Below, piece after piece: positions 1 through 62,501 of a DNA stretch of 62,501 bases (positions are counted from its first letter, which is position 1; each line of letters opens with the position of its first letter). The position numbers were made by a program, and so were the translations under genes. The DNA lies in the NCBI GenBank assembly GCA_905234125.1, contig CAJOGQ010000048.1:1-62501 (forward strand). Direction: 5' to 3'. This DNA is from an uncultured Bacteroidaceae bacterium (GTDB lineage Bacteria > Bacteroidota > Bacteroidia > Bacteroidales > Bacteroidaceae). Under the pieces are notes generated by a model that was given only the letters and a program-made list of their open reading frames with translations, made no database searches and was not told the origin of the DNA.

Positions 1-1363
1 TACTACGTGTCACGGTGCGGGCAGCGGCGGTGGAGCCTTCCGTTGCACTAACAATAGTGGGATCGGCACTGCTGTCGAACTTCATATACTTTGTCCCGCC
101 TTGCAGCCAGTAGTAGCCGTATGTGGCATCGGTCAGCGGCAGGAAGATGATGTTGCCCGCAGGGTTTGAGCTGCCTCCGCTCTTGGCACGGAAGTAAACG
201 CCACTGACCAGCGTGCCGCCGTTGTCATAGCCTTGGCCGAAAATGCAGTCACAATTATCAATGAGTGCCTGCGCCTCGTCTTCTGTCGGCAGGGCGGCCT
301 TGACGGCATCCGACAGGCTTTCGTATTCTACATTTGATGTCTTATCGTAGGGCAGCGTGGCTCCCTCGTTGCGGACAGCCCAGGACTTGCCCGTCGTCAT
401 CTCGATATGCTCGGCCAATGTGGCACTGAAGCGGTAAGCCTTACCACTGACCAGATTCTTGCCGGTCACATTGCCTGCATAGACCGTTCCGTCGCTGCAA
501 CGCACGGTGACATGGTAGCGACCCGTGGAGTGGTTCTTGGGGAAGAGCATCATCCAAGCCACAAGGGTGTAGTCGTTGCCGATGATGCAATTGGTAAAGC
601 CTAATGACTGTTTGTATTGCTTGTAGTTCGCATCACTTCCATCGTTATAGTCCATGCCCGTTGCCTGAACGTTGTTGCCACTCTCAGCATTGAGTGACTC
701 GAAATTCTCTGTAATTCTGGTGGGGAAATATAGGTTGTTGTCAGCATAGCGCGTCACAGTCAGCTCACTCACAGTCTTACCCACAGCCGATGCAGGCAGC
801 GTGAGCGTAAAGCGACACGGACTGCACACATTATTGAAATGGAACAGGCACGAAGCCTCGCCATTGGTAGTCACCTTGGGAGCCACCATATAGTTGTAAG
901 TGCCTAAGTGTGCCGTGCTGTTATTGCCCGTTTGAGATTGATCGCCCAGCCATATCATCCGATAGGTAGTGCCATCGGAATTGCTGTTGTATGGATAATA
1001 GGAATAGTACACAGCATCGTGGTTCAAGGTAAATGCGCCCCCTTCAAAACTCGTCTGCAGACTGCCTGAAGAGGTACTGCTCATGGCTTTGTGCGTTGTG
1101 CTCTGTAGATCGCCATTGAACGAGCCTACCACACAGATCACGTCGCCAGTATTCCAAGCGAACGACAAACCACTTTCACCGGCAGTCAGCGTGACACGAG
1201 TGGCAAGGCCATCCTCCTGGTCACCATATTCATAACTCGGCATGCAGGCATACACACCCTGCTGCATATTTGCTTCGGACAAGCCAGAAGTGTCGTCCGC
1301 TGCACAACCTACGAAAAGCAGTAGCGTTGATAGATATAAGATCAGTTTCTTCATTATCTTCAT
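1..1363 (-). CDS. fimbrillin-like surface lipoprotein, C-terminus cut by window edge
   Basis: The frame stays open from the start to the window edge, giving at least 451 residues without a stop. Two in-frame ATGs are possible, at 1363 and 1354; both give a hydrophobic signal ending in a lipobox (LLLFVGC), so the product should be a lipoprotein. The segment around residues 50-140 (ATRVTLTAGESG, then FAWNTGDVICVV) resembles the N-terminal domain of Mfa/FimA-type fimbrillin-like proteins. The C-terminal part has an LPTEDEAQALIDNC segment of the kind seen in Bacteroidota surface modules. It follows a 37-codon ORF that shares its promoter. The exact role, fimbrial subunit or other adhesin, cannot be decided from this fragment. 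Confidence 0.7.
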   Translation of the reverse strand, partial: MKIMKKLILYLSTLLLFVGCAADDTSGLSEANMQQGVYACMPSYEYGDQEDGLATRVTLTAGESGLSFAWNTGDVICVVGSFNGDLQSTTHKAMSSTSSGSLQTSFEGGAFTLNHDAVYYSYYPYNSNSDGTTYRMIWLGDQSQTGNNSTAHLGTYNYMVAPKVTTNGEASCLFHFNNVCSPCRFTLTLPASAVGKTVSELTVTRYADNNLYFPTRITENFESLNAESGNNVQATGMDYNDGSDANYKQYKQSLGFTNCIIGNDYTLVAWMMLFPKNHSTGRYHVTVRCSDGTVYAGNVTGKNLVSGKAYRFSATLAEHIEMTTGKSWAVRNEGATLPYDKTSNVEYESLSDAVKAALPTEDEAQALIDNCDCIFGQGYDNGGTLVSGVYFRAKSGGSSNPAGNIIFLPLTDATYGYYWLQGGTKYMKFDSSADPTIVSATEGSTAAARTVTRS

Positions 1364-1415
1364 GATTCTTTAATTAAACCCATAGTAACTTCATCGATTA
1401 CACTGTTCACTATTC

Positions 1416-1529
1416 TTAATCTCCCCATACATAATTGCGACCTTCTCCTGTTGGACTTCCATTCATGAAATGAGTAATGACAACTTTTATTCCCTTAATT
1501 CTTGGTGGCAAATACTTCTTCTTTCTCAT
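1416..1529 (-). CDS. 37-residue small ORF upstream of fimbrillin-like gene
   Basis: ATG at 1529 opens a 37-codon frame that ends in TAA at 1416. It lies between a TACCTTTG promoter (1637-1644) and the lipoprotein gene. The peptide begins MRKKKYLPPRIKG, is basic at the N-terminus, and ends NYVWGD. It has no membrane segment. I recognise no named family, although short peptides with a Lys-rich start and a Gly/Trp/Asp end are common in Prevotella surface operons. The gene could be a leader peptide, a small secreted factor, or a chance ORF. Its position and undisturbed frame are the only support. Confidence 0.45.
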   Translation of the reverse strand: MRKKKYLPPRIKGIKVVITHFMNGSPTGEGRNYVWGD

Positions 1530-1636
1530 AATAACTTTTTAAATTGTTGACACACAGACACATGAAATCCATCGCAATCAATCATTTACGCAGTGCATTG
1601 AACATCTTTCTCATTATGTCATGGTGTTTATGAGGG

Positions 1637-1644
1637 CAAAGGTA
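1637..1644 (-). promoter_or_regulatory. -7 box TACCTTTG for small ORF and fimbrillin-like gene
   Basis: Minus-strand TACCTTTG matches the Bacteroidota TAnnTTTG consensus. It would start transcription near 1631, leaving a leader of about 100 nt before the small ORF. Confidence 0.6.
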
Positions 1645-1812
1645 CACTTTTTTTTCCAACCCACCAAACAATTCCCCATTTTTTATTACCGCCGCAAATT
1701 TACGATAAATAAACGAAACAAACAAATACAATAAAAAGATGGAAACAAAACATGTAGACAAGCAAACAACGGATGGAACTGTGCATAATATGGATACAAT
1801 ATATCAATTCTT

Positions 1813-2283
1813 TTACTCCAAAGGAATCTCGGGATGCTGGACGGAGAGTGGCAGCCCCTCATAGAGAATAGCGGTCTTGGAACCGTTGTTCTCCCCGTGA
1901 TGGATGGTGTTCACCGTCTCGACCACAGCCTCGCCCTCATGAATCGTCTTCTGATGGCCTTCCAAATCTATCACCGTCAGTTCGCCCTGAAGGAGCACGC
2001 CGTAGTTCATCACGGGATGATGGTGCCATCCCAATTTTTGTCCTGGCGGTATCTCATAGTGCATGGCCACCAGTTCTGGGCGTCCCTGCAGATAATCAGG
2101 CAGTTCGGCGCCGTCCCAGCTCTGGCTGGTACGTATCAGTTCCTCACTCGTCACAGCCGGAGCTGGCTTATCCACTTGGTCGCCGGCCTTTTTGCAACCC
2201 GTGAACAACATGGACACGAGCATTGCGCCGCCCACGAAGGAAACGGCTGTCGGCCACCATTTATTTCTCTTTCCCTGTCCCAT
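1813..2283 (-). CDS. cupin-domain lipoprotein
   Basis: A 156-residue protein with an N-terminal hydrophobic segment ending in a lipobox (LFTGC at about residue 30), so probably a lipoprotein. Residues 70-150 form a small cupin barrel: the metal-binding cluster GWHHHPVMNYG is followed by a Gly-rich turn (LLQGELTVID) and a late His pair (NTIHHGEN) typical of the second cupin motif. Such proteins bind a metal and act as small dioxygenases, isomerases or sensors; the substrate is not evident. It is transcribed divergently from the acetyltransferase gene, with its own TAACTTTG box just upstream of the ATG. Confidence 0.75.
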   Translation of the reverse strand: MGQGKRNKWWPTAVSFVGGAMLVSMLFTGCKKAGDQVDKPAPAVTSEELIRTSQSWDGAELPDYLQGRPELVAMHYEIPPGQKLGWHHHPVMNYGVLLQGELTVIDLEGHQKTIHEGEAVVETVNTIHHGENNGSKTAILYEGLPLSVQHPEIPLE

Positions 2284-2311
2284 TTTAGGTAACTTGTGAT
2301 ATATTTGCGCA

Positions 2312-2319
2312 CAAAGTTA
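2312..2319 (-). promoter_or_regulatory. -7 box TAACTTTG for cupin lipoprotein gene
   Basis: Minus-strand TAnnTTTG match about 30 nt upstream of the ATG at 2283. It is back to back with the plus-strand box at 2342-2349. Confidence 0.55.
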
Positions 2320-2341
2320 TGAATAATCGGGGAATTATCAC

Positions 2342-2349
2342 TATCTTTG
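2342..2349 (+). promoter_or_regulatory. -7 box TATCTTTG for acetyltransferase gene
   Basis: Plus-strand TAnnTTTG match 70 nt upstream of the ATG at 2420. Confidence 0.55.
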
Positions 2350-2419
2350 CCCCACTTTTGTGCGAAATCTTTATCAAAGAAGACTAAACCATGTAATTAT
2401 GGGATAAAACGATATAGAT

Positions 2420-2989
2420 ATGACAGAACTGGAAAAATGCAACGCTGGATTGGACTACACCTATGCGGATGAAGAATTAATTGCCCGGAAAAGTAGAGCC
2501 ATCCGTTGGTGTGAGGAGTACAACGCCATCGACGGAGAGGATTATGAGGCTCAGTATGCCCACCTCAAGAAAATGCTGGGGGGTGTCGGGGAACGGGTGT
2601 GGATTGCCAAGACCTTCAACTGTGACTGTGGCAAGAACATCTTTATCGGCAACGACTTCACGGGCAACTTCAACCTGACCATCCTTGACATCCGGGAGGT
2701 CTATATCGGGAACCATGTGATGATTGGACCGAACACCTTAATCACAACGGTTGGCCATCCCTTATCGCCCAAGGCAAGACGTGGTTATGGCGCTTTCGCC
2801 AAGCCTGTCAGAATTGGGAATGACGTATGGATTGGTGGCAATGTAACCATCCTGCCGGGCATCACCATCGGCAATAATGTGGTGATAGCGGCAGGAGCGG
2901 TGGTCACAAAGGACATTCCAGACAACAGCCTTGTCGGTGGTGTCCCAGCCAGACTGATTCGGGAACTTGAAAATGATGTGGAAGAATGA
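2420..2989 (+). CDS. sugar O-acetyltransferase, left-handed beta-helix family
   Basis: A 189-residue protein with the maltose/galactoside acetyltransferase architecture. A helical N-terminal region (about 1-60) precedes hexapeptide repeats such as IFIGNDF, VYIGNHVMIGPN, VRIGNDVWIGGNVTILPG and ITIGNNVVIAAGAVV. The conserved catalytic His lies in TTVGHPLSP, and the C-terminal VGGVPARLIR closes the acetyl-CoA-binding coil. The enzyme should transfer acetyl from acetyl-CoA to a sugar hydroxyl in the cytoplasm. Length is normal for the Maa/LacA group. The acceptor cannot be told from sequence; the gene stands alone between divergent and convergent neighbours. Confidence 0.88.
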   Translation: MTELEKCNAGLDYTYADEELIARKSRAIRWCEEYNAIDGEDYEAQYAHLKKMLGGVGERVWIAKTFNCDCGKNIFIGNDFTGNFNLTILDIREVYIGNHVMIGPNTLITTVGHPLSPKARRGYGAFAKPVRIGNDVWIGGNVTILPGITIGNNVVIAAGAVVTKDIPDNSLVGGVPARLIRELENDVEE

Positions 2990-3024
2990 TTGCCATCATC
3001 ATGAACGGATTGTGTTCATCTATA

Positions 3025-3588
3025 TTAGTCTACAACTTCACGATGATATTCCTCGTCAGCTTCGTCATAGACGCATGTCAGTTCGTCCACCATCACTTCA
3101 CCATTCTCCACGTGAACTTTCATTTTGTTTTCGCCATGCCACCCACCATCAGTGAACGTGTAGTGATACCAGCCCTCGGAGTCTTTGGTGATGCTGAGCA
3201 CTTTATCCTTGACGTCCTCTGCACCGGGCTTGCCATCTTGGGAAGCAGTGCGGAAAAGCCAGCCGGCATAGCCCTCACCATCATACTCGTACTGGTCTTT
3301 GAGGTATTGTAGCATCTTCGCCGTACAGTGTGCCTTCAGGAAATCCTCATCGTTGTAAAGTGTGTGCTCGTACATGTTGGTGATGAAATCACGGATGAGT
3401 GCGTCATCCTCAGAGTTTTGTGCGGAGGCATCATCCTTCACCTCCTCATCAACGTTCTTTTCTGTCACCTCTTCAGAGGCATTCTTGTCGTTCGCATTCT
3501 TGCCGTTTTCGCAAGAGGTGGTGCAGGTCAGCAGAAAGCATGCTGACACAACAATCAGTAAATACTTCATATTCATAATAGTAGTCAA
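3025..3588 (-). CDS. DUF3828-like lipoprotein
   Basis: The signal segment ends in LTCTTSC, fitting lipoprotein processing. Several in-frame ATGs lie at the start; MNMKYLL or MKYLL is as plausible as the first. Residues about 30-60 are a charged Lys/Glu/Asn/Asp linker. The C-terminal 120 residues (DDALIRDFITNMYEH onward, then WYHYTFTDGGW) resemble the DUF3828/NTF2-like fold, which has no assigned activity. It is the last gene of a minus-strand group after the esterase, nitroreductase and DUF1294 genes, 27 nt below the last. Probably periplasmic or outer-membrane anchored. Confidence 0.6.
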   Translation of the reverse strand: MTTIMNMKYLLIVVSACFLLTCTTSCENGKNANDKNASEEVTEKNVDEEVKDDASAQNSEDDALIRDFITNMYEHTLYNDEDFLKAHCTAKMLQYLKDQYEYDGEGYAGWLFRTASQDGKPGAEDVKDKVLSITKDSEGWYHYTFTDGGWHGENKMKVHVENGEVMVDELTCVYDEADEEYHREVVD

Positions 3589-3615
3589 TTATTAGTTTTT
3601 GTTATTCTTATAATA

Positions 3616-3912
3616 TTAATGTGTATGGATCAGATAAATAATTGCTATCTGTGCCAATAAAATCAGCGGAAGACCATACTTGAACTTCTTGTGCATTGTC
3701 TTGTGATGCCAAATTCTCATTCCCAATAATGCACCAATACTGCCACCAATGATGGCAAGAATCAGCAAAGTGGCTTCCGAGATGCGCCACTTGCTGTTCT
3801 TTGCCTTCCACTTATCTATGCCATAGACAAAGAAGGCCACAATGTTGATGACTATGAGATATATGAGTGTTATATGTATCAAAACGGTATGCGAAAGGAT
3901 GAAATACACCAT
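3616..3912 (-). CDS. DUF1294 small membrane protein
   Basis: A 98-residue protein with three hydrophobic segments (about residues 5-30, 48-66 and 78-95). It carries the DUF1294 signature: YGIDKWKAKNSKWRISE in a cytoplasmic loop followed by LLILAIIGGSIGALLGM and a basic HHKTMHKKFKYG stretch. Family function is unknown. It sits 19 nt after the nitroreductase stop and 27 nt before the next gene, so it is probably co-transcribed. Confidence 0.8.
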   Translation of the reverse strand: MVYFILSHTVLIHITLIYLIVINIVAFFVYGIDKWKAKNSKWRISEATLLILAIIGGSIGALLGMRIWHHKTMHKKFKYGLPLILLAQIAIIYLIHTH

Positions 3913-3931
3913 AATTATATATATGGCTCAA

Positions 3932-4486
3932 TCATTTGATATACTTCACCTTCGATGTGTCGCGAGGCTTGGCATCGGGTTGCTCGTCGGGGTAGCCTAC
4001 AGCGATGACATACAGCAGTTTGTAGTCAGCGGGGATGTCGAGACGGTCGCGGAAAGCTTTGGCTCTTTCGTCAGTCGTCAAGGCACGAACAGGTCCTGTC
4101 TGTATGCAGGTTCCGAGTCCCAAAGACTGGGCGGCCAACATCATGTTCTCACCCATCAGGCCAGCATCAAGGTCGAACTTTCCGTCTGCAGGAGCACAGA
4201 CACAGATGAGGTTAGGGGAATTGCGGCACATGTCCTTCACATCGGCCATCAGCTTCTGGTCTTCAATGATTCGCACAGCCCAGTTCTGTCGGTTTATGGC
4301 ACTCGGAGCGTTGATGCCAGCAAGGGCTATGGCTTCCAACTTCTCATGTTCAACCGGCTTGTCGAGATACTTGCGGACAGACCGACGCGCCATGATGTTA
4401 CCAATCACTTCGTTATTGTACACTTCTTGTGCCGAAAGGGTCAGCACGCCCATCATTGCCATGAGGCAGATAATCATTTTTTTCAT
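3932..4486 (-). CDS. nitroreductase-family protein with signal peptide
   Basis: A 184-residue protein. Residues about 1-20 (MKKMIICLMAMMGVLTLSAQ) look like a cleavable signal peptide. The rest is a compact flavin nitroreductase domain: the FMN-binding start IMARRSVRKYLDKPVE, then NAPSAINRQNWAVRI, a Gly/Leu-rich QSLGLGTCIQTGP segment and the closing YVIAVGYPDEQP. Members reduce nitroaromatics, quinones or other substrates with NAD(P)H and FMN, normally in the cytoplasm. An exported copy is unusual because it needs a flavin and an electron donor outside. It lies 14 nt after the esterase gene, in the same operon. Confidence 0.82.
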   Translation of the reverse strand: MKKMIICLMAMMGVLTLSAQEVYNNEVIGNIMARRSVRKYLDKPVEHEKLEAIALAGINAPSAINRQNWAVRIIEDQKLMADVKDMCRNSPNLICVCAPADGKFDLDAGLMGENMMLAAQSLGLGTCIQTGPVRALTTDERAKAFRDRLDIPADYKLLYVIAVGYPDEQPDAKPRDTSKVKYIK

Positions 4487-4500
4487 AATCAGTATTTGTT

Positions 4501-5658
4501 TTAGTCTTTGAATATTTTCTGAGCAAAAAGAGTGAGATAGATGCGCCAGTTGCGCCAGATATGTCCACCATCATTCTCATAGTACTCGTAAGGATAGTGG
4601 TGCTCATCCAGATATTGGCGGAGTTCCGTGTTCATCTGCATAAGGAAGTCTTCCTTGCCGATAGCTATCCAGTAGAGTTTAGGTTTCGAGGCGAAGAGAG
4701 TGGCCATTTGCTGATCGAATTGGGCATCATTCCGCTTCACTCTTCCTGCGGCAGACTGGAGGCCGTAGTAGTCGAAAGTCTGAGGATAACGGTAGGAGAT
4801 GCCGAACGTGTGACCTCCACCCATCGAGAGACCTGTAACGGCTCTTCCCGACCGCTTCTTGATGGTCTTGTAGTGCTTGTCAACCCAGTTGACGATGTCC
4901 ATGAAGCTCTCTTCCATTGAAGCCTTTGCCCCAAGTTGGTTGAAGGCGTTTCCGTCGGGGACGTACATACCCGCGTGCCACCAGCCAGGTGCGGCATCGC
5001 AAGGAGGATTGCCATTGGGCATCACCACAATCATGGGCACAGCTTTGCCCTGAGCTATCAGGTTGTCCAGTATTTGTGATGCACGTCCAAGGTCGCCCCA
5101 GGCTGTCTCATCCCCGCCATGGCCATGCAGGAGATATAGAACAGGAAAGGCCTTCTTCCCGTCGTAAGTGGGGGGAAGATACACGGTCATGCGACGTTGG
5201 GTTCCTAAGGTGGGACTGTCGTACCAAACCCGGCTAAGTGTGCCGTGAGGTACATCATTCACAGCATAGAGACTCCCCTTGTCGCCCTGTTCTTTCGAGA
5301 CGATAAAGATGTTGCTGAGTGTGGAGATGTCACGGTTCACATAGGAGTTGGCAGGGTCGATGAAACGCTGTCCGTCAACCGAGATGCTATAGGAATAAAG
5401 TTCGGGATTCAAGGGTTGGGTGGTCACGCTCCATACCCCATTCTCCCCCTTCTGCATCTCCAGACGGCGGTTGCGAATCTCCTCAAAGTCGCCGCTGACA
5501 CTCACCTTTTGTGCCGTAGGATCATAGAAGTTGAAGGTCACGCTTCCGTCGGTATTGATGACAGGAGAAGTCACTCTGGGCCTCTGACCCAGTTGCTGTT
5601 GAGCGAAGCTCTGCATCGCCATCAGGCAACAGCTAATTAGTAAAAAGAAATGTTTCAT
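4501..5658 (-). CDS. exported carbohydrate esterase (feruloyl/acetyl esterase type)
   Basis: The start at 5658 is chosen because a TACATTTG promoter box lies at 5704-5711, over the farther upstream ATG. It gives a 385-residue protein with a clean signal peptide ending QSFAQ. Residues about 25-110 form an E-set/CBM48-like domain (GSVTFNFYDPTAQKVSVSG). The rest is an alpha/beta hydrolase of the esterase D/feruloyl esterase type with LLHGHGGDETAW, nucleophile Ser in TGLSMGGG and a catalytic His in NDGGHIW. Such enzymes remove ferulic or acetyl groups from xylan. It heads a four-gene operon. A relative with a long insertion is at 30998-32320. Confidence 0.85.
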   Translation of the reverse strand: MKHFFLLISCCLMAMQSFAQQQLGQRPRVTSPVINTDGSVTFNFYDPTAQKVSVSGDFEEIRNRRLEMQKGENGVWSVTTQPLNPELYSYSISVDGQRFIDPANSYVNRDISTLSNIFIVSKEQGDKGSLYAVNDVPHGTLSRVWYDSPTLGTQRRMTVYLPPTYDGKKAFPVLYLLHGHGGDETAWGDLGRASQILDNLIAQGKAVPMIVVMPNGNPPCDAAPGWWHAGMYVPDGNAFNQLGAKASMEESFMDIVNWVDKHYKTIKKRSGRAVTGLSMGGGHTFGISYRYPQTFDYYGLQSAAGRVKRNDAQFDQQMATLFASKPKLYWIAIGKEDFLMQMNTELRQYLDEHHYPYEYYENDGGHIWRNWRIYLTLFAQKIFKD

Positions 5659-5703
5659 GAGTTTGTGTATTTGAGATAATTTATATATTTCCGATAATAT
5701 TTG

Positions 5704-5711
5704 CAAATGTA
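5704..5711 (-). promoter_or_regulatory. -7 box TACATTTG for esterase operon
   Basis: Minus-strand TAnnTTTG match about 45 nt before the chosen ATG at 5658; it excludes the in-frame ATG at 5706. Confidence 0.55.
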
Positions 5712-5786
5712 CAACAATTTATCAAACCTCACAAATTTTGAGTGAATTATTTTGAAGCATTTCTTTGTATTTTGTTCACTTATCCG

Positions 5787-5794
5787 TACCTTTG
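5787..5794 (+). promoter_or_regulatory. -7 box TACCTTTG for glycerate kinase gene
   Basis: Plus-strand consensus box followed by GC, with the ATG about 55 nt downstream. Confidence 0.6.
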
Positions 5795-5849
5795 CAAGCA
5801 AATTGCAATACAGGAATAGATTTTCTGAAGCATAATAGAAGAGTATATA

Positions 5850-6962
5850 ATGAAGAAAAGCAAACAGAAGAGAAAGATGATTGTGGCCATTGACTCGTTC
5901 AAGGGATGTCTGACTTCGATGGAGGCAAATCAGGCTGCATCGGATGGCGTCCGTTTGAAGATGCCAGAGGCCGAGGTGGTGCAGATTCCTGTCAGCGATG
6001 GGGGCGAGGGCTGGCTGGAAGCTTTTCAGACAGCTTTGGGAGGAGAATTAGTACAAATCCATGTCAAAGACCCGCTGATGCGACCTGTCTTGGCGCCGTA
6101 TCTTGTGCAGGGGGATAAGGCTGTGATTGAAATGGCCAAGGCGAGCGGACTCACGTTGCTTGCTCCTGAAGAGCGAAACCCGTTGGTGGCCAGCAGTTAT
6201 GGTACGGGGCAGTTGGTGACGGATGCCATTCGTCGAGGCTGCAAAGACATCATTGTAGGATTGGGCGGCAGCGCCACAAGTGATTGTGGCTTGGGCATGC
6301 TCCGTGCTGTCATAGATGCCTTTACACAGCAACTATCTTTGCAGGAAGAATCCATAAATCCAGGCACATGGAATGAGGTCTTGGCGGCATTACACGATGT
6401 CAAGTTCACGATTGCCACCGATGTCACCAATCCGCTTTGTGGTAAGCAAGGAGCAGCGGAGGTGTTTGCACCTCAGAAGGGCGCCACGCCTGAGATGATC
6501 CGATGTCTGGATGCCCGCGCCAGACGTTTTGCGGAGGATTCTGCCCGACATTTCGGCTACGATTGTCAGAATCAGCCAGGTGCAGGAGCTGCTGGAGGCT
6601 TAGGCTATGCCTTCATGCAGTATATGAAGGCTGAATGCCGTTCAGGCATCGAACTCCTGCTCGATGCCGTGCATTTCGATGAACTGCTGAAAGACGCTGA
6701 CCTTGTCATCACGGGTGAGGGCTCTGCAGACCGTCAGACGCTGATGGGCAAACTCCCATACGGCATACTTCAGAGAGCCCGCCACCACAACATACCAGTC
6801 TGTCTGCTGGCTGGTCGCATCAAAGATCAACAACTGTTGATTGATGCCGGCTTCACCCATGTGAAATGCATCAATCCACCAGAATTGCCTCTCGAAGAAG
6901 CCATGAAGCCAGAGACAGCGAAGAGGAATATCTGTCAATGTGTTTGTTCATGTCTGCAATGA
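5850..6962 (+). CDS. glycerate kinase (GarK/GlxK family)
   Basis: A 370-residue protein of the glycerate 2-kinase family, which phosphorylates D-glycerate with ATP in glyoxylate, glucarate or serine breakdown. Visible landmarks are VAIDSFKGCLTS at the N-terminus, PVSDGGEGW, GLGGSATSDCGLGML (nucleotide-binding Gly-rich loop), ATDVTNPLCG, and LVITGEGSADRQTLMGK near the end. Full length for the family. The annotated ATG gives a nine-residue basic extension (MKKSKQKRK); an alternative ATG at 5877 matches the usual family start and also has a purine-rich site. It stands alone, converging on the HAD gene with a 12-nt gap. Confidence 0.92.
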   Translation: MKKSKQKRKMIVAIDSFKGCLTSMEANQAASDGVRLKMPEAEVVQIPVSDGGEGWLEAFQTALGGELVQIHVKDPLMRPVLAPYLVQGDKAVIEMAKASGLTLLAPEERNPLVASSYGTGQLVTDAIRRGCKDIIVGLGGSATSDCGLGMLRAVIDAFTQQLSLQEESINPGTWNEVLAALHDVKFTIATDVTNPLCGKQGAAEVFAPQKGATPEMIRCLDARARRFAEDSARHFGYDCQNQPGAGAAGGLGYAFMQYMKAECRSGIELLLDAVHFDELLKDADLVITGEGSADRQTLMGKLPYGILQRARHHNIPVCLLAGRIKDQQLLIDAGFTHVKCINPPELPLEEAMKPETAKRNICQCVCSCLQ

Positions 6963-6974
6963 CGAGATTGATTT

Positions 6975-7748
6975 TCATAAAAAGAAGGTTTCTATTTTTT
7001 CCCATTCGTCACACAGCTCCTGCATCGAATGGAACAAGAGGTTCGCGCCAGGATTCAGCAAAGCTTCATCAGGTAGGGGGCCTGTGTTCACGGCAATTGT
7101 GAACACACCTGCCGCCACACCCGCCTCCACACCTAAAGGAGCATTTTCCACCACGATAAAGTTACAAGGAGTAAGCTCCCCTGCCCCCTTCGTGGATTGA
7201 ATGGATTTTCGATACTTCTCCATCCCCATCAAGTAAGGTTCAGGATTGGGCTTCCCGTATTTCACGTCGAAAGCAGTCACCATCAACTCCTCCTTGAAGA
7301 TGTCAGGAAAATTCCTGTTCAAACGGTCTAAGAGCGTCTTCTGACCGCTACCCGTCACCACCATCGGCACTACCCCACTCGCCTTCACCTTCACCAGCAA
7401 TTCATACGCTCCAGGCATCCTCTCGGCCTTGGGACACCGATTGAACAACTCGCTCTTATATTTATATATATTGTGTATCTCCTCCTCTGTGGCCTCATGT
7501 CCACGCTGACGAAGAGACACCAAATTGATGGTGCCGGCACCAGTGCGACCCTCGTGCATGTACGCCTCCCATTCAGGCAAGTCCAGTCCGAAGTGCGCCA
7601 TCGTCTCGTGCCAGCATCGGGCATGATTCTTCATCGAATCAAACAGCACCCCGTCCATATCGAACATCATAGCCTTCAGCTCCATCCGCTCCCAGCTTTT
7701 TCCTGCCAGATACCGTTCGACAGCAGATTCTATCTTTTTCCTATCCAT
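6975..7748 (-). CDS. HAD-superfamily phosphatase/phosphoglucomutase-like
   Basis: A 257-residue HAD subfamily IA protein. Motif I is MMFDMDGVLFDSM (nucleophile Asp and general acid Asp), motif II is VTGSGQKT, the conserved Lys lies in KYGKPNPEPYLMG, and motif III is VVENAPLGVEAGVAAG. The cap domain of about 70 residues between motifs I and II is of the beta-phosphoglucomutase type. The likely activity is phosphate removal or transfer on a small sugar phosphate; the substrate is unknown. The first 25 residues form a short helical extension, so MELKAMMFDMDG could also be the start. It follows the NUDIX gene by 23 nt in an apparent two-gene operon. Confidence 0.87.
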   Translation of the reverse strand: MDRKKIESAVERYLAGKSWERMELKAMMFDMDGVLFDSMKNHARCWHETMAHFGLDLPEWEAYMHEGRTGAGTINLVSLRQRGHEATEEEIHNIYKYKSELFNRCPKAERMPGAYELLVKVKASGVVPMVVTGSGQKTLLDRLNRNFPDIFKEELMVTAFDVKYGKPNPEPYLMGMEKYRKSIQSTKGAGELTPCNFIVVENAPLGVEAGVAAGVFTIAVNTGPLPDEALLNPGANLLFHSMQELCDEWEKIETFFL

Positions 7749-7771
7749 GCTTTTCCAACATCCCTACTCTT

Positions 7772-8323
7772 TCAAAAACTTTGCCCATCGCATGGGCTGA
7801 TTAATTCTTCCTCAATGATCTTCACCTCTTCTGGCGAAAAGTCTTTCATCATCTCCAGCCAAGTCTTCGTCTGCAAACGGATGTCCTTGCTGATTTCCTC
7901 CTTCGCCACACGCAACATCTCTTCGTGGTCGAAGGCCAACTGTTTCGGCACTGCGTTCAGAGGGAACCACTTCGCCTGCTGGGCATCGTCCATCCCCTTC
8001 ACTTCGCTCTGCCTCACCACAGAATAGTAGGCAATCGTCAATACACGTTCTCGTGGATCACGATCAGGAGCCGAAAAGGCATGAAACTGCTTCACCACAG
8101 CCGTCTTCAGTCCCGTCTCTTCCATCAGTTCACGCCTTGCGCCCTCCTCAGCCGATTCGTCCATCTCCAAGAATCCACCAGGGAAAGCCCAACAGCCCTT
8201 GTAAGGTTCACCACCTCGCTCAATGAGCAACACGTTCACACTCTTGCCGTCAAATCCGAAAATCACGTTATCCGTCGTCACGCTCGGATGCGGATACATG
8301 TAATGATACTTCAATTCTTCCAT
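7772..8323 (-). CDS. NUDIX hydrolase (ADP-ribose pyrophosphatase/regulator type)
   Basis: The open frame extends to 8488, but a TACCTTTG box at 8458-8465 lies inside that extension and would start transcription near 8452. I chose ATG 8323, which gives a 183-residue protein starting MEELKYHYMYPHPSV, the usual start for this group. An alternative ATG at 8452 would be nearly leaderless and would add a hydrophobic, signal-like segment (WILLFINFFLCAVML). The Nudix box is clear: GGFLEMDESAEEGARRELME, then ETG. Members hydrolyse nucleoside diphosphate derivatives such as ADP-ribose. The C-terminal 40 residues are helical and could be part of an NrtR-like extension, but this is weak. Confidence 0.85.
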   Translation of the reverse strand: MEELKYHYMYPHPSVTTDNVIFGFDGKSVNVLLIERGGEPYKGCWAFPGGFLEMDESAEEGARRELMEETGLKTAVVKQFHAFSAPDRDPRERVLTIAYYSVVRQSEVKGMDDAQQAKWFPLNAVPKQLAFDHEEMLRVAKEEISKDIRLQTKTWLEMMKDFSPEEVKIIEEELISPCDGQSF

Positions 8324-8457
8324 TTTCTTATGATTGATGCCTTCTTCATGAGCCTGCACTTCACAAGGGAATGATGTCAAAGCACTCTCCCCCTTCAGCA
8401 TGACTGCACAAAGAAAGAAATTGATAAACAATAATATCCATGTTTTCATCATGGAGG

Positions 8458-8465
8458 CAAAGGTA
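8458..8465 (-). promoter_or_regulatory. -7 box TACCTTTG for NUDIX-HAD operon
   Basis: Minus-strand consensus with a TTG about 20 nt upstream. It decides against the longest NUDIX frame. Confidence 0.6.
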
Positions 8466-8566
8466 CGGCATTTTGTGCAATTACACAATATTCACCCCAT
8501 GAAAAAGATAAGATTTGTGCATCATTGTGCCGTTTTTCACGTTTTGTAGAGTTTTTTTGAGGAAAG

Positions 8567-8600
8567 TTTGCTTTTGTGTGAAATATAAGTGGTATCTTTG
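8567..8600 (+). promoter_or_regulatory. promoter for thrS (TTTG ... TATCTTTG)
   Basis: TATCTTTG at 8593-8600 has a TTTG at 8567-8570 as a possible -33 element. The thrS ATG is 43 nt downstream. Confidence 0.55.
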
Positions 8601-8642
8601 CAAGGTTTTTTGCATTGAAACTCAAAATACATATAACAATAT

Positions 8643-10586
8643 ATGATAAAGATTACTTTTCCTGACAATTCAGTACGCGAGTATGAGGCTGGCGTAACTG
8701 GTTTGGAGATAGCCGAGAGCATCAGCCAGCGGTTGGCGCAAGACGTAATTGCATGTGGTGTGAACGGCGAAACGACAGAGTTGAACCGTCCCATCATGGA
8801 GGATGCGACGATTGCACTGTATAAGTTTGATGACGCTGAGGGCAAGCACGCTTTCTGGCACACTTCTGCCCACCTGATGGCTGAGGCAATCGAAGAGCTG
8901 TGGCCAGGCACCCAATTCGGTATCGGTCCTGCCATCGAGAATGGTTTCTACTATGACGTGATGCCACCTGAGGGTGTGAAGTTGAGCGATGCCGACTTCC
9001 CCAAGATTGAGCAGAAGATGCAGGAACTTCAGCAGAAGAAGGAGGCACTGGTGAGAAAGGACATCTCGAAGAAAGATGTGATGGAACTTTTCGCGTCGAA
9101 GGGACAGAGCTACAAGAATGAACTGATTGCGGAGTTGGAAGATGGTAAAATCACCACCTACACGCAAGGTAATTATATCGACCTCTGTAAGGGGCCTCAC
9201 CTGATGACCACAGCGCCCATCAAGGCATTCAAGTTGTTATCGTTGGCTGCTGCTTACTGGCGTGGCGACGAGAAGCGCCCCATGATGACTCGCATATACG
9301 GCATCTCGTTCCCCAAGAAGAAGATGCTGGACGAGTACTTGGTAGCTCTCGAAGAAGCCAAGAAGCGCGACCACAGAAAGATTGGCAAGGAGATGGAGTT
9401 GTTCATGTTCTCCGACCGTGTGGGTAAGGGTCTTCCGATGTGGTTGCCCAAAGGAACTGCTGTTCGTCTTCGTCTGCAGGACTTCTTGCGCAAGATTCAG
9501 AAGCGATATGGCTATCAGGAAGTTATCACTCCGCACATCGGTGGAAAGAACCTCTATGTGACTTCTGGTCACTATGCCCACTACGGCAAGGATTCGTTCC
9601 AGCCTATCCACACGCCAGAGGAAGGTGAAGAGTATCTGCTGAAACCCATGAACTGCCCTCACCACTGTGAGATTTTCGCCTGGCAACCACGCTCCTATAA
9701 AGACCTGCCATTCCGCTGTGCAGAGTTTGGAACGGTGTACCGCTATGAGCAGTCAGGTGAGTTGCATGGATTGACCCGTGTTCGTTCGTTCACACAGGAT
9801 GATGCGCACATCTTCTGCCGTCCAGACCAGGTGAAGGATGAGTTCCTTCGTGTGATGGACATCATCAACATCATCTTCAAGGCTCTCGACTTCAAGGACT
9901 TCGAGGCTCAGATTTCGCTTCGTGACCCAGAGGACAAGGAGAAGTATATTGGTTCGGACGAAGTGTGGGAACAGGCTCAGAACGCCATCATTGAGGCTTG
10001 TGCAGAGAAGGGATTGCCCACTCGCACAGAGTTGGGTGAGGCAGCGTTCTATGGCCCTAAGCTCGATTTCATGATTAAGGATGCACTGGGCCGCCGTTGG
10101 CAGTTAGGCACCATTCAAGTGGACTACAATCTGCCAGAGCGTTTCCAACTGGAATATACAGGTGCAGACAATCAGAAGCATCGTCCTGTGATGATTCACC
10201 GCGCCCCGTTCGGATCGATGGAGCGTTTCATCGCTGTGCTCATTGAACACACTGCTGGTCACTTCCCACTCTGGCTCATTCCTGACCAGGTGGTGGTATT
10301 GCCCATCTCGGAGAAGTTCAACGACTACGCAAAGGAAGTGGCTGCAACTCTGAATGCTCAAGACGTGCGCACCATCATTGATGACCGCAATGAGAAGATT
10401 GGTCGCAAGATTCGTGACAACGAAATGAAGCACATCCCCTATCTGCTCATCGTGGGTGAAAAAGAGGCCGCTGATGGTACTGTGAACGTAAGAAAACAAG
10501 GCACTCAGCAACAGGAAACGATGAAAATCGAGGACTTTGCAAAGAAAATTCAAGAAGAAGTGCGTCAAATGACAGAAAATTTCTGA
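8643..10586 (+). CDS. thrS: threonyl-tRNA synthetase
   Basis: A 647-residue class II synthetase that charges tRNA-Thr. Domain order is normal: an N-terminal TGS domain (about 1-60, [17 protein letters not shown]), the editing domain with [10 protein letters not shown] (about 75-225), the catalytic core with the zinc-binding [10 protein letters not shown] and class II motifs ([18 protein letters not shown], then [20 protein letters not shown]), and a C-terminal anticodon-binding domain from about 540. It has its own promoter and precedes infC-rpmI-rplT, an arrangement common in bacteria. No leader gene or T-box is visible. Confidence 0.98.
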
Positions 10587-10592
10587 AATAAT

Positions 10593-10623
10593 TTTGTCAT
10601 GTCTTTGATTTGCACTACCTTTG
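10593..10623 (+). promoter_or_regulatory. promoter for infC-rpmI-rplT
   Basis: TTTG at 10593-10596 and TACCTTTG at 10616-10623 with 19 bp between. The leader to the infC ATG is about 65 nt and shows no strong hairpin. Confidence 0.6.
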
Positions 10624-10691
10624 CACCCGATTTTGATATAAAATAATTACATAACTCAAAAAATCATACCGTAGGTTAATCAGCCAACCGA

Positions 10692-11375
10692 ATGAAAGGT
10701 GACAACAAAAAACAACAGTACAGAATCAACGAACAGATTCGTGTACCAGAAGTGAGAATTGTAGGTGAAGACATCGAGTCCACCGTCATGCCAACCCGTG
10801 AAGCGCTCCGTCTCGCAACAGACAAGGAAGTCGATCTCGTTGAAATTTCTCCCAACGCAAAACCTCCGGTATGTCGACTTATCGACTACTCCAAGTTCCT
10901 CTATCAGCAGAAGAAGAAGGCAAAGGAACTGAAGGCCAAGCAGGTGAAGGTCGAGGTGAAGGAAATCCGTTTCGGTCCTCAGACAGGTGAGGCTGACTAC
11001 GCTTTCAAGCTGAAGCATGCCCAAGAGTTCCTGACAGACGGAAACAAGGTGAAGGCCTACGTGTTCTTCAAGGGACGCTCCATCGTCTTCAAGGAACAAG
11101 GAGAAGTGCTTCTCCTCCGATTCGCCAACGACTTGGAAGAACTCGCCAAAGTGGAGAGCATGCCATCACTCGAAGGCAAGAAGATGTTCCTCACTCTGTC
11201 ACCTAAGAAGGCCGGTGCTCCGAAAAAGAGCCAACAACGACGCGACAACGAGGCCGCAGAAGCTGAAGCCAAGGCTAAGCGTCAGGCTGAAGAGGAGGTG
11301 AAAGGTCCCAACCCCAACAGCCCCTTCGCAGGACTGGCTGAGAAGTTGGCCGCAAAGGAAGTGGAAGAAAGTTGA
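10692..11375 (+). CDS. infC: translation initiation factor IF-3
   Basis: A 227-residue IF-3. The N-domain (about 8-80) contains [17 protein letters not shown] and [20 protein letters not shown]; a Lys-rich linker leads to the C-domain (about 85-175) with [20 protein letters not shown] and [16 protein letters not shown]-3 binds the 30S subunit and checks initiator tRNA and start codon. The protein continues about 45 residues beyond the usual end as an Ala/Lys/Glu tail. The start codon is ATG, not the AUU used for autoregulation in enteric bacteria. First gene of the infC-rpmI-rplT operon. Confidence 0.97.
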
Positions 11376-11383
11376 TGGGTGTA

Positions 11384-11425
11384 GAAGCCTCCCCCAACCC
11401 CTCCGAAAGAGGGAGAACGGAGAGG
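11384..11425. repeat. GC-rich REP-like element (copy 1)
   Basis: The spacer after infC holds CCTCCCCCAACCCCTCC, then a short A-rich turn and GAGGGAGAACGGAGAGG. This is the same kind of C-run/G-run pair as at 19052-19098 and inside the GHL10 gene at 42478-42575. It can fold into a hairpin but has no T-run. Confidence 0.4.
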
Positions 11426-11507
11426 TTAGAGTGAAAAAAGAATAGAAGTGCGTAACGCCCTGGTATATGCGTTGCCACACATTATTAATAATTAAATAAA
11501 CAAAAAA

Positions 11508-11705
11508 ATGCCAAAAATTAAAACTAAGTCCGCTGCAAAGAAGCGTTTCACGCTTACTGGAACAGGAAAGATTAAGCGTCAGCATGCTTATCACAGTCAC
11601 ATCTTGACGAAGAAGACAAAGAAGCAGAAGAGAAATCTCGACCACAGCACGATTGTCGTAAAGGCAAACCGCAAGCAGGTGCTCGATTGTCTTTCACTCC
11701 GCTAA
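11508..11705 (+). CDS. rpmI: 50S ribosomal protein L35
   Basis: A 65-residue very basic protein with the bL35 signature [18 protein letters not shown], then [12 protein letters not shown] and [12 protein letters not shown]. Length matches the family. It is the middle gene of infC-rpmI-rplT, 132 nt after infC and 124 nt before rplT. Confidence 0.97.
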
Positions 11706-11829
11706 AATCCAGTAAGTAAGTAAAAAAACAAAAGTTTAATCGAATCGTTAGCCCAACAAGAACGTAAACAATCATCAAGTTCGACAGAACTCACGAAAAC
11801 GTCGCTAAGATTCAAAAAGCAAAAAAATT

Positions 11830-12174
11830 ATGCCAAGATCAGTAAATCATGTTGCATCACGCGCTCGCCGCAAGAAGATTTTGAAGCGCGTAAAAGGTCA
11901 GTTCGGTGCTCGCAAGAACGTTTGGACCGTTGCTAAAAACGCCTATGAGAAAGGCCTCACCTACGCATTCGCAGACCGTCGTCGCAAGAAGCGTGACTTC
12001 CGTTCACTCTGGATTCAGAGAATCAACGCAGCCGCCCGTGCCGAGGGAATGTCTTACTCTCAGTTCATCGGCGCCCTCCACAAGGCAGGTATCGACCTCA
12101 ACCGCAAGACACTTGCATACCTCGCAGTACACAACGCTGAGGCATTCAAGGCTATCGTTGAGAAGGTAAAATAA
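11830..12174 (+). CDS. rplT: 50S ribosomal protein L20
   Basis: A 114-residue bL20. It begins [18 protein letters not shown] and carries the conserved [18 protein letters not shown] and [19 protein letters not shown] segments. bL20 binds 23S rRNA early in 50S assembly and in several bacteria represses its own operon through the mRNA leader; no such leader structure is obvious here. A long hairpin follows at 12186-12293. Confidence 0.97.
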
Positions 12175-12185
12175 CAAATAAGGTA

Positions 12186-12293
12186 TTGAAGGGAAGTTAA
12201 AGGGGAGTTAAAAGGAACAGAAAGGACGAGAATCTTTCGACAAGAGTATCGTCTCTATAACTTCCTTTTAACTTCCTTTTAATTTCCCTTCAA
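12186..12293 (+). terminator. 32-bp-stem hairpin between rplT and fabD
   Basis: Arms 12186-12217 and 12262-12293 are each 32 nt. All 32 positions pair in plus-strand RNA; three are G.U pairs and the rest Watson-Crick. The loop is 44 nt. The 3' arm is T-rich but there is no clean T-run, so termination is inferred from position after the ribosomal operon. Confidence 0.55.
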
Positions 12294-12297
12294 GTCC

Positions 12298-12347
12298 GTT
12301 CGAATCTATTCGAAACTGTTCTAATCTGTTTAAATCCGTTCTAAAAT
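12298..12347. repeat. five degenerate 10-bp tandem repeats upstream of fabD
   Basis: Units are GTTCGAATCT, ATTCGAAACT, GTTCTAATCT, GTTTAAATCC and GTTCTAAAAT, ending 10 nt before the fabD ATG. Three units contain a 6-bp palindrome (TTCGAA twice, TTTAAA once). Confidence 0.6.
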
Positions 12348-12357
12348 TATAATAGAT

Positions 12358-13245
12358 ATGAAAGCATTTGTATTCCCTGGTCAGGGCGCTCAGTTCACAG
12401 GAATGGGCAAAGACCTTTATGACACGAATCCTAAAGCGAAGGAATTGTTTGACAAGGCAAACGAGATCCTGGGCTTCGACATCACTAAGATTATGTTTGA
12501 AGGCACTGCTGAAGAGTTGAAGCAGACGAAGGTGACTCAGCCTGCAGTGTTCCTGCACTCTGTCATCTCTGCCATTTGTTTGGGCGACGCCTTCGATGCA
12601 GATATGGTGGGTGGTCACTCTCTGGGTGAGTTCTCAGCATTGGTTGCAGCAGGCGCATTGTCTTTTGAGGATGGTCTGAAGTTGGTTTCTCAGCGTGCTC
12701 AGGCGATGCAGAAGGCTTGCGAGGCAGCTCCTTCGACGATGGCCGCCATCATTGGATTGGACGATGCCAAGGTAGAAGAAGTATGTGCTTCTATCTCCAA
12801 GCCCGGCAACATCGTGGTGCCTGCCAACTACAACAACCCAGGCCAGCTGGTGATTTCTGGTAATGTGGAGGCTGTGAACGAGGCTTGTGAGGCTCTGAAG
12901 GCCGCTGGTGCCAAGCGCGCTCTCCCACTCCCAGTAGGTGGCGCATTCCACTCTCCACTGATGCAACCTGCCAAGGATGAGTTGCAGAAGGCTATCGAGG
13001 CCACGAACTTCTCTACGCCCAAGTGCCCCGTTTACCAGAATGTGGATGCCAAAGCTCATACTGATGCTGAGGAGATCAAGCAGAACCTCATCGCTCAGTT
13101 GACGGCTCCAGTGAAGTGGACATACGAGGTGCAGGCCATGATTGCCGCTGGTGCCACTGACTTCACAGAGTGCGGTCCAGGCAAGGCATTGCAGGGCATG
13201 ATTGCCAAGATTGACCGTAATGTGACGGCACATGGCATCGCATAA
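12358..13245 (+). CDS. fabD: malonyl-CoA:ACP transacylase
   Basis: A 295-residue FabD that moves malonyl from CoA to acyl carrier protein for fatty-acid elongation. It starts MKAFVFPGQGAQFTGMG; the nucleophile Ser is in GGHSLGEFSA, the substrate-binding Arg in LVSQRAQAMQ, the catalytic His in GGAFHSPLMQ, and the C-terminal ECGPGKALQGM is conserved. Full length. Its last 14 bases overlap the start of the GH13 gene, so the two are likely translated from one message. Confidence 0.97.
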   Translation: MKAFVFPGQGAQFTGMGKDLYDTNPKAKELFDKANEILGFDITKIMFEGTAEELKQTKVTQPAVFLHSVISAICLGDAFDADMVGGHSLGEFSALVAAGALSFEDGLKLVSQRAQAMQKACEAAPSTMAAIIGLDDAKVEEVCASISKPGNIVVPANYNNPGQLVISGNVEAVNEACEALKAAGAKRALPLPVGGAFHSPLMQPAKDELQKAIEATNFSTPKCPVYQNVDAKAHTDAEEIKQNLIAQLTAPVKWTYEVQAMIAAGATDFTECGPGKALQGMIAKIDRNVTAHGIA

Positions 13246-15067
13246 GTTCATAAGAAAGTATTTCTGTTGCATGGCAATAGGCTTCATCTGCTGTTGCCAT
13301 GCAACTTCTCAATCTTTACCCTCCTCAAGCAATACTAATAATATAGAATCAAAAACCTCATCCAACACCGATACTATGGAAAAGATAGTAATCTATCAGG
13401 TTTTCACTCGCCTCTTCGGATCCAATGCCAACAAGAACGTGAGCAATGGGACGAAGAAGGAGAATGGTTGTGGCAAGATGGCCGACTTCACAGGGAATGC
13501 CCTTGCCGAAATCAAGAAATTAGGCGCGACCCACATCTGGTACACGGGTCTCATTGAGCATGCAACGAAGACTGACTACTCGGAGTATGGCATCCAGAAG
13601 GATCATCCCGCAGTGGTGAAAGGCAATGCCGGCAGTCCGTATGCCATCAAGGACTACTACGACATCGACCCCGATCTGGCCGTGAAGGTGCCAGAGCGCA
13701 TGAAGGAGTTTGAGAATCTGGTGATGCGTACTCACAAGGCCGATCTGAAGATGATCATCGACTTCGTGCCCAACCACGTGGCTCGCCAGTATCATTCCGA
13801 TGCCAAGCCTGAAGACGTGAAGGATTTGGGCGAAGAGGACGACACGACGATGGCGTTCGACCCTCAGAACAATTTCTATTACCTGCCAGGCACGACGTTC
13901 GCACCCAATTTCTCTCTGCACGACGACGAGATGGGTGACTATGTGGAGACACCGGCCAAGGTGACGGGCAATGACTGCTTCACTCAGTGGGTGGGACAGA
14001 ACGACTGGTATGAGACGGTGAAACTGAACTACGGCGTGGACTATCAGGGCGACAACCGTCTGATATTCAGTCCTTCCACTCCGAGCACATGGCTGAAGAT
14101 GCGCGACATTCTGCTGTTCTGGGCATCGAAGGGTGTGGACGGATTCCGTTGCGACATGGCTGAGATGGTGCCGTGCGACTTCTGGGGATGGGTCATCCCA
14201 CAGGTGAAGGCGAAGCATCCCGACATCCTGTTCATCGCCGAAGTGTACAATCCGCATGAGTACCGCAACTACCTGCACCGCGGACATTTCGACTATCTCT
14301 ACGACAAGGTCGGATTCTACGACACGGTACGTGCCGTGATGGGCGGTCAGTCGGCCACCAGCATCACGGGAGCCTGGCAGAGCGTGGACGACATCCAGAG
14401 CCACATGCTCCACTTCCTCGAGAACCACGACGAGCAACGCATTGCCTCCCGATTCTTTGCTGGCGACGCACAGAAGGGCAAGCCCGCCCTGCTGGTGAGC
14501 GCCCTGCTGAGCACCAGCCCGATGATGGTCTATTTCGGACAGGAATTGGGCGAGCAAGGCATGTACTCCGAGGGATTCAGCGGTCAGGACGGTCGCACGA
14601 CCATATTCGATTACTGGACCATCGATCTCATCCGCCGATGGAGAAACAATAACAAGTTTGACGGCTCGCTGCTGTCGAAGGAGGAGAAGGAACTGCAGAA
14701 GTACTACACCCGGGTGCTCACCCTGTGCAACAAGGAGAAGGCCATCCGCGAGGGCCAGTTCTTCGACATCATGTATGTGAATCAGGGGCAGGGCATGAAC
14801 GAGCATCGCCAGTTCGCTTTCCTGCGCAAGGCTGACAAGGAGCTCATCCTCGTCGTTGCCAACTTCGACGGAGAGCCCGGACGTGCTTGGGTGAAGATAC
14901 CCGCTCATGCTTTCGAGTGCATGGGCATCCCCACAGACGGTACTCCCCGGGAGGCCAAAGACCTGCTGACGGGCAAGAAGGAGAAGCCTCAGGCGCTCAT
15001 CCCCGACGGCACCATCTATGTGGAGCTTCCCCCACAGGGAGGAAAGGTGCTGAAGTATAAACTTTGA
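13232..15067 (+). CDS. GH13 alpha-amylase-family enzyme, exported
   Basis: A 611-residue protein. The first ATG overlaps fabD and gives a basic n-region and hydrophobic core (MASHKFIRKYFCCMAIGF), fitting a signal peptide or lipoprotein signal; ATG 13271 is an alternative. The GH13 barrel starts at about residue 49 (KIVIYQVFTRLFG). The four usual regions are visible: DFVPNH, GFRCDMAE (nucleophile Asp), FIAEVYNP (acid/base Glu) and LENHDEQR (transition-state Asp). A C-terminal beta domain follows from about 520. It should act on alpha-1,4-glucans or related oligosaccharides outside the cytoplasm. Coupling to fabD is odd and probably reflects shared transcription only. Confidence 0.9.
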   Translation: MASHKFIRKYFCCMAIGFICCCHATSQSLPSSSNTNNIESKTSSNTDTMEKIVIYQVFTRLFGSNANKNVSNGTKKENGCGKMADFTGNALAEIKKLGATHIWYTGLIEHATKTDYSEYGIQKDHPAVVKGNAGSPYAIKDYYDIDPDLAVKVPERMKEFENLVMRTHKADLKMIIDFVPNHVARQYHSDAKPEDVKDLGEEDDTTMAFDPQNNFYYLPGTTFAPNFSLHDDEMGDYVETPAKVTGNDCFTQWVGQNDWYETVKLNYGVDYQGDNRLIFSPSTPSTWLKMRDILLFWASKGVDGFRCDMAEMVPCDFWGWVIPQVKAKHPDILFIAEVYNPHEYRNYLHRGHFDYLYDKVGFYDTVRAVMGGQSATSITGAWQSVDDIQSHMLHFLENHDEQRIASRFFAGDAQKGKPALLVSALLSTSPMMVYFGQELGEQGMYSEGFSGQDGRTTIFDYWTIDLIRRWRNNNKFDGSLLSKEEKELQKYYTRVLTLCNKEKAIREGQFFDIMYVNQGQGMNEHRQFAFLRKADKELILVVANFDGEPGRAWVKIPAHAFECMGIPTDGTPREAKDLLTGKKEKPQALIPDGTIYVELPPQGGKVLKYKL

Positions 15068-15091
15068 CGCATTTGTACAGTGCCAATATGT

Positions 15092-15140
15092 GAGTTGGTG
15101 TATTGACCGAAACATGGTCAATATACCAACTCTCTTTTTG
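15092..15140 (+). terminator. intrinsic terminator after GH13 gene
   Basis: Arms 15092-15108 and 15116-15132 form a 17-bp stem with a single G.U pair and a 7-nt loop. TCTTTTTG follows at once. Confidence 0.8.
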
Positions 15141-15145
15141 TAGAT

Positions 15146-15490
15146 ATAGTTGGAATATTACTCGAAGTATAGGTGGAATATTACTTGAAATATAGTATGA
15201 CAAATTGGCGGAACTACTTCAGCAAATATGGCAGGTATACTTCAAGTATTATTTGAAGTATACTTGAACTATTATTTGAAGTATACTTGAAGTAATATTT
15301 GAAGTATAGTTGGAAAAATATTCTTAGTTAGGTAAGAGTACCATTCTTAGTTAGGTAAGAGTACCATTCTTAGTTAGGTAAGAATATTATGCATAGTTAA
15401 CTTAGATGATTATACATAATATATTTGGACGATTATCCAAAGTATATTTCGGATAATCGTCCAAGTACGGTCGTAAGGAAAATGGAGGTA
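15146..15490. repeat. 15-unit degenerate array with exact 23-bp period
   Basis: The intergenic stretch 15068-15498 has no gene. From 15146 to 15490 it divides into fifteen 23-bp units with no length error, although unit sequences differ widely. Units 5-7 begin TACTT and end GAAGTA; units 8-11 share TTCTTAGTTAGGTAAGA across their junctions; units 13 and 14 have interiors that are reverse complements (arms 15425-15438 and 15451-15464, a perfect 14-bp inverted repeat). Many units keep short dyads (TACTT/AAGTA, TCTTA/TAAGA). The array stops 8 bp before the stop codon of the DUF3078 gene. Confidence 0.85.
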
Positions 15491-15498
15491 TAGGAACG

Positions 15499-16896
15499 TC
15501 AGAAGTTGTAGGACAGTCCGAGGGTGAAATATTCCTTGAACTGGAAGTATCCGAGTGTGTCGTCCCAATACTTCATGTCACGGTTGTCGTCAAACCGCCA
15601 TAGGGTGTAAATCTCGCTGGAGATGTACTTGTTGAACTGGAAAGTGAACACGTTCTCCATCTCTCCCTCCACATACTCGTAGGAAGTGAAAGTGTAGAAT
15701 CGGCATCGCCAGAGGAAGTTCTTGGCCAGCGTCAGCTTGGAGTTCAGCTCGATGCGCGAACCGAAGTCCTGCTGGAAATCCTTATCCTTCATGTTGAACG
15801 ACGCATGGATGGTCTCTTCCTCATCGCCGATGTAGCGCATCTTGTAGGAGAACGGCAACAGGGCCAGCGAGAAGGTGTTGCCGTTCTTGAGCGACGGCTT
15901 GAAGTCCATACCGAGCGAGGCGTTGGCGTCCAATGGGGCAAAGAACCTGGAGTAGGCCCTGCGGTCGTTGCTCCGATAGCCTGGCAGGAACTGGGTCTTT
16001 CCCTCGACGGAGAGCGTGTAGTACCACGACTTGGTGGCCTTCACGCCGAGCTTGGAGTAGAGGTCAATCTTGTCGTTGTTCGTCAGATAGCGGTGGATGG
16101 AGTCGGAAGTGGCCGTCACGAAACCGAGGCGAAGGTCGAGCTTGTTGTCCCACGAGAGACGCTTCTGGTCGTTGTAGTTCGCCTCGAGCTGGAGACCAGA
16201 GAGCAGGGTCACGTTGTTGTTACCACCTTTGTACCACTGCTCAGAGAAGTAGTTCTGCGTGAACTGCAGGGAGAACTTGCCCGTCGTCGTCCAGAAGTTC
16301 GGCTTCTGAATATGCAAGTCCAACTCCACATCGTCCACAATATCCGTCACATCCTTGATCTCATCCACCTTATTATATATATCCACCAGATCCTCCTTCT
16401 TCGCCTCCGTGGCCGGAAGCGTCGCCAAGATATGCTCCGAATTGATCTGCGCATCAGAATAGCGGAAAGCATTAGGATGGGAAATGTAGGCACGCATCAG
16501 GGCATGGCTGGAAAGACTCAATATCTGATCAGGAGCGCCAGGGAGTCTGGAGATTCCGGAGTTCTCAGAGATTCCGGAAAATCCAAAGTTTCCAGAAAAG
16601 TCCGGAGCATCCAATCTAAAGCCATCCTTCAAGGCCGAACTGAAATAGATGCCCGGCCCCATCAGTTGGTATATGTATGGCGACATCACCACATTGACCG
16701 AATCCGTCGGAAGCGCAATGGCCTGCTTGCCCGACTGCTGAATTTGCTTCTTATATTTGGAGACAATCGACGAGGCCAACCTGGAGTAGGAAGTCTGTGC
16801 TCCGGCCTGCACCGACATCAGAAAGCACATCAGGAGCAGGAGAAACAGGCGACATCCGAGAGGCCAGTCACGATGGAAAATAAGCTTCGTGTTCAT
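15499..16896 (-). CDS. DUF3078 outer-membrane beta-barrel protein
   Basis: A 465-residue protein with a long signal peptide ending QAGAQ. From about residue 195 it shows the DUF3078 pattern: FWTTTGKFSLQFTQNYFSEQ, WYKGGNNN and alternating amphipathic strands to the C-terminus, which ends in Phe (LGLSYNF) as outer-membrane barrels do. Residues about 98-118 hold a short Gly/Ser/Phe/Asn-rich repeat (GNFGFSGISENSGISRLPG). The function of the family is unknown. It has its own TAAATTTG promoter and is divergent from the small ribosomal-protein gene. Confidence 0.8.
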   Translation of the reverse strand: MNTKLIFHRDWPLGCRLFLLLLMCFLMSVQAGAQTSYSRLASSIVSKYKKQIQQSGKQAIALPTDSVNVVMSPYIYQLMGPGIYFSSALKDGFRLDAPDFSGNFGFSGISENSGISRLPGAPDQILSLSSHALMRAYISHPNAFRYSDAQINSEHILATLPATEAKKEDLVDIYNKVDEIKDVTDIVDDVELDLHIQKPNFWTTTGKFSLQFTQNYFSEQWYKGGNNNVTLLSGLQLEANYNDQKRLSWDNKLDLRLGFVTATSDSIHRYLTNNDKIDLYSKLGVKATKSWYYTLSVEGKTQFLPGYRSNDRRAYSRFFAPLDANASLGMDFKPSLKNGNTFSLALLPFSYKMRYIGDEEETIHASFNMKDKDFQQDFGSRIELNSKLTLAKNFLWRCRFYTFTSYEYVEGEMENVFTFQFNKYISSEIYTLWRFDDNRDMKYWDDTLGYFQFKEYFTLGLSYNF

Positions 16897-16918
16897 ATAC
16901 TTTATGCATAATTTTGTG

Positions 16919-16926
16919 CAAATTTA
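16919..16926 (-). promoter_or_regulatory. -7 box TAAATTTG for DUF3078 gene
   Basis: Minus-strand TAnnTTTG match about 23 nt upstream of the ATG at 16896. Confidence 0.5.
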
Positions 16927-17001
16927 GGCTTTTTTTCCGATTATTCAGCACAGGAACGGCAATTTAAGAGCGAAAAATTTCCTATATTCGAGAAAAAGCC
17001 C

Positions 17002-17009
17002 TAAATTTG
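17002..17009 (+). promoter_or_regulatory. -7 box TAAATTTG for small ribosomal-protein gene
   Basis: Plus-strand match followed by GC, with the ATG 89 nt downstream. Confidence 0.5.
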
Positions 17010-17097
17010 CACCTCAAATGAGTGTGGCAGACCCATTTCTGCCCATCAGGACGACAGAACAAATCACATATTATAAACAAATTAATTTTCAACAACT

Positions 17098-17187
17098 ATG
17101 CCAAACGGTAAGAAGAAGAAAAGACACAAGATCTCGACTCACAAGCGTAAGAAGAGACTGAGAAAGAATCGTCACAAGAGCAAGTAA
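17098..17187 (+). CDS. AURKAIP1/COX24-domain small ribosomal protein (bS22/mS38-like)
   Basis: A 29-residue, extremely basic ORF (MPNGKKKKRHKISTHKRKKR, then LRKNRHKSK). This matches the very short AURKAIP1/COX24-domain proteins of Bacteroidota, relatives of mitochondrial mS38 and actinobacterial bS22 that bind the small ribosomal subunit. It has a promoter box upstream and a hairpin downstream, so it is a monocistronic unit in front of rng. Assignment rests on length and the Lys/Arg/His pattern. Confidence 0.8.
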   Translation: MPNGKKKKRHKISTHKRKKRLRKNRHKSK

Positions 17188-17217
17188 ACCTTGCCATCAG
17201 GACGAAAGAAGAAGAAC

Positions 17218-17270
17218 GAACCCTGTATGAACTATTCTCTGCGAAGGGAATCATATAGGGTTCTTTCTTT
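17218..17270 (+). terminator. hairpin after small ribosomal-protein gene
   Basis: GAACCCTGTATGA (17218-17230) pairs with TCATATAGGGTTC (17251-17263) with one G.U pair, followed by TTTCTTT. Confidence 0.6.
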
Positions 17271-17366
17271 GGACTGAACAAACCTCCGAGGATGCAGACC
17301 CGTCAGTGGACGGACACCGGCATCCGAGGATGAAAACTAAACAAAAACTCAAAAGGTAAAGCAAAA

Positions 17367-18933
17367 ATGACCAGCGAACTAATCATCGATGCTCAGCCGA
17401 AGGAAGTCACCATAGCCCTGCTCGAAGACGAGAAGCTCGTCGAGTTTCAGAAAGAAGGCCAGGACAGCAAGTACTCCGTAGGCAACATCTACGCCGGAAA
17501 AGTGAAGAAAATCATGCCGGCACTCAATGCATGTTTCGTCGATGTGGGTCATGAACGCGAAGCATTTCTGCACTACCAACAAGCACTTCCTCTCCTTAGA
17601 GAAGTATGTGAAGCAAGTGGTGAGCGACCGACGCAAGCTCGCCCCCATGGCAAAGGCTGCAGGGCAGTCCGCGCTGGAGAAAGTAGGAAGCATTCAGGAC
17701 GTGCTGGAACTGGGACAAGAGGTGATGGTGCAAATCACCAAAGAACCCATCAACACGAAGGGACCGAGACTCACAGGCGAAATCTCGTTCGCAGGACGCT
17801 ACATCGTCCTCATCCCCTTCGACGACAAAGTGAACGTCAGTTCCAAAATCAAGTCAAAAGAAGAACGCGCACGTCTGAAACAGCTCATACAGAGCATCAA
17901 ACCCCGAAACTTCGGAGTGATTGTACGCACAGTGGCAGAAGGCAAACGAGCCGCCGAGCTCAACAACGAGATGAGCATGCTCGCCGATGCGTGGAACAGT
18001 TGCATCACGAAGATTCAAAAAGCTACAAGTCTGCCAGTACTTGCACACGAAGAAACTGGCCGAACTGTCTCCATGCTGCGCGACCTCTTCAACCCCTCCT
18101 ACGAGAGCATCCACGTCAACAACGAGGACGTCTACAACGAAGTCCGACGCTACGTCAGCCTCATCGCCCCGGGCAAAGAGTCCATCGTCAAACTCTACAA
18201 AGGCAACGCACCCATCTTCGACAACTTCAATGTGACGAAGCAAATCAAGTCGGGACTCGGGCGCACAGTCAGCTTCAAGCACGGAGCCTACCTCATCATC
18301 GAGCACACCGAAGCCCTCCACGTCGTCGACGTCAACTCGGGCAACCGCAACCGCGGGCTCGACAACCAGGAGGAAAACGCCTTCACCGTCAATATGGAAG
18401 CCGCCGAGGAACTCGCACGACAGCTCCGTCTCCGCGACATGGGAGGCATCATCGTGGTCGACTTCATCGACATGGACAGCTCCGAGCACAACCAGAAGCT
18501 CTACGAACACATGACACAGCTCATGAAGAGCGACCGCTCCAAGCACAACATCCTGCCGCTGAGCAAATTCGGCCTCATGCAGATCACCCGACAGAGAGTC
18601 CGTCCAGCCATGGACATGCGCGTCGAAGAAGTTTGCCCCACCTGCTTCGGAAAAGGAGTCGTACAGCCATCCATCATGTTCACCGACACATTGGAGCGCA
18701 AAATCGACTACATCGTCAACAATCTTGGTATGAAGAAATTCAAGCTCTACGTCAACCCATACGTAGAAGCCTACATCACCAAAGGCCTTATCAGCCTCTA
18801 CCTCAAATGGCAGATGACCTACGGCTTTGGTGTCAAAGTCTATCCGAGTCAGGAACTCGGTTTCCTCCAATACAAGATCCTCGACCCCAAGGGCAACGAG
18901 ATCGACATGACAGAAGAGATGGAAACCCGCTGA
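17367..18933 (+). pseudogene. rng: ribonuclease G (Rne/Rng family), frameshifted as sequenced
   Basis: Codons from ATG 17367 encode a normal RNase E/G N-terminus (MTSELIIDAQPKEVTIALLE to HEREAFLHY, about 70 residues). At 17577 the conserved frame moves by +1 and continues FLSLEKYVKQVVSDRRKL to the stop at 18933. The second part holds the S1-like region, the catalytic Asp in HVVDVNSGNRNRG and VVDFIDMD, and the zinc-link CPTCFGKG. Relatives have about six residues between HY and the F-x-SL-x-KY motif; here only 10 nt remain, so a deletion of roughly 8-14 nt is likely. Intact length would be about 523-525 residues. The second frame could start at ATG 17527 but would lack the N-terminus. An assembly error is possible. 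Confidence 0.85.
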
Positions 18934-19002
18934 CAGCATCAACGCATGCTCCAGCATTCCCCCGACTCCCCACTTCGCGGAGTGAAAGACTCACAGCAAC
19001 AC

Positions 19003-19044
19003 AAAGGAGGATGTGCCCCATCTGGCACATCCTCCTTTTACTTT
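19003..19044 (+). terminator. intrinsic terminator after rng
   Basis: Perfect 15-bp stem (19003-19017 with 19024-19038), a 6-nt loop and a following TACTTTAC stretch. Confidence 0.75.
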
Positions 19045-19051
19045 ACAACCC

Positions 19052-19098
19052 GCATGGAGTCCTCCCTATTATGAGGGGAGGGTTGGGGAGAGGATCTA
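19052..19098. repeat. GC-rich REP-like element (copy 2)
   Basis: CCTCCCTATTATGAGGGGAGGGTTGGGGAGAGG-type sequence: a C-run and a G-run around an AT-rich turn, then a GGTTGGGGAGAGG tail. It lies between the rng terminator and the stop codon of the hydrolase gene, and is related to 11384-11425. Confidence 0.4.
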
Positions 19099-20007
19099 TC
19101 ATCTCACCTTCAGGAGGTCACCCGTTGCGGGGATGTAGTCATCGTCCTTGAAGTTCATCTTGTAGAGGGCATTGAGCTGAATGCCGTAGAACTGGGCGAT
19201 AGTGTACATGGATTCGTCGGACTTTACCTTGTGCCAAGTGTCCTTATACTGGGCATCGGCCTTCTTGGCTTTCTTGTTGAGGAAGATGTTCGTGCCAACG
19301 GGAGGGGTGAAATCTTCGTCCACCTCGTTGAATTTCAGAAGCTTCTTCTTCGCAATCTTCACCTCCTTGGCCAGCGCATCCCAAGTGTCGCCATTGCGCA
19401 TCTGGACGCATGGGATTCCATTGACCATAGCGATGGCATGACGGGTTGGCGTCTCGATGACGGGTTCCACCTTCTTCTTGCGCTTGCGGAGACCAACGCG
19501 ATCCTCGTCGTAGTCATCAAGTTCGTAGGTCTCGATGATGGTGATGAGCCGGTTGGCGTAGGTGGGCGAAGTGGCATATCCGCAGGCCTTCAGCCCTCGT
19601 GCCCATGCCTTGTAGTCCATGGGGTCGAGGTCGAAGAGGCGCTTGTAGCGGTCTTTGAGCAGGAACTTGGAATGATCCTCGTAACTGTCGGCCACGTTCT
19701 TGTATTTGCGGAACTTCTCGTTCTTCCGGTCGTCGTCTTGCTTGACATGAGAGCCAGACCAGTCTGAACTGACCTTGATGCCAAAGTGGTTGTTGGCATG
19801 GGTGGCAAGATAGCTGGAGCCGGCTCCACTTTCGAGCAGAGCCTGTGCAAGCGTGATGCTGGCGGGAATCTTGTAACGGCGCATCTGTTCGATGGCGGCG
19901 TCCTTGTACTTATCGATGTATTGCTGATAAGCAGCGTTCTTCTGTGCTGTCGCAAAAGATGACACGGCGATGGCAACGGTCATCAGGATTGTTCTCAAAT
20001 ATCTCAT
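19099..20007 (-). CDS. glucosaminidase-LysM peptidoglycan hydrolase
   Basis: A 302-residue exported protein: signal peptide about 1-21 (ending SSFATA), then a FlgJ/AcmA-type glucosaminidase domain (about 25-165). That domain carries PASITLAQALLESGAGSSYL, with the catalytic Glu, then NHFGIKV and the late KACGYATSPTYANRL segment. Two LysM-like modules follow (about 190-245 and 255-302, WHKVKSDESMYTIAQFYGI). It should cut glycan strands and bind peptidoglycan, acting in the periplasm in wall turnover. Own TATCTTTG promoter; convergent with rng. Confidence 0.9.
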   Translation of the reverse strand: MRYLRTILMTVAIAVSSFATAQKNAAYQQYIDKYKDAAIEQMRRYKIPASITLAQALLESGAGSSYLATHANNHFGIKVSSDWSGSHVKQDDDRKNEKFRKYKNVADSYEDHSKFLLKDRYKRLFDLDPMDYKAWARGLKACGYATSPTYANRLITIIETYELDDYDEDRVGLRKRKKKVEPVIETPTRHAIAMVNGIPCVQMRNGDTWDALAKEVKIAKKKLLKFNEVDEDFTPPVGTNIFLNKKAKKADAQYKDTWHKVKSDESMYTIAQFYGIQLNALYKMNFKDDDYIPATGDLLKVR

Positions 20008-20060
20008 TAGAAGGATTGAAGATTTGAAGATTTGAAAGATTGAAGTAGTGGTTTCGGTTG

Positions 20061-20068
20061 CAAAGATA
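20061..20068 (-). promoter_or_regulatory. -7 box TATCTTTG for hydrolase gene
   Basis: Minus-strand TAnnTTTG match about 55 nt upstream of the ATG at 20007. The leader is made of short GATTTGAA-type repeats. Confidence 0.55.
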
Positions 20069-20122
20069 CAAAAGAATTAGGAATTAGGAATTAAGATTGG
20101 GGAATTATTTGTACGTCGGACG

Positions 20123-23100
20123 TTAACTTTTTTTACAATAATCAATCAATTGAGCATATAATGGGTTGTTTTGGAGCAGTTTCTCGTTGCCAAGGATGAA
20201 GAGTTGCTTCCTGGCTCGGGTGACGGCGACATTGAGTTTTCGATCCACGATGCCCGTCGGCGACTCAGTGAGATTGGAGAGAATATCGAGTTCGTAACGC
20301 TGGGTGATGGTGGTGCCATAGATGATGATGTCGCGCTGGGAGCCTTGGTAGCGCTCCACCGTGTCGATGACGAGGGATTGGGAAATTGAAGGCAATATCT
20401 TGGCAATCTCGGCACGAACCAGGGCTATCTGACGTCGGAAAGGAACGATGATCCCCAATTGCCGCAGAGGGTCGAAGGGCAGATGGTTCTGCTCGTAGAG
20501 AGAAACGATGGCCTTGACGAGCTGGGCTATCATGCGAGCCTCAAGGATGTTCGCCTTGGGCTGACGGTCTTCGAGCGATGGACGAGGCACATTGATGAAA
20601 GTACATCGGTGAGTGGCGACAAGGTGCTCGATGGGATTCTCCACATTATATATAATATAGGGGAGTTCCTCATGCTGGTGGGGCAATCCGACGGGCAGAA
20701 GACGTCCATCGTAGAATGCGTCAGAAGCAAAGTCGGCAATAGCCGGATGCATGCGACCCTGATGGTCGAGCATCGCCACGATGTCAGGATTGTCGCGGTG
20801 CTGTTCGTAAAGACGCTCGAAGAGGGAATTGCGACAATTCGTCAGTCCGATGGCATGAAGCAAAGGAGAGGAAACCGCCGACTTCTCCTCGCTCTGCACC
20901 ACAACGGCCGGCAACTGCTTGTGATCACCAATCATGATGAACTTGTCGATGGAATCCGAAGTGAGAATGCCCAAGATCTGTGGCTCAAGAATCTGGGAAG
21001 CCTCGTCGAAGATGGCCACATGGAAGTGCTTCAAGCGGAAGAGCGCCGTGTGGCTGTTCATCGAGGCCACCGTGCTGACGAAGATGGAGGTCTCCCCTAT
21101 CCTATCCATCACTTGCTGGCGATTCGTCAGGCCTGCAATCACATGGGAGAGCAGATGCTCCTGATAGGCTGGAGCGCAGGAGAGTTCACGGCCGAGGCGG
21201 ATGTATTTAGTTCGGACAGTCAAGTCAATAGTGTCCAGCATTTGACAAATCTCATCCACCGCCCTGTTCGTGTAGGAAAGCAACAGAATGTTATGCCCCT
21301 GTTCCAATTGCTCCTCCACCATCCGTTTGAGTGCTACCGATGTCTTCCCCGTACCAGGAGGACCCATCAGCAGGAACATATCATCGGTAGAGGGCATGCG
21401 CTGACATAGCAAAAGATCCCGCCGGCGCTTCTCGCAGGTGAGCAAGGAGAAGAGACCGCTGTAGAGGCTTCGGAAATTAGCATCCACATGGTCGTGCTCC
21501 AAGGCATAGAGGTCATCGCGACTGAAGACTTCCTTGTTGCGTTGCACATTCTTCAACTGCAACCAAATGCGTTCAGCATCGTAGGACTCCACGCTGCATC
21601 GGAAGACCTGTTGCGTGATGGCCGAATCACTTTCCGTATTTCGTCGATAGAGAATGACGGCATCACCAATGCGGAAATTCGGCTGGCTCTCCCCTCCGTC
21701 AGAACGATCCAAGCAGATGGCCTCCACCCCATCGTCCATACGGAGGTCAACCACGCGAAGATTCAGGAATATTTCACCATTCTCCATCTTCGTGTTGATG
21801 TCGGCACTCCAGAGAGAAGCCAAAGCACGGGTGGAGTCGGGACGCGTGTCACACAACTTGCTCTCGAACTGCTCACGCTCAATGAACTGGAGGAAAGTGT
21901 AGAAGTACTCGGCAGTCAGTTCGTCCATGCCATGCAGAGCATCTGTGATGGGCTGAATCTCAGGCACCCCCCACCCCATCCAGAACTTGTCACTGCAATC
22001 CTTGTTGCGTCGCAAAGCCTGGGGCGTCAGTTTTGGCACCCACTTGCGGGCTTCTCCCTCCAATAATCCACGTTCCAAAGCCACGATGCCATTGCGAATG
22101 TTCAAAGCACGCAGCACCATCTCCTGAAAGCTGCGTTGCTCCTGCAGATGGGGATAGCGCGAGTAGAGCAGATTTCCCATCACGTCCGACTGCTTCACAC
22201 CCATATTATAATAAAGAATCTCCTTATAGAGCAACATCTGCATCAGATGCTCATCCTTGGCTCGACTGCGATATTCGTCCCACTTGCCCGACTTCAACTC
22301 AATAAGAAACTCCTTCCCCCCCTCACCAAGTTCTATCAGCGCATCCATACGTCCCTGCAAACCCAAAGCCTCGCAAAAGAACGAAGGCTCGATGTGCACT
22401 TTCACTTTTCCTTCCTGCATATAAGGCTGGGCATAGAGTTCCTTGACCACCTGCTGGATGTTCGCGAACTGCCGTTTCGTATCCTCAAAGAACTGCGCAT
22501 TGATTTCCTTACAGGCACAAATGTCAATGGCTCTCTCAGCAAACACCTTGCGCATGGAAGTGAGATAATCTGCCTCAGAGAGATTCAGTGCATCATCCAG
22601 AAACTGATTGGCAAAATCTCCCAACAAGGTATGCACCGTGCTTTCCGAAGGTTTGAACTTGGCTATGAAGTGATTGAACGGCGATTCGCCCCACCCTTTG
22701 ATGCAGCTGGTCACGCTGGTGGTGTCGAGCAGAAAGTCAGGTTCCAACACAATATATAAAGGATGATAAACACCCTCATGGTCGATGGTGAACGACAGGG
22801 CATTGAATTGCATGCCCTCCTTCAGCAACTGCGCCGTCTGTTGCGTATGTTGATTGGTGGTCATGTCCACACGAAACAGTTCCTCTGATGGAATCTCCCG
22901 CGATATAGCATAGATGTAAGGTTCATCGATATGATGAACCATGAAGCGGATGCGACGTTGCCGGGCGACCTGTTCCATGCGTTCTCGTGGCATGGGCAAG
23001 GCCTCCACATCGGGCAACTTCCCCACAAACACAGCCGGGATGCGTGTGTCGGTGAAATGCGACAACGCCTCGACAAAGATGCGCACATCCACCAGAAACG

Positions 23101-23359
23101 TGTGTTCATCCATCTCCAAACCTAAATGAGAAACCTGCCTTGCACGCCAACGAAACGAATCTACCCCATGCAGAGGGTAGTTCGTCAGTCGGCACACAGC
23201 CTGAAGCCGCGAAAAGAAATCGTTGTATTCAGCAGGCAAGTCTTTAGTCTTCTCAATGCACACACGATGCAACGTATCGTAGAAATAGCGATACTTCTGC
23301 TTCTGTGTCTGCTCAGAGAGAAAGACCTCCTGAACTTCCTGCCAAACGCTATCCATCAT
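20123..23359 (-). CDS. Dna2-like PD-(D/E)XK nuclease fused to SF1 helicase
   Basis: ATG 23359 overlaps the pyrD stop as ATGA and gives a 1078-residue protein; an open extension to 23416 is ignored because it lies within pyrD. Around residues 335-380 sits a PD-(D/E)XK nuclease core ([23 protein letters not shown], then [10 protein letters not shown]). The C-terminal half is a superfamily 1 helicase: Walker [19 protein letters not shown] (about 664), Walker [15 protein letters not shown], motif [16 protein letters not shown] and motif [15 protein letters not shown]. The order nuclease then helicase is that of Dna2. It probably processes DNA ends or flaps, but it could also be a defence-type enzyme. 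It is translationally coupled to pyrimidine genes. Confidence 0.85.
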
Positions 23360-24267
23360 GCATTCAACTGTCCTACAATCTCGCTGACAGATTTGCAACC
23401 GTGCTGATCGAGCCAATCATTGATGCCCTCAGCCACCTTCACCGTCACGGCTGGATCGATGAAATTTGCCGTACCAATCTCAATGGCTGAGGCGCCAGCC
23501 ATGAAGAACTCAATGGCATCGTGAGCATCCATGATGCCTCCAAGACCCACCACAGGAATGTTGACCGCCTTGGCCACCTGCCACACACATCTCACAGCTA
23601 CAGGCTTCACTGCCGGTCCCGACATGCCACCTGTCGCAATGCTCAGCACTGGTTTCCGCTTCTCAATGTCTATCACCATGCCCATCAACGTATTGATGAG
23701 CGACACGGCATCGGCTCCAGCATCTTGTACAGCCTTGGCTATATCTGCAATCGATGTCACATTGGGTGAAAGTTTCACAATCAATGTCTTATGATAGGCT
23801 TTCCTCACCGCTTTCACCACAGCCGAAGCCCCTTCGGTTGTCACGCCAAAAGCCATGCCCCCTTGCTTCACATTGGGACAGGAAATGTTCAGCTCAATGG
23901 CAGGAATATTCTCCAACGCATCGATGCGACGCGCACATTCCGCATAGTCTTCGAGCGAAGAGCCACTCACATTCACAATCATGTTGGTGCGGATGTCCTT
24001 GATTTCGGGGTAGATATGCTCGCAGAAATAATCCACTCCTTTGTTCTGCAAACCCACACAATTAAGCATGCCACTCGCAGTCTCCACCATGCGGGGATAG
24101 TCATTGCCTTCACGTGGATGGAGCGTTGTACCCTTCACAATGATGCCACCGATGTCTTCCAAATTCACAAAATCAGCAAATTCGACACCATATCCAAATG
24201 TGCCCGAAGCGGTCATCACGGGGTTCTTCATCGTCAGACCCGCTATTTTTGTCTTCAAATCAGCCAT
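23356..24267 (-). CDS. pyrD: dihydroorotate dehydrogenase B, catalytic subunit
   Basis: A 303-residue class 1B enzyme that oxidises dihydroorotate to orotate with FMN, passing electrons to PyrK. Landmarks are [36 protein letters not shown], the active-site region [12 protein letters not shown], and the FMN-phosphate site [15 protein letters not shown]. Length is normal. It starts 3 nt after the pyrK stop and its own stop overlaps the helicase start, so the three genes form one operon. Confidence 0.95.
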
Positions 24268-24270
24268 ATC

Positions 24271-25044
24271 CTACACCTCCCAAGTTAAATCGTTAATATC
24301 AAATACGGGGCCTTCCTTGCACACACACACATTGCCTTTCACGGTCTTCTCCACACAACACAGACAAGCCCCCAATCCGCATGCCATCATATTTTCGAGA
24401 CTCACTTCACAAGGCGTATTCGTCGCCTTTGCATATCTGGCCACACTCACCATCATGGGCTTGGGGCCACACACGGAGATGCGGTCGAAGGTCTTATTAT
24501 TTAATAATGTGTGTTGTGTCACAAAGCCTTTCTCTCCCTCTGAACCATCCTCAGTGGTCACATACACGGGGGCAATGGCCTTAAAGAGATCTTGTTCAAG
24601 CAAGTCACTCTTGCACCTTGCCCCCAATAGGAACACAGGTTTCGCCCCATGCTCCTTGAGATACTTTCCATAATCGAGCAAAGGAGCCACACCCACTCCG
24701 CCACCAACGAGCAGCACCTTCTCGCCCTGCTTCTGAACAGGAGAAAAGCCATTGCCCAAAGGAAAGACAAGGTTCAGCGTGTCGCCCACCTTCAATTTGG
24801 CTAATTGTTGAGTGCCATGACCCACTTTCTTGATGAGCAACCACAATTCGTTCTTCTCCCTATCCACATAGTTGATGGAGATAGGACGACGGAGGAAGGT
24901 CTTGGGACTTCCCTCCACTTTCACCTCCACAAACTGTCCAGGGAGGCATTCTGGAAGAGGTTCGGTGTCCGTCAGTTTCAACAGCACATACCATTCATGT
25001 GGAAACTCGACCTCCTTCACTTTCAAATCTTTTACGTATTTCAT
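24271..25044 (-). CDS. pyrK: dihydroorotate dehydrogenase B, electron-transfer subunit
   Basis: A 257-residue FAD and [2Fe-2S] subunit that passes electrons from PyrD to NAD. The FAD domain has RRPISINYVD, the NAD site is LLVGGGVGVAPLLDYGK, and the iron-sulphur ligands lie in the C-terminal SLENMMACGLGACLCCVEK and the later Cys in CVCKEGPVF. First gene of pyrK-pyrD-helicase. Its leader (about 100 nt from a TAATTTTG box) contains a repeat-built stem-loop at 25065-25139. Confidence 0.94.
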   Translation of the reverse strand: MKYVKDLKVKEVEFPHEWYVLLKLTDTEPLPECLPGQFVEVKVEGSPKTFLRRPISINYVDREKNELWLLIKKVGHGTQQLAKLKVGDTLNLVFPLGNGFSPVQKQGEKVLLVGGGVGVAPLLDYGKYLKEHGAKPVFLLGARCKSDLLEQDLFKAIAPVYVTTEDGSEGEKGFVTQHTLLNNKTFDRISVCGPKPMMVSVARYAKATNTPCEVSLENMMACGLGACLCCVEKTVKGNVCVCKEGPVFDINDLTWEV

Positions 25045-25064
25045 TTTCTTCTTTCAAAATGAGC

Positions 25065-25139
25065 CGTTTTTAAAAAGGTAACCTTTTTTATCAGAAAAGT
25101 TAACCTTTTTTGCCAGAAAAGCTAACCTTTTTAAAAACG
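25065..25139 (-). repeat. 22-bp triplet repeat inside a 15-bp inverted repeat, pyrK leader
   Basis: CGTTTTTAAAAAGGT (25065-25079) is perfectly inverted at 25125-25139. Between and within the arms, TAACCTTTTT recurs at 25079, 25101 and 25123, an exact 22-bp period. On the transcribed strand each unit reads AAAAGGTTAxCTTTT, which can form its own 5-bp stem. Confidence 0.75.
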
Positions 25140-25153
25140 ACCGTATTCTTAAG

Positions 25154-25161
25154 CAAAATTA
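25154..25161 (-). promoter_or_regulatory. -7 box TAATTTTG for pyrK operon
   Basis: Minus-strand TAnnTTTG match. Transcription would start near 25148 and run through the 22-bp repeats before pyrK. Confidence 0.5.
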
Positions 25162-25170
25162 CACATCCTC

Positions 25171-26133
25171 TTAAATTCCCCATGCAGCAGGATTGCACTC
25201 CTTCTCCAACGGCTTCTCCTGCTTGTCGTCCAACTGGAAGAAGAAATCCATTCCGGTCTCCTTTTCCACCTTATCCACCGACACGGCATAGTCGCGCATG
25301 TCGCCACTACAAGCCTGGTTGGGATAGATGAAACCGATTGCCTTGGGCACACGTCCCAACGTGAGTATCACCTTGAAGAAACGGTCGGGCACAGCAATCT
25401 TCATGTTCTTGCGCTGTCCGATGGTTTTGGGAGGATAGCTGTCGAAGATGGGGCCACAGCAAATGTAGAGCGTTCCATAGTTTTTGGCCCACGAACGGCA
25501 CTGCACCTCCAGGTCGTTCCATGCCCCGGTGTTCAGATTGTGATTCTGCGGACAGATGTTCGTCATCAGGAACGATTCCTCCATAGCCTTCTGCATGTTC
25601 TTGTTGTCACCAGCAGGACACATGTGACCACGGTCATAGCCCGACCCATTGTAGTCGTAGAAGTCCACTCTCGAACTCTCACCCATCGCATTGTCGGCAT
25701 AGAACTTGTTGGTTCGTTGCACTTTGCCACTTGCACGACTCGGTGTAAGACTCCAGCACACATAGTTAGGACACAAATTCTGGACATTATACGAGATGAT
25801 GAACTGCGACTTGAACAAAAGCATCTCGTTCACCTTCACCAAAGCGGCAGGCTGCTCCAGATTCTCGTAAGGAGTCTGCGAAAGCCCCTCCTCGGGCGCT
25901 TCGATGCTCCGTCTTTCCTCCTCAAACATGGCAGTCTGCTCCGCTTCCTGCTCCGCATAGGCCGCATTGCGTTCAGCACTGCTCACCACCACCGCCTGCC
26001 CATTGTTCACCTCAGCAGGAAGTTTGTCACCCATGTTGCCACATGCCCACAACTGATTGATGCCTGCCACAGCTCCGCAAAGCAACACGCTCATCGCCAA
26101 AATGGACAGCGACTTTTTCTTTTCTTTCATCAT
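25171..26133 (-). CDS. exported DNA/RNA non-specific endonuclease
   Basis: A 320-residue protein with a signal anchor or signal peptide at about 8-30 and an acidic linker (about 50-100, EEERRSIEAPEEG). The NUC1/Serratia nuclease fold follows: the catalytic motif is DRGHMCPAGD (about residue 167), with metal-binding Asn in MTNICPQNHNLNTGAWNDLE and the later CGPIFD segment. It should degrade DNA and RNA without sequence preference in the periplasm or outside, either for nutrition or for competition. No immunity gene is visible beside it. ATG 26130 is an equally good start. Confidence 0.9.
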   Translation of the reverse strand: MMKEKKKSLSILAMSVLLCGAVAGINQLWACGNMGDKLPAEVNNGQAVVVSSAERNAAYAEQEAEQTAMFEEERRSIEAPEEGLSQTPYENLEQPAALVKVNEMLLFKSQFIISYNVQNLCPNYVCWSLTPSRASGKVQRTNKFYADNAMGESSRVDFYDYNGSGYDRGHMCPAGDNKNMQKAMEESFLMTNICPQNHNLNTGAWNDLEVQCRSWAKNYGTLYICCGPIFDSYPPKTIGQRKNMKIAVPDRFFKVILTLGRVPKAIGFIYPNQACSGDMRDYAVSVDKVEKETGMDFFFQLDDKQEKPLEKECNPAAWGI

Positions 26134-26182
26134 TTTTCCTCGATTTTAGCCCCTTTCCGAGGGGTATTTGTGTTTTTTCTTG

Positions 26183-26190
26183 CAAATTTA
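26183..26190 (-). promoter_or_regulatory. -7 box TAAATTTG for endonuclease gene
   Basis: Minus-strand TAnnTTTG match about 50 nt upstream of the ATG at 26133. Confidence 0.5.
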
Positions 26191-26234
26191 GGAAAGATTT
26201 TCATGAAAAGATGCTTTATGATAAAAAAAAGTAG

Positions 26235-26242
26235 TACCTTTG
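26235..26242 (+). promoter_or_regulatory. -7 box TACCTTTG for tRNA-Thr
   Basis: Plus-strand consensus box 43 nt before the tRNA 5' end. Confidence 0.6.
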
Positions 26243-26285
26243 CATCGCTTTTAACAAAAGGCACGGTCTTTTTGCTATTTGCATT

Positions 26286-26358
26286 GCCGAATTGGCTCAG
26301 TCGGTAGAGCAACGCATTCGTAATGCGTGGGTCGGCGGTTCGAGTCCGCCATTCGGCT
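26286..26358 (+). tRNA. tRNA-Thr, anticodon CGT
   Basis: A 73-nt cloverleaf folds without mismatch. The acceptor is GCCGAAT with ATTCGGC, the D stem GCTC with GAGC, the anticodon stem ACGCA with TGCGT around loop TTCGTAA (anticodon CGT, reading ACG), and the T stem GGCGG with CCGCC around TTCGAGT. The discriminator is T and CCA is not encoded. Confidence 0.97.
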
Positions 26359-26380
26359 CAAAGAAGTGAACTCTAATCTA

Positions 26381-26468
26381 AAAATTAAGAACTAAAAACT
26401 AAAAGTAACAGTATCTCCCACTCGGATGGTTGGAAACTTCTACTTTTAGTTTTTAGTTTTTATTTTTT
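26381..26468. repeat. AT-rich inverted repeat between tRNA-Thr and ruvC
   Basis: AAAAATTAAGAACTAAAAAC plus TAAAAGTA (26381-26408) pairs with its near-complement at 26441-26468 around a 32-nt loop. It could end tRNA transcription or belong to the common AAAACTAAAA simple repeats of this genome. Confidence 0.5.
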
Positions 26469-26477
26469 AACTTGTCA

Positions 26478-27050
26478 ATGAAAGCAAACGCAAACATAGA
26501 GAAAATCATCCTTGGTGTTGACCCTGGCACCAATGTGATGGGCTATGGCGTGCTGAGCGTGAAGGGCAACAAGGCCGAACTGGTGGCGATGGGTGTCATC
26601 GAACTGAAGAAGTACGCGAGCCACTATCTGCGTCTGGGCAAGATTTTTGAGCGCATCACCTCCATCATCGACTCCTACAAGCCCGACGAGATGGCCATCG
26701 AAGCCCCCTTCTTCGGCAAGAACGTGCAGTCGATGCTCAAGCTCGGACGTGCTCAGGGAGTGGCCATCACCGCTGCCATCATGCGCGACATCCCCATCAC
26801 CGAATATGAACCACGCAAAATCAAGGTGGCCATCACCGGCAATGGTTCCGCATCCAAAGAGCAGGTGGCGGGCATGCTCCAGCGGATGCTCCACATCAAC
26901 AAGGAAGACATGGACGTGCAACTCGATGCCACCGATGCCCTTGGCGCCGCCTATTGCCACTTTCTTCAGATGGGCAAGCCCGAAGTGGAGCACAAGTTCA
27001 GCTCGTGGAAAGACTTTGTCAACAAGAACGCCGACAAGGTGCATGAGTGA
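26478..27050 (+). CDS. ruvC: Holliday junction resolvase RuvC
   Basis: A 190-residue endonuclease that cuts Holliday junctions with RuvAB. The first acidic residue is in [14 protein letters not shown], the second (Glu) in [16 protein letters not shown], and the late pair in [16 protein letters not shown]. The frame opens earlier through a TTG at 26472, but ATG 26478 is the sensible start. Family length is 160-190. It lies alone after the tRNA and 65 nt before the caspase gene. Confidence 0.95.
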
Positions 27051-27115
27051 AGCATCATACAAATATAATAAAGCCAAAACATCATAAACCCGAAATATCA
27101 TAAAACCAAAACACT

Positions 27116-29053
27116 ATGGATTTGAATAGCATCTTGAAGAAAATCGGTAGCCTTGTGACGCATGGTTGCCTGACACTGATCATCGGCATGATAGGAGTCA
27201 TCGTACTGCTGTGGGGCATCGGCACCTGCATGGGCGATGAAGATGAGCGGGATGATGCCGACAGCATTGTGGTCGCCAACCAGACGGACAAAGAAACGTC
27301 GCCGTTCTCCTCGTTCAAGAAGGAGAATGTGGAATACTCGACGCTCGACGACGCCTCGGCCGATGTGTCACTCGATGAGTCATCTACGGTGGTTTCGTCC
27401 ACTGGAGCCGTGACGCAGACCGCCAAGGAACTGCGCGACATGGGCGAGCAGTATTGGTATCAGGAGGACTATACGAACGCTTACAAGTGCTTCAAGAAGG
27501 CTTCCGACATGGGCGACGGACTCTCCTCGAAAGCCATCGGAAAGATGTATCTCGAAGGAATCGGCAAGAAGAAAGACTACATGCTGGCAGCCATCTATTT
27601 CCAGAAGGGCATCGACCAGGGAGCGCCCGGATGTTATGCCTGCAAGGGCTATGTCTATTACCACGGAGGCAATAACCTGCCAAAGGATCTGAAGACGGCA
27701 GTGGAATATTTCCAGAAGTCGGCTGACATGGGCGAGGCCATCGGACAGCAATGGATGGGCTTCCTCTATCAACGAGGCGAGGGTGTGCCGAAGAACACGA
27801 CGACGGCCATCGAATGGTATATGAAAGCTGCCGACCAGGGCGATGAGGTGTCCATCAAGAAGTTGGAGGAGATGGGCTTTGCGATGATAGACAAGCCGAA
27901 GACGAAGCAGGACAACACGACGAAACCGAACAATACGACCAAGCAGGATAACACGACGAGGCCGAACAACACCACCAAGCCGACCACGACGCAGACCAAG
28001 CCCAAGGCGACGGTCACATGGCTGACGACGGCCACGACCACCTCACAGCGGAAGTATCATCTGGAGGCGGGTATTAAGTCGGAGTCGAAGGTGGAGAACG
28101 TGGTGGTGAAGCTCAACGGGCAGAGCGACCGGGGCATCAAGACCGTCAACAGCGACGGCTACGACATGCGGGTGAACCGCGACCTGACGCTGGCCGAGGG
28201 TACGAACACCATCCGCATCGAGGTGACGAATGCCGGAGGAACCACAGCCACAGAGCGAAAGGTCACCTACACGACGGCCACTACCAAGACGCAGACCAAT
28301 CCCACCACAACTCAGAAGACTACGAACAAGACCGACAACCCCGTAGCCCGGGTGAACACCGGCCAGAAGCGTGTGGCGCTGATTGTGGGCAATTCCAACT
28401 ACACCGACAGCAACATGCGGCTCTCCAACCCCGTGAACGACGCCGCAGACCTCTCGGCCAAGCTCGTCCAGCTGGGTTTCACGGTGGTGCGCTCGCTCAA
28501 CCAGACCCAGAAGGGGATGGAGGATGCCGTACAGCTCTTCGGAAGCAAGGCGCAGGGAGCCGACGTCGCCCTCTTCTTCTACGCCGGGCACGGCATCCAG
28601 TATCAGGGCGAGAACTACCTCGTGCCGATTGACGCAAAGTTGCCCTCCGAGGAATACGTGAAATACAACTGCACCAATGCCGGGCTGGTGCTCGACGTGA
28701 TGGAGAACGCCGGGGCGAAGATGAAGATTGTCATCCTCGACGCCTGCCGAAACAACCCCTTCTCCCGCAGTTGGTATCGAGGCAAGGACAGCATGGGACT
28801 CGGCATCATGAGCGCTCCCAAGGGAACCTTCATCGCCTTCTCCACATCGCCCGGCGAGGTGGCGCTCGACGGCAACGGACAGCGCAACAGCCCCTACACC
28901 TCTGCCCTGCTCCAGACCCTCGACAAGAAGGGACTCTCCATCACCGACTTCTTCCAAGAAGTGTTGGAGCGCGTGGCCGTCAGCACCAAGGAGAAGCAGA
29001 CACCATGGACATCCAACTCCTTCCGAGGCAAATTCGTATTCAATCCTGAATGA
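27116..29053 (+). CDS. membrane-anchored caspase-like protein with Sel1 repeats
   Basis: A 645-residue multidomain protein. One N-terminal membrane segment (about 15-37) has Lys before it and an acidic stretch after, so the rest should lie outside the cytoplasm. Sel1/TPR-like repeats span about 103-250 (AYKCFKKASDMGD, YLEGIGKKKDYMLA, YFQKSADMGEA, WYMKAADQGD). A Thr/Asn/Lys/Gln linker (about 260-297) leads to a beta-sandwich (about 298-385), a second Thr-rich linker and a C14 caspase domain (about 418-645). The catalytic dyad is His492 (FFYAGHG) and Cys544 (LDACRNNP). It should cleave peptides, likely after basic or acidic residues. The papain-like gene follows. Confidence 0.88.
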   Translation: MDLNSILKKIGSLVTHGCLTLIIGMIGVIVLLWGIGTCMGDEDERDDADSIVVANQTDKETSPFSSFKKENVEYSTLDDASADVSLDESSTVVSSTGAVTQTAKELRDMGEQYWYQEDYTNAYKCFKKASDMGDGLSSKAIGKMYLEGIGKKKDYMLAAIYFQKGIDQGAPGCYACKGYVYYHGGNNLPKDLKTAVEYFQKSADMGEAIGQQWMGFLYQRGEGVPKNTTTAIEWYMKAADQGDEVSIKKLEEMGFAMIDKPKTKQDNTTKPNNTTKQDNTTRPNNTTKPTTTQTKPKATVTWLTTATTTSQRKYHLEAGIKSESKVENVVVKLNGQSDRGIKTVNSDGYDMRVNRDLTLAEGTNTIRIEVTNAGGTTATERKVTYTTATTKTQTNPTTTQKTTNKTDNPVARVNTGQKRVALIVGNSNYTDSNMRLSNPVNDAADLSAKLVQLGFTVVRSLNQTQKGMEDAVQLFGSKAQGADVALFFYAGHGIQYQGENYLVPIDAKLPSEEYVKYNCTNAGLVLDVMENAGAKMKIVILDACRNNPFSRSWYRGKDSMGLGIMSAPKGTFIAFSTSPGEVALDGNGQRNSPYTSALLQTLDKKGLSITDFFQEVLERVAVSTKEKQTPWTSNSFRGKFVFNPE

Positions 29054-29185
29054 GGTTATTGGTTATAAGATATTGGTTATTGAGTATTGATTCCACATTC
29101 GGAAGTTTCTTCTTTTTTATATTTTTACTTGTTTTTTTATATTTTTTCTTCGGCGCCAACGGCGCAACAAAACATCCGAAACTTT

Positions 29186-30625
29186 ATGATGAAGAGAATA
29201 TTGCTACCCCTCCTGCTGACGGCAGCCATCACCATCCAGGCTCAGCAACACGGCACGGGACTTGTGCTCGACGACGACATTGCCGACAAGATTCCACAAA
29301 AGACACGCCTGCTCACACGCAGCTACACCACCCTGCCCAAGAGCTGGTCGCTCACACAGTACTGCCCTGCCGTTGGCGACCAGACCATCTACCAGACCTG
29401 CGTGGGATGGGCATCGGCCTACGCCGCACGCACCATCGCCGAGGCCGTGCGACAGGGATGGACCAACCCGACCACCATCACCAATGAGGCCTTCGCGCCC
29501 CTCTTCACCTACGGGCTCATCAAGCAAGACGACACCAAGAACTGCAACCGGGGCACCAACATCGAGAAGGCCATGCAGACCATGAAGAACATCGGCGCGG
29601 TGAAGAAGCGCTCGCTCGACACCCAGTGCGTCGAGACCGTCAACAAAAGCCTCTACACCGAAGCCGCCAAATACAAGATTGACGACTACTTCCTCCTCTT
29701 CGGCCCCAAGCACGACTACGAGACCGCCGTCAACACCACCAAGAAGGCCATCGCCGAAAACTGTCCCGTCGTCATCGGTTTCTGGACCTTCTCATCCTTC
29801 TTCAAGCACGACTACGAATGCTGGAACGGCAACGCCGACAAGGCCACCGGCTCCCACGCCATGTGTGTAGTGGGCTACGACGACAACAAGTTCGGCGGCG
29901 CATTCCTCGTCATGAACAGCTGGGGAACCAGCTGGGGAAAGGGAGGCTACGCATGGATCACCTACAAGGACTACGCCGAGCACACCCACGACGCCCTCGA
30001 GCTCTACCTCAAGCCCAAAGCCAAGACCACGACAAAGCCCACCACCCCACCTAAGCCCACCACCACGCCGACGCAGACCACCGTCACCCAAAACCGCTTC
30101 GCCGGCAATCTCACCCTGCAGCTCTCCACTGGCGAGAAGCTCAAGGCCACCCTCGGCACTGCGCCCAACGGACTCCGGCGCTACCGCATCACCGAGCCCC
30201 TCACCTCCGGCACACGCTATCGCATCTACATCTCCAACAACCAGCCCGGCTACGTCTATGTCTTCAGCAGCGACCTCCAGAACAACGCCTACATCAACTT
30301 CCCTGCCGACAGCAAGACCAGCGCCGCCCTCACCTACAAGACCAACGCCATCGCCCTGCCCGGCGAGAAGACCTGGCTCGAGCTCGACGACACCCGCGGC
30401 ACCGACTACCTCTGCGTCCTCTTCAGCACCAAGGAAGTGGAGCTCCAGAGCCTGCTCGACTACCTCAAGACCGGCAAGGGGACCTTCTACGAGAAAGTCC
30501 AGACCGGCTTCAGCAAGTATCTCGCCCCCCAGACCGACATCAAGTTCAACTCCAACTCCATCAGCTTCACCGCCACCAGCACCAAGGACGTCGTTCCCTT
30601 GCTGATAGAGTTCTCCCACCGATAA
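29186..30625 (+). CDS. exported papain-like cysteine protease with DUF4384-like domain
   Basis: The ATG pair at 29186/29189 gives a signal peptide (MMKRILLPLLLTAAITIQAQ); the longer frame upstream lacks support. The C1-type protease domain runs to about residue 270, with the nucleophile in YQTCVGWASAYAA, His in GSHAMCVVGYDD and Asn in NSWGTSWGKGGYAW. A Thr/Pro/Lys linker (TTTKPTTPPKPTTTPTQTT) then joins a domain resembling DUF4384 (about 305-440; PGYVYVFSSDLQN, INFPADSKTSAAL, LDDTRGTDYLCVLFST). DUF4384 often accompanies caspase-like or kinase proteins, which agrees with the neighbour. Product about 479 residues. Targets unknown. Confidence 0.85.
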   Translation: MMKRILLPLLLTAAITIQAQQHGTGLVLDDDIADKIPQKTRLLTRSYTTLPKSWSLTQYCPAVGDQTIYQTCVGWASAYAARTIAEAVRQGWTNPTTITNEAFAPLFTYGLIKQDDTKNCNRGTNIEKAMQTMKNIGAVKKRSLDTQCVETVNKSLYTEAAKYKIDDYFLLFGPKHDYETAVNTTKKAIAENCPVVIGFWTFSSFFKHDYECWNGNADKATGSHAMCVVGYDDNKFGGAFLVMNSWGTSWGKGGYAWITYKDYAEHTHDALELYLKPKAKTTTKPTTPPKPTTTPTQTTVTQNRFAGNLTLQLSTGEKLKATLGTAPNGLRRYRITEPLTSGTRYRIYISNNQPGYVYVFSSDLQNNAYINFPADSKTSAALTYKTNAIALPGEKTWLELDDTRGTDYLCVLFSTKEVELQSLLDYLKTGKGTFYEKVQTGFSKYLAPQTDIKFNSNSISFTATSTKDVVPLLIEFSHR

Positions 30626-30635
30626 ACCCAAAGAT

Positions 30636-30818
30636 ATGGATAGATTACCGAAAGACCCGTTCATGTTGGTGTCGAGCATCAACATGCTGCTGAGAGACCA
30701 GGAGTTTGACTCGCTGGAGGATTTGTGCGCCTGCTTCGACGTGGAGGCGGAGGAAGTGAAGGGGGAATTGCTGGAACATGACTTCGTATGGGACGAGGAG
30801 GGGAAACAATTCCACTGA
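30636..30818 (+). CDS. DUF4250 small protein
   Basis: A 60-residue acidic protein with the DUF4250 pattern: LPKDPFMLVSSINMLLRDQ, then LEDLCACFDVEAEEV and a final FVWDEEGKQFH. Family function is unknown; the fold is likely a small helix-turn-helix-like bundle. It begins 10 nt after the papain-like gene and may share its message. Confidence 0.85.
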   Translation: MDRLPKDPFMLVSSINMLLRDQEFDSLEDLCACFDVEAEEVKGELLEHDFVWDEEGKQFH

Positions 30819-30906
30819 TCCTCTCGAAAGATTAGATTCTCCTCTGAGATAAGACCCTCTCCAAAGACAAGATCCTCTCCAGAAATAAGATTCCTTTATG
30901 AGAAGT
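30817..30906. repeat. 18-bp degenerate tandem array after DUF4250
   Basis: Five 18-bp units begin GATCCTCTC, GATTCTCCTC, GACCCTCTC, GATCCTCTC and GATTCCTTT. The first four each keep a small dyad of the form TCT-N2 to N4-AGA. The array starts at the DUF4250 stop codon. Confidence 0.75.
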
Positions 30907-30919
30907 ATTTTCCGATTAA

Positions 30920-32320
<1,401 letters not shown>

Positions 32321-32409
32321 TTGAGAGGATAGATAAAGTGAACGGCAGTTAATAAATTATCAATTAGGCGAAAGCATCATATTCTCAGTAGAGAAAGCGT
32401 AATAATGGA

Positions 32410-32510
32410 GTGCGCACCTGAATGGGTATTCAGGTGCGCACTTGTGTGATATTTAGGTGCGCACTTGGATGGCATGTAGGTGCGCACTTGGATGGCACGT
32501 AGGTGCGCAC
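32410..32510. repeat. five GTGCGCAC palindromes at 23-24 bp spacing
   Basis: The gene-free stretch 32321-32766 holds GTGCGCAC at 32410, 32434, 32457, 32480 and 32503. Spacing is 24, then exactly 23 three times. Flanks are related (TTGGATGGCATGTAG, TTGGATGGCACGTAG) but drift in the outer units. Confidence 0.85.
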
Positions 32511-32704
32511 CTAAATTTTAGGCATATGAGCAGAGGATGAGAAAAGAAATGAGCAGATGATAGATAAAGAAAGGCTGAGAGAATAGACAATTAAGTGTAT
32601 ATCAATAAGATAAGAAAGTGCTGGATGGGGTGATAATAAGGTGTGGAAAAGGATGATAGTTTAAGGTAAAGAGAATGATGATTAAAAGGTAGGCAAAAGA
32701 TATG
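32511..32704. other. purine-rich intergenic stretch, nothing recognised
   Basis: This A/G-rich sequence has no ORF of note, no consensus promoter and no strong hairpin. I see no function in it. Confidence 0.5.
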
Positions 32705-32750
32705 AAAAATGGTGCATAAGAGTGAAGAACTTATGCACCACTTTTTAAGT
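32705..32750. terminator. bidirectional terminator between esterase and AlkZ-related gene
   Basis: TGGTGCATAAG (32710-32720) and CTTATGCACCA (32730-32740) form a perfect stem, with AAAAA before and CTTTTTAAG after, so either strand has a T-run. Confidence 0.75.
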
Positions 32751-32766
32751 TAAATATGTAAAGAAT

Positions 32767-33438
32767 TTAACCAATCAAACGTTTGATTTGCTTCTCAGTG
32801 GCAGTAGGGAGGATGGAGTGGAAATGGTTGAGAAGGAGGATGTAGGATTCTTGGGGTGTGTGGTCAGTGTGGCAGGCATCGCGGCCATAGAGTTGTTCGG
32901 GAGTAGTGAGGAGTGACCATCCCCATCCGTACTCGCGGTTGTGGCGGTCGCGTGGATAGACAAAGTCCTCTGTGACGATATGGCAACCCATTTGGAGACG
33001 GGTGACATAGGTGTCGAACTTGCCTCGCATCTTGGCACCGGTGAAACCACAAAGGGCGCGGAGCTCACGGGTGATGAGGCTACCATGCTCATGGAGCGTG
33101 GCGAGGATAGTGTCCTCTATGGAGTCAGGTTCGGGGGCAGGGTGAACGGCGCGTCGGTAGTTGAAAAAGTCGGGCCACCAAGACTTGCTGATGAACCCTG
33201 CCTTGCGGTCGAAGAACTTGCCGTACATGCAGTCGCCCTCGGTGACGATAGTCCCTTTCCACTGCCAAAGAGGCCAATAAAAAGTACCGTCGGGCAGGGT
33301 GCAATAGCGGCAGTCATCGTCCACGATATCCTCAGCAGAATAGCCGGTGATTCCACTGTTGAGGAGGGGAAGAAAGCCTATCTGATGGATGAAGTCGATG
33401 AGCTGTGAATCGGTATGAATTTCGGTGTTGAACATCAT
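32767..33438 (-). CDS. AlkZ-related winged-helix protein
   Basis: The ATG pair at 33438/33435 gives a protein of about 223 residues (MFNTEIHTDSQLIDFIHQIG). The sequence matches Bacteroidota proteins named AlkZ-related, distant from the DNA glycosylases of the YcaQ/AlkZ family with tandem winged helices. Typical segments are LLNSGITGYSAEDIVDDDCR, GSLITRELRALCGF and GYGWSLLTTPEQLYGRDAC-like text near the end. Whether it still excises crosslinked or alkylated bases is uncertain, as the AlkZ catalytic Gln-x-Gln is not evident. Own TACCTTTG promoter about 100 nt upstream; divergent from the HD gene. Confidence 0.7.
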   Translation of the reverse strand: MMFNTEIHTDSQLIDFIHQIGFLPLLNSGITGYSAEDIVDDDCRYCTLPDGTFYWPLWQWKGTIVTEGDCMYGKFFDRKAGFISKSWWPDFFNYRRAVHPAPEPDSIEDTILATLHEHGSLITRELRALCGFTGAKMRGKFDTYVTRLQMGCHIVTEDFVYPRDRHNREYGWGWSLLTTPEQLYGRDACHTDHTPQESYILLLNHFHSILPTATEKQIKRLIG

Positions 33439-33534
33439 TTGTGAGAAGCTGAAAGTTATTAAAAAGAAAGGAGACAATGGAGCAATCAACTGTCTGAAAC
33501 ATTCTTAATCATCATTTATTTGGAATAATCGGTA

Positions 33535-33542
33535 CAAAGGTA
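33535..33542 (-). promoter_or_regulatory. -7 box TACCTTTG for AlkZ-related gene
   Basis: Minus-strand consensus; start sites of the two divergent genes are about 60 bp apart. Confidence 0.55.
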
Positions 33543-33574
33543 GTGAAAAGTCTTGATATGTGGCGAATTTTTTG

Positions 33575-33582
33575 TAATTTTG
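33575..33582 (+). promoter_or_regulatory. -7 box TAATTTTG for HD-domain gene
   Basis: Plus-strand TAnnTTTG match about 20 nt before ATG 33603; it excludes the upstream in-frame ATG at 33543. Confidence 0.5.
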
Positions 33583-33602
33583 CCAGACTTTTCTTGATAT
33601 TT

Positions 33603-34577
33603 ATGTGGAAGATATATCATCAGAGCATCCCTGAGTGCATCAGTGCGCTCACCCAGTCGCCGGCCATGCTGAGGCTGCAGGACGTGGGCATGCATTGCGG
33701 ATGTGAATATACGGCGTTCCCGATGTTTGAGGGTCAGCGAAAGTACTCTCGCTATGACCATAGCGTCGGCTGTGCGCTGATTGTCTGGCACTACACGGAG
33801 GATGTGCGTCAGGCGGTGGCGGCACTCCTTCATGATATAGCAACGCCGACCTTTGCGCACGTGATTGACTTCCTGAATGGTGACCACTTGCGCCAGGAGT
33901 CGACTGAGGTTGGGACGAGGGAAATCATTGAGCAGGATGATCAGATTATGGCGCAGCTGAAGGAGTATCATCTTGGGGTTGACGAGGTGGCTGACTACCA
34001 TCAGTACCCCATTGCGGACAACGATTCGCCACGCCTCTCGGCAGACAGACTGGAGTACACTTTGTCGAACATCATCAACTATCATATCGGCGACGAAGCA
34101 TCAGTCAGGGGCTGGTATGAGAACCTGGTCGTCGGCAGAAATGAGGAGAACGAAACGGAAATGATGTTCTCAGACTTTCGGGCGGCGGAGGGGTTCGCTT
34201 TGGCCAGTCTGAAAACTTCTTATATATACATTGCAGATGAGGATCGGTTTGCCATGCAGACCCTGGCAGAGTTGCTCAGGCGGCACATTGCTCGTGGGGT
34301 TTTGTCGCGTCAGGATCTCTATCAGACGGAGCAGTCGGTCATAGGGAAGCTGGCCACAGACAGGGAGGCTTGGGAGGATTGGAACCGCTATCGGGCGCTG
34401 CATCTTATCTGGCGAAACAGCGACCATCCGCAGGCGAAAGTCATCTGCTCCAAACGGCGTTACATTGACCCGTATGTGCAGGGACAAGGGCGTGTCTCAG
34501 CGCTTTCGACGGAGTATGCGGAGCAACTGAAACGGTTCCTCGAGATGGACATGGAGGAACCGCTTTGGGGGGAGTAG
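33603..34577 (+). CDS. HD-domain phosphohydrolase
   Basis: A protein of about 324 residues starting MWKIYHQSIPECI. The metal-binding HD pattern is clear: YSRYDHSVGCALIVW, ALLHDIATPTFAHVID (the HD pair), and a later Asp in SADRLEYTLSNII. The general layout recalls dGTPase-like and YfbR/SpoT-type HD proteins that hydrolyse nucleotides or phosphomonoesters. The C-terminal 130 residues are helical and carry no known motif. Substrate unknown. It is monocistronic and convergent with the GH2 gene. Confidence 0.8.
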   Translation: MWKIYHQSIPECISALTQSPAMLRLQDVGMHCGCEYTAFPMFEGQRKYSRYDHSVGCALIVWHYTEDVRQAVAALLHDIATPTFAHVIDFLNGDHLRQESTEVGTREIIEQDDQIMAQLKEYHLGVDEVADYHQYPIADNDSPRLSADRLEYTLSNIINYHIGDEASVRGWYENLVVGRNEENETEMMFSDFRAAEGFALASLKTSYIYIADEDRFAMQTLAELLRRHIARGVLSRQDLYQTEQSVIGKLATDREAWEDWNRYRALHLIWRNSDHPQAKVICSKRRYIDPYVQGQGRVSALSTEYAEQLKRFLEMDMEEPLWGE

Positions 34578-34656
34578 AATAGATATTTAATTGCGGCAAG
34601 CTGCTGAAGGAAAAATAGGGAAAAACATATAAAAATAGGGAAAAATAAAGGATAGA

Positions 34657-37107
34657 TTAGAGCTGGATTTTCGCACCTTTCAGCGTCGGTGAAGATACTG
34701 TCACTGTCGCCTTCTTCCCATCTTTCTTAGTGCGGATGATGCACTGCATATAGCCCGTCTGCATGGCCTTGGTTTGTACGTCAAGGAAGAGCTCGTCAGT
34801 GTAGTGATTGCCATTGTCGAGCGCCAGGAAGGAGGCGTCTCCATCCACCGAAACCGTCACCTCGTCAGTGGCATTGGGCACCCGGCGACCCTTGCTATCG
34901 ACGGCATAGATATTGAGGTATCGCAGGGTCGTCGAAGGCGCCTGACAGAGGGGGTCTTCCTCCACAATCAGACGCACCGCACTGCCCGTCGTCTCGATCT
35001 CGTCACGGGCTATTTCCTTGCCATTCTTGCGGGCTACGGCAGTCAGGCGACCGCCCTTTCCGTAGTCAATGCCAGGCCAGAAAATGATGTTGCGCTTGGC
35101 AATGTCGGTGGTGTCGTTAGGCTGGATTCCAAGGGAATGTCCGTCGCAGAAGAGCTCCACCTCGTCGGCGTTCGTGTAGGTGAAGACATTGGGGTGAGAG
35201 CCCTCGGCCTGGTTCCAGTTGCGGGTGATTCTATCCTGCCCCACACGGATGTCGTTCCACTCCATGCTCTCCCCTTTTCCATCCACCACGCCGATGCGGA
35301 TGACCGGCTCTTCGGGCTCGATGCAAGCCTTGATGAGCCATGCCTGCGGATAGGGTTGGAGCGTGTGGCTGAAGAACGAATAGTTCCATCCCTTCTTGGG
35401 CCAACCGCTCGACTCTCCCCAGTACTCGATGGCCCCCCACCAGCACAGTCCCACCCCACGCTGACGGTCCATTCCGTAGTAAGGCTGCTGGAGCTGGTTG
35501 GTCGTGGCTTCGCTCTGGAAAAGGATGAGGTCGGGCTTGTAGTCGTAGTAGCCGTGGTAGGCATCCCACTGGTAATTGAACGACGCCACCTCGGTGACGC
35601 AAGCCAGCTCGGGAGGCACCAGGTAAGTCCGGAAATCAGGAGTGTTTCGCTGGGCTCCAGCACGTGCCGGAAACATAGCAACCGTGGTAGGCCGGCGGTC
35701 GTAGCGCTTCAGCATTTGGTCGAATATCCGGTAGGTCGTGATGCCCCAATCGTGGGTGTCGTACCCGCTCCAGTCCGACCGCGTCTGCAGCTCATTCCCG
35801 AGGCTCCAGAGCACGACTGACGGATGGTTCCGGTCGCGTTTCACCCACTCTGTCAGCAGGCTTGGCCAGATCTGCATGAAGGGCTTCCGGCCTCCCCAAT
35901 AGTCTCTGTCCGACCACTTGTCTATCAGCTCATCCACGACCAGCAAACCCAGTCTGTCACACAGTCTGTAGAGGACTTCGCTGTAGGGGTTGTGCGAGCA
36001 TCGGATGGCGTTGAACCCGAAGTTCTTCAACTGCCGGAGCTGCCTTTCGATGGCCTCCGGATAGGCTGCCACACCCAAGGCTCCCAGGTCATGATGGTTG
36101 GCTATACCCCCATTGAGCTTGAAACCGTAGTCAGGGCCGTATTCGATGGTGCGGAAACCGAACTCATCAGCCACCGAATCGATGACCACGCCGTCCTCCA
36201 TCAGTAGGGCCTCGCAGGTATAGAGAGTCGGGGAAGACAGATCCCACAAGCGGGGGTTCTCCACCTGCATCGCCGGCATCAGCACCTCCGTGTTGTTCTG
36301 GGTCGTGTGGTCGGGCATCCCGCTTTCCGCCGATGCCACAACGCGCCCCTGAGCGTCCCTCACGCGCGTACATATATATATATTATGCTTCTGCCAGCGC
36401 TCCACCTGAACCTGCGCAAGAACCGTCCACGAACCCGACTTTCCCTCCCCATCAGAGGCAGGCAGGACGGACTCCGCAGGCTGGGTCTGAATGTACAGCC
36501 CATGCCGACTGATTCGGGTCTCATTCCCTACCCTGAGCCACACGTTTCGGTAGATTCCACCACCCGTGTACCACCGGCTTCCGTTCTTCGGTCCCGTGCT
36601 TGAATAGACCGCCACAACGTTCTTTCCGCCCCAGTTCAACGCCTTCGAGATGTCCGCCTCAAAGCCCGTATAACCATACTCGTTGCTCGCCACCAACTGA
36701 CCATTCACATAGACATCAGCCACATACATAACCCCCTCAAAATCAAGCACTACCCGGCGATTCTTCAAGTGTTCAGGCAGGGTGAAAGACTTGCGATACC
36801 ACCCCTCACACATCCGCTTGAACCCACGTCCAGGATCCTCGTTCCGCTCCCAAGGCTGTTCAAACTGGTAGTCATGGGGCAGGTCGAGAAGTCGCCAAGC
36901 ACTGTCATCAAAATCCAGTTTCTCAGCCCCCTCCGGGTTGCCCAAGAGGAACCGCCAGCCTTCGTTGAACAGCTGGCATTTCTGGTCTGCATACTCCGTC
37001 AGAGGGGCATTAGGCACCGCGCTCCGCTCGTGTTGCTCGATGTACTGAGCCCAGAGAGACGAACTCGTCAGGGCCAACATCAGGAATGGTAAAAGTCGCT
37101 TTCGCAT
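34657..37107 (-). CDS. GH2 beta-galactosidase-type glycoside hydrolase, exported
   Basis: ATG 37107 gives a signal peptide (MRKRLLPFLMLALTSSSLWAQ) and a product of about 816 residues. The order is that of GH2: a sugar-binding jelly roll (about 45-210, WRLLDLPHDYQFEQPW), an Ig-like domain, and a TIM barrel (about 320-600) with the acid/base Glu in WSLGNELQTRSDW and a probable nucleophile Glu in LFQSEATTN. DUF4982-like and C-terminal beta domains follow (VFTYTNADEVELFCDG). It should release terminal beta-galactose or a similar sugar in the periplasm. It lies 72 nt below the C69 dipeptidase gene with a hairpin between. Confidence 0.92.
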   Translation of the reverse strand: MRKRLLPFLMLALTSSSLWAQYIEQHERSAVPNAPLTEYADQKCQLFNEGWRFLLGNPEGAEKLDFDDSAWRLLDLPHDYQFEQPWERNEDPGRGFKRMCEGWYRKSFTLPEHLKNRRVVLDFEGVMYVADVYVNGQLVASNEYGYTGFEADISKALNWGGKNVVAVYSSTGPKNGSRWYTGGGIYRNVWLRVGNETRISRHGLYIQTQPAESVLPASDGEGKSGSWTVLAQVQVERWQKHNIYICTRVRDAQGRVVASAESGMPDHTTQNNTEVLMPAMQVENPRLWDLSSPTLYTCEALLMEDGVVIDSVADEFGFRTIEYGPDYGFKLNGGIANHHDLGALGVAAYPEAIERQLRQLKNFGFNAIRCSHNPYSEVLYRLCDRLGLLVVDELIDKWSDRDYWGGRKPFMQIWPSLLTEWVKRDRNHPSVVLWSLGNELQTRSDWSGYDTHDWGITTYRIFDQMLKRYDRRPTTVAMFPARAGAQRNTPDFRTYLVPPELACVTEVASFNYQWDAYHGYYDYKPDLILFQSEATTNQLQQPYYGMDRQRGVGLCWWGAIEYWGESSGWPKKGWNYSFFSHTLQPYPQAWLIKACIEPEEPVIRIGVVDGKGESMEWNDIRVGQDRITRNWNQAEGSHPNVFTYTNADEVELFCDGHSLGIQPNDTTDIAKRNIIFWPGIDYGKGGRLTAVARKNGKEIARDEIETTGSAVRLIVEEDPLCQAPSTTLRYLNIYAVDSKGRRVPNATDEVTVSVDGDASFLALDNGNHYTDELFLDVQTKAMQTGYMQCIIRTKKDGKKATVTVSSPTLKGAKIQL

Positions 37108-37139
37108 GATGGTCAAAGTAGATTTATCGGCATAGATAT

Positions 37140-37167
37140 GGCGCATGAAGAACACTCTTCATGCGCC
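37140..37167. terminator. hairpin between C69 peptidase and GH2 genes
   Basis: GGCGCATGAAGA (37140-37151) and TCTTCATGCGCC (37156-37167) form a perfect 12-bp stem with a 4-nt loop. There is no T-run on the minus strand, so it could be an mRNA processing or stability element. Confidence 0.55.
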
Positions 37168-37179
37168 TGTCACTATGTT

Positions 37180-38874
37180 TTACTTCATAAGATATTTATC
37201 TCCCGTTTCCTCCACTATCTTCTTGCGGTAAGCCTCGGGATAGCCGGGACGCATCGGCGGTGCAGCGAACCCATGCTCGGTCTTCTCGAAACGATTGAGA
37301 AGCGGGTCATCCTCGGCAGTCTTCTTGGTTGCCATATCCAAGTGTTTCACCATCAGATACTCAAAGAGGTGCGCCCAAGCATTGAGCATCATGTTGGCTC
37401 GGATGAGGGAAGCATCGGTCTGATACTTGATAAGCTCAGGCTCGCCTTTCTCCTTAAGCAACTGGAGCGGATACTCTGCCATATCGGTAGAATCGATGCC
37501 TATCTCCATCTTCTCACGCTGTTTCAGAAGGTCGGGAAACATCTTATCATAATATGGGTAAACGAGGTTGCTCACAGCGTTCTGCACCCAGAAGGCACTC
37601 TCCCATGAGAAGGTGACGTCATCCTGCTCACCCGGAATGCGTCGGAAGCACTTGGGCATCTCGGTGATGCAACAATTCAGGGGAACGTATGGCGCCATGT
37701 TGGGGTCATCATTGGTCACCCAGACGATGCCTCCGATGGCGTCAGGAAGGCTGGCCCGCATCTGTCCAACGAAGGAGAAAGCCGTCTGCTGAGTGGAGAC
37801 GGGACGCTCGTTGAAATACGTCTTTCCGTCGCACTCAAAGGAGAGAGGCGTCGGGCGGTAAGGCATGTTGTAAGGGCCTGCGCCGAACTCGCCACGAATG
37901 TCGAAAGGCGTGTCCTCATAGTGGTCACGCATGCCGGCCATAACGTCAGAAAGTCGAACCTTCTGCTTGGGCTTAAGGTAGAGGGGCATCTCGCCATCGA
38001 GCTCGTTTCCCTTGGCATATTCTATATATTTGTCCATGCCATCACAGAGGCGGTTGAAGATGCTCCACACACGGGCCTCGCAGTAACGAACGGCTCCAAA
38101 GTCGTTGGGAGCGTAAGCATCTCGGAAGGAGAAATCAGCATCCTTGCCAGTGAAGTATCCTTTCTTCCGAGCGAAGGTAATAACATCCTTAGAGTAGCGA
38201 ATCTGCTTCTTGTCGAACTGGCTCAGACGGGTAATCCTACTCTGGTTGGCATGAGCCGACACGCAATCGTCTGGAATGCGGACGGCCACCCACACAGCTC
38301 CTTTCTCACCGACTCCCTTGCCAATCATCTCGAGAATCCATGCCTCGTTCTTGTCGCAGACAGAGAAGGTCTCACCCTCGGAGCAGTAGCCGTAAGTATC
38401 GACGAGCGTGGTCATGATGTCGATGGCCTCACGAGCAGAAGTGGCACGCTCCAAGGCGATGTAGATAAGAGATCCGTAGTCAATGCCTGTAGGGAGTTCG
38501 GCAGAACCAATCTGCTTGCCGTCAGTCTCATAGAGTTCTTCACGTCCGCCGTAAGTGGTCTCGGTGATGCTCACCTGATGCTCGTTCATCTGCCCCACAA
38601 CGGTATATGTGCGCTCGGCTTGAGGAATCTCACCAAGATACTTGTTGGTGTCCCAGTCATAGACCTTGCGCATCTCGCCCTTCGGATGGATGCCACCGAC
38701 GTGGTGATATATGTTGCCGAACATTCCGTAAGAGTCGGCGTTGTAGCTAACAAACACACTGCCGTCGGCACTCGCATTCTTGCCCACGATGATGTTGGTG
38801 CAAGCTATTGATGTCATGAACAGAGCCGACACCGCCCATGCCATCACTGAAAGAATGAATTTTCTGATCTTCAT
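37180..38874 (-). CDS. C69-family dipeptidase
   Basis: A 564-residue Ntn hydrolase. The signal peptide ends just before the catalytic Cys (MTSIACTNIIVGKNASADGS), which becomes the N-terminal nucleophile after cleavage. Downstream landmarks are the YNADSYGMFGN and SITETTYGGREELYE segments and a conserved region around IGGIVWVTNDDPNMAPY. Members cleave dipeptides in the periplasm and are common in amino-acid-fermenting Bacteroidales. The protein is full length. It has a TACCTTTG promoter about 50 nt upstream and may read into the GH2 gene. Confidence 0.92.
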   Translation of the reverse strand: MKIRKFILSVMAWAVSALFMTSIACTNIIVGKNASADGSVFVSYNADSYGMFGNIYHHVGGIHPKGEMRKVYDWDTNKYLGEIPQAERTYTVVGQMNEHQVSITETTYGGREELYETDGKQIGSAELPTGIDYGSLIYIALERATSAREAIDIMTTLVDTYGYCSEGETFSVCDKNEAWILEMIGKGVGEKGAVWVAVRIPDDCVSAHANQSRITRLSQFDKKQIRYSKDVITFARKKGYFTGKDADFSFRDAYAPNDFGAVRYCEARVWSIFNRLCDGMDKYIEYAKGNELDGEMPLYLKPKQKVRLSDVMAGMRDHYEDTPFDIRGEFGAGPYNMPYRPTPLSFECDGKTYFNERPVSTQQTAFSFVGQMRASLPDAIGGIVWVTNDDPNMAPYVPLNCCITEMPKCFRRIPGEQDDVTFSWESAFWVQNAVSNLVYPYYDKMFPDLLKQREKMEIGIDSTDMAEYPLQLLKEKGEPELIKYQTDASLIRANMMLNAWAHLFEYLMVKHLDMATKKTAEDDPLLNRFEKTEHGFAAPPMRPGYPEAYRKKIVEETGDKYLMK

Positions 38875-38925
38875 AATTAAGTTAGAATGATAATTCAGAT
38901 ATTCTTGATGAAGTAATTAGTTATG

Positions 38926-38933
38926 CAAAGGTA
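38926..38933 (-). promoter_or_regulatory. -7 box TACCTTTG for C69 dipeptidase gene
   Basis: Minus-strand consensus followed by GC, about 52 nt before the ATG at 38874. Confidence 0.6.
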
Positions 38934-39091
38934 AGCATTTTCATCGGAATGACTGCAACCTTTTTATCTAAAGAGTGCTTTTATTTGTCATATAGCGAAC
39001 AAGATTTGGTCGTGTTGACATTTTTGCCTTACTTTGTGGCAAATTTTCATGGCCATAAGGCAAACACATAGTCACAACACAAACACAAAAG

Positions 39092-39130
39092 AAGACGAAG
39101 CACGCAACATGGCATTGCGTGCTTCGTCTT
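39092..39130 (-). terminator. intrinsic terminator after nadC
   Basis: A perfect 16-bp stem (39092-39107 with 39115-39130) and a 7-nt loop. On the minus strand it is followed by CTTTTGTGTTTG. Confidence 0.8.
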
Positions 39131-39148
39131 TCTCTACATTATTATATA

Positions 39149-40024
39149 TTACTTAATGATGAGCTTGTCGCTTCCCGCAGCCTTGAAACTCATGTCGAGT
39201 CCCTTCACCGAGTGAGTCAGCGCTCCGAAGGAAATGAAGTCGACACCAGCCTTGGCGTATGGAATCATCGTGTCGAAGGTGATACCACCGGAGGATTCGG
39301 TCTCAGCACGACCAGCCACGAGCTTAACGGCCTTCTCCGTATCTTCGGGGGTGAAGTTGTCAAACATGATGCGGTCACAACCTTCGGCGAGGGCTTCCTC
39401 GAGTTCCTTCCAGTTGCGCACCTCGCACTCAATCTTCAGATCCTTGCCATGATCCTTGCAGTACTGCTTGGCTCGGCTGATGGCATTGTGGACACCTCCG
39501 CAGAAGTCAATGTGGTTGTCCTTCAGGAGAATCATGTCAAAGAGGCCTATGCGGTGGTTCATACCTCCGCCAATCTTCACGGCCTCCTTCTCCAGCATGC
39601 GCATGCCAGGTGTGGTCTTGCGGGTGTCGAGCACACGGGTCTTGGTTCCGGCATCGATGAGCGCCTGCTGATATTTGTGGGTCATCGTGGCAATACCACT
39701 CATGCGCTGAAGGATGTTGAGCATCAGACGCTCGGTCTGCAAAAGGCTCTGCTCCTTACCCTTGACAGACATGACAATGTCGCCAGGCTTCACATGGGCG
39801 CCGTCCTGAATATAGACTTCCACCTCCATCGTAGGATCGAAACGACGGAACACCTCCTTGGCTATCTCCACGCCAGCAAAGATACCCTCCTCCTTGATGA
39901 GAAGCTTGCTCTCGCCGTAAGCATCGGCAGGGATGCAGCAGAGGGTTGTGTGGTCGCCGTCGCCAATGTCTTCAGCAAAGGCGAGATCGATGAGACGATC
40001 ATTGAGTTCTTCTACGCTTAACAT
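39149..40024 (-). CDS. nadC: nicotinate-nucleotide pyrophosphorylase (carboxylating)
   Basis: A 291-residue enzyme converting quinolinate and PRPP to nicotinate mononucleotide in NAD synthesis. Conserved segments are DIGDGDHTTLCCIPA, RLMLNILQRMSGIATMTH, VLDTRKTTPGMRMLEKEAV, GGGMNHRIGLFDMILLKDNH and SGGITFDTMIPYA. Normal length. It is the last gene of a minus-strand run after cstA, a small membrane protein and a barrel, and is followed by a strong terminator. A short spacer made of GAGTTTAGAG repeats precedes the ATG. Confidence 0.96.
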   Translation of the reverse strand: MLSVEELNDRLIDLAFAEDIGDGDHTTLCCIPADAYGESKLLIKEEGIFAGVEIAKEVFRRFDPTMEVEVYIQDGAHVKPGDIVMSVKGKEQSLLQTERLMLNILQRMSGIATMTHKYQQALIDAGTKTRVLDTRKTTPGMRMLEKEAVKIGGGMNHRIGLFDMILLKDNHIDFCGGVHNAISRAKQYCKDHGKDLKIECEVRNWKELEEALAEGCDRIMFDNFTPEDTEKAVKLVAGRAETESSGGITFDTMIPYAKAGVDFISFGALTHSVKGLDMSFKAAGSDKLIIK

Positions 40025-40060
40025 AATGGTTGAGAGTTTAGAGTTAAGAGTTTAGAGCAA

Positions 40061-40585
40061 TTATTTCTTGCGTCTGATGTAGTCCGACGGCTTTTTGTCA
40101 TTGTCGAAATACCATGCGAGGCCAATCTTCACGCCAGCCCTGGTGTACTCAGAGACGTTCTTGGTGGAGATGTCGCAGTAGAGGGATGGCTCGATGGTGA
40201 GGTGGCGGTTCAGGAAGAAACAGTACCCCAGCTCGGGCGTCACCAGAAGGTCGTTGTAGTTGGGCGCGCCATGCACATACTTGGCACCAGCCTGAAGGAA
40301 GAGGCCATTCTGCTCGATGAGATAACGACATTTCAGACCAGCATAGAGCGCCTGCATGTCTTCGTAACGGTAGTCGAAGCCCACCTCTGTGATGAGCATC
40401 CATGCCTCTTCGAACATGTAGCCGCCGTTCACACCGAAGTTCAGACCGACCTTTTCATTCTTGTTGTAGGAAAGGCCTGCCGCATTGGTGGTGGCCGCCA
40501 GATAGTACTTGCCCTTCTCGAACTGTGCGAATGCACTGCCGATACCGACGAGGGCAAAGATGATGGTGAAAAAGAATTTCTTCAT
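40061..40585 (-). CDS. small outer-membrane beta-barrel protein
   Basis: A 174-residue protein with a signal peptide ending GSAFAQ and alternating strands typical of an 8-strand OmpA/OmpW-like barrel (YLAATTNAAGLSYN, GVNGGYMFEEAWMLITEVGF, YLIEQNGLFLQAGAKYVHG, VKIGLAWYFD). The C-terminus ends in a basic tail (DYIRRKK) rather than an aromatic residue. Function unknown; perhaps structural or adhesin-like. It is 37 nt below the small membrane-protein gene and 36 nt above nadC. Confidence 0.75.
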   Translation of the reverse strand: MKKFFFTIIFALVGIGSAFAQFEKGKYYLAATTNAAGLSYNKNEKVGLNFGVNGGYMFEEAWMLITEVGFDYRYEDMQALYAGLKCRYLIEQNGLFLQAGAKYVHGAPNYNDLLVTPELGYCFFLNRHLTIEPSLYCDISTKNVSEYTRAGVKIGLAWYFDNDKKPSDYIRRKK

Positions 40586-40623
40586 ATTATTAATGATTAT
40601 AATGTGATGTCGTGATAACGATT

Positions 40624-40806
40624 TTAGTTTTTTGTTGTCAGTTGCTCCTTCTTATACAGTGCCCACGACAACGCTCCGCAGATGACCACATAGCCAATGA
40701 TGTGAGGCAGATAGGTGAGCCAAGTGTTCCATGTGACGCCGTTGTAGATATAGAATCCGACGCCGACAGCAAAGAGCGCGATGGGTTGCCAGATGAATCT
40801 CTTCAT
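40624..40806 (-). CDS. small two-helix membrane protein after cstA
   Basis: A 60-residue protein with two hydrophobic segments (about 7-22 and 30-50: IALFAVGVGFYIYNG and YLPHIIGYVVICGALSWALY) and a basic tail. It begins 12 nt after the cstA stop, so it is co-transcribed and may assist CstA. I recognise no named family. Confidence 0.65.
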   Translation of the reverse strand: MKRFIWQPIALFAVGVGFYIYNGVTWNTWLTYLPHIIGYVVICGALSWALYKKEQLTTKN

Positions 40807-40818
40807 GATTTCAATGCT

Positions 40819-42336
40819 TCAGTTCTTCAACCCTCGTGAGGAGTACAATTTCTTTGCCCAGATGATGTACCACACCAGTACGCCCAACGTGATGAGACCA
40901 CCCAGCAGATAGGCAACGAAGTGATTGAGTTGGAAACCTTCGGGGGCAATGAATATATAAGTACTGCAGACGATGGTCATCCACAACGCCGGAACCATCG
41001 ACACAAGGCATGCGAATTTGTTCGTTCCCTCAGATGCGCTTCGTTTGGTCAGCCACACGGTGATGGCCCACAGCGTGAAGGACGCCAGACTCTGATTGAA
41101 CCATGCGAAGTAACGCCACAAGACGTCGAATTTGACAAAGAAGAGCGTGGTGCAGATGGCGAAGATGGGCACCGACAGCAACAGACGCTTGTAGATGCGG
41201 TTCTGCTTGTAGTGCATGAAGTCGGCGGTAATCAGACGGGCACTGCGCAACGCCGTGTCACCGCTGGTGATGGGAGCTGCCACCACACCCAGCACGGCCA
41301 AAATAGAACCCACTGTGCCGAGCCATGAAGAGCAGACACTGTTGACCAAGATAGCAGGGTTGGGATTGCCCGTTCCGCCATTGGTCATGACAGCCCAAAG
41401 TTTCTCGTATGGAGCCACCGAATTGTCCATGCCGAACTTCGTCACATCGAACGCATCGGCAAACTTGATGGCTGCAGCCGACCAGATGAGAGCCACAACA
41501 CCTTCCGTAATCATTGAACCATAGAAAACAGGGCGTCCGTACTTCTCGTTCTTCATGCAACGAGCCATCATCGGGCTTTGCGTGGCATGGAATCCGCTCA
41601 CGGCACCACAAGCAATCGTGATGCAGAGTCCTGGGAAGATAGGCATGCTGGATGTAGGATGATGATTAGCGAATGCCTCCGTAATTTCAGGCATCGAACC
41701 ATCTGCTACAAAGATGCCGTAGCCCACGCCCACAGCCATGATCAGCAATGCCACACCAAACAGCGGGTAGATGCGACCAATCAGTTTGTCAACGGGCAAC
41801 AGCGTGGCCAGTATATAATAAGCAAAGATGACGATGATCCAGAAGAAGTTCTGTCCGAAAATCGACTCGCCACCAATCATGTTGGCCAGCAGTCCTGCCG
41901 GTGTGGTGGCAAACACGGCACCCACCAGAATCATCAGCACCAACGACATGACGCGCAATGCGAGACGAGCGACCGATCCCAGTTCATCACCCACAATCTC
42001 GGGCAGACTGGCTCCGTTCTTGCGCAGACTGATCATACCCGACAAGTAGTCATGCACAGCGCCACCGAAGATACAGCCAAAGACAATCCACAGATATGCT
42101 GCGGGGCCGAACAGGATGCCGAGGATGGCTCCGAAGATGGGGCCGGTGCCAGCGATATTCAGGAATTGGATGAGATAAACCTTCCATGTATCCATCGGCA
42201 GATAATCGACACCATCCTGACAAGAGTAGCAGGGAGTCTCACGAAAAGAATCGGATCCAAATACCTTATCGACGAATGCTCCATAGAAGATATAACCCAG
42301 AACGAGGAGCAATAAAGAAACAATAAAAGTAACCAT
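40819..42336 (-). CDS. cstA: carbon starvation protein CstA family transporter
   Basis: ATG 42336 gives a protein of about 505 residues with 12-14 hydrophobic segments; the open frame runs on to 42639 but only across the promoter and the neighbouring GHL10 gene. CstA signatures are visible: FGAILGILFGPAAYLWIVFG, FGGAVHDYLSGMISLR, ATTPAGLLANM, ACGAVSGFHATQSPMMARC and PITSGDTALRSARLI. These proteins import peptides or pyruvate. A TACTTTTG box lies about 29 nt upstream. Confidence 0.95.
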   Translation of the reverse strand: MVTFIVSLLLLVLGYIFYGAFVDKVFGSDSFRETPCYSCQDGVDYLPMDTWKVYLIQFLNIAGTGPIFGAILGILFGPAAYLWIVFGCIFGGAVHDYLSGMISLRKNGASLPEIVGDELGSVARLALRVMSLVLMILVGAVFATTPAGLLANMIGGESIFGQNFFWIIVIFAYYILATLLPVDKLIGRIYPLFGVALLIMAVGVGYGIFVADGSMPEITEAFANHHPTSSMPIFPGLCITIACGAVSGFHATQSPMMARCMKNEKYGRPVFYGSMITEGVVALIWSAAAIKFADAFDVTKFGMDNSVAPYEKLWAVMTNGGTGNPNPAILVNSVCSSWLGTVGSILAVLGVVAAPITSGDTALRSARLITADFMHYKQNRIYKRLLLSVPIFAICTTLFFVKFDVLWRYFAWFNQSLASFTLWAITVWLTKRSASEGTNKFACLVSMVPALWMTIVCSTYIFIAPEGFQLNHFVAYLLGGLITLGVLVWYIIWAKKLYSSRGLKN

Positions 42337-42364
42337 TTTTGTTTTTATTATATCAAATGTTCGG

Positions 42365-42372
42365 CAAAAGTA
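42365..42372 (-). promoter_or_regulatory. -7 box TACTTTTG for cstA
   Basis: Minus-strand TAnnTTTG match, only 12 bp from the plus-strand box at 42385, so the two promoters overlap. Confidence 0.55.
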
Positions 42373-42384
42373 AGGAAAAATCCG

Positions 42385-42392
42385 TACCTTTG
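42385..42392 (+). promoter_or_regulatory. -7 box TACCTTTG for GHL10 gene
   Basis: Plus-strand consensus followed by GC; the ATG is 21 nt downstream. Confidence 0.6.
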
Positions 42393-42412
42393 CAAAAAAT
42401 TTAACGTTAATA

Positions 42413-44080
42413 ATGACTAATCGACATAAAGCATTACTCTTTGGGGCGTTTTTGAGCCTCGCGACAACAACAATACCCTCACTAACTCTCCCTATGATGG
42501 GGAGAACTCCATCCGGCGAAATTCCACCTACAAAATCTTCCTTGCCCTCACAGGGAGGGGGCTGGGATGAGGGTATGCCGCTCCGCGAAACCCGTGCCGT
42601 TTGGCTCACCACCATCGGCGGACTCGACTGGCCCCGCATTCAGGCCGTCGATGCATCTAGCCGTGAGCGTCAGAAGCAGGAGCTCGTCCGCATTCTCGAC
42701 AACTACCAGCGTGCCAACATCAACACCGTCATCTTCCAGACCCGTGTCCGCGCCGCCCTGCTCTACCCCTCGAAGATTGAGCCTTGGGAACTGAGCCTCA
42801 CGGGCACGGCAGGACGTTCGCCCGGCTACGACCCGCTGGCCTTCTGCATCGACGAGTGCCACAAGCGCGGCATGGAACTCCACGCATGGGTGGTCTGCAT
42901 CCCCATCGGCACCCAGGAGCGTCAGGCGAAATATGGCGCCAGCTCCATTACGAAGAAGCGTCCCAATCTCGTCAAGACCGCCAAGGGAGGCGAGATGTTC
43001 ATGGTTCCTGGCCGACCCGAAACCGCCGACCACATCGCCAGCATCTGCCGGGAGATTGTGGAGAACTACGACGTCGATGGCATCTCCCTCGACTACATCC
43101 GCTACCCCGAGTCCGTCTTCAATTTCTCCGACGACGAACTCTATCCACGCTCGTCCAACCTCTCGAAGGCCGACTGGAAGCGCGAGAACATCACCCGCAT
43201 CGTCCGTCGGGTTCACGATGTCGTCAAGCCCATCAAGCCCTGGGTCAAGCTCAGCAGTTCGCCCATCGGAAAGTATCGCGACACGAGCCGATACTCTGCC
43301 GGTGGATGGAACGCCTACAACGCCGTGTGGCAAGACCCCGTGGCCTGGCTCCGCGACGACCTGCAGGACATGCTCTTCCCCATGATGTACTTCACCGGCA
43401 ACAACTACTACCCCTTCCTCTTCCAGTGGGCCGAGAACGCTCATGGCCATCCCATCGTGCCCGGCCTCGGCATCTACTTCCTCGACCCTCGCGAGGGACG
43501 CTGGACACTCAATGAAGTCCGTGCCGAGATGCACACCGCCCGCAACACCGGCATCGGCGGCATCGCCTTCTATCGTGGCGAATTTCTCACCAAGAACTGC
43601 AAGGGCATCTACGACACCGCCTGCCGCGAGTTCTTCCCCTACCCTGCCCTCACCGCCCGCATGACCTGGATGGGCGACACCATCGCGCCCCAAGCCCCCA
43701 CATATATAATATATAAGGACGGCATCCTCCAATGGTCCGAATCCCAATCCGCCCAATCAACCCAATCCGCCCAACTTGCCCATTCCCCCCACATATTATA
43801 TAATGTATATGGCTCCAACCTCTATCCTGTCGACATCACCAAGGCAGAGAACCTCCTCGCCACCCGTGTCCGCGACACCCAATGGACGCTCAACGCCCGA
43901 GCCAAGAAGCTCCGCCACTATGCCGTCACCGCCATCGACCGCTTCGGCAACGAGAGTCCCGCCGTGCAGGAAGAGAAGCCCGTCTTCGAACTCCCCAAGC
44001 ACATCGACGTGCCACGACTCATCAATCCCGTCGTGAAAAACAAGAAGAGCGCAAGCGGCAAGAAGAAAAAGAAAAAATGA
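42413..44080 (+). CDS. GHL10/DUF187 family glycoside-hydrolase-like protein
   Basis: A 555-residue exported protein. After a hydrophobic start, residues about 28-55 are Pro/Gly/Ser-rich and coincide with a REP-like DNA element. The DUF187/GHL10 barrel then begins RETRAVWLTTIGGLDWP and includes INTVIFQTRVRAALLYPSKIEPW, GMELHAWVV, VDGISLDYIRYP (probable catalytic region), and MLFPMMYFTGNNYYP. Near residues 440-460 a SAQSTQSAQLAH run is encoded by 9-bp tandem repeats. A C-terminal FnIII-like domain ends in a Lys-rich tail (SGKKKKKK). Relatives are linked to peptidoglycan or polysaccharide cleavage. Its stop overlaps the next start. Confidence 0.88.
   Translation: MTNRHKALLFGAFLSLATTTIPSLTLPMMGRTPSGEIPPTKSSLPSQGGGWDEGMPLRETRAVWLTTIGGLDWPRIQAVDASSRERQKQELVRILDNYQRANINTVIFQTRVRAALLYPSKIEPWELSLTGTAGRSPGYDPLAFCIDECHKRGMELHAWVVCIPIGTQERQAKYGASSITKKRPNLVKTAKGGEMFMVPGRPETADHIASICREIVENYDVDGISLDYIRYPESVFNFSDDELYPRSSNLSKADWKRENITRIVRRVHDVVKPIKPWVKLSSSPIGKYRDTSRYSAGGWNAYNAVWQDPVAWLRDDLQDMLFPMMYFTGNNYYPFLFQWAENAHGHPIVPGLGIYFLDPREGRWTLNEVRAEMHTARNTGIGGIAFYRGEFLTKNCKGIYDTACREFFPYPALTARMTWMGDTIAPQAPTYIIYKDGILQWSESQSAQSTQSAQLAHSPHILYNVYGSNLYPVDITKAENLLATRVRDTQWTLNARAKKLRHYAVTAIDRFGNESPAVQEEKPVFELPKHIDVPRLINPVVKNKKSASGKKKKKK
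42478..42575. repeat. REP-like element inside the GHL10 gene (copy 3)
   Basis: CTAACTCTCCCTATGATGGGGAG and TTGCCCTCACAGGGAGGGGG fall between the signal peptide and the mature domain. They resemble the intergenic C-run/G-run elements at 11384 and 19052 and are read through as a Pro/Gly/Ser linker. Confidence 0.45.
43743..43787 (+). repeat. five 9-bp tandem units in GHL10 gene
   Basis: CCCAATCCG, CCCAATCAA, CCCAATCCG, CCCAACTTG and CCCATTCCC, read in frame as a Ser/Ala/Gln-rich run. The same repeat type occurs on the other strand in the next gene. Confidence 0.8.
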
Positions 44081-45168
44081 CGCCCGTCCTTCCCTCCCTC
44101 TTCAATCCCTCCAACGACATGGCGCTGGCTGCCAACGTGCGCCAGTACCTGCCCCCCAAGCGCATCCAGCAGATGGAGGCCGACCTGGCCGACCTGGCTC
44201 AAGTGTGGGAAGGCACGCGCTTCGCCGGTCCCTGGGGATGGAGCCTCGCCACCAAACAGCGCTACCGCCACATGGACATAGCCGACGACCTCCTGCCCTC
44301 CGACGAGTGGCTCGCCCAGCTCCGCGCCCTCTCCTCCCGCCAATTCGCCTGCGAATACATCCATCATCTGCTCGCCGACCTCTCCTCCACTCACCCCAAC
44401 ACCTCTCCTCTCCTCCTCGGCCACGAAATGCATTGGCTGCAAGCGGGAAAACCGCTGGCCCACGAGATGCGTCCGTCGTCAGCGGTTTCCCCGCTAACAT
44501 CTTCCCCCTTCCCCCTCATCCTCAAGCTCCCCTGGTCCTCCTCCGGCCGTGGCGTCTTCGTTCTTCCTCCCGACGCCCCGCTCTCGACCCTCCACTCCAA
44601 GCTCTCCACCCAGACCGGCTTCCTCGTCGACCGTTTCTACGCCGACAAGACCCTCGACTTCGCCATGGAGTTCTTCATCCACCCCGACGAGAGCCCCAAT
44701 CACTCCGCTGGCACTGCGCCCCAAGTCGAATTTCTCGGCTACTCCGTCTTCCAAGCCTCCGACCACGGCACCTATGGCTTCAACTACGTGGAGAGCCAGG
44801 ACGAACTGCTACGAAGAATCATTGGGGAGCCTGATGGGAATGATGGGAGAGATGGGCTGAATGGGCAAGATGGGTCTATTGGGCAAATTGAAGAATTGCT
44901 CGATGCGCTCGTCGCCTACCACAAAGTCCACCTGGCCCGCACATCCTACCGTGGTCCCCTCGGCATCGACATGCTCAAGACCGCCGACGGCCACATCCAT
45001 CCCTGCCTCGAAATCAATTTCCGCCTCAACATGGGCATCCTCGCCCTCCTCCTCCACCAGCGCCTCGGCTCCCACGCCACCGCACAGTTAACCCCTCCCC
45101 GACCCGCTGGTTTCGCAGCGCGGGTGGAGAGGGGCAAACTCATGATTACTTATAAAGCTGGCGCATGA
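44077..45168 (+). CDS. ATP-grasp-like protein
   Basis: ATG 44077 overlaps the GHL10 stop as ATGA, giving 363 residues; the longer open frame upstream is a shadow. The start (LPSLFNPSNDMALAANVRQY) is followed by an ATP-grasp-like body: LKLPWSSSGRGVFVLP as the nucleotide loop, then MEFFIHPD, FLGYSVFQASDHGTYGFN, and GPLGIDMLKT plus CLEINFRLNMG as the metal-binding end. It would ligate a carboxylate to an amine or alcohol; substrates are unknown. Residues about 250-270 carry a collagen-like (G-x-x) run from 9-bp repeats. Coupling to the GHL10 gene suggests envelope-related chemistry, but that is a guess. Confidence 0.6.
   Translation: MTPVLPSLFNPSNDMALAANVRQYLPPKRIQQMEADLADLAQVWEGTRFAGPWGWSLATKQRYRHMDIADDLLPSDEWLAQLRALSSRQFACEYIHHLLADLSSTHPNTSPLLLGHEMHWLQAGKPLAHEMRPSSAVSPLTSSPFPLILKLPWSSSGRGVFVLPPDAPLSTLHSKLSTQTGFLVDRFYADKTLDFAMEFFIHPDESPNHSAGTAPQVEFLGYSVFQASDHGTYGFNYVESQDELLRRIIGEPDGNDGRDGLNGQDGSIGQIEELLDALVAYHKVHLARTSYRGPLGIDMLKTADGHIHPCLEINFRLNMGILALLLHQRLGSHATAQLTPPRPAGFAARVERGKLMITYKAGA
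44830..44883 (-). repeat. six 9-bp tandem units in ATP-grasp-like gene
   Basis: Plus-strand units end in GGG (CCTGATGGG, AATGATGGG, AGAGATGGG, CTGAATGGG, CAAGATGGG, TCTATTGGG). On the minus strand they read CCCATxxxx, the same type as 43743-43787. They encode a DGNDGRDGLNGQDGSIG run. Confidence 0.8.
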
Positions 45169-45208
45169 CGCTTTCCCCTTTCATTATTTTTCCAAGAATC
45201 CTCAACTC

Positions 45209-45820
45209 TTACAATCCGAAGAGAATCTTCAGACCGCCATCCACACCGCTGAAGCCCATGAAGGCCATGGCGAGGAGGGATGCTGTGACGAGGGCGATGG
45301 GCACGCCACGGAAGGCCTTGGGCACATCGGAGAGCTCGAGCTGCTCGCGCAGTCCGGCGAAGAGCACCATGGCTAGGAGGAAGCCGATGCCGGTGGAGAG
45401 GGCATAGACGATTCCCTCGAGCAGGTCGTAGTCCTTCTGAATGACGAGGATGGCCACGCCAAGGATGCAGCAGTTGGTGGTGATGAGGGGCAGGAAGACG
45501 CCGAGCGCCTGATAGAGGGCTGGCATGGTCTTCTTGAGGATAATCTCAATCATCTGCACAAGGGCTGCAATGACGAGGATGAAGGCGATGGTCTGGAGGT
45601 ATTCGAGGCCAAAGGCGTTGAGCACATACACCTGCAGGAGGTAGGTCACGATGGTGGCAACGACCAGTACGGCGGTTACGGCCATGCCCATGCCCGATGC
45701 GGTGTCCACCTTCTTGGACACGCCGAGGAACGGACAGATGCCCAGGAATTGTGCCAGCACGACGTTGTTGACGAAGATGGCAACGATGATGATGAGTATC
45801 AAACTAAGTACGTAATCCAT
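45209..45820 (-). CDS. rnfA: Rnf complex subunit RnfA
   Basis: A 203-residue integral membrane subunit with six hydrophobic segments. It has the family pattern VLAQFLGICPFLGVSKKVDTA near the start and PLITTNCCILGVAIL in the middle, the latter with Cys residues linked to a membrane [2Fe-2S] site shared with RnfE. Rnf moves electrons between reduced ferredoxin and NAD while pumping Na+ or H+. Last gene of the operon, 12 nt after rnfE. Confidence 0.95.
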   Translation of the reverse strand: MDYVLSLILIIIVAIFVNNVVLAQFLGICPFLGVSKKVDTASGMGMAVTAVLVVATIVTYLLQVYVLNAFGLEYLQTIAFILVIAALVQMIEIILKKTMPALYQALGVFLPLITTNCCILGVAILVIQKDYDLLEGIVYALSTGIGFLLAMVLFAGLREQLELSDVPKAFRGVPIALVTASLLAMAFMGFSGVDGGLKILFGL

Positions 45821-45832
45821 AATCTGTCCTCC

Positions 45833-46420
45833 TTATGCTTTCTTTGTGATTTTGTTGAACAATACGATGAGATAGCCCAAGGCGAGGAATGCGCCAGGCG
45901 CAAGGACGAACATCAGCATGCCATAGTTCTCGCCCCAAAGGGTGAAGCCGAAGATGGCTCCTGTGCCCAAGAGCTCGCGAACGGCTCCCAGACAGGTGAG
46001 CGCGATGGTGAAGCCGATGCCGATGCCGATGCCGTCGAAGATGGAGGCAATGGGGCCGTTCTTGGCTGCGAAGGACTCAGCACGTCCGAGGATGATGCAG
46101 TTCACCACGATGAGGGGGATGAAGAGTCCGAGGCTCTTGTCGATGTCGGGAGCGTAAGCCTTGATGACCATCTGAAGCACCGTCACGAGGCTGGCGATGA
46201 CCACGATGTAGGAGGGAATGCGCACAGCGTCGGGGATGAGCTTCTTGATGGAGGCAATGATGAGGTTGGAAAGGATGAGCACGCACATGGTGGCGAGACC
46301 CATCGACATGCCGTTGATGGCAGACGAGGTGGTACCGAGGGTTGGACACATGCCCAACAAGAGGACGAACGTCGGATTCTCCTTGACGATACCATTTATC
46401 AATACTTTTAAGTTGTTCAT
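45833..46420 (-). CDS. rnfE: Rnf complex subunit RnfE
   Basis: A 195-residue membrane protein homologous to RnfA/NqrD. Landmarks are NPTFVLLLGMCPTLGTTSSA and LGLFIPLIVVNCIILGRAESF, which place conserved Cys residues in paired helices. Normal length. It lies 23 nt after rnfG. Confidence 0.94.
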   Translation of the reverse strand: MNNLKVLINGIVKENPTFVLLLGMCPTLGTTSSAINGMSMGLATMCVLILSNLIIASIKKLIPDAVRIPSYIVVIASLVTVLQMVIKAYAPDIDKSLGLFIPLIVVNCIILGRAESFAAKNGPIASIFDGIGIGIGFTIALTCLGAVRELLGTGAIFGFTLWGENYGMLMFVLAPGAFLALGYLIVLFNKITKKA

Positions 46421-46443
46421 AATTTGTCGAATGGTAAATGATT

Positions 46444-47045
46444 CTACTCAATTGCTTCAGGCTTTCCCATACTCGATGCAGAGGCCTGCTGGGAGGCTCC
46501 AGAGTTGACATCCAGGCCGATGATGATTTTGTCGTAGGCATTCTGGATGGCACGGAGGAACGCACGGCTGGTGATGGTGGAAGCCGTGATGGCATCCACT
46601 TCGCCACCATCCTTGCTCACAGTGAATTTGTTCTTGCCAGGATTCATGCCGATGATCTTGTCCTGGAACCACTCCCCTGCCTTGGCACCAAGACCCGGAG
46701 TCTCAGCGTGTTCGAGCACTGTGTAGCCAAGAATGTCGCCATCGACATTGAAACCAACGAGCACTTTCAGAGGCCCGCCAAAACCATTTTCGACAGTGAC
46801 CACGGCCTTACCAAGCAGGTTTCCGTCCTTGTCGTTGATGTCGTAGGCCGTGAAGTTATCCACCTCCCAAGGCTCAGACACTTGGATGTCGTCGCTACCC
46901 ATGACAGCCTTGATGCCAGCTGCCAGATTCTCTTCATTGATTTTCTCGATCTGAGGAGCCGTGACAGCATTGACCGAAGCCAGCACGCCCGCAGCAACGA
47001 TGGTGATGACGGTGAGCACCACCAACATATTGGTAACTTTTTCAT
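46444..47045 (-). pseudogene. rnfG: Rnf complex subunit RnfG, frameshifted at codon 4-5
   Basis: The ATG at 47045 has a strong site (AAAGGAGGA) 7 nt upstream but reads MKKLPICWW in the wrong frame. The conserved RnfG frame resumes as TNMLVVLTVITIVAAGVL, with its first ATG only at 47028 and no suitable site. One extra A (TTAACC instead of TTACC) would give MKKLTNMLVVLT, the expected start, and a 200-residue protein. The rest is intact: the periplasmic FMN domain has GFGGPLKVLVGFNVDGDILG, the ETPGLGAKA loop, and the flavin-attachment region ITASTITSRAF. Translation from 47028 is possible but would lose the cytoplasmic N-terminus. Confidence 0.8.
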
Positions 47046-47058
47046 ACGCTATCCTCCT

Positions 47059-48054
47059 TTATTTCTTTGCTGGCACTTCGCCAAAGCGCTTGGGTTTGAA
47101 CTTGTTGTTGATCAGTGGCACGAAAGCGTTCATGATGAGAATGGCGAACGACATGCCTTCCGGATAAGCACCGTAAGCACGGATGATGACCGTCAGGGCA
47201 CCAATCGCCACACCATAAACGAGCTGTCCGTTCTTGCTCATGGGGGATGTCACATAGTCGGTGGCCATGAAGATGGCACCCAACAGCAGACCACCACTCA
47301 TCAGTTCTGCCAAAGGATTGGCATAGACAGGGTCGGCAATGTTGAGCAGACCAGAGAACACCACGACCGTGGCAAGGATGCTCACAGGGATGTGCCAGGT
47401 GATGACTTTCTTCACCAACAGGATGATGAAACCGAGGATGAGTGCTGCCGCACAAACCTCACCAAGACAGCCACCCGTGTTGCCAACGAGCATGTCATAG
47501 AAAGAAGGAAGTTCCTTCAACAGCTCAGGATTGCCGCTCTTGAAGGCAGCCTTCATGATGGACAGCGGAGTGGCTCCCGTTTCAGCATCGAGATAGGTGC
47601 CGAAGCCCTGACCGGGTGTTGGCCATGTAGTCATGTCAACTGGGAAAGAGATGAGCAGGAACGCACGACCTGCAAGGGCCGGATTGAAGAGGTTACAACC
47701 CAGACCACCGAAGGTCATCTTCACCACACCAATGGCGAAGAGCGCACCCACGATAATGATCCAAGGCTGGATGTTGCTGGGCATGTTGAACGCCAGCAGA
47801 ATACCCGTGAGGATGGCAGAACCATCGCTGACGGTACACTTGGGGTTCTTCAGCATAAACTTGTTGATAGCCCACTCGAAGAACACACACGAAGCCACCG
47901 AAATGGCTGTGGTTATGATTGCCCCCACGCCAAATTTGATGAACGAGCAGATGAGTGCTGGCACCAAGGCGATGCACACCCAGTACATGTTATTCTGCAC
48001 GGAGTCGCCACTGTGGACGTGAGGTGAAAGTGATACTACTAATTTGTTAGCCAT
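47059..48054 (-). CDS. rnfD: Rnf complex subunit RnfD
   Basis: A 331-residue membrane subunit related to NqrB. It starts LVVSLSPHVHSGDSVQNNMY, has about eight to nine hydrophobic segments, and carries the covalent-FMN attachment Thr in DAETGATPLS and the conserved GGLGCNLFNPALAGRAFLL. The ISFPVDMTTWP stretch lies on the periplasmic side. Intact. It is 6 nt below rnfC; its stop overlaps the ribosome-binding site of rnfG. Confidence 0.95.
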   Translation of the reverse strand: MANKLVVSLSPHVHSGDSVQNNMYWVCIALVPALICSFIKFGVGAIITTAISVASCVFFEWAINKFMLKNPKCTVSDGSAILTGILLAFNMPSNIQPWIIIVGALFAIGVVKMTFGGLGCNLFNPALAGRAFLLISFPVDMTTWPTPGQGFGTYLDAETGATPLSIMKAAFKSGNPELLKELPSFYDMLVGNTGGCLGEVCAAALILGFIILLVKKVITWHIPVSILATVVVFSGLLNIADPVYANPLAELMSGGLLLGAIFMATDYVTSPMSKNGQLVYGVAIGALTVIIRAYGAYPEGMSFAILIMNAFVPLINNKFKPKRFGEVPAKK

Positions 48055-48060
48055 AATTCT

Positions 48061-49419
48061 TTATTTTTTAGCCGCCATCTGACGAGCACGGATATTAGTC
48101 ATTACTGTTGTTTTACCCAAACGGATGAGGTCGAGCAACGGACGGTTGGACGGACAGGTGAACTGACACGAGCCACACTCGATGCAACTGGTGATGTCCT
48201 CTGCCTCCACCTTGTCCCACATCTTCTTGCCTGAGCATGTGGCCAAGAGATAGGGCTCCAGACCCATCGGACAAGCACTCACACACTTGGCACAACGGAT
48301 GCAGGGTTGCTCTTCGCCACGACGCACATCGTCGCCACTCATGATAAGCACACCTGAAGAGCCCTTGCAAATGGGCACTTCGATGTTGATCAACGCCTTA
48401 CCCATCATCGGGCCACCACCAATCACCTTCACATCGCCATCGGGCAGACCGCCACAAGCCTCAATCAATTGGCTCATCGGCGTACCCATACGGGTGAGGA
48501 AGTTGCTGGGTTGCTTGAGTTGCTTGCCCGTCACAGTGACGATGCGCTCGAAGAGAGGCTTATTCTTCATCACTGCCTCATACACAGCGAAAGCCGTACC
48601 CACATTCTGAATAATCGCTCCAACAGAAACAGGGAGTGCAGGAGGGGCAGGAACCTGACGACGCACCACAGCATCAATAAGTTGCTTCTCACCACCCTGA
48701 GGATACTTGGTCTTCAGAGGCACCACTTCAATATTGGGATGCTGGGCTGCACACTTCTCAGTCATCAACTGGATGGCATCGGGCTTGTTCTCCTCGATGC
48801 CAATGAACCCCTTGGTCACCTTGGCAGCCTTCATGAGCAGTTCCACACCAACGAGCACCTGGTCAGCCTTCTCCAGCATCAAACGATGGTCGGCTGTAAG
48901 ATAAGGCTCGCACTCTACAGCATTGATGATGACCCACTCTGGTTTGAACTGTGGGGGAGGCATAAGTTTCACATGGGTTGGGAAGCAAGCACCACCCATA
49001 CCAACTATACCAGCATTCTTCACTTTCTCAATAATCTCTTCCGGAGTGAGTTCGGGCTTGTCAGCCAATGTGACGAGCTTGTCTGTACGGTCGATGCTCT
49101 CTTCCCACTCATCACCTTCGACCGTGATATACACAGCGGGCTTCTTATAGCCACTGGCATCCACTACGGTGTCAACCTTAAGCACGGTGCCACTGACAGA
49201 CGAGAAGATGGACGTGGAGAGCGCTTTCTCCATGGGCTTGCCAATCTGCGTTCCGACCTTCACCTTGTCACCCTTCTGCACACAAGGCAGAGCAGGTGCA
49301 CCGATGTGCTGTCCCATAGGAAAGACAGCCACCTTTGGCAACTCTGCCACCTTGATTGGTTCAGCGGCAGACAGTTTGTTCTCTGCCGGATGAACACCAC
49401 CTATTCTAAATGTCTTCAT
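48061..49419 (-). CDS. rnfC: Rnf complex subunit RnfC
   Basis: A 452-residue peripheral subunit that binds NADH and FMN. It begins MKTFRIGGVHPAENKLSA; the nucleotide region includes GIVGMGGACFPTHVK, and the C-terminal part has two [4Fe-4S] clusters (CIRCAKCVSACPMGL and CIECGSCQFTCPSNRP). Intact and of normal length for the short Bacteroidota form. It is 11 nt after rnfB. Confidence 0.96.
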   Translation of the reverse strand: MKTFRIGGVHPAENKLSAAEPIKVAELPKVAVFPMGQHIGAPALPCVQKGDKVKVGTQIGKPMEKALSTSIFSSVSGTVLKVDTVVDASGYKKPAVYITVEGDEWEESIDRTDKLVTLADKPELTPEEIIEKVKNAGIVGMGGACFPTHVKLMPPPQFKPEWVIINAVECEPYLTADHRLMLEKADQVLVGVELLMKAAKVTKGFIGIEENKPDAIQLMTEKCAAQHPNIEVVPLKTKYPQGGEKQLIDAVVRRQVPAPPALPVSVGAIIQNVGTAFAVYEAVMKNKPLFERIVTVTGKQLKQPSNFLTRMGTPMSQLIEACGGLPDGDVKVIGGGPMMGKALINIEVPICKGSSGVLIMSGDDVRRGEEQPCIRCAKCVSACPMGLEPYLLATCSGKKMWDKVEAEDITSCIECGSCQFTCPSNRPLLDLIRLGKTTVMTNIRARQMAAKK

Positions 49420-49430
49420 ACGCTTACTTA

Positions 49431-50577
49431 TTATTTAAGTCCAAGCAGAATCAACTGGCTTGGGGGAAGTGGAGCGTCAGTACGCTTATCTTCAAATTTA
49501 ACTTCTTTGGCAGGAGCAACTGGGTTGCTGATGTCCTTGGGGCCAGCAAGGAGAATCTGCTGGCTCGGCATGAGGGGAGCATCATACTTCACCTCGATAG
49601 GCTTCCATTCCTTAGCAGGTTTAGCAGGAGCAGCTGAAGCTACATTCGCAACAGGAGCCTTGGCACCAGCAGGAGCAGGCTTAACGGCAGGCTTGGCAGC
49701 ACCAGGAATAGGATTGTGCGTGTCTCTACGCTCCACACCCTTGATGCTCACAGAAGCGATGGCGCCACGTGGACAAGCCTCGAAGCAAGCGCCACAAAGC
49801 ACACAGGCTTCAGGATTGATATAGGCCACGTTGTTGCCCACATGCACAGCGTCACTTCCACAGGCATTCTGGCACTTCTTACATGCGATGCAGGAGCTGG
49901 CACAAATCTTCATGGCCTCGGCACCCTTGTCCATGTTCATACAAATGACCACAAACGCATCCTTGTTCGCACCACTCACGTTGCGCACCTCCATGATGCC
50001 ACGTGGACAAGCCTTTTGGCAAGCGCCACAAGCAGTACACTTCTCTGCATCCACTTCTGGCAGCCCCGTCTTGGGGTTCATGTGGAGTGCATCGAACTGA
50101 CAGGCTGCCACACAGTCGCCACAGCCCAGACAGCCGTAGGAACAAAGGGTCTCACCCATACATGTGGAGTTGGCCACACGACAACTCATTACACCATCGT
50201 AGGACAGCACGTGAGGACGTTTCTCACAAGTGCCGTTGCATCGAACGATGGCCAATTTGGGAGCCGCAGCAGCAACTTCCATTCCCAAGATACCCGCAAC
50301 CTGCTGCATGCACTCCGCACCACCTACAGGACAGTTCAGTCCTTCGAGCGAACCAGCGTCGGCAGCCTTCACACAAGCCGCAGCCATACCGCCACAACCA
50401 GGGAAACCGCAACCGCCACAGTTGGCGCCAGGCAGCACTTCAAGCACTTGACCGATTCGGGGATCTTCCTTCACTGCAAACCGCTTACCGCTTCGACACC
50501 ACAAAGAGCAACAGTGCAAGCACGAAGCCCAAGACGGCCAAAGCAATCACAGCAATCAGAATTACTTGAAAATCCAT
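49431..50577 (-). pseudogene. rnfB: Rnf complex subunit RnfB, frameshifted by 7-bp tandem duplication
   Basis: ATG 50577 starts MDFQVILIAVIALAVLGFVL and LALLLFVVSKR, a normal RnfB membrane anchor, but TAA follows at codon 31. The conserved frame resumes at once as FAVKEDPRIGQVLEVLPGA. The cause is visible: the plus-strand ACCGCTT is repeated exactly at 50480-50493; removing one copy restores a 379-residue protein. The body has the Fe4S4 site GANCGGCGFPGCGG and four more clusters (for example CTACGACQKACPRG, CVLCGACFEACPRG). The last 100 residues are a Pro/Ala tail ending in two DAPLxPSQ-ILL motifs. As sequenced, most of the protein lacks its anchor. Confidence 0.85.
50480..50493. repeat. 7-bp tandem duplication in rnfB
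   Basis: ACCGCTT occurs twice in a row in the coding region. One copy restores the frame of rnfB; two give an in-frame TAA. Confidence 0.9.
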
Positions 50578-50624
50578 AAAATGTTTATTTAGTTAGTTTT
50601 TATAAAATATTCATCTACAAGTAT

Positions 50625-51059
50625 TTAAAATCTTTCATCTCTTTTCTTTATCCAGAACGCAAACTTCTTTGCCATTCTGTCTCTACTCATATATAATATA
50701 TAGAAGTATAGCGCAAGAATCAAAGCAAGGATACCCACTGAGACAAGTTCGCCCAACTTCAACCACACCATCGCCACCAACATCCACACAACAATCAACA
50801 GCACTGGCACACCAAATGCCAAACGCACAGCCTGCTTGCCCATGCTCAATGCCCCACACACTGTCACATCCTCCCCTATCTTGTATTTCATCACTGCATC
50901 ATCCTCATACACATCAATAATTTTCTCCTTGCTCTCGCTCGATGCACAGAGCGAGCGTGCCTTACACCCACTACATGCCGCCACCTGAAGTATGTTCACC
51001 CTCACATGACGGCCTTCCACAGACTCTATCACTCCCTGATGCTCTATTGTCGCTCTCAT
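50625..51059 (-). CDS. rseC: RseC/MucC-family protein (SoxR-reducing)
   Basis: A 144-residue protein with an N-terminal cytoplasmic domain carrying the Cys pattern CSGCKARSLC and two hydrophobic helices (about 82-100 and 105-122). RseC homologues are found beside rnf/rsx genes and help reduce SoxR or regulate envelope stress. It is first in the rseC-rnf run, 47 nt before rnfB, with a TAATTTTG promoter box about 85 nt upstream. Confidence 0.88.
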   Translation of the reverse strand: MRATIEHQGVIESVEGRHVRVNILQVAACSGCKARSLCASSESKEKIIDVYEDDAVMKYKIGEDVTVCGALSMGKQAVRLAFGVPVLLIVVWMLVAMVWLKLGELVSVGILALILALYFYILYMSRDRMAKKFAFWIKKRDERF

Positions 51060-51141
51060 GATAACCGTTCAGTAAACATTTGACATCAAAAAGTCACTTC
51101 ATGGTAACAAATTGCAAAGTGTAGTTTACAACTTAGCAAGG

Positions 51142-51149
51142 CAAAATTA
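51142..51149 (-). promoter_or_regulatory. -7 box TAATTTTG for rseC-rnf operon
   Basis: Minus-strand TAnnTTTG match, transcription start near 51136. Confidence 0.5.
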
Positions 51150-51244
51150 GTGATTTTAATCCTTTTGGTAAAACAAAAAGCAGAAAAAAGCACTCGAAAC
51201 ACAAAAAGTTTTCGTTTTTTAGCGAAAATTGCAAGAAAAAGCCG

Positions 51245-51252
51245 TAACTTTG
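51245..51252 (+). promoter_or_regulatory. -7 box TAACTTTG for rpsP
   Basis: Plus-strand match followed by GC. Transcription would start at about 51258, at the first leader hairpin. Confidence 0.6.
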
Positions 51253-51255
51253 CAG

Positions 51256-51311
51256 CGTCATTACGAGTTAGTGACATAGTTCACGTCGTCACGAGTTGGC
51301 GACATAATCAT
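51256..51311 (+). promoter_or_regulatory. two covarying hairpins in the rpsP leader
   Basis: Two 28-bp direct units each hold a 7-bp stem with the same 5-nt loop CGAGT: GTCATTA-CGAGT-TAGTGAC at 51257-51275 and GTCGTCA-CGAGT-TGGCGAC at 51285-51303. Two base pairs change in a compensatory way (A-U to G-C and U-A to C-G). This is the position expected of an autoregulatory r-protein leader. Confidence 0.65.
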
Positions 51312-51337
51312 TAATAATTAAACATTTTTATTGCAAA

Positions 51338-51874
51338 ATGGCAACAAGAATTCGTTTGCAGCGTCACGGTCGCAAGAACTACGCTTTCTACAGCATCGTC
51401 GCTGCACATGCAGACGCACCACGTGATGGTCGCTTCATTGAGAAGCTCGGTACTTACAATCCAAACACCGACCCTGCAACCATTGATTTGAACTTTGAAC
51501 GCGCACTCTACTGGGTGCTCGTTGGTGCTCAGCCTACTGACACCGTTCGCAACATTCTTTCTGAAGAAGGCGTTTACCTGAAGAAGCACCTCCTTGGTGG
51601 TGTGAAGAAGGGCGCATTCGACGAGGCTGCCGCTGAAGCCAAGTTTGAAGCTTGGAAGAAGGAGAAGGAAGCCAAGGCTCAGAAGGCTGCTGACAAGAAG
51701 GAGGCAGACAAGAAGGCCGACAAGAAGGCTCGCTTCGAAGCTGAGAAGAAGGCTAATGAGGCTGTCGCTGCAAAGATTGCAGAGAAGAAGGCCGCTGCCC
51801 TCGCTGCTCAGGCTGAAGCTGCTGCTGAAGAGGCTCCTGCCGCTGAAGCAACTGAAGCACCAGCTGAGGCATAA
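51338..51874 (+). CDS. rpsP: 30S ribosomal protein S16, extended
   Basis: A 178-residue bS16. The conserved core is residues about 1-85 ([20 protein letters not shown], then [11 protein letters not shown] and [20 protein letters not shown]). The remaining 90 residues are an Ala/Lys/Glu coiled tail ([19 protein letters not shown]), common in Bacteroidota S16. bS16 is needed for 30S assembly. Own promoter and structured leader; a terminator follows. Confidence 0.97.
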
Positions 51875-51914
51875 TCCTCAGGCGTTTGATGTAACCAATC
51901 ATCAAAAACATCAC

Positions 51915-51955
51915 AAAAAGAAGGTGAATCCGTTTGGGTTCACCTTTTCTTTTAT
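51915..51955 (+). terminator. intrinsic terminator after rpsP
   Basis: AAGGTGAA-tCC pairs with GG-gTTCACCTT, flanked by AAAAAG before and TTCTTTT after. Confidence 0.7.
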
Positions 51956-51987
51956 CTCTATCATCATGCTGTCCGGATGCGGAAGAA

Positions 51988-53400
51988 TCACTTTTTCTTC
52001 TTCTTCAGACTCCAATGTCCGACGTGCATACCAGCTTTCACTTCCATCGAATATGCCTTGCCAAGGTTGGCTCTCACGTTATAACCAAGATAGAAAGGCT
52101 TGAAGAACTGGGGATAATAACGGATGCCTATCGTTTCCACCAAAGATGGCTCATAGAAATCACCCACCCATCCATGCCTACGGAACAGATAGGTGCCCAC
52201 CGACATGGCCAGCGACAAACTCTTATAGTACACCTCATGCTGAACAGCGATATACAACGTGTGCTTGCTGTGCTTATAATTTTCCTCCACCCCACACATT
52301 TTTTCAATCAGCGGCGAACGTGCCAAGTAGCCAGCAAAGGCATATTCCAAACCTAAACCCGTCGCATGCACCCGATTATACCTGAACATTGGTGTGAAAG
52401 ATGTGCTCCAAACCGTGTGCAGCCCAAGGTTCTTTCCTCTAGATCTGTCCTCTTCCGTCATATAGTCACGATGCAAAAGCCATTCCTCATACATCGTGCG
52501 GAATCCCACTGTACCATTGATGTCAAAATACATAAAGGGTTCGAAGGCTGGTGTCTCAATCTCCTTCAATCGTCTCAAGCGTTCGCGATAAGTCAGTCCT
52601 TTGTCATCAGCGGGACGATTCAAATCATATCTCGCACGCAGAGCCATTCCGAATGCGTTCAAGCCCTTGTTGGGTCGGCTCGTGGCACCGTTCGAGTTAT
52701 GTTTATACTCAACGCCAAAACTCAGTTCCATCTGAGGCATCACCCGATAACCAGCATACAGACCAAAACCGAAATACAGCGAAAGATGCTGACCAATCAA
52801 GTCATTGTCAATATTGGTGGCAGGGTCATAGGGACGTGAGCACAAACTTATACCATTCTCCAGCGCATAGCCAAAAGACCATGTGCGGTTTCTGTAGATA
52901 TCACGCCTGAAAGCAACATACCCAGCCCATATATAACCAGGGCTCGACATATATGGCGTGTCCTCCGTATGCAATTTTATATGGCTATAGTCCATGAATT
53001 GAAAACCAGCCTCCAACGTCGGAAAACCAAACACACGGTCATACACACTGATGTTGGGATCCAAGGGGTTTGCCTGCGAGTTCATGAAGATGGCATAGTT
53101 GCCAGCCCACAATTTCTTTCCCAGCTTCTCGTCCCTCATCCTGATGTTCATCATGTGGCTGATGCTTCCACTTCCACCCACGGAATAGATGAACCTGGGC
53201 ACAGAATCATGAGAGGCTGATGCACTCGCAAACATAGGCATAGACATTTCATCAGTCTTACCGGATTCACTCACGTCTTCAGCCACGACTTCAGGATCAA
53301 CATCCTCTGCCACCACAACATCAGTATCTTCTGCACGTACTACGGCAAAAGATATCCACACACTGGCCAAAAGCAGGGTTTTCAGAAAAGTGGTATTCAT
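51988..53400 (-). CDS. PagL-like lipid A deacylase / acyloxyacyl hydrolase barrel
   Basis: A 470-residue exported protein (signal about 1-23). After an acidic linker (about 25-50, AEDVDPEVVAEDVSES), the body is an outer-membrane barrel. The PagL-type catalytic segment VEYKHNSNGATSRPNKGLN (His and Ser) is clear, with preceding FGFGLYAGYRVMPQMELSFG. Such enzymes cut the 3-O-linked acyl chain from lipid A in the outer membrane. At 470 residues it is larger than simple PagL and has an insertion between the strands. It ends in five Lys (GHWSLKKKKK), not the aromatic residue usual for barrels. Convergent with rpsP, and 17 nt below manC. Confidence 0.72.
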   Translation of the reverse strand: MNTTFLKTLLLASVWISFAVVRAEDTDVVVAEDVDPEVVAEDVSESGKTDEMSMPMFASASASHDSVPRFIYSVGGSGSISHMMNIRMRDEKLGKKLWAGNYAIFMNSQANPLDPNISVYDRVFGFPTLEAGFQFMDYSHIKLHTEDTPYMSSPGYIWAGYVAFRRDIYRNRTWSFGYALENGISLCSRPYDPATNIDNDLIGQHLSLYFGFGLYAGYRVMPQMELSFGVEYKHNSNGATSRPNKGLNAFGMALRARYDLNRPADDKGLTYRERLRRLKEIETPAFEPFMYFDINGTVGFRTMYEEWLLHRDYMTEEDRSRGKNLGLHTVWSTSFTPMFRYNRVHATGLGLEYAFAGYLARSPLIEKMCGVEENYKHSKHTLYIAVQHEVYYKSLSLAMSVGTYLFRRHGWVGDFYEPSLVETIGIRYYPQFFKPFYLGYNVRANLGKAYSMEVKAGMHVGHWSLKKKKK

Positions 53401-53417
53401 TCAGATCTCTTATCTTC

Positions 53418-54491
53418 TTATTCAGCAGAGAACTCCTTGATGCGCTGTTCCTCTTCCAATTTACAGATCAGCAAGGTGTTGCCCTTCTCTGCCACGATGT
53501 AGCCTTCCAGTCCTTGCACCACCACACGCTTCTCTTCCGTCACATGCACCACACAATTCTTCGTCTCATACAGCTTCACGTTCTCGCCAATCACGTTGTT
53601 GCCATCCTTATCCACAGGAGCAATCGTGTGCAAAGAGCCCCATGTACCCACATCACTCCAGCCGAAGTCAGCAGGGAACACAAAGATTTCGTCAGCACGC
53701 TCCATCACGGCATAGTCAATCGATATGCTCGGACACTTGGGGAACTGCTCATTGATCATCTTCTGCTCCTTCGCTGTGCCAAACACCGGCATCAAATCCT
53801 CGAAGATGTCAGAGATTTCCGGCTCATAAATACGCAGAGAGTTGACAATCGTGTTGACGTTCCAGATAAAGATGCCCGAATTCCAGAAAAACTCCTTGCT
53901 CTTCACATATTTAACGGCTGTCTCATAGTCAGGCTTCTCCTTGAACGAATCCACACGATAGATTTCCTTATTCCTGAGCGATGGCTCTTGAAGGTCGGCC
54001 TGAATATAACCATAGCCCGTCTCAGGACGAGTGGGCGTCATGCCCAAAGTTACGATGGCATCCGTCTCAGCCGTGAAGACCAGCGCAGAATTGATGACAC
54101 GCTGAAACTCCACCACATCCGTCACCAGATGGTCTGCTGGGGTGATGACCAGGTTCGCCTTCGGATTCTTGGCCTTGATGCGCCAGCTCACGTAGGCAAT
54201 GCACGGAGCCGTGTTGCGACGGCAAGGCTCCAGCAGAATGTTCCCCTTCGGCATGTCAGGCAACTGCTCAGCCACAATATCAGCATATTTCTCCGACGTG
54301 ACCACCCACACATTTTCGGGCGCAATCATCCCCTTGAAACGGTCGTATGTCATCTGAATGAACGTGCGACCAGTTCCAAACACATCAATAAACTGCTTCG
54401 GAAACTCTGTTGTGCTCATGGGCCAGAAACGGCTGCCCACACCTCCTGCCATAATGACGAGGTTGTTGTTGGGGTTAAACATCGTACTCAT
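53418..54491 (-). CDS. manC: mannose-1-phosphate guanylyltransferase
   Basis: A protein of about 357 residues from ATG 54491 (others in frame at 54500 and 54482). It makes GDP-mannose from GTP and mannose-1-phosphate. The pyrophosphorylase signature is IMAGGVGSRFWPMS; other landmarks are LLEPCRRNTAPCIAY, ITPADHLVTDV, FKEKPDYETAVKYV, FFWNSGIFIW and FPADFGWSDVGTW. It lacks a fused phosphomannose isomerase domain. GDP-mannose feeds gmd-fcl further along the window. Confidence 0.94.
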   Translation of the reverse strand: MSTMFNPNNNLVIMAGGVGSRFWPMSTTEFPKQFIDVFGTGRTFIQMTYDRFKGMIAPENVWVVTSEKYADIVAEQLPDMPKGNILLEPCRRNTAPCIAYVSWRIKAKNPKANLVITPADHLVTDVVEFQRVINSALVFTAETDAIVTLGMTPTRPETGYGYIQADLQEPSLRNKEIYRVDSFKEKPDYETAVKYVKSKEFFWNSGIFIWNVNTIVNSLRIYEPEISDIFEDLMPVFGTAKEQKMINEQFPKCPSISIDYAVMERADEIFVFPADFGWSDVGTWGSLHTIAPVDKDGNNVIGENVKLYETKNCVVHVTEEKRVVVQGLEGYIVAEKGNTLLICKLEEEQRIKEFSAE

Positions 54492-54550
54492 AATCATCAA
54501 ACGGATGTTAAATTTATTTGTTTTTGTTCCTTAAAAACGCTTAGAAAGTG

Positions 54551-54558
54551 CAAAGTTA
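54551..54558 (-). promoter_or_regulatory. -7 box TAACTTTG for manC
   Basis: Minus-strand TAnnTTTG match about 60 nt upstream of ATG 54491. Confidence 0.55.
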
Positions 54559-54633
54559 GGAAATAAATGTGAAAAGTGGAAAGTGAAAAGTAAAAAAAAT
54601 CCAAAATTACTTCCGCCTTTAACAAGAAAACCC

Positions 54634-54641
54634 TACTTTTG
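54634..54641 (+). promoter_or_regulatory. -7 box TACTTTTG for GlcNAc-kinase-type gene
   Basis: Plus-strand match 34 nt before ATG 54675. It excludes the in-frame ATG at 54639. Confidence 0.55.
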
Positions 54642-54674
54642 TACTCAAATAATCACAAATCGCGAAACAACTCG

Positions 54675-55541
<867 letters not shown>

Positions 55542-55597
55542 GGTACAGGAGAGAATGTATATATAATAATGTGACAACGATCTAATAACTCCAGAAT

Positions 55598-56008
55598 ATG
55601 ATAAAAGAACTCAAACTCCACAACGACATCAATGAAGTGCCCCTCTTGGCCGAATTCATTGAAGTATTGGCTGAAGAGCTGGGCTACAACGCCTCCGACA
55701 CCATGAATCTGAACCTCGCCCTCGAAGAAGCCGTAGTCAACGTGATGAACTACGCCTACCCAGAAGGAACCGTAGGCGACATCCTGCTCCATGCCGCCAC
55801 CACCGACACCGACCTCATCTTCACCCTCAGCGACTCCGGCACCCCCTTCGACCCCACCCAGCAAGACGCGCCCGACCTCACACTCTCCGTCGAAGACCGT
55901 CCCATCGGAGGTCTCGGCATCTTCCTCGTCAACCAGCTCATGGACTCCGTCCACTACGAATACACTGACGGGCACAACGTCCTCAAGCTGAGCAAGAAGT
56001 TGCCCTAA
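55598..56008 (+). CDS. RsbW-like ATP-binding (anti-sigma kinase) protein
   Basis: A 136-residue GHKL ATPase domain. The N box is ALEEAVVNVMNYAYP, the G1 box is LSDSGTPFDP, and G2 is GGLGIFLVNQLMD. Size and motifs are those of RsbW/SpoIIAB-type serine kinases that bind a sigma factor or phosphorylate an anti-anti-sigma protein. In Bacteroidota such proteins occur with STAS-domain partners, none of which is in this window. It lies 56 nt after the kinase gene. Confidence 0.82.
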   Translation: MIKELKLHNDINEVPLLAEFIEVLAEELGYNASDTMNLNLALEEAVVNVMNYAYPEGTVGDILLHAATTDTDLIFTLSDSGTPFDPTQQDAPDLTLSVEDRPIGGLGIFLVNQLMDSVHYEYTDGHNVLKLSKKLP

Positions 56009-56078
56009 ACAAGAAAAGAAAAATGCATGGAACAAACAGTCCACGCATTCTATTAGTTGTAAAATTCGGCAGAATCCC

Positions 56079-57269
56079 CTACCCTTGCTTGTGGTTGATG
56101 CAGATGCCCTGCAGATACCACTCATAGAGGCGGTGGATTCCTTCGTCAATCTCAATGGTGTGGTGCCAGCCAAGGCGATGGAGCTTGCTGACGTCAGTAA
56201 GCTTTTTCATTGTGCCGTCGGGCTTGGTGGCATCCCAACGGAGCTCGCCCTTGAAGCCTATCTCCTGCATGATGCGCTCAGCCACCTCGCGGATGGAGAT
56301 TTCCTTGCCCGTGCCGACGTTGATGTGGCAGTTGCGGATTTCCTTGATGCCATCGCGATTGACGGTGAAGTCGCTCTTCTCCACCACGTCCTTGAAATCG
56401 ACATTGAGGAGGCAATAGACGGATGCGTCAGCCATCTCCTCGCTCCAAAGGAACTCGCGCATTGGAGCACCAGTGCCCCACAACGTGACAGCCTCTGGTG
56501 TGATGCCATAGTGGCGAAGCACTTGCAGGATGGTGTACTCATCGCTCATCGCTGTGGCCATAATGGTCTGGAGTCCTCCATCCCCTGATGGAGCTGCTTG
56601 TCCATCAACCATCTTTGGCACCTTCATGGAGACGGGTCTCAGACCGAGGTCTTTACGCACAGCCTCCCAATTGCCTTCGTTCAGACATTTGGCCAAATGA
56701 ATCTTGCGAATCATGGCGGGGAGCACATGGGAGTTCTCAAGATGGAAGTTGTCGTTGGGACCATAGAGGTTAGTTGGCATCACAGCGATGTAGTTGGTGC
56801 CGTATTGGAGGTTGAACGACTCGCACATCTTCAGGCCTGCAATCTTGGCGATGGCGTAGGGTTCGTTCGTGTATTCGAGCGGAGAGGTCAGCAGGCAATC
56901 TTCAGGCATGGGCTGTGGAGCCTCGCCAGGATAGATGCAGGTGGAGCCGAGGAAGAGAAGTTTCTTCACCCCATGCTTCCATGCCTCACCAATGACGTTC
57001 TGCTGAATCTGCAGGTTCTGATAGATGAAATCGGCACGATACTGAAGGTTGGCCATGATACCACCCACATGGGCTGCGGCAAGCACAACGGCATCGGGCT
57101 GTTCGTCATCGAAGAACTTCTTCACGGCCACTGGGTCGAGCAAATCGAGTTCAGCGTGCGACTTTCCCACCAGATTCTCGTAGCCACGAGCCTTCAGATT
57201 GTTCCAAATGGCAGAACCCACCAGTCCGTGATGCCCTGCCACAAATATTTTACTGTTCTTGTCAAGCAT
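56079..57269 (-). CDS. fcl: GDP-L-fucose synthase
   Basis: A 396-residue short-chain epimerase/reductase turning GDP-4-keto-6-deoxymannose into GDP-L-fucose. It has the NADP loop FVAGHHGLVGSAIW, AAHVGGIMANLQYRADFIYQ, GSTCIYPGEA and the catalytic pair in NEPYAIAKIAGLK. The region about 205-250 (GLRPVSMKVPKM onward) is an insertion relative to the E. coli enzyme. It begins one base after the gmd stop, so the two genes are coupled. Confidence 0.95.
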   Translation of the reverse strand: MLDKNSKIFVAGHHGLVGSAIWNNLKARGYENLVGKSHAELDLLDPVAVKKFFDDEQPDAVVLAAAHVGGIMANLQYRADFIYQNLQIQQNVIGEAWKHGVKKLLFLGSTCIYPGEAPQPMPEDCLLTSPLEYTNEPYAIAKIAGLKMCESFNLQYGTNYIAVMPTNLYGPNDNFHLENSHVLPAMIRKIHLAKCLNEGNWEAVRKDLGLRPVSMKVPKMVDGQAAPSGDGGLQTIMATAMSDEYTILQVLRHYGITPEAVTLWGTGAPMREFLWSEEMADASVYCLLNVDFKDVVEKSDFTVNRDGIKEIRNCHINVGTGKEISIREVAERIMQEIGFKGELRWDATKPDGTMKKLTDVSKLHRLGWHHTIEIDEGIHRLYEWYLQGICINHKQG

Positions 57270-57270
57270 A

Positions 57271-58380
57271 TTATTTCACCAATCCTTTCTCCAGATACTC
57301 AGCCAAGTTTGTTCTCATCACGGATGCCACGTGGTCGGCGGCCACCTTCTCCATGTCGTGCTTCACCATGATGGAGACGAGCTGTTCGAAGCTGGTGCTC
57401 TGCGGATTCCATCCGAGTTTCTCCTTCGCCTTGGTGGGGTCTCCCCAGAGGTTCACGACGTCGGTGGGACGATAGAAGTCGGGGCTCACCTCAACCAGCA
57501 CTTTGCCCTTCAGATTGTCAGGACCAGCGATGCAGATGCCCTTCTCGTCCATACCCTCTCCCTCAAACTTCAGCTCGATGCCAGCAGCCTTGAAGGCATA
57601 GTAGGCGAACTCGCGCACAGAGTGCTGCACACCTGTGGCAATCACGAAGTCCTCTGGTTTTTCCTGCTGAAGAATCAGCCACATGCACTCCACATAGTCC
57701 TTGGCATAGCCCCAGTCACGAAGAGATGAGAGATTGCCAAGATAGAGCTTGTCCTGCTTGCCCTGTGCAATACGTGCAGCGGCGAGGGTGATCTTACGCG
57801 TCACGAAGGTCTCGCCACGACGCTCACTCTCATGGTTGAACAGGATGCCTGAACAGCAATACATATTGTAGGCCTCACGATACTCCTTCACGATCCAGAA
57901 GCCGTAGAGCTTGGCCACAGCGTAGGGAGAATAAGGATGGAACGGGGTCTTCTCGTTCTGAGGAACCTCCTCCACCTTGCCGTAAAGTTCAGAGGTAGAA
58001 GCCTGATAGATGCGGCATTTGTCAGCCAATCCGCAGAGACGAACGGCCTCCAGTACACGGAGCACGCCCACAGCATCGACATCGGCCGTGAACTCAGGAG
58101 AGTCGAACGAAACCTGCACGTGAGACTGTGCTGCCAGATTATAAATTTCAGTGGGTTGCACCTTGCTCACCACTTGGAGCATCGACATCGAGTCGCCCAA
58201 GTCAGCATAGTGAAGGTGGAAGTTTGGAGTGCCTTCGAGATGGGCGATGCGTTCGCGATAGTCCACTGATGAACGGCGGATGGTGCCGTGAACTTCATAG
58301 CCCTTCGCCAGAAGGAACTCGGAAAGGTATGAACCGTCTTGACCGGTGATACCTGTAATAAGAGCAACTTTTCTTTCCAT
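57271..58380 (-). CDS. gmd: GDP-mannose 4,6-dehydratase
   Basis: A 369-residue enzyme converting GDP-mannose to GDP-4-keto-6-deoxymannose, first step to GDP-L-fucose. Landmarks are [19 protein letters not shown] (NADP loop), [28 protein letters not shown] and the catalytic [13 protein letters not shown]. Normal length. Substrate comes from manC at 53418. Own TACCTTTG promoter about 65 nt upstream; divergent from feoAB. Confidence 0.97.
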
Positions 58381-58444
58381 AAAAATTATATATATAATAT
58401 ATTAAAAGGCATTCAAAATTATGCAAACTATTGGAAATCGGGTG

Positions 58445-58452
58445 CAAAGGTA
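58445..58452 (-). promoter_or_regulatory. -7 box TACCTTTG for gmd-fcl
   Basis: Minus-strand consensus followed by GC. Confidence 0.6.
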
Positions 58453-58550
58453 GTGAAAATACACGACATAAATGGCATGAAACCGCTATTTATTATATAT
58501 AATGTGTAATTTACCGACTATTGGGTATTGCATAAGCCGTGAAAAGGTCG

Positions 58551-58558
58551 TAACTTTG
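58551..58558 (+). promoter_or_regulatory. -7 box TAACTTTG for feoAB
   Basis: Plus-strand match followed by GC; ATG 20 nt downstream. No Fur box is obvious. Confidence 0.55.
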
Positions 58559-58578
58559 CACCCAAATAGAAAACGAGC

Positions 58579-60897
58579 ATGAAACTTTCAGCATTAAAGA
58601 CGGGAGAAAAGGGCGTGATTGTTCGTGTGATGGGACACGGCGGATTCCGCAAGCGCATTGTCGAGATGGGATTCATCAAGGGACAAAGCGTGGAAGTCCT
58701 CCTCAATGCCCCCCTGCACGACCCCGTGAAATATAAAATCATGGACTACGAGGTGAGCCTCCGTCGTGCCGAAGCCGAACTGGTGGAGGTCATCAACGAG
58801 GAGGAGGCCAAGCAATGGGCAGCGCAACACCCTGAGCAGCCAGGCATCCCTGCCGACGCCTGCGAGGACATCGTCCATCGGGTGGCTCGTGTGAAGGAGC
58901 ATGAACTCAGCGTCGTCTTCGTGGGCAACCCCAACTGTGGCAAGACCTCGCTCTTCAACATCGCCAGCGGTGCGCACGAACGAGTGGGCAACTACTCAGG
59001 CGTCACGGTCGATGCCAAGGTCGGCCACTTCAACTTCGAGAACTACCACTTCAACATCGTCGATTTGCCCGGCACCTATTCCCTCTCCACCTACACGCCA
59101 GAGGAGCTGTATGTGCGCAAATACATCATCGAGCAACATCCCGATCTCATCATCAACGTGGTCGATGCCTCCAATCTGGAGCGCAATCTCTACCTCACCA
59201 CCCAACTCATCGACATGGACGTGCCGATGATCATCGCCCTCAACATGTACGACGAACTCCGTGTCAGCGGCAATCAGCTCGACATCCAGCAACTCGGCAC
59301 ATTGCTTGGCGTGCCCATCGTCCCCACGGTCGGAAAGACGGGTGAAGGCGTGAAGGAACTCTTTCATCAAATCATTCAGATAACAGAAGGTAAGCAGAAG
59401 ATTGCCAGACATATACACGTCAATCATGGAGCTCTGCTCGAAGACAAGATTGCCCGCATCGAAGCCTTCATCCGCATGAACCCGGAACCCCACCACAACT
59501 ACTCTGCACGCTTCCTCTCCATCAAACTCTTGGAGAATGACCGTCAGGTGGAGGGCATCATCCGCCAGCTCGACAACGCCGCCGACATCCTTGCCGAACG
59601 CGATGCCTGTCAGCAGGACATCCTCAAGGAGATAGACGAAGACAGCGAGTCGGCCATCACCGATGCCAAATACGGATTCATCCAAGGAGCCCTGAAGGAA
59701 ACCTTCCAGAAGGTGCATCGCTACAAGCGCCTCATGACCAAGCGCATCGATGCCGTCGTCACCCATCAGGTGTGGGGCTATCCCATCTTCCTCCTGCTCA
59801 TGTATCTGATGTTCTTCTGCACGTTCAATATCGGCCAATACCCGATGGATTGGATTGATGCGCTCATCGGATGGCTGGGCGAAGCCGTCAGCACATGGAT
59901 GCCCGACGGCATGTTGAAAGACCTCCTCATCGATGGCATCATCAGTGGCGTGGGAGGCGTCATCGTCTTCCTGCCCAACATCATGATTCTCTACGCCTTC
60001 ATCTCGTGGATGGAAGACTCAGGCTACATGGCTCGCGCAGCCTTCATCATGGACAAGATCATGCACCGCATGGGACTGCACGGCAAGTCCTTCATCCCCA
60101 TGATCATGGGCTTCGGATGCAACATCCCAGCCATCATGGCCACCCGCACCATCGAAGACCGCAAGTCGCGTCTCATCACCATGCTCATCGTTCCGCTCAT
60201 GTCGTGCTCAGCCCGACTGCCCGTCTATATCATCATCATCACCGCCTTCTTCCCCAAGAACTCAGCCCTCATCCTCTTCAGCATGTACCTGCTCGGCATC
60301 GTGTTCAGCATTCTGATGGCCAAGCTCATCAGCCGATTCGTCGTCAAGGGCGAGAGCAGCCCCTTCGTCATGGAGTTGCCCCCCTACCGCATGCCATCGG
60401 CCAAGAGCGTCAGCCGTCACACGTGGGAGAAAGGCAAGCAATATCTGAAGAAGATGGGCACCACCATCCTCTTGGCCAGCATAGCGGTGTGGGCACTCAG
60501 CTACTTCCCCCATCATGCCGAAGCCACCGAAGACCAGCAGATGGAACTTAGCTACATCGGACAGATAGGCAAGTTCGTCGAGCCAGTCATCCAGCCTTGC
60601 GGATTGGCTTGGAAAGAGGGCGTGGCGCTCATCGCCGGCATCGGAGCCAAGGAAATCGTGGCCAGCACCATGGCCGTGCTCTATCATGGCGACATCACCA
60701 CCAGCGGCATGACCACCCTCGCAGCCTTCTGCTTCATGGTGTTCGTCCTCCTCTATTTCCCCTGCATCCCCACCTGCATCAGCATCAAGAGCGAGTCAGG
60801 ACAATGGAAATGGGCAGGCTTCACCATCCTCTACACCACCCTCCTCGCATGGCTCACCTCCACGCTCATCTATCAAATCGGCCAACTATTCCCCTAA
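58579..60897 (+). CDS. feoB: FeoA-FeoB fusion, ferrous iron transporter
   Basis: A 772-residue protein. Residues about 1-75 are a FeoA SH3-like domain (MKLSALKTGEKGVIVRVMGH, then RIVEMGFIKGQSVEVL); the rest is FeoB. Its G domain has G1 FVGNPNCGKTSLFN, G3 DLPGTYSLS and G4 LNMYDE. The membrane part contains the Gate motifs, including GVGGVIVFLPNIMIL and MGFGCNIPAIMATRT, with about 10-11 hydrophobic segments. It imports Fe2+ across the inner membrane. FeoA-FeoB fusion is known in Bacteroidota. It is followed by a small Cys-rich protein that probably assists it. Confidence 0.96.
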   Translation: MKLSALKTGEKGVIVRVMGHGGFRKRIVEMGFIKGQSVEVLLNAPLHDPVKYKIMDYEVSLRRAEAELVEVINEEEAKQWAAQHPEQPGIPADACEDIVHRVARVKEHELSVVFVGNPNCGKTSLFNIASGAHERVGNYSGVTVDAKVGHFNFENYHFNIVDLPGTYSLSTYTPEELYVRKYIIEQHPDLIINVVDASNLERNLYLTTQLIDMDVPMIIALNMYDELRVSGNQLDIQQLGTLLGVPIVPTVGKTGEGVKELFHQIIQITEGKQKIARHIHVNHGALLEDKIARIEAFIRMNPEPHHNYSARFLSIKLLENDRQVEGIIRQLDNAADILAERDACQQDILKEIDEDSESAITDAKYGFIQGALKETFQKVHRYKRLMTKRIDAVVTHQVWGYPIFLLLMYLMFFCTFNIGQYPMDWIDALIGWLGEAVSTWMPDGMLKDLLIDGIISGVGGVIVFLPNIMILYAFISWMEDSGYMARAAFIMDKIMHRMGLHGKSFIPMIMGFGCNIPAIMATRTIEDRKSRLITMLIVPLMSCSARLPVYIIIITAFFPKNSALILFSMYLLGIVFSILMAKLISRFVVKGESSPFVMELPPYRMPSAKSVSRHTWEKGKQYLKKMGTTILLASIAVWALSYFPHHAEATEDQQMELSYIGQIGKFVEPVIQPCGLAWKEGVALIAGIGAKEIVASTMAVLYHGDITTSGMTTLAAFCFMVFVLLYFPCIPTCISIKSESGQWKWAGFTILYTTLLAWLTSTLIYQIGQLFP

Positions 60898-60920
60898 ACT
60901 CTCAACTGTCAACTCTCAAC
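60898..60920 (+). repeat. short CTCTCAA-type repeat after feoB
   Basis: ACTCTCAACTGTCAACTCTCAACTCC lies in the 28-nt spacer before the Cys-rich protein gene. It is the same heptamer type as in the kinase gene. Confidence 0.6.
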
Positions 60921-60925
60921 TCCCC

Positions 60926-61138
60926 ATGTTTCAGGAAGTCATCGTCTACATCATCCTTGCCGTCACCGCCGCAGCCATCATCCGCTATGTCTATCGACAA
61001 GCCACGGGCAAACGCAGCGGATGTTCCTGCGATTCCTGTCCCAAACGTGGTGGCAAGTGCCATTGTCAGGAGGAAAAAGACAGATGTGCATGCACGGCAG
61101 AAAAATTTTTCGCCTTTCACTTTTCACATTTCACATAA
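60926..61138 (+). CDS. FeoB-associated Cys-rich membrane protein
   Basis: A 70-residue protein: one membrane helix (about 4-22, VIVYIILAVTAAAIIRYVY) and a Cys-rich tail (CSCDSCPKRGGKCHCQ and a later CAC). This matches the small proteins often found after FeoB in Bacteroidota, thought to bind iron or support the transporter. The last 12 residues (FFAFHFSHFT) are unusual and may be a diverged end. Confidence 0.85.
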   Translation: MFQEVIVYIILAVTAAAIIRYVYRQATGKRSGCSCDSCPKRGGKCHCQEEKDRCACTAEKFFAFHFSHFT

Positions 61139-61144
61139 AATCCG

Positions 61145-61152
61145 TACCTTTG
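61145..61152 (+). promoter_or_regulatory. -7 box TACCTTTG for Rid-type gene
   Basis: Plus-strand consensus; the ATG is only 9 nt downstream of the box, so the message is probably leaderless or nearly so. Confidence 0.6.
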
Positions 61153-61160
61153 CACCCATT

Positions 61161-62300
61161 ATGGAATATCAGTCAGAAAACATACAAGAAATAGGTGCCC
61201 GCATCGAGCTGACACGCTTCACGGCAGGTGAGGTGACAGAGCTGCATGCCATGCTCCATGTCGAGCCACGCAACGAGATCTTTGAGTCACAGCTCTTCCG
61301 CATCGAATGCGCCCAAGCCAAGCTGATGGCGATGGACGAAGTGAAAGGAGCCAAGATCGTCTTCAAGCGCTACTTCCTCAGCGATGCGACCAATCAGGTG
61401 CCACGCATCGAGGAGAACGACCCATGCACCGTCTCCTACATCCAGCAGCCACCCCTCGACGGCTCCAAGATCGCCCTGTGGCTCTACCTTCAGACAGGCA
61501 CCAACATCAGCCAGCAGAACGGCTCCACCGTCGTGAGCCACAACGGCTACCAGCACATCTGGACAATGGGACTCGTCGACACCACTGTCGAGTCCTCCTA
61601 CATGCAGACGTGGAAGACCCTGCTCTCCTACATCGACACCCTCAAGCTCTTCGGAGCCACCCTCGAGCGCAACTGCATCCGCACCTGGTTCTTCGTCCGC
61701 GATGTCGACACCCAATACAACGGGCTCGTCAAGTCGCGCCGTGAATGTTTCGTCGAGCAAGGCCTCACCCCCGAAACCCACTACATCGCCTCCACGGGCA
61801 TCGGTGGCACTCCCGCCGACCCCAAGGCCATCATCCAGATGGGCTGTTACGCCATGACCGGCTTCGAGCTCGCTCAGCAGCGTTATCTCTACGCCCCCAC
61901 CCATCTGAACAAGACCTACGAATACGGCGTCACCTTCGAGCGAGGCACCCTCATGCAATATGGCGACCGCGACCACATCTACATCTCCGGTACAGCCTCC
62001 ATCAACAACAAAGGTGAGGTGGAGCATGCAGGCAACATCTTCCGTCAGACCCACCGCATGTGGGAAAACGTGGAGACCCTCCTTGCCGAAGGCGGGATGA
62101 CCTTCGACGACGTCATGCAGATCATCGTCTATCTGCGCGACTGCGCCGACTATCCCATCGTCAAGCAGATGTTCGACGAGAAGTTCCCCCACATGCCCTA
62201 CGTCATCACCCTCGCCCCCGTCTGCCGTCCCACCTGGCTCATCGAAATGGAGTGCATGGCCGTGAAGCAAGCCACAAACGACAACTTCCGAAACTTCTGA
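61161..62300 (+). CDS. Rid/YjgF-family-like protein (tandem domains)
   Basis: A 379-residue protein starting MEYQSENIQEIGARIELTRF; the open frame upstream runs through feoB and is ignored. The C-terminal half (about 270-370: YISGTASINNKGEVEHAGNI, ENVETLLAEGGMTFDDVMQI, VYLRDCADYPIVKQMF, TLAPVCRPTWLIEMEC) has the YjgF/RidA pattern, and the first half looks like a diverged copy, as in chorismatase-like proteins. RidA proteins remove reactive enamines/imines. Activity here is uncertain. The TACCTTTG box lies immediately before the start. Confidence 0.7.
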   Translation: MEYQSENIQEIGARIELTRFTAGEVTELHAMLHVEPRNEIFESQLFRIECAQAKLMAMDEVKGAKIVFKRYFLSDATNQVPRIEENDPCTVSYIQQPPLDGSKIALWLYLQTGTNISQQNGSTVVSHNGYQHIWTMGLVDTTVESSYMQTWKTLLSYIDTLKLFGATLERNCIRTWFFVRDVDTQYNGLVKSRRECFVEQGLTPETHYIASTGIGGTPADPKAIIQMGCYAMTGFELAQQRYLYAPTHLNKTYEYGVTFERGTLMQYGDRDHIYISGTASINNKGEVEHAGNIFRQTHRMWENVETLLAEGGMTFDDVMQIIVYLRDCADYPIVKQMFDEKFPHMPYVITLAPVCRPTWLIEMECMAVKQATNDNFRNF

Positions 62301-62305
62301 CATAA

Positions 62306-62360
62306 CCCCAAAAACAAAAAATTAACCGATTAACCAATTAACCGATTAACCTTTTTGGGG
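62306..62360. repeat. four 8-bp ATTAACCG units inside a 9-bp inverted repeat
   Basis: ATTAACCG, ATTAACCA, ATTAACCG and ATTAACC run from 62321 to 62351. They are enclosed by CCCCAAAAA (62306-62314) and TTTTTGGGG (62352-62360), which can pair. Confidence 0.7.
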
Positions 62361-62367
62361 AAACAAT

Positions 62368-62410
62368 AAGGGAAGTTAAAGGAGCGCGCCCTTTAACTTC
62401 CCTTGTTTTT
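62368..62410 (+). terminator. terminator hairpin containing the stop codon of the next gene
   Basis: AAGGGAAGTTAAAGG (62368-62382) and CCTTTAACTTCCCTT (62390-62404) form a perfect 15-bp stem with a 7-nt loop, followed by GTTTTT. The 15-mer is identical to part of the arm at 12189-12203. The right arm holds the TAA of the minus-strand gene below. Confidence 0.75.
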
Positions 62411-62500
62411 GAGCAAGTTCTTGATCTTATCGATGGCACAGTCCACGCCGAGCAGGGTTGCTGAGAAGACGAGGAACTGGGCTATCTCGATGAGGACTGA
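62393..62500 (-). CDS. unknown protein, N-terminus cut by window edge
   Basis: The last 35 codons of a minus-strand frame end in TAA at 62393. The visible end (SVLIEIAQFLVFSATLLGV, then DCAIDKIKNLLKNKGS) has one hydrophobic helix and a basic tail, so a small membrane or membrane-bound protein is plausible. No family is recognised, and the fragment is short, so the call is tentative. Confidence 0.35.
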   Translation of the reverse strand, partial: SVLIEIAQFLVFSATLLGVDCAIDKIKNLLKNKGS

Positions 62501-62501
62501 C

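Follow-up and report, generated by a model that had tools for sequence, protein, structure and literature searches.

A mosaic array of palindromic 23-bp units belongs to a class of intergenic repeats with 22- or 23-bp pitch in Prevotella-type bacteria

We analysed a 62,501-bp stretch of DNA (the window) from an uncultured Bacteroidaceae bacterium whose genome is referred to here as G000. One spacer of the window lies between an Alpha-amylase (PF00128) gene on the forward strand (13232–15067) and a DUF3078 gene on the reverse strand (15499–16896). The end of the Alpha-amylase gene at 15067 is followed by a terminator-like hairpin of 18 pairs with the T-rich tail TCTTTTTGTA (15092–15132, forward strand), by a tandem array (15146–15490) and then by the stop codon of the DUF3078 gene at 15499, an arrangement that an earlier note on this DNA had described correctly. 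The hairpin flanks the array and is probably separate from it. The G+C content is 26% in the array core and 52% in the window. Elsewhere in the window, short 11- and 10/20-bp repeats (AAGGGAAGTTA, TAACTTCCTTT and GTTCGAATCT; 12189–12344) lie upstream of a gene that we take to resemble an ACP transacylase.

The earlier note read the array as fifteen consecutive units in an exact 23-bp period. The period is real: identity at a lag of 23 bp is 0.686 over 15146–15490, compared with a mean of 0.292 and a maximum of 0.360 in 1000 dinucleotide shuffles, whose maximum across lags 5–59 is 0.402. At a lag of 46 bp, identity is 0.525. Neighbouring units from 1 to 15 share 20, 11, 9, 15, 21, 21, 15, 15, 23, 18, 15, 16, 14 and 8 of 23 positions, with p ≤ 0.001 for the step from unit 1 to unit 2 and for every step from 4–5 to 13–14. 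Weaker steps are 2–3 (p 0.04), 3–4 (p 0.14) and 14–15 (p 0.20). The array comprises 14 units (15146–15467) and is decayed around units 3–4; the putative unit 15 (15468–15490; 8/23) is not supported. Units 1 and 2 (15146–15190; 20/23 identical) are followed by the decayed units 3–4, with weak register and weak dyads (15191–15236), and by a core of ten 23-bp units (15237–15467). The finer reading of the units holds throughout: units 5–7 are near-identical (21/23 at both steps), units 9 and 10 are identical (23/23), and the interiors of units 13 and 14 contain GGACGATTATCC and its reverse complement GGATAATCGTCC.

The dyads that the note saw recurring are in register. Across the core, the unit type changes from AAGTATACTT via TCTTA-GTTAGG-TAAGA to GGACGATTATCC, and despite this change the palindrome centres keep a single phase from 15237 to 15456. 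The axes have 6–10 of 11 pairs, with a single weak axis at 15409.5 (4/11). The observed dyad score was reached by none of 300 permutations in which the columns of all 15 units were permuted alike. Sub-blocks of the array give p values of 0.04–0.11 and units 9 and 13 alone are non-significant (p 0.29 and 0.40), so that it is the array as a whole that supports the palindromes. A second axis 11.5 bp away (half a period) is a consequence of palindrome plus period and constitutes no separate evidence. The array is best described as a row of in-register palindromes within which some units (5–7 and 9–10) have been re-amplified, and the repeated local amplification that had been proposed fits such runs of near-identical units. 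Exact duplication of units followed by point changes leaves drifting units in register, and thus the retention of period while sequence is lost needs no selection. The units as read do not consist of a constant repeat with unique spacers, as a CRISPR would. G000 contains a single partial match to the array sequence outside the array locus itself; among 45 genus genomes, the only match besides those in G000 is a short one in G037.

The earlier note had also pointed to homologous spacers as a place where the period should recur. We matched a DUF3078 ortholog in 41 of 45 genomes and read the downstream region at 30 loci. The outcome is mixed: the period fails in G022, the genome closest by DUF3078 protein, where an 80-bp spacer contains a hairpin and no array, and some relatives have different arrays at the same spot. 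In a 79-bp spacer, G037 carries two palindromes of the AAGTATACTT type at a distance of 23 bp, and this core is also present in the array of the window. G016 has an array with a 21-bp period, G009 a GAACAATTGTTC-type array at 22 bp, and G043 and G041 have GTGTGAGTCACAC-type arrays at 24 bp; in G029 there are copies in both direct and inverted orientation at a step of 23 bp, and in G030 there are heptamers. No array was seen in the remaining loci of the 30. The G043 and G041 arrays are orthologous and can be aligned from the stop codon, the DUF3078 proteins being 75% identical, and this conservation suggests function rather than mere copying.

Two more arrays occur in the window. One has three palindromes of the AAAGGTAACCTTT type with a period of 22 bp and CGTTTTTAAAAAGG and CCTTTTTAAAAACG at its ends (25073–25132), and the other has five copies of GTGCGCAC at a pitch of 24, then 23, 23 and 23 bp (32410–32510). 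When near-identical palindromes were paired across intergenic stretches of G000, a set that includes four loci chosen because they bear arrays, 59 of 66 pairs fell at spacings of 22 (25 pairs), 23 (11), 44 (12), 46 (6), 66 (3) or 69 bp (2). One shuffle of this DNA gave 5 pairs and coding DNA gave 16, both without such peaks, and the peak is also absent in G033 and G031 (9 and 7 palindrome pairs).

We then scanned intergenic samples for at least three equally spaced palindromes, allowing any spacing of 12–40 bp, in stretches unselected for arrays except for the window and for the contig of locus L320, which was first fetched for another array. In 836 kb of G000, all 10 arrays have a spacing of 22 (7 arrays) or 23 bp (3). 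The same holds for 10 of 11 arrays in 746 kb from 40 stretches of 23 related genomes (2 at 22, 8 at 23 and one at 13 bp). In these samples the arrays are restricted to non-coding DNA, as 776 kb of G000 coding DNA contains none; nor did the scan find any in eight genomes that represent other families of the order (22 kb of intergenic sequence). Among the gathered loci, with a spacing of 18–28 bp allowed and at least three palindromes required, 128 distinct arrays were found after 15 duplicates of 143 had been dropped: 115 at 22 bp, 6 at 23, 3 at 21, 3 at 24 and 1 at 20. Under this minimum of three, 113 arrays have three palindromes and 15 have four; one shuffle gave no array. The sequence GAGTTAACTC, for which many of the loci were fetched, is contained in 88 of the 128. 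The other 40 have many different cores, for example TGACTCGAGTCA, TTCATTAATGAA, TTAGGCGCCTAA, TAATGCGCATTA, GAACATATGTTC and GTGTGAGTCACAC; several cores occur only once in the sample. Identity between adjacent units is 0.81–0.95 at core offsets 1–6 and 0.39–0.60 at offsets 8–10, indicating that cores are better kept than spacers, a contrast that stems in part from the detection rule itself.

A scan that ignores palindromes (lags 10–60, at least 2.4 units, 181 kb of intergenic DNA; arrays with N or with fewer units dropped) likewise gave quantised periods. It found 80 arrays, 24 with a period of 14 bp, 17 with 22, 18 with 23, 6 with 21 and 15 with other periods (none in the shuffle; the shuffle control of each array scan is a single shuffle). 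Thus, 35 of the 80 lie at 22–23 bp, and at least one such array is present in the sampled DNA of 13 of 27 genus genomes. From other families (24 kb of intergenic DNA), the same scan returned one array, with a period of 18 bp. Individually palindromic at p < 0.05 (whole-unit permutation) are 12 of 42 arrays at 21–24 bp versus 3 of 38 at other periods, and some 23-bp arrays (at loci L069, L283 and L291) have no clear palindrome. Palindromes may therefore not be what sets the pitch. These last arrays, from three genomes (L069:15406–15572, L283:16739–16828 and L291:17666–17783), seemingly have a GTGAC motif in common, as judged by eye. All scans cover one genome per species, in draft assemblies and as parts of genomes rather than whole, and ORF calling relied on a simple longest-ORF rule, not on a gene finder.

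The period-14 arrays, 24 of the 80, are by eye largely heptamers (GTTTAGA and CTCTCAA types) and represent a second quantised repeat class, with examples at L035:3050–3100, L052:12107–12208 and L291:19718–19814 and, in a putatively intergenic part of the window, at 54823–54873. The small dispersed and heptameric repeats of cyanobacteria are another known system in which very short intergenic repeats occur next to heptamer arrays.

A second mosaic array, L093:5919–6160, passes from TAATGCGCATTA via TCATACGTATGA to GATGCGCATG in a 22-bp register, and a change of unit type in register is thus not unique to the array at 15146–15490. We conclude that the latter is a long, mosaic member of an intergenic repeat class in Prevotella-type bacteria, which has palindromic cores of approximately 12–14 bp whose centres are 22 or 23 bp apart, mostly three or four cores per array and of many different sequences, and which occurs in about half of the sampled genus genomes. 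What needs explanation is the common pitch near two helical turns across arrays of different, often palindromic, sequence.

Ordinary minisatellites would be one explanation: replication slippage adds copies, substitutions blur them, and 22–23 bp just happens to be a favoured slippage length in these genomes. This would account for drifting units in register and for the 23-bp arrays without palindromes. Against it stand the two sharp period classes (14 and 22–23 bp; only three arrays of at least 2.4 units lie at 24–60 bp), the palindromes themselves, the prevalence of three or four cores (in the 128-array scan, where three were the minimum, and at 74 of the 80 GAGTTAACTC loci listed) and the occurrence of one core with similar ends in unlinked copies. 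We regard this explanation as improbable.

Unlinked copies are seen in the GAGTTAACTC family, the commonest one. Paired GAGTTAACTC cores occur in at least 117 stretches of named genomes; the 80 loci listed are mostly from Prevotella, Prevotellaceae and Bacteroidales, many of them from ruminants, and include P. communis and Mediterranea. All 20 places displayed, which were located by a pair of exact cores, hold three cores that are exact or carry at most two changes, separated by spacers of exactly 12 bp. Among the 80 loci listed, three is the most frequent number of cores (52 arrays), followed by four (22); 5 arrays have more than four and 1 has two. The step from core to core is 22 bp in 191 of 199 cases and 23 bp in the other 8, and none of the arrays lies wholly inside a called ORF. 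An exact pair is present in 5 of 45 genus genomes (G000, G018, G020, G037 and G039), with 7 pairs at five places in G000. Prevotella sp. Tb.RUG.325 has four copies of an element of approximately 235 bp that includes the array, which shows that arrays can be dispersed inside larger repeats. Neither these copies nor a comparison of the spacers L138 and L150, which are too diverged, revealed a clean empty site or a target duplication. IMG/VR contains no GAGTTAACTC pairs; AAGTATACTT pairs at 23 bp are found on two of its contigs (L260:10861–10893 and L261:5007–5039).

In one spacer, the 22-bp families GAGCCGGTAGCTC, CGTATGGTTTCCTTACG and GAGTTAACTC lie head to tail (L053:17690–17968; also L116–L119 and L126), and such composite contexts recur in G000, G018 and G037. 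Four GAGTTAACTC arrays are 6–81 bp from contig ends (contigs C59 and C77 of G000; C45 and C59 of G018), two of them with the same 20-bp flank, and composite repeats may break assemblies.

A 22- or 23-bp pitch recurs in arrays of unrelated sequence, and the spacing to which the earlier note pointed thus matters beyond this locus; selection on a long folded structure, by contrast, is not supported by our tests. A function in 3′ untranslated RNA, as hairpins or as bidirectional terminators, would be consistent with the strong predicted folds of the array at 15146–15490 (z −7.8 on the forward and −6.1 on the reverse strand), with two terminator-like sites inside it, with outward T runs that tend to sit at the ends of GAGTTAACTC arrays and with a weak symmetry that extends to spacers and flanks. 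Spacers are weakly symmetric about their own centres (0.436 in the GAGTTAACTC family versus 0.274 ± 0.014 after shuffling; 0.438 in the others versus 0.254 ± 0.021), and the outward flanks of non-GAGTTAACTC arrays complement each other better than re-paired flanks do (4.78 versus 3.47 ± 0.27 of 12), as would follow if entire units had originated as palindromes. However, complementarity between spacers (5.73 of 12) does not exceed that of re-paired spacers (5.81 ± 0.16), whereas their direct identity does (6.83 versus 5.41 ± 0.15), which points to duplication and not to a selected hairpin. Compensatory changes in cores are not above within-array shuffles (16 versus 12.3 ± 2.3 and 9 versus 7.2 ± 1.9) and those in spacers are below them, as is pairing inside GAGTTAACTC spacers (404 versus 442 ± 8); an apparent compensatory change in a count without within-array shuffles was gone in the controlled count. 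On transcribed strands, 30 G-T and 49 A-C mismatches give no G-U excess, and some arrays lie a few tens of base pairs upstream of gene starts. An Rfam search of eight array loci gave no match at the gathering score; the 13 hits at 15146–15490 are all below it and all microRNA-like. We consider a role at the RNA level very improbable.

It is possible, if rather unlikely, that the arrays are functional operator lattices, in which dimers of a DNA-binding protein sit in a row on one helix face and act near the ends of genes as a roadblock, an insulator or a nucleoid site. In that case the pitch would be the packing distance of the protein, and each type of core would have its own member of a protein family. 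Symmetric and conserved cores, less conserved spacers and a fixed pitch would be expected of such a lattice, as would fixed arms around a variable centre, seen in some arrays (e.g., GGACT-NN-AGTCC in 3 of 4 units at L294). The orthologous array kept at 75% protein identity also argues for it, as does gene context: non-GAGTTAACTC arrays are rarer in divergent spacers (2/47 versus a background of 42/190, p 0.003) and commoner in convergent ones (16/47 versus 32/190, p 0.014), in counts that leave out 3 of 50 arrays without an ORF on both sides. In contrast, GAGTTAACTC arrays have no positional preference (13/56 divergent versus 28/117; the count leaves out 24 of 80 arrays that have no assignable spacer of at least 90 bp between two called ORFs), the many cores per genome would demand many proteins, and no gene is widely associated with the arrays.

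The search for a partner gene covered both neighbours and candidate families. When 437 ORFs near arrays were clustered, one family occurred at four or more loci (maximum five), so that no neighbour recurs widely. PF01797 (RAYT/Y1_Tnp) has no match in any of the five GAGTTAACTC genomes, G000 (84% complete), G018, G020, G037 and G039, which are 73–98% complete. Across the 45 genus genomes, 20 have a match to it, 14 of them above the cut-off, and the 20 include other genomes with 22/23-bp arrays such as G002, G015, G016, G031 and G038; its absence from the five genomes shows only that RAYT is not a required partner. The Rpn-type nuclease PF12784, present in 4 of 45 genomes and in none of the five, was rejected on the same grounds, as was a transposase-like gene beside one copy (L117), presumably IS110, which among the five genomes only G018 has.

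We tentatively favour the explanation that these are self-propagating repeats akin to BIMEs and BrickBuilt, locally copied palindromes handled by a factor with a two-turn footprint, although we consider it somewhat more likely to be wrong than right. New units would arise as exact duplicates of their neighbours, variants among them would be amplified again (as in units 5–7 and 9–10), and some arrays would be copied to other loci. A candidate enzyme or binding factor, acting on palindromic double-stranded or fold-back DNA, would set the pitch by its two-turn footprint and keep the cores palindromic. We infer the factor, its footprint and the copying mechanism alike, and favour a copying or mobilising enzyme over a passive lattice of dimers. 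Consistent with such propagation are the peaks in pair spacing, the 22–23-bp arrays in both scans, the many cores, the dispersed GAGTTAACTC copies, the missing array in G022, the contrast between cores and spacers and the lack of GAGTTAACTC pairs in IMG/VR. The lack of a widespread neighbour gene and of a clean empty site, the orthologous array of G043 and G041 and the non-palindromic 23-bp arrays argue against it.

The closest known relative of the array is BrickBuilt, which lies in a MITE of Porphyromonas gingivalis and is an intergenic minisatellite with 23-nt units (PMC4596501). Like BrickBuilt, whose copy number varies among strains, the array at 15146–15490 is intergenic and consists of tandem 23-nt units without spacers. 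The published BrickBuilt consensus is itself palindromic by our analysis (9 of 11 pairs about one axis; permutation p 0.001–0.007, depending on how R/Y are read); in the accessible text of that paper, 'palindrom' is absent and 'dyad' occurs once (PMC4596501). However, BrickBuilt as described there is one sequence family with leader, tail, terminal repeats and up to 22.8 units, whereas we find many cores, mostly three or four per array. Its unit consensus AGAYCATARTATCCTCTCRTRTG matches units of the array at best at 10–13 of 23 positions (shuffled mean 11.4–12.1), and no place in the window reaches 18/23. The terminal inverted repeat GAGACCTTTGCA/TGCAAAGGTCTC has three window matches with two mismatches, none of them near the array (6.7 expected by chance). 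The verdict of the earlier note that no named repeat class fits was thus nearly right, since BrickBuilt matches in period and symmetry and not in sequence.

REPINs and BIMEs, extragenic palindromes with a RAYT partner (PMC3116915, PMC2817692), are regularly spaced in BIMEs and some clusters, as are the palindromes of the present class. According to the available parts of these papers, REPs are characterised by a common sequence and an associated RAYT gene, whereas the five GAGTTAACTC genomes have no PF01797 match, and the commonest inter-REP spacings in P. fluorescens SBW25 are 71 and 110 bp rather than 22–23 bp. A REP sequence class usually exceeds 100 copies per genome; in G000, the array sequence has its one other partial match and GAGTTAACTC its 7 pairs. 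Palindromic candidate RNAs of Bacteroidetes (PMC8040213) can be set beside the arrays by description, not by sequence, and PMC5771137, in its accessible part, names BrickBuilt only. In the open-access literature, we found no description of such arrays in Prevotella.

Known families of bacterial repeats are identified through sequence similarity, and a class held together only by pitch and symmetry would therefore be missed by the usual searches. Conceivably, though we are inclined to doubt it, this class is defined by its geometry: a machine with a two-turn ruler of 22–23 bp would create or maintain palindrome arrays from local sequence throughout the genus, and BrickBuilt would be one of its products. 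If true, this would give BrickBuilt a common frame with the arrays described here, and the quantised spacing makes the class directly testable. If a protein sets the pitch, it would represent an undescribed DNA-binding or DNA-copying activity in widespread gut and rumen bacteria.
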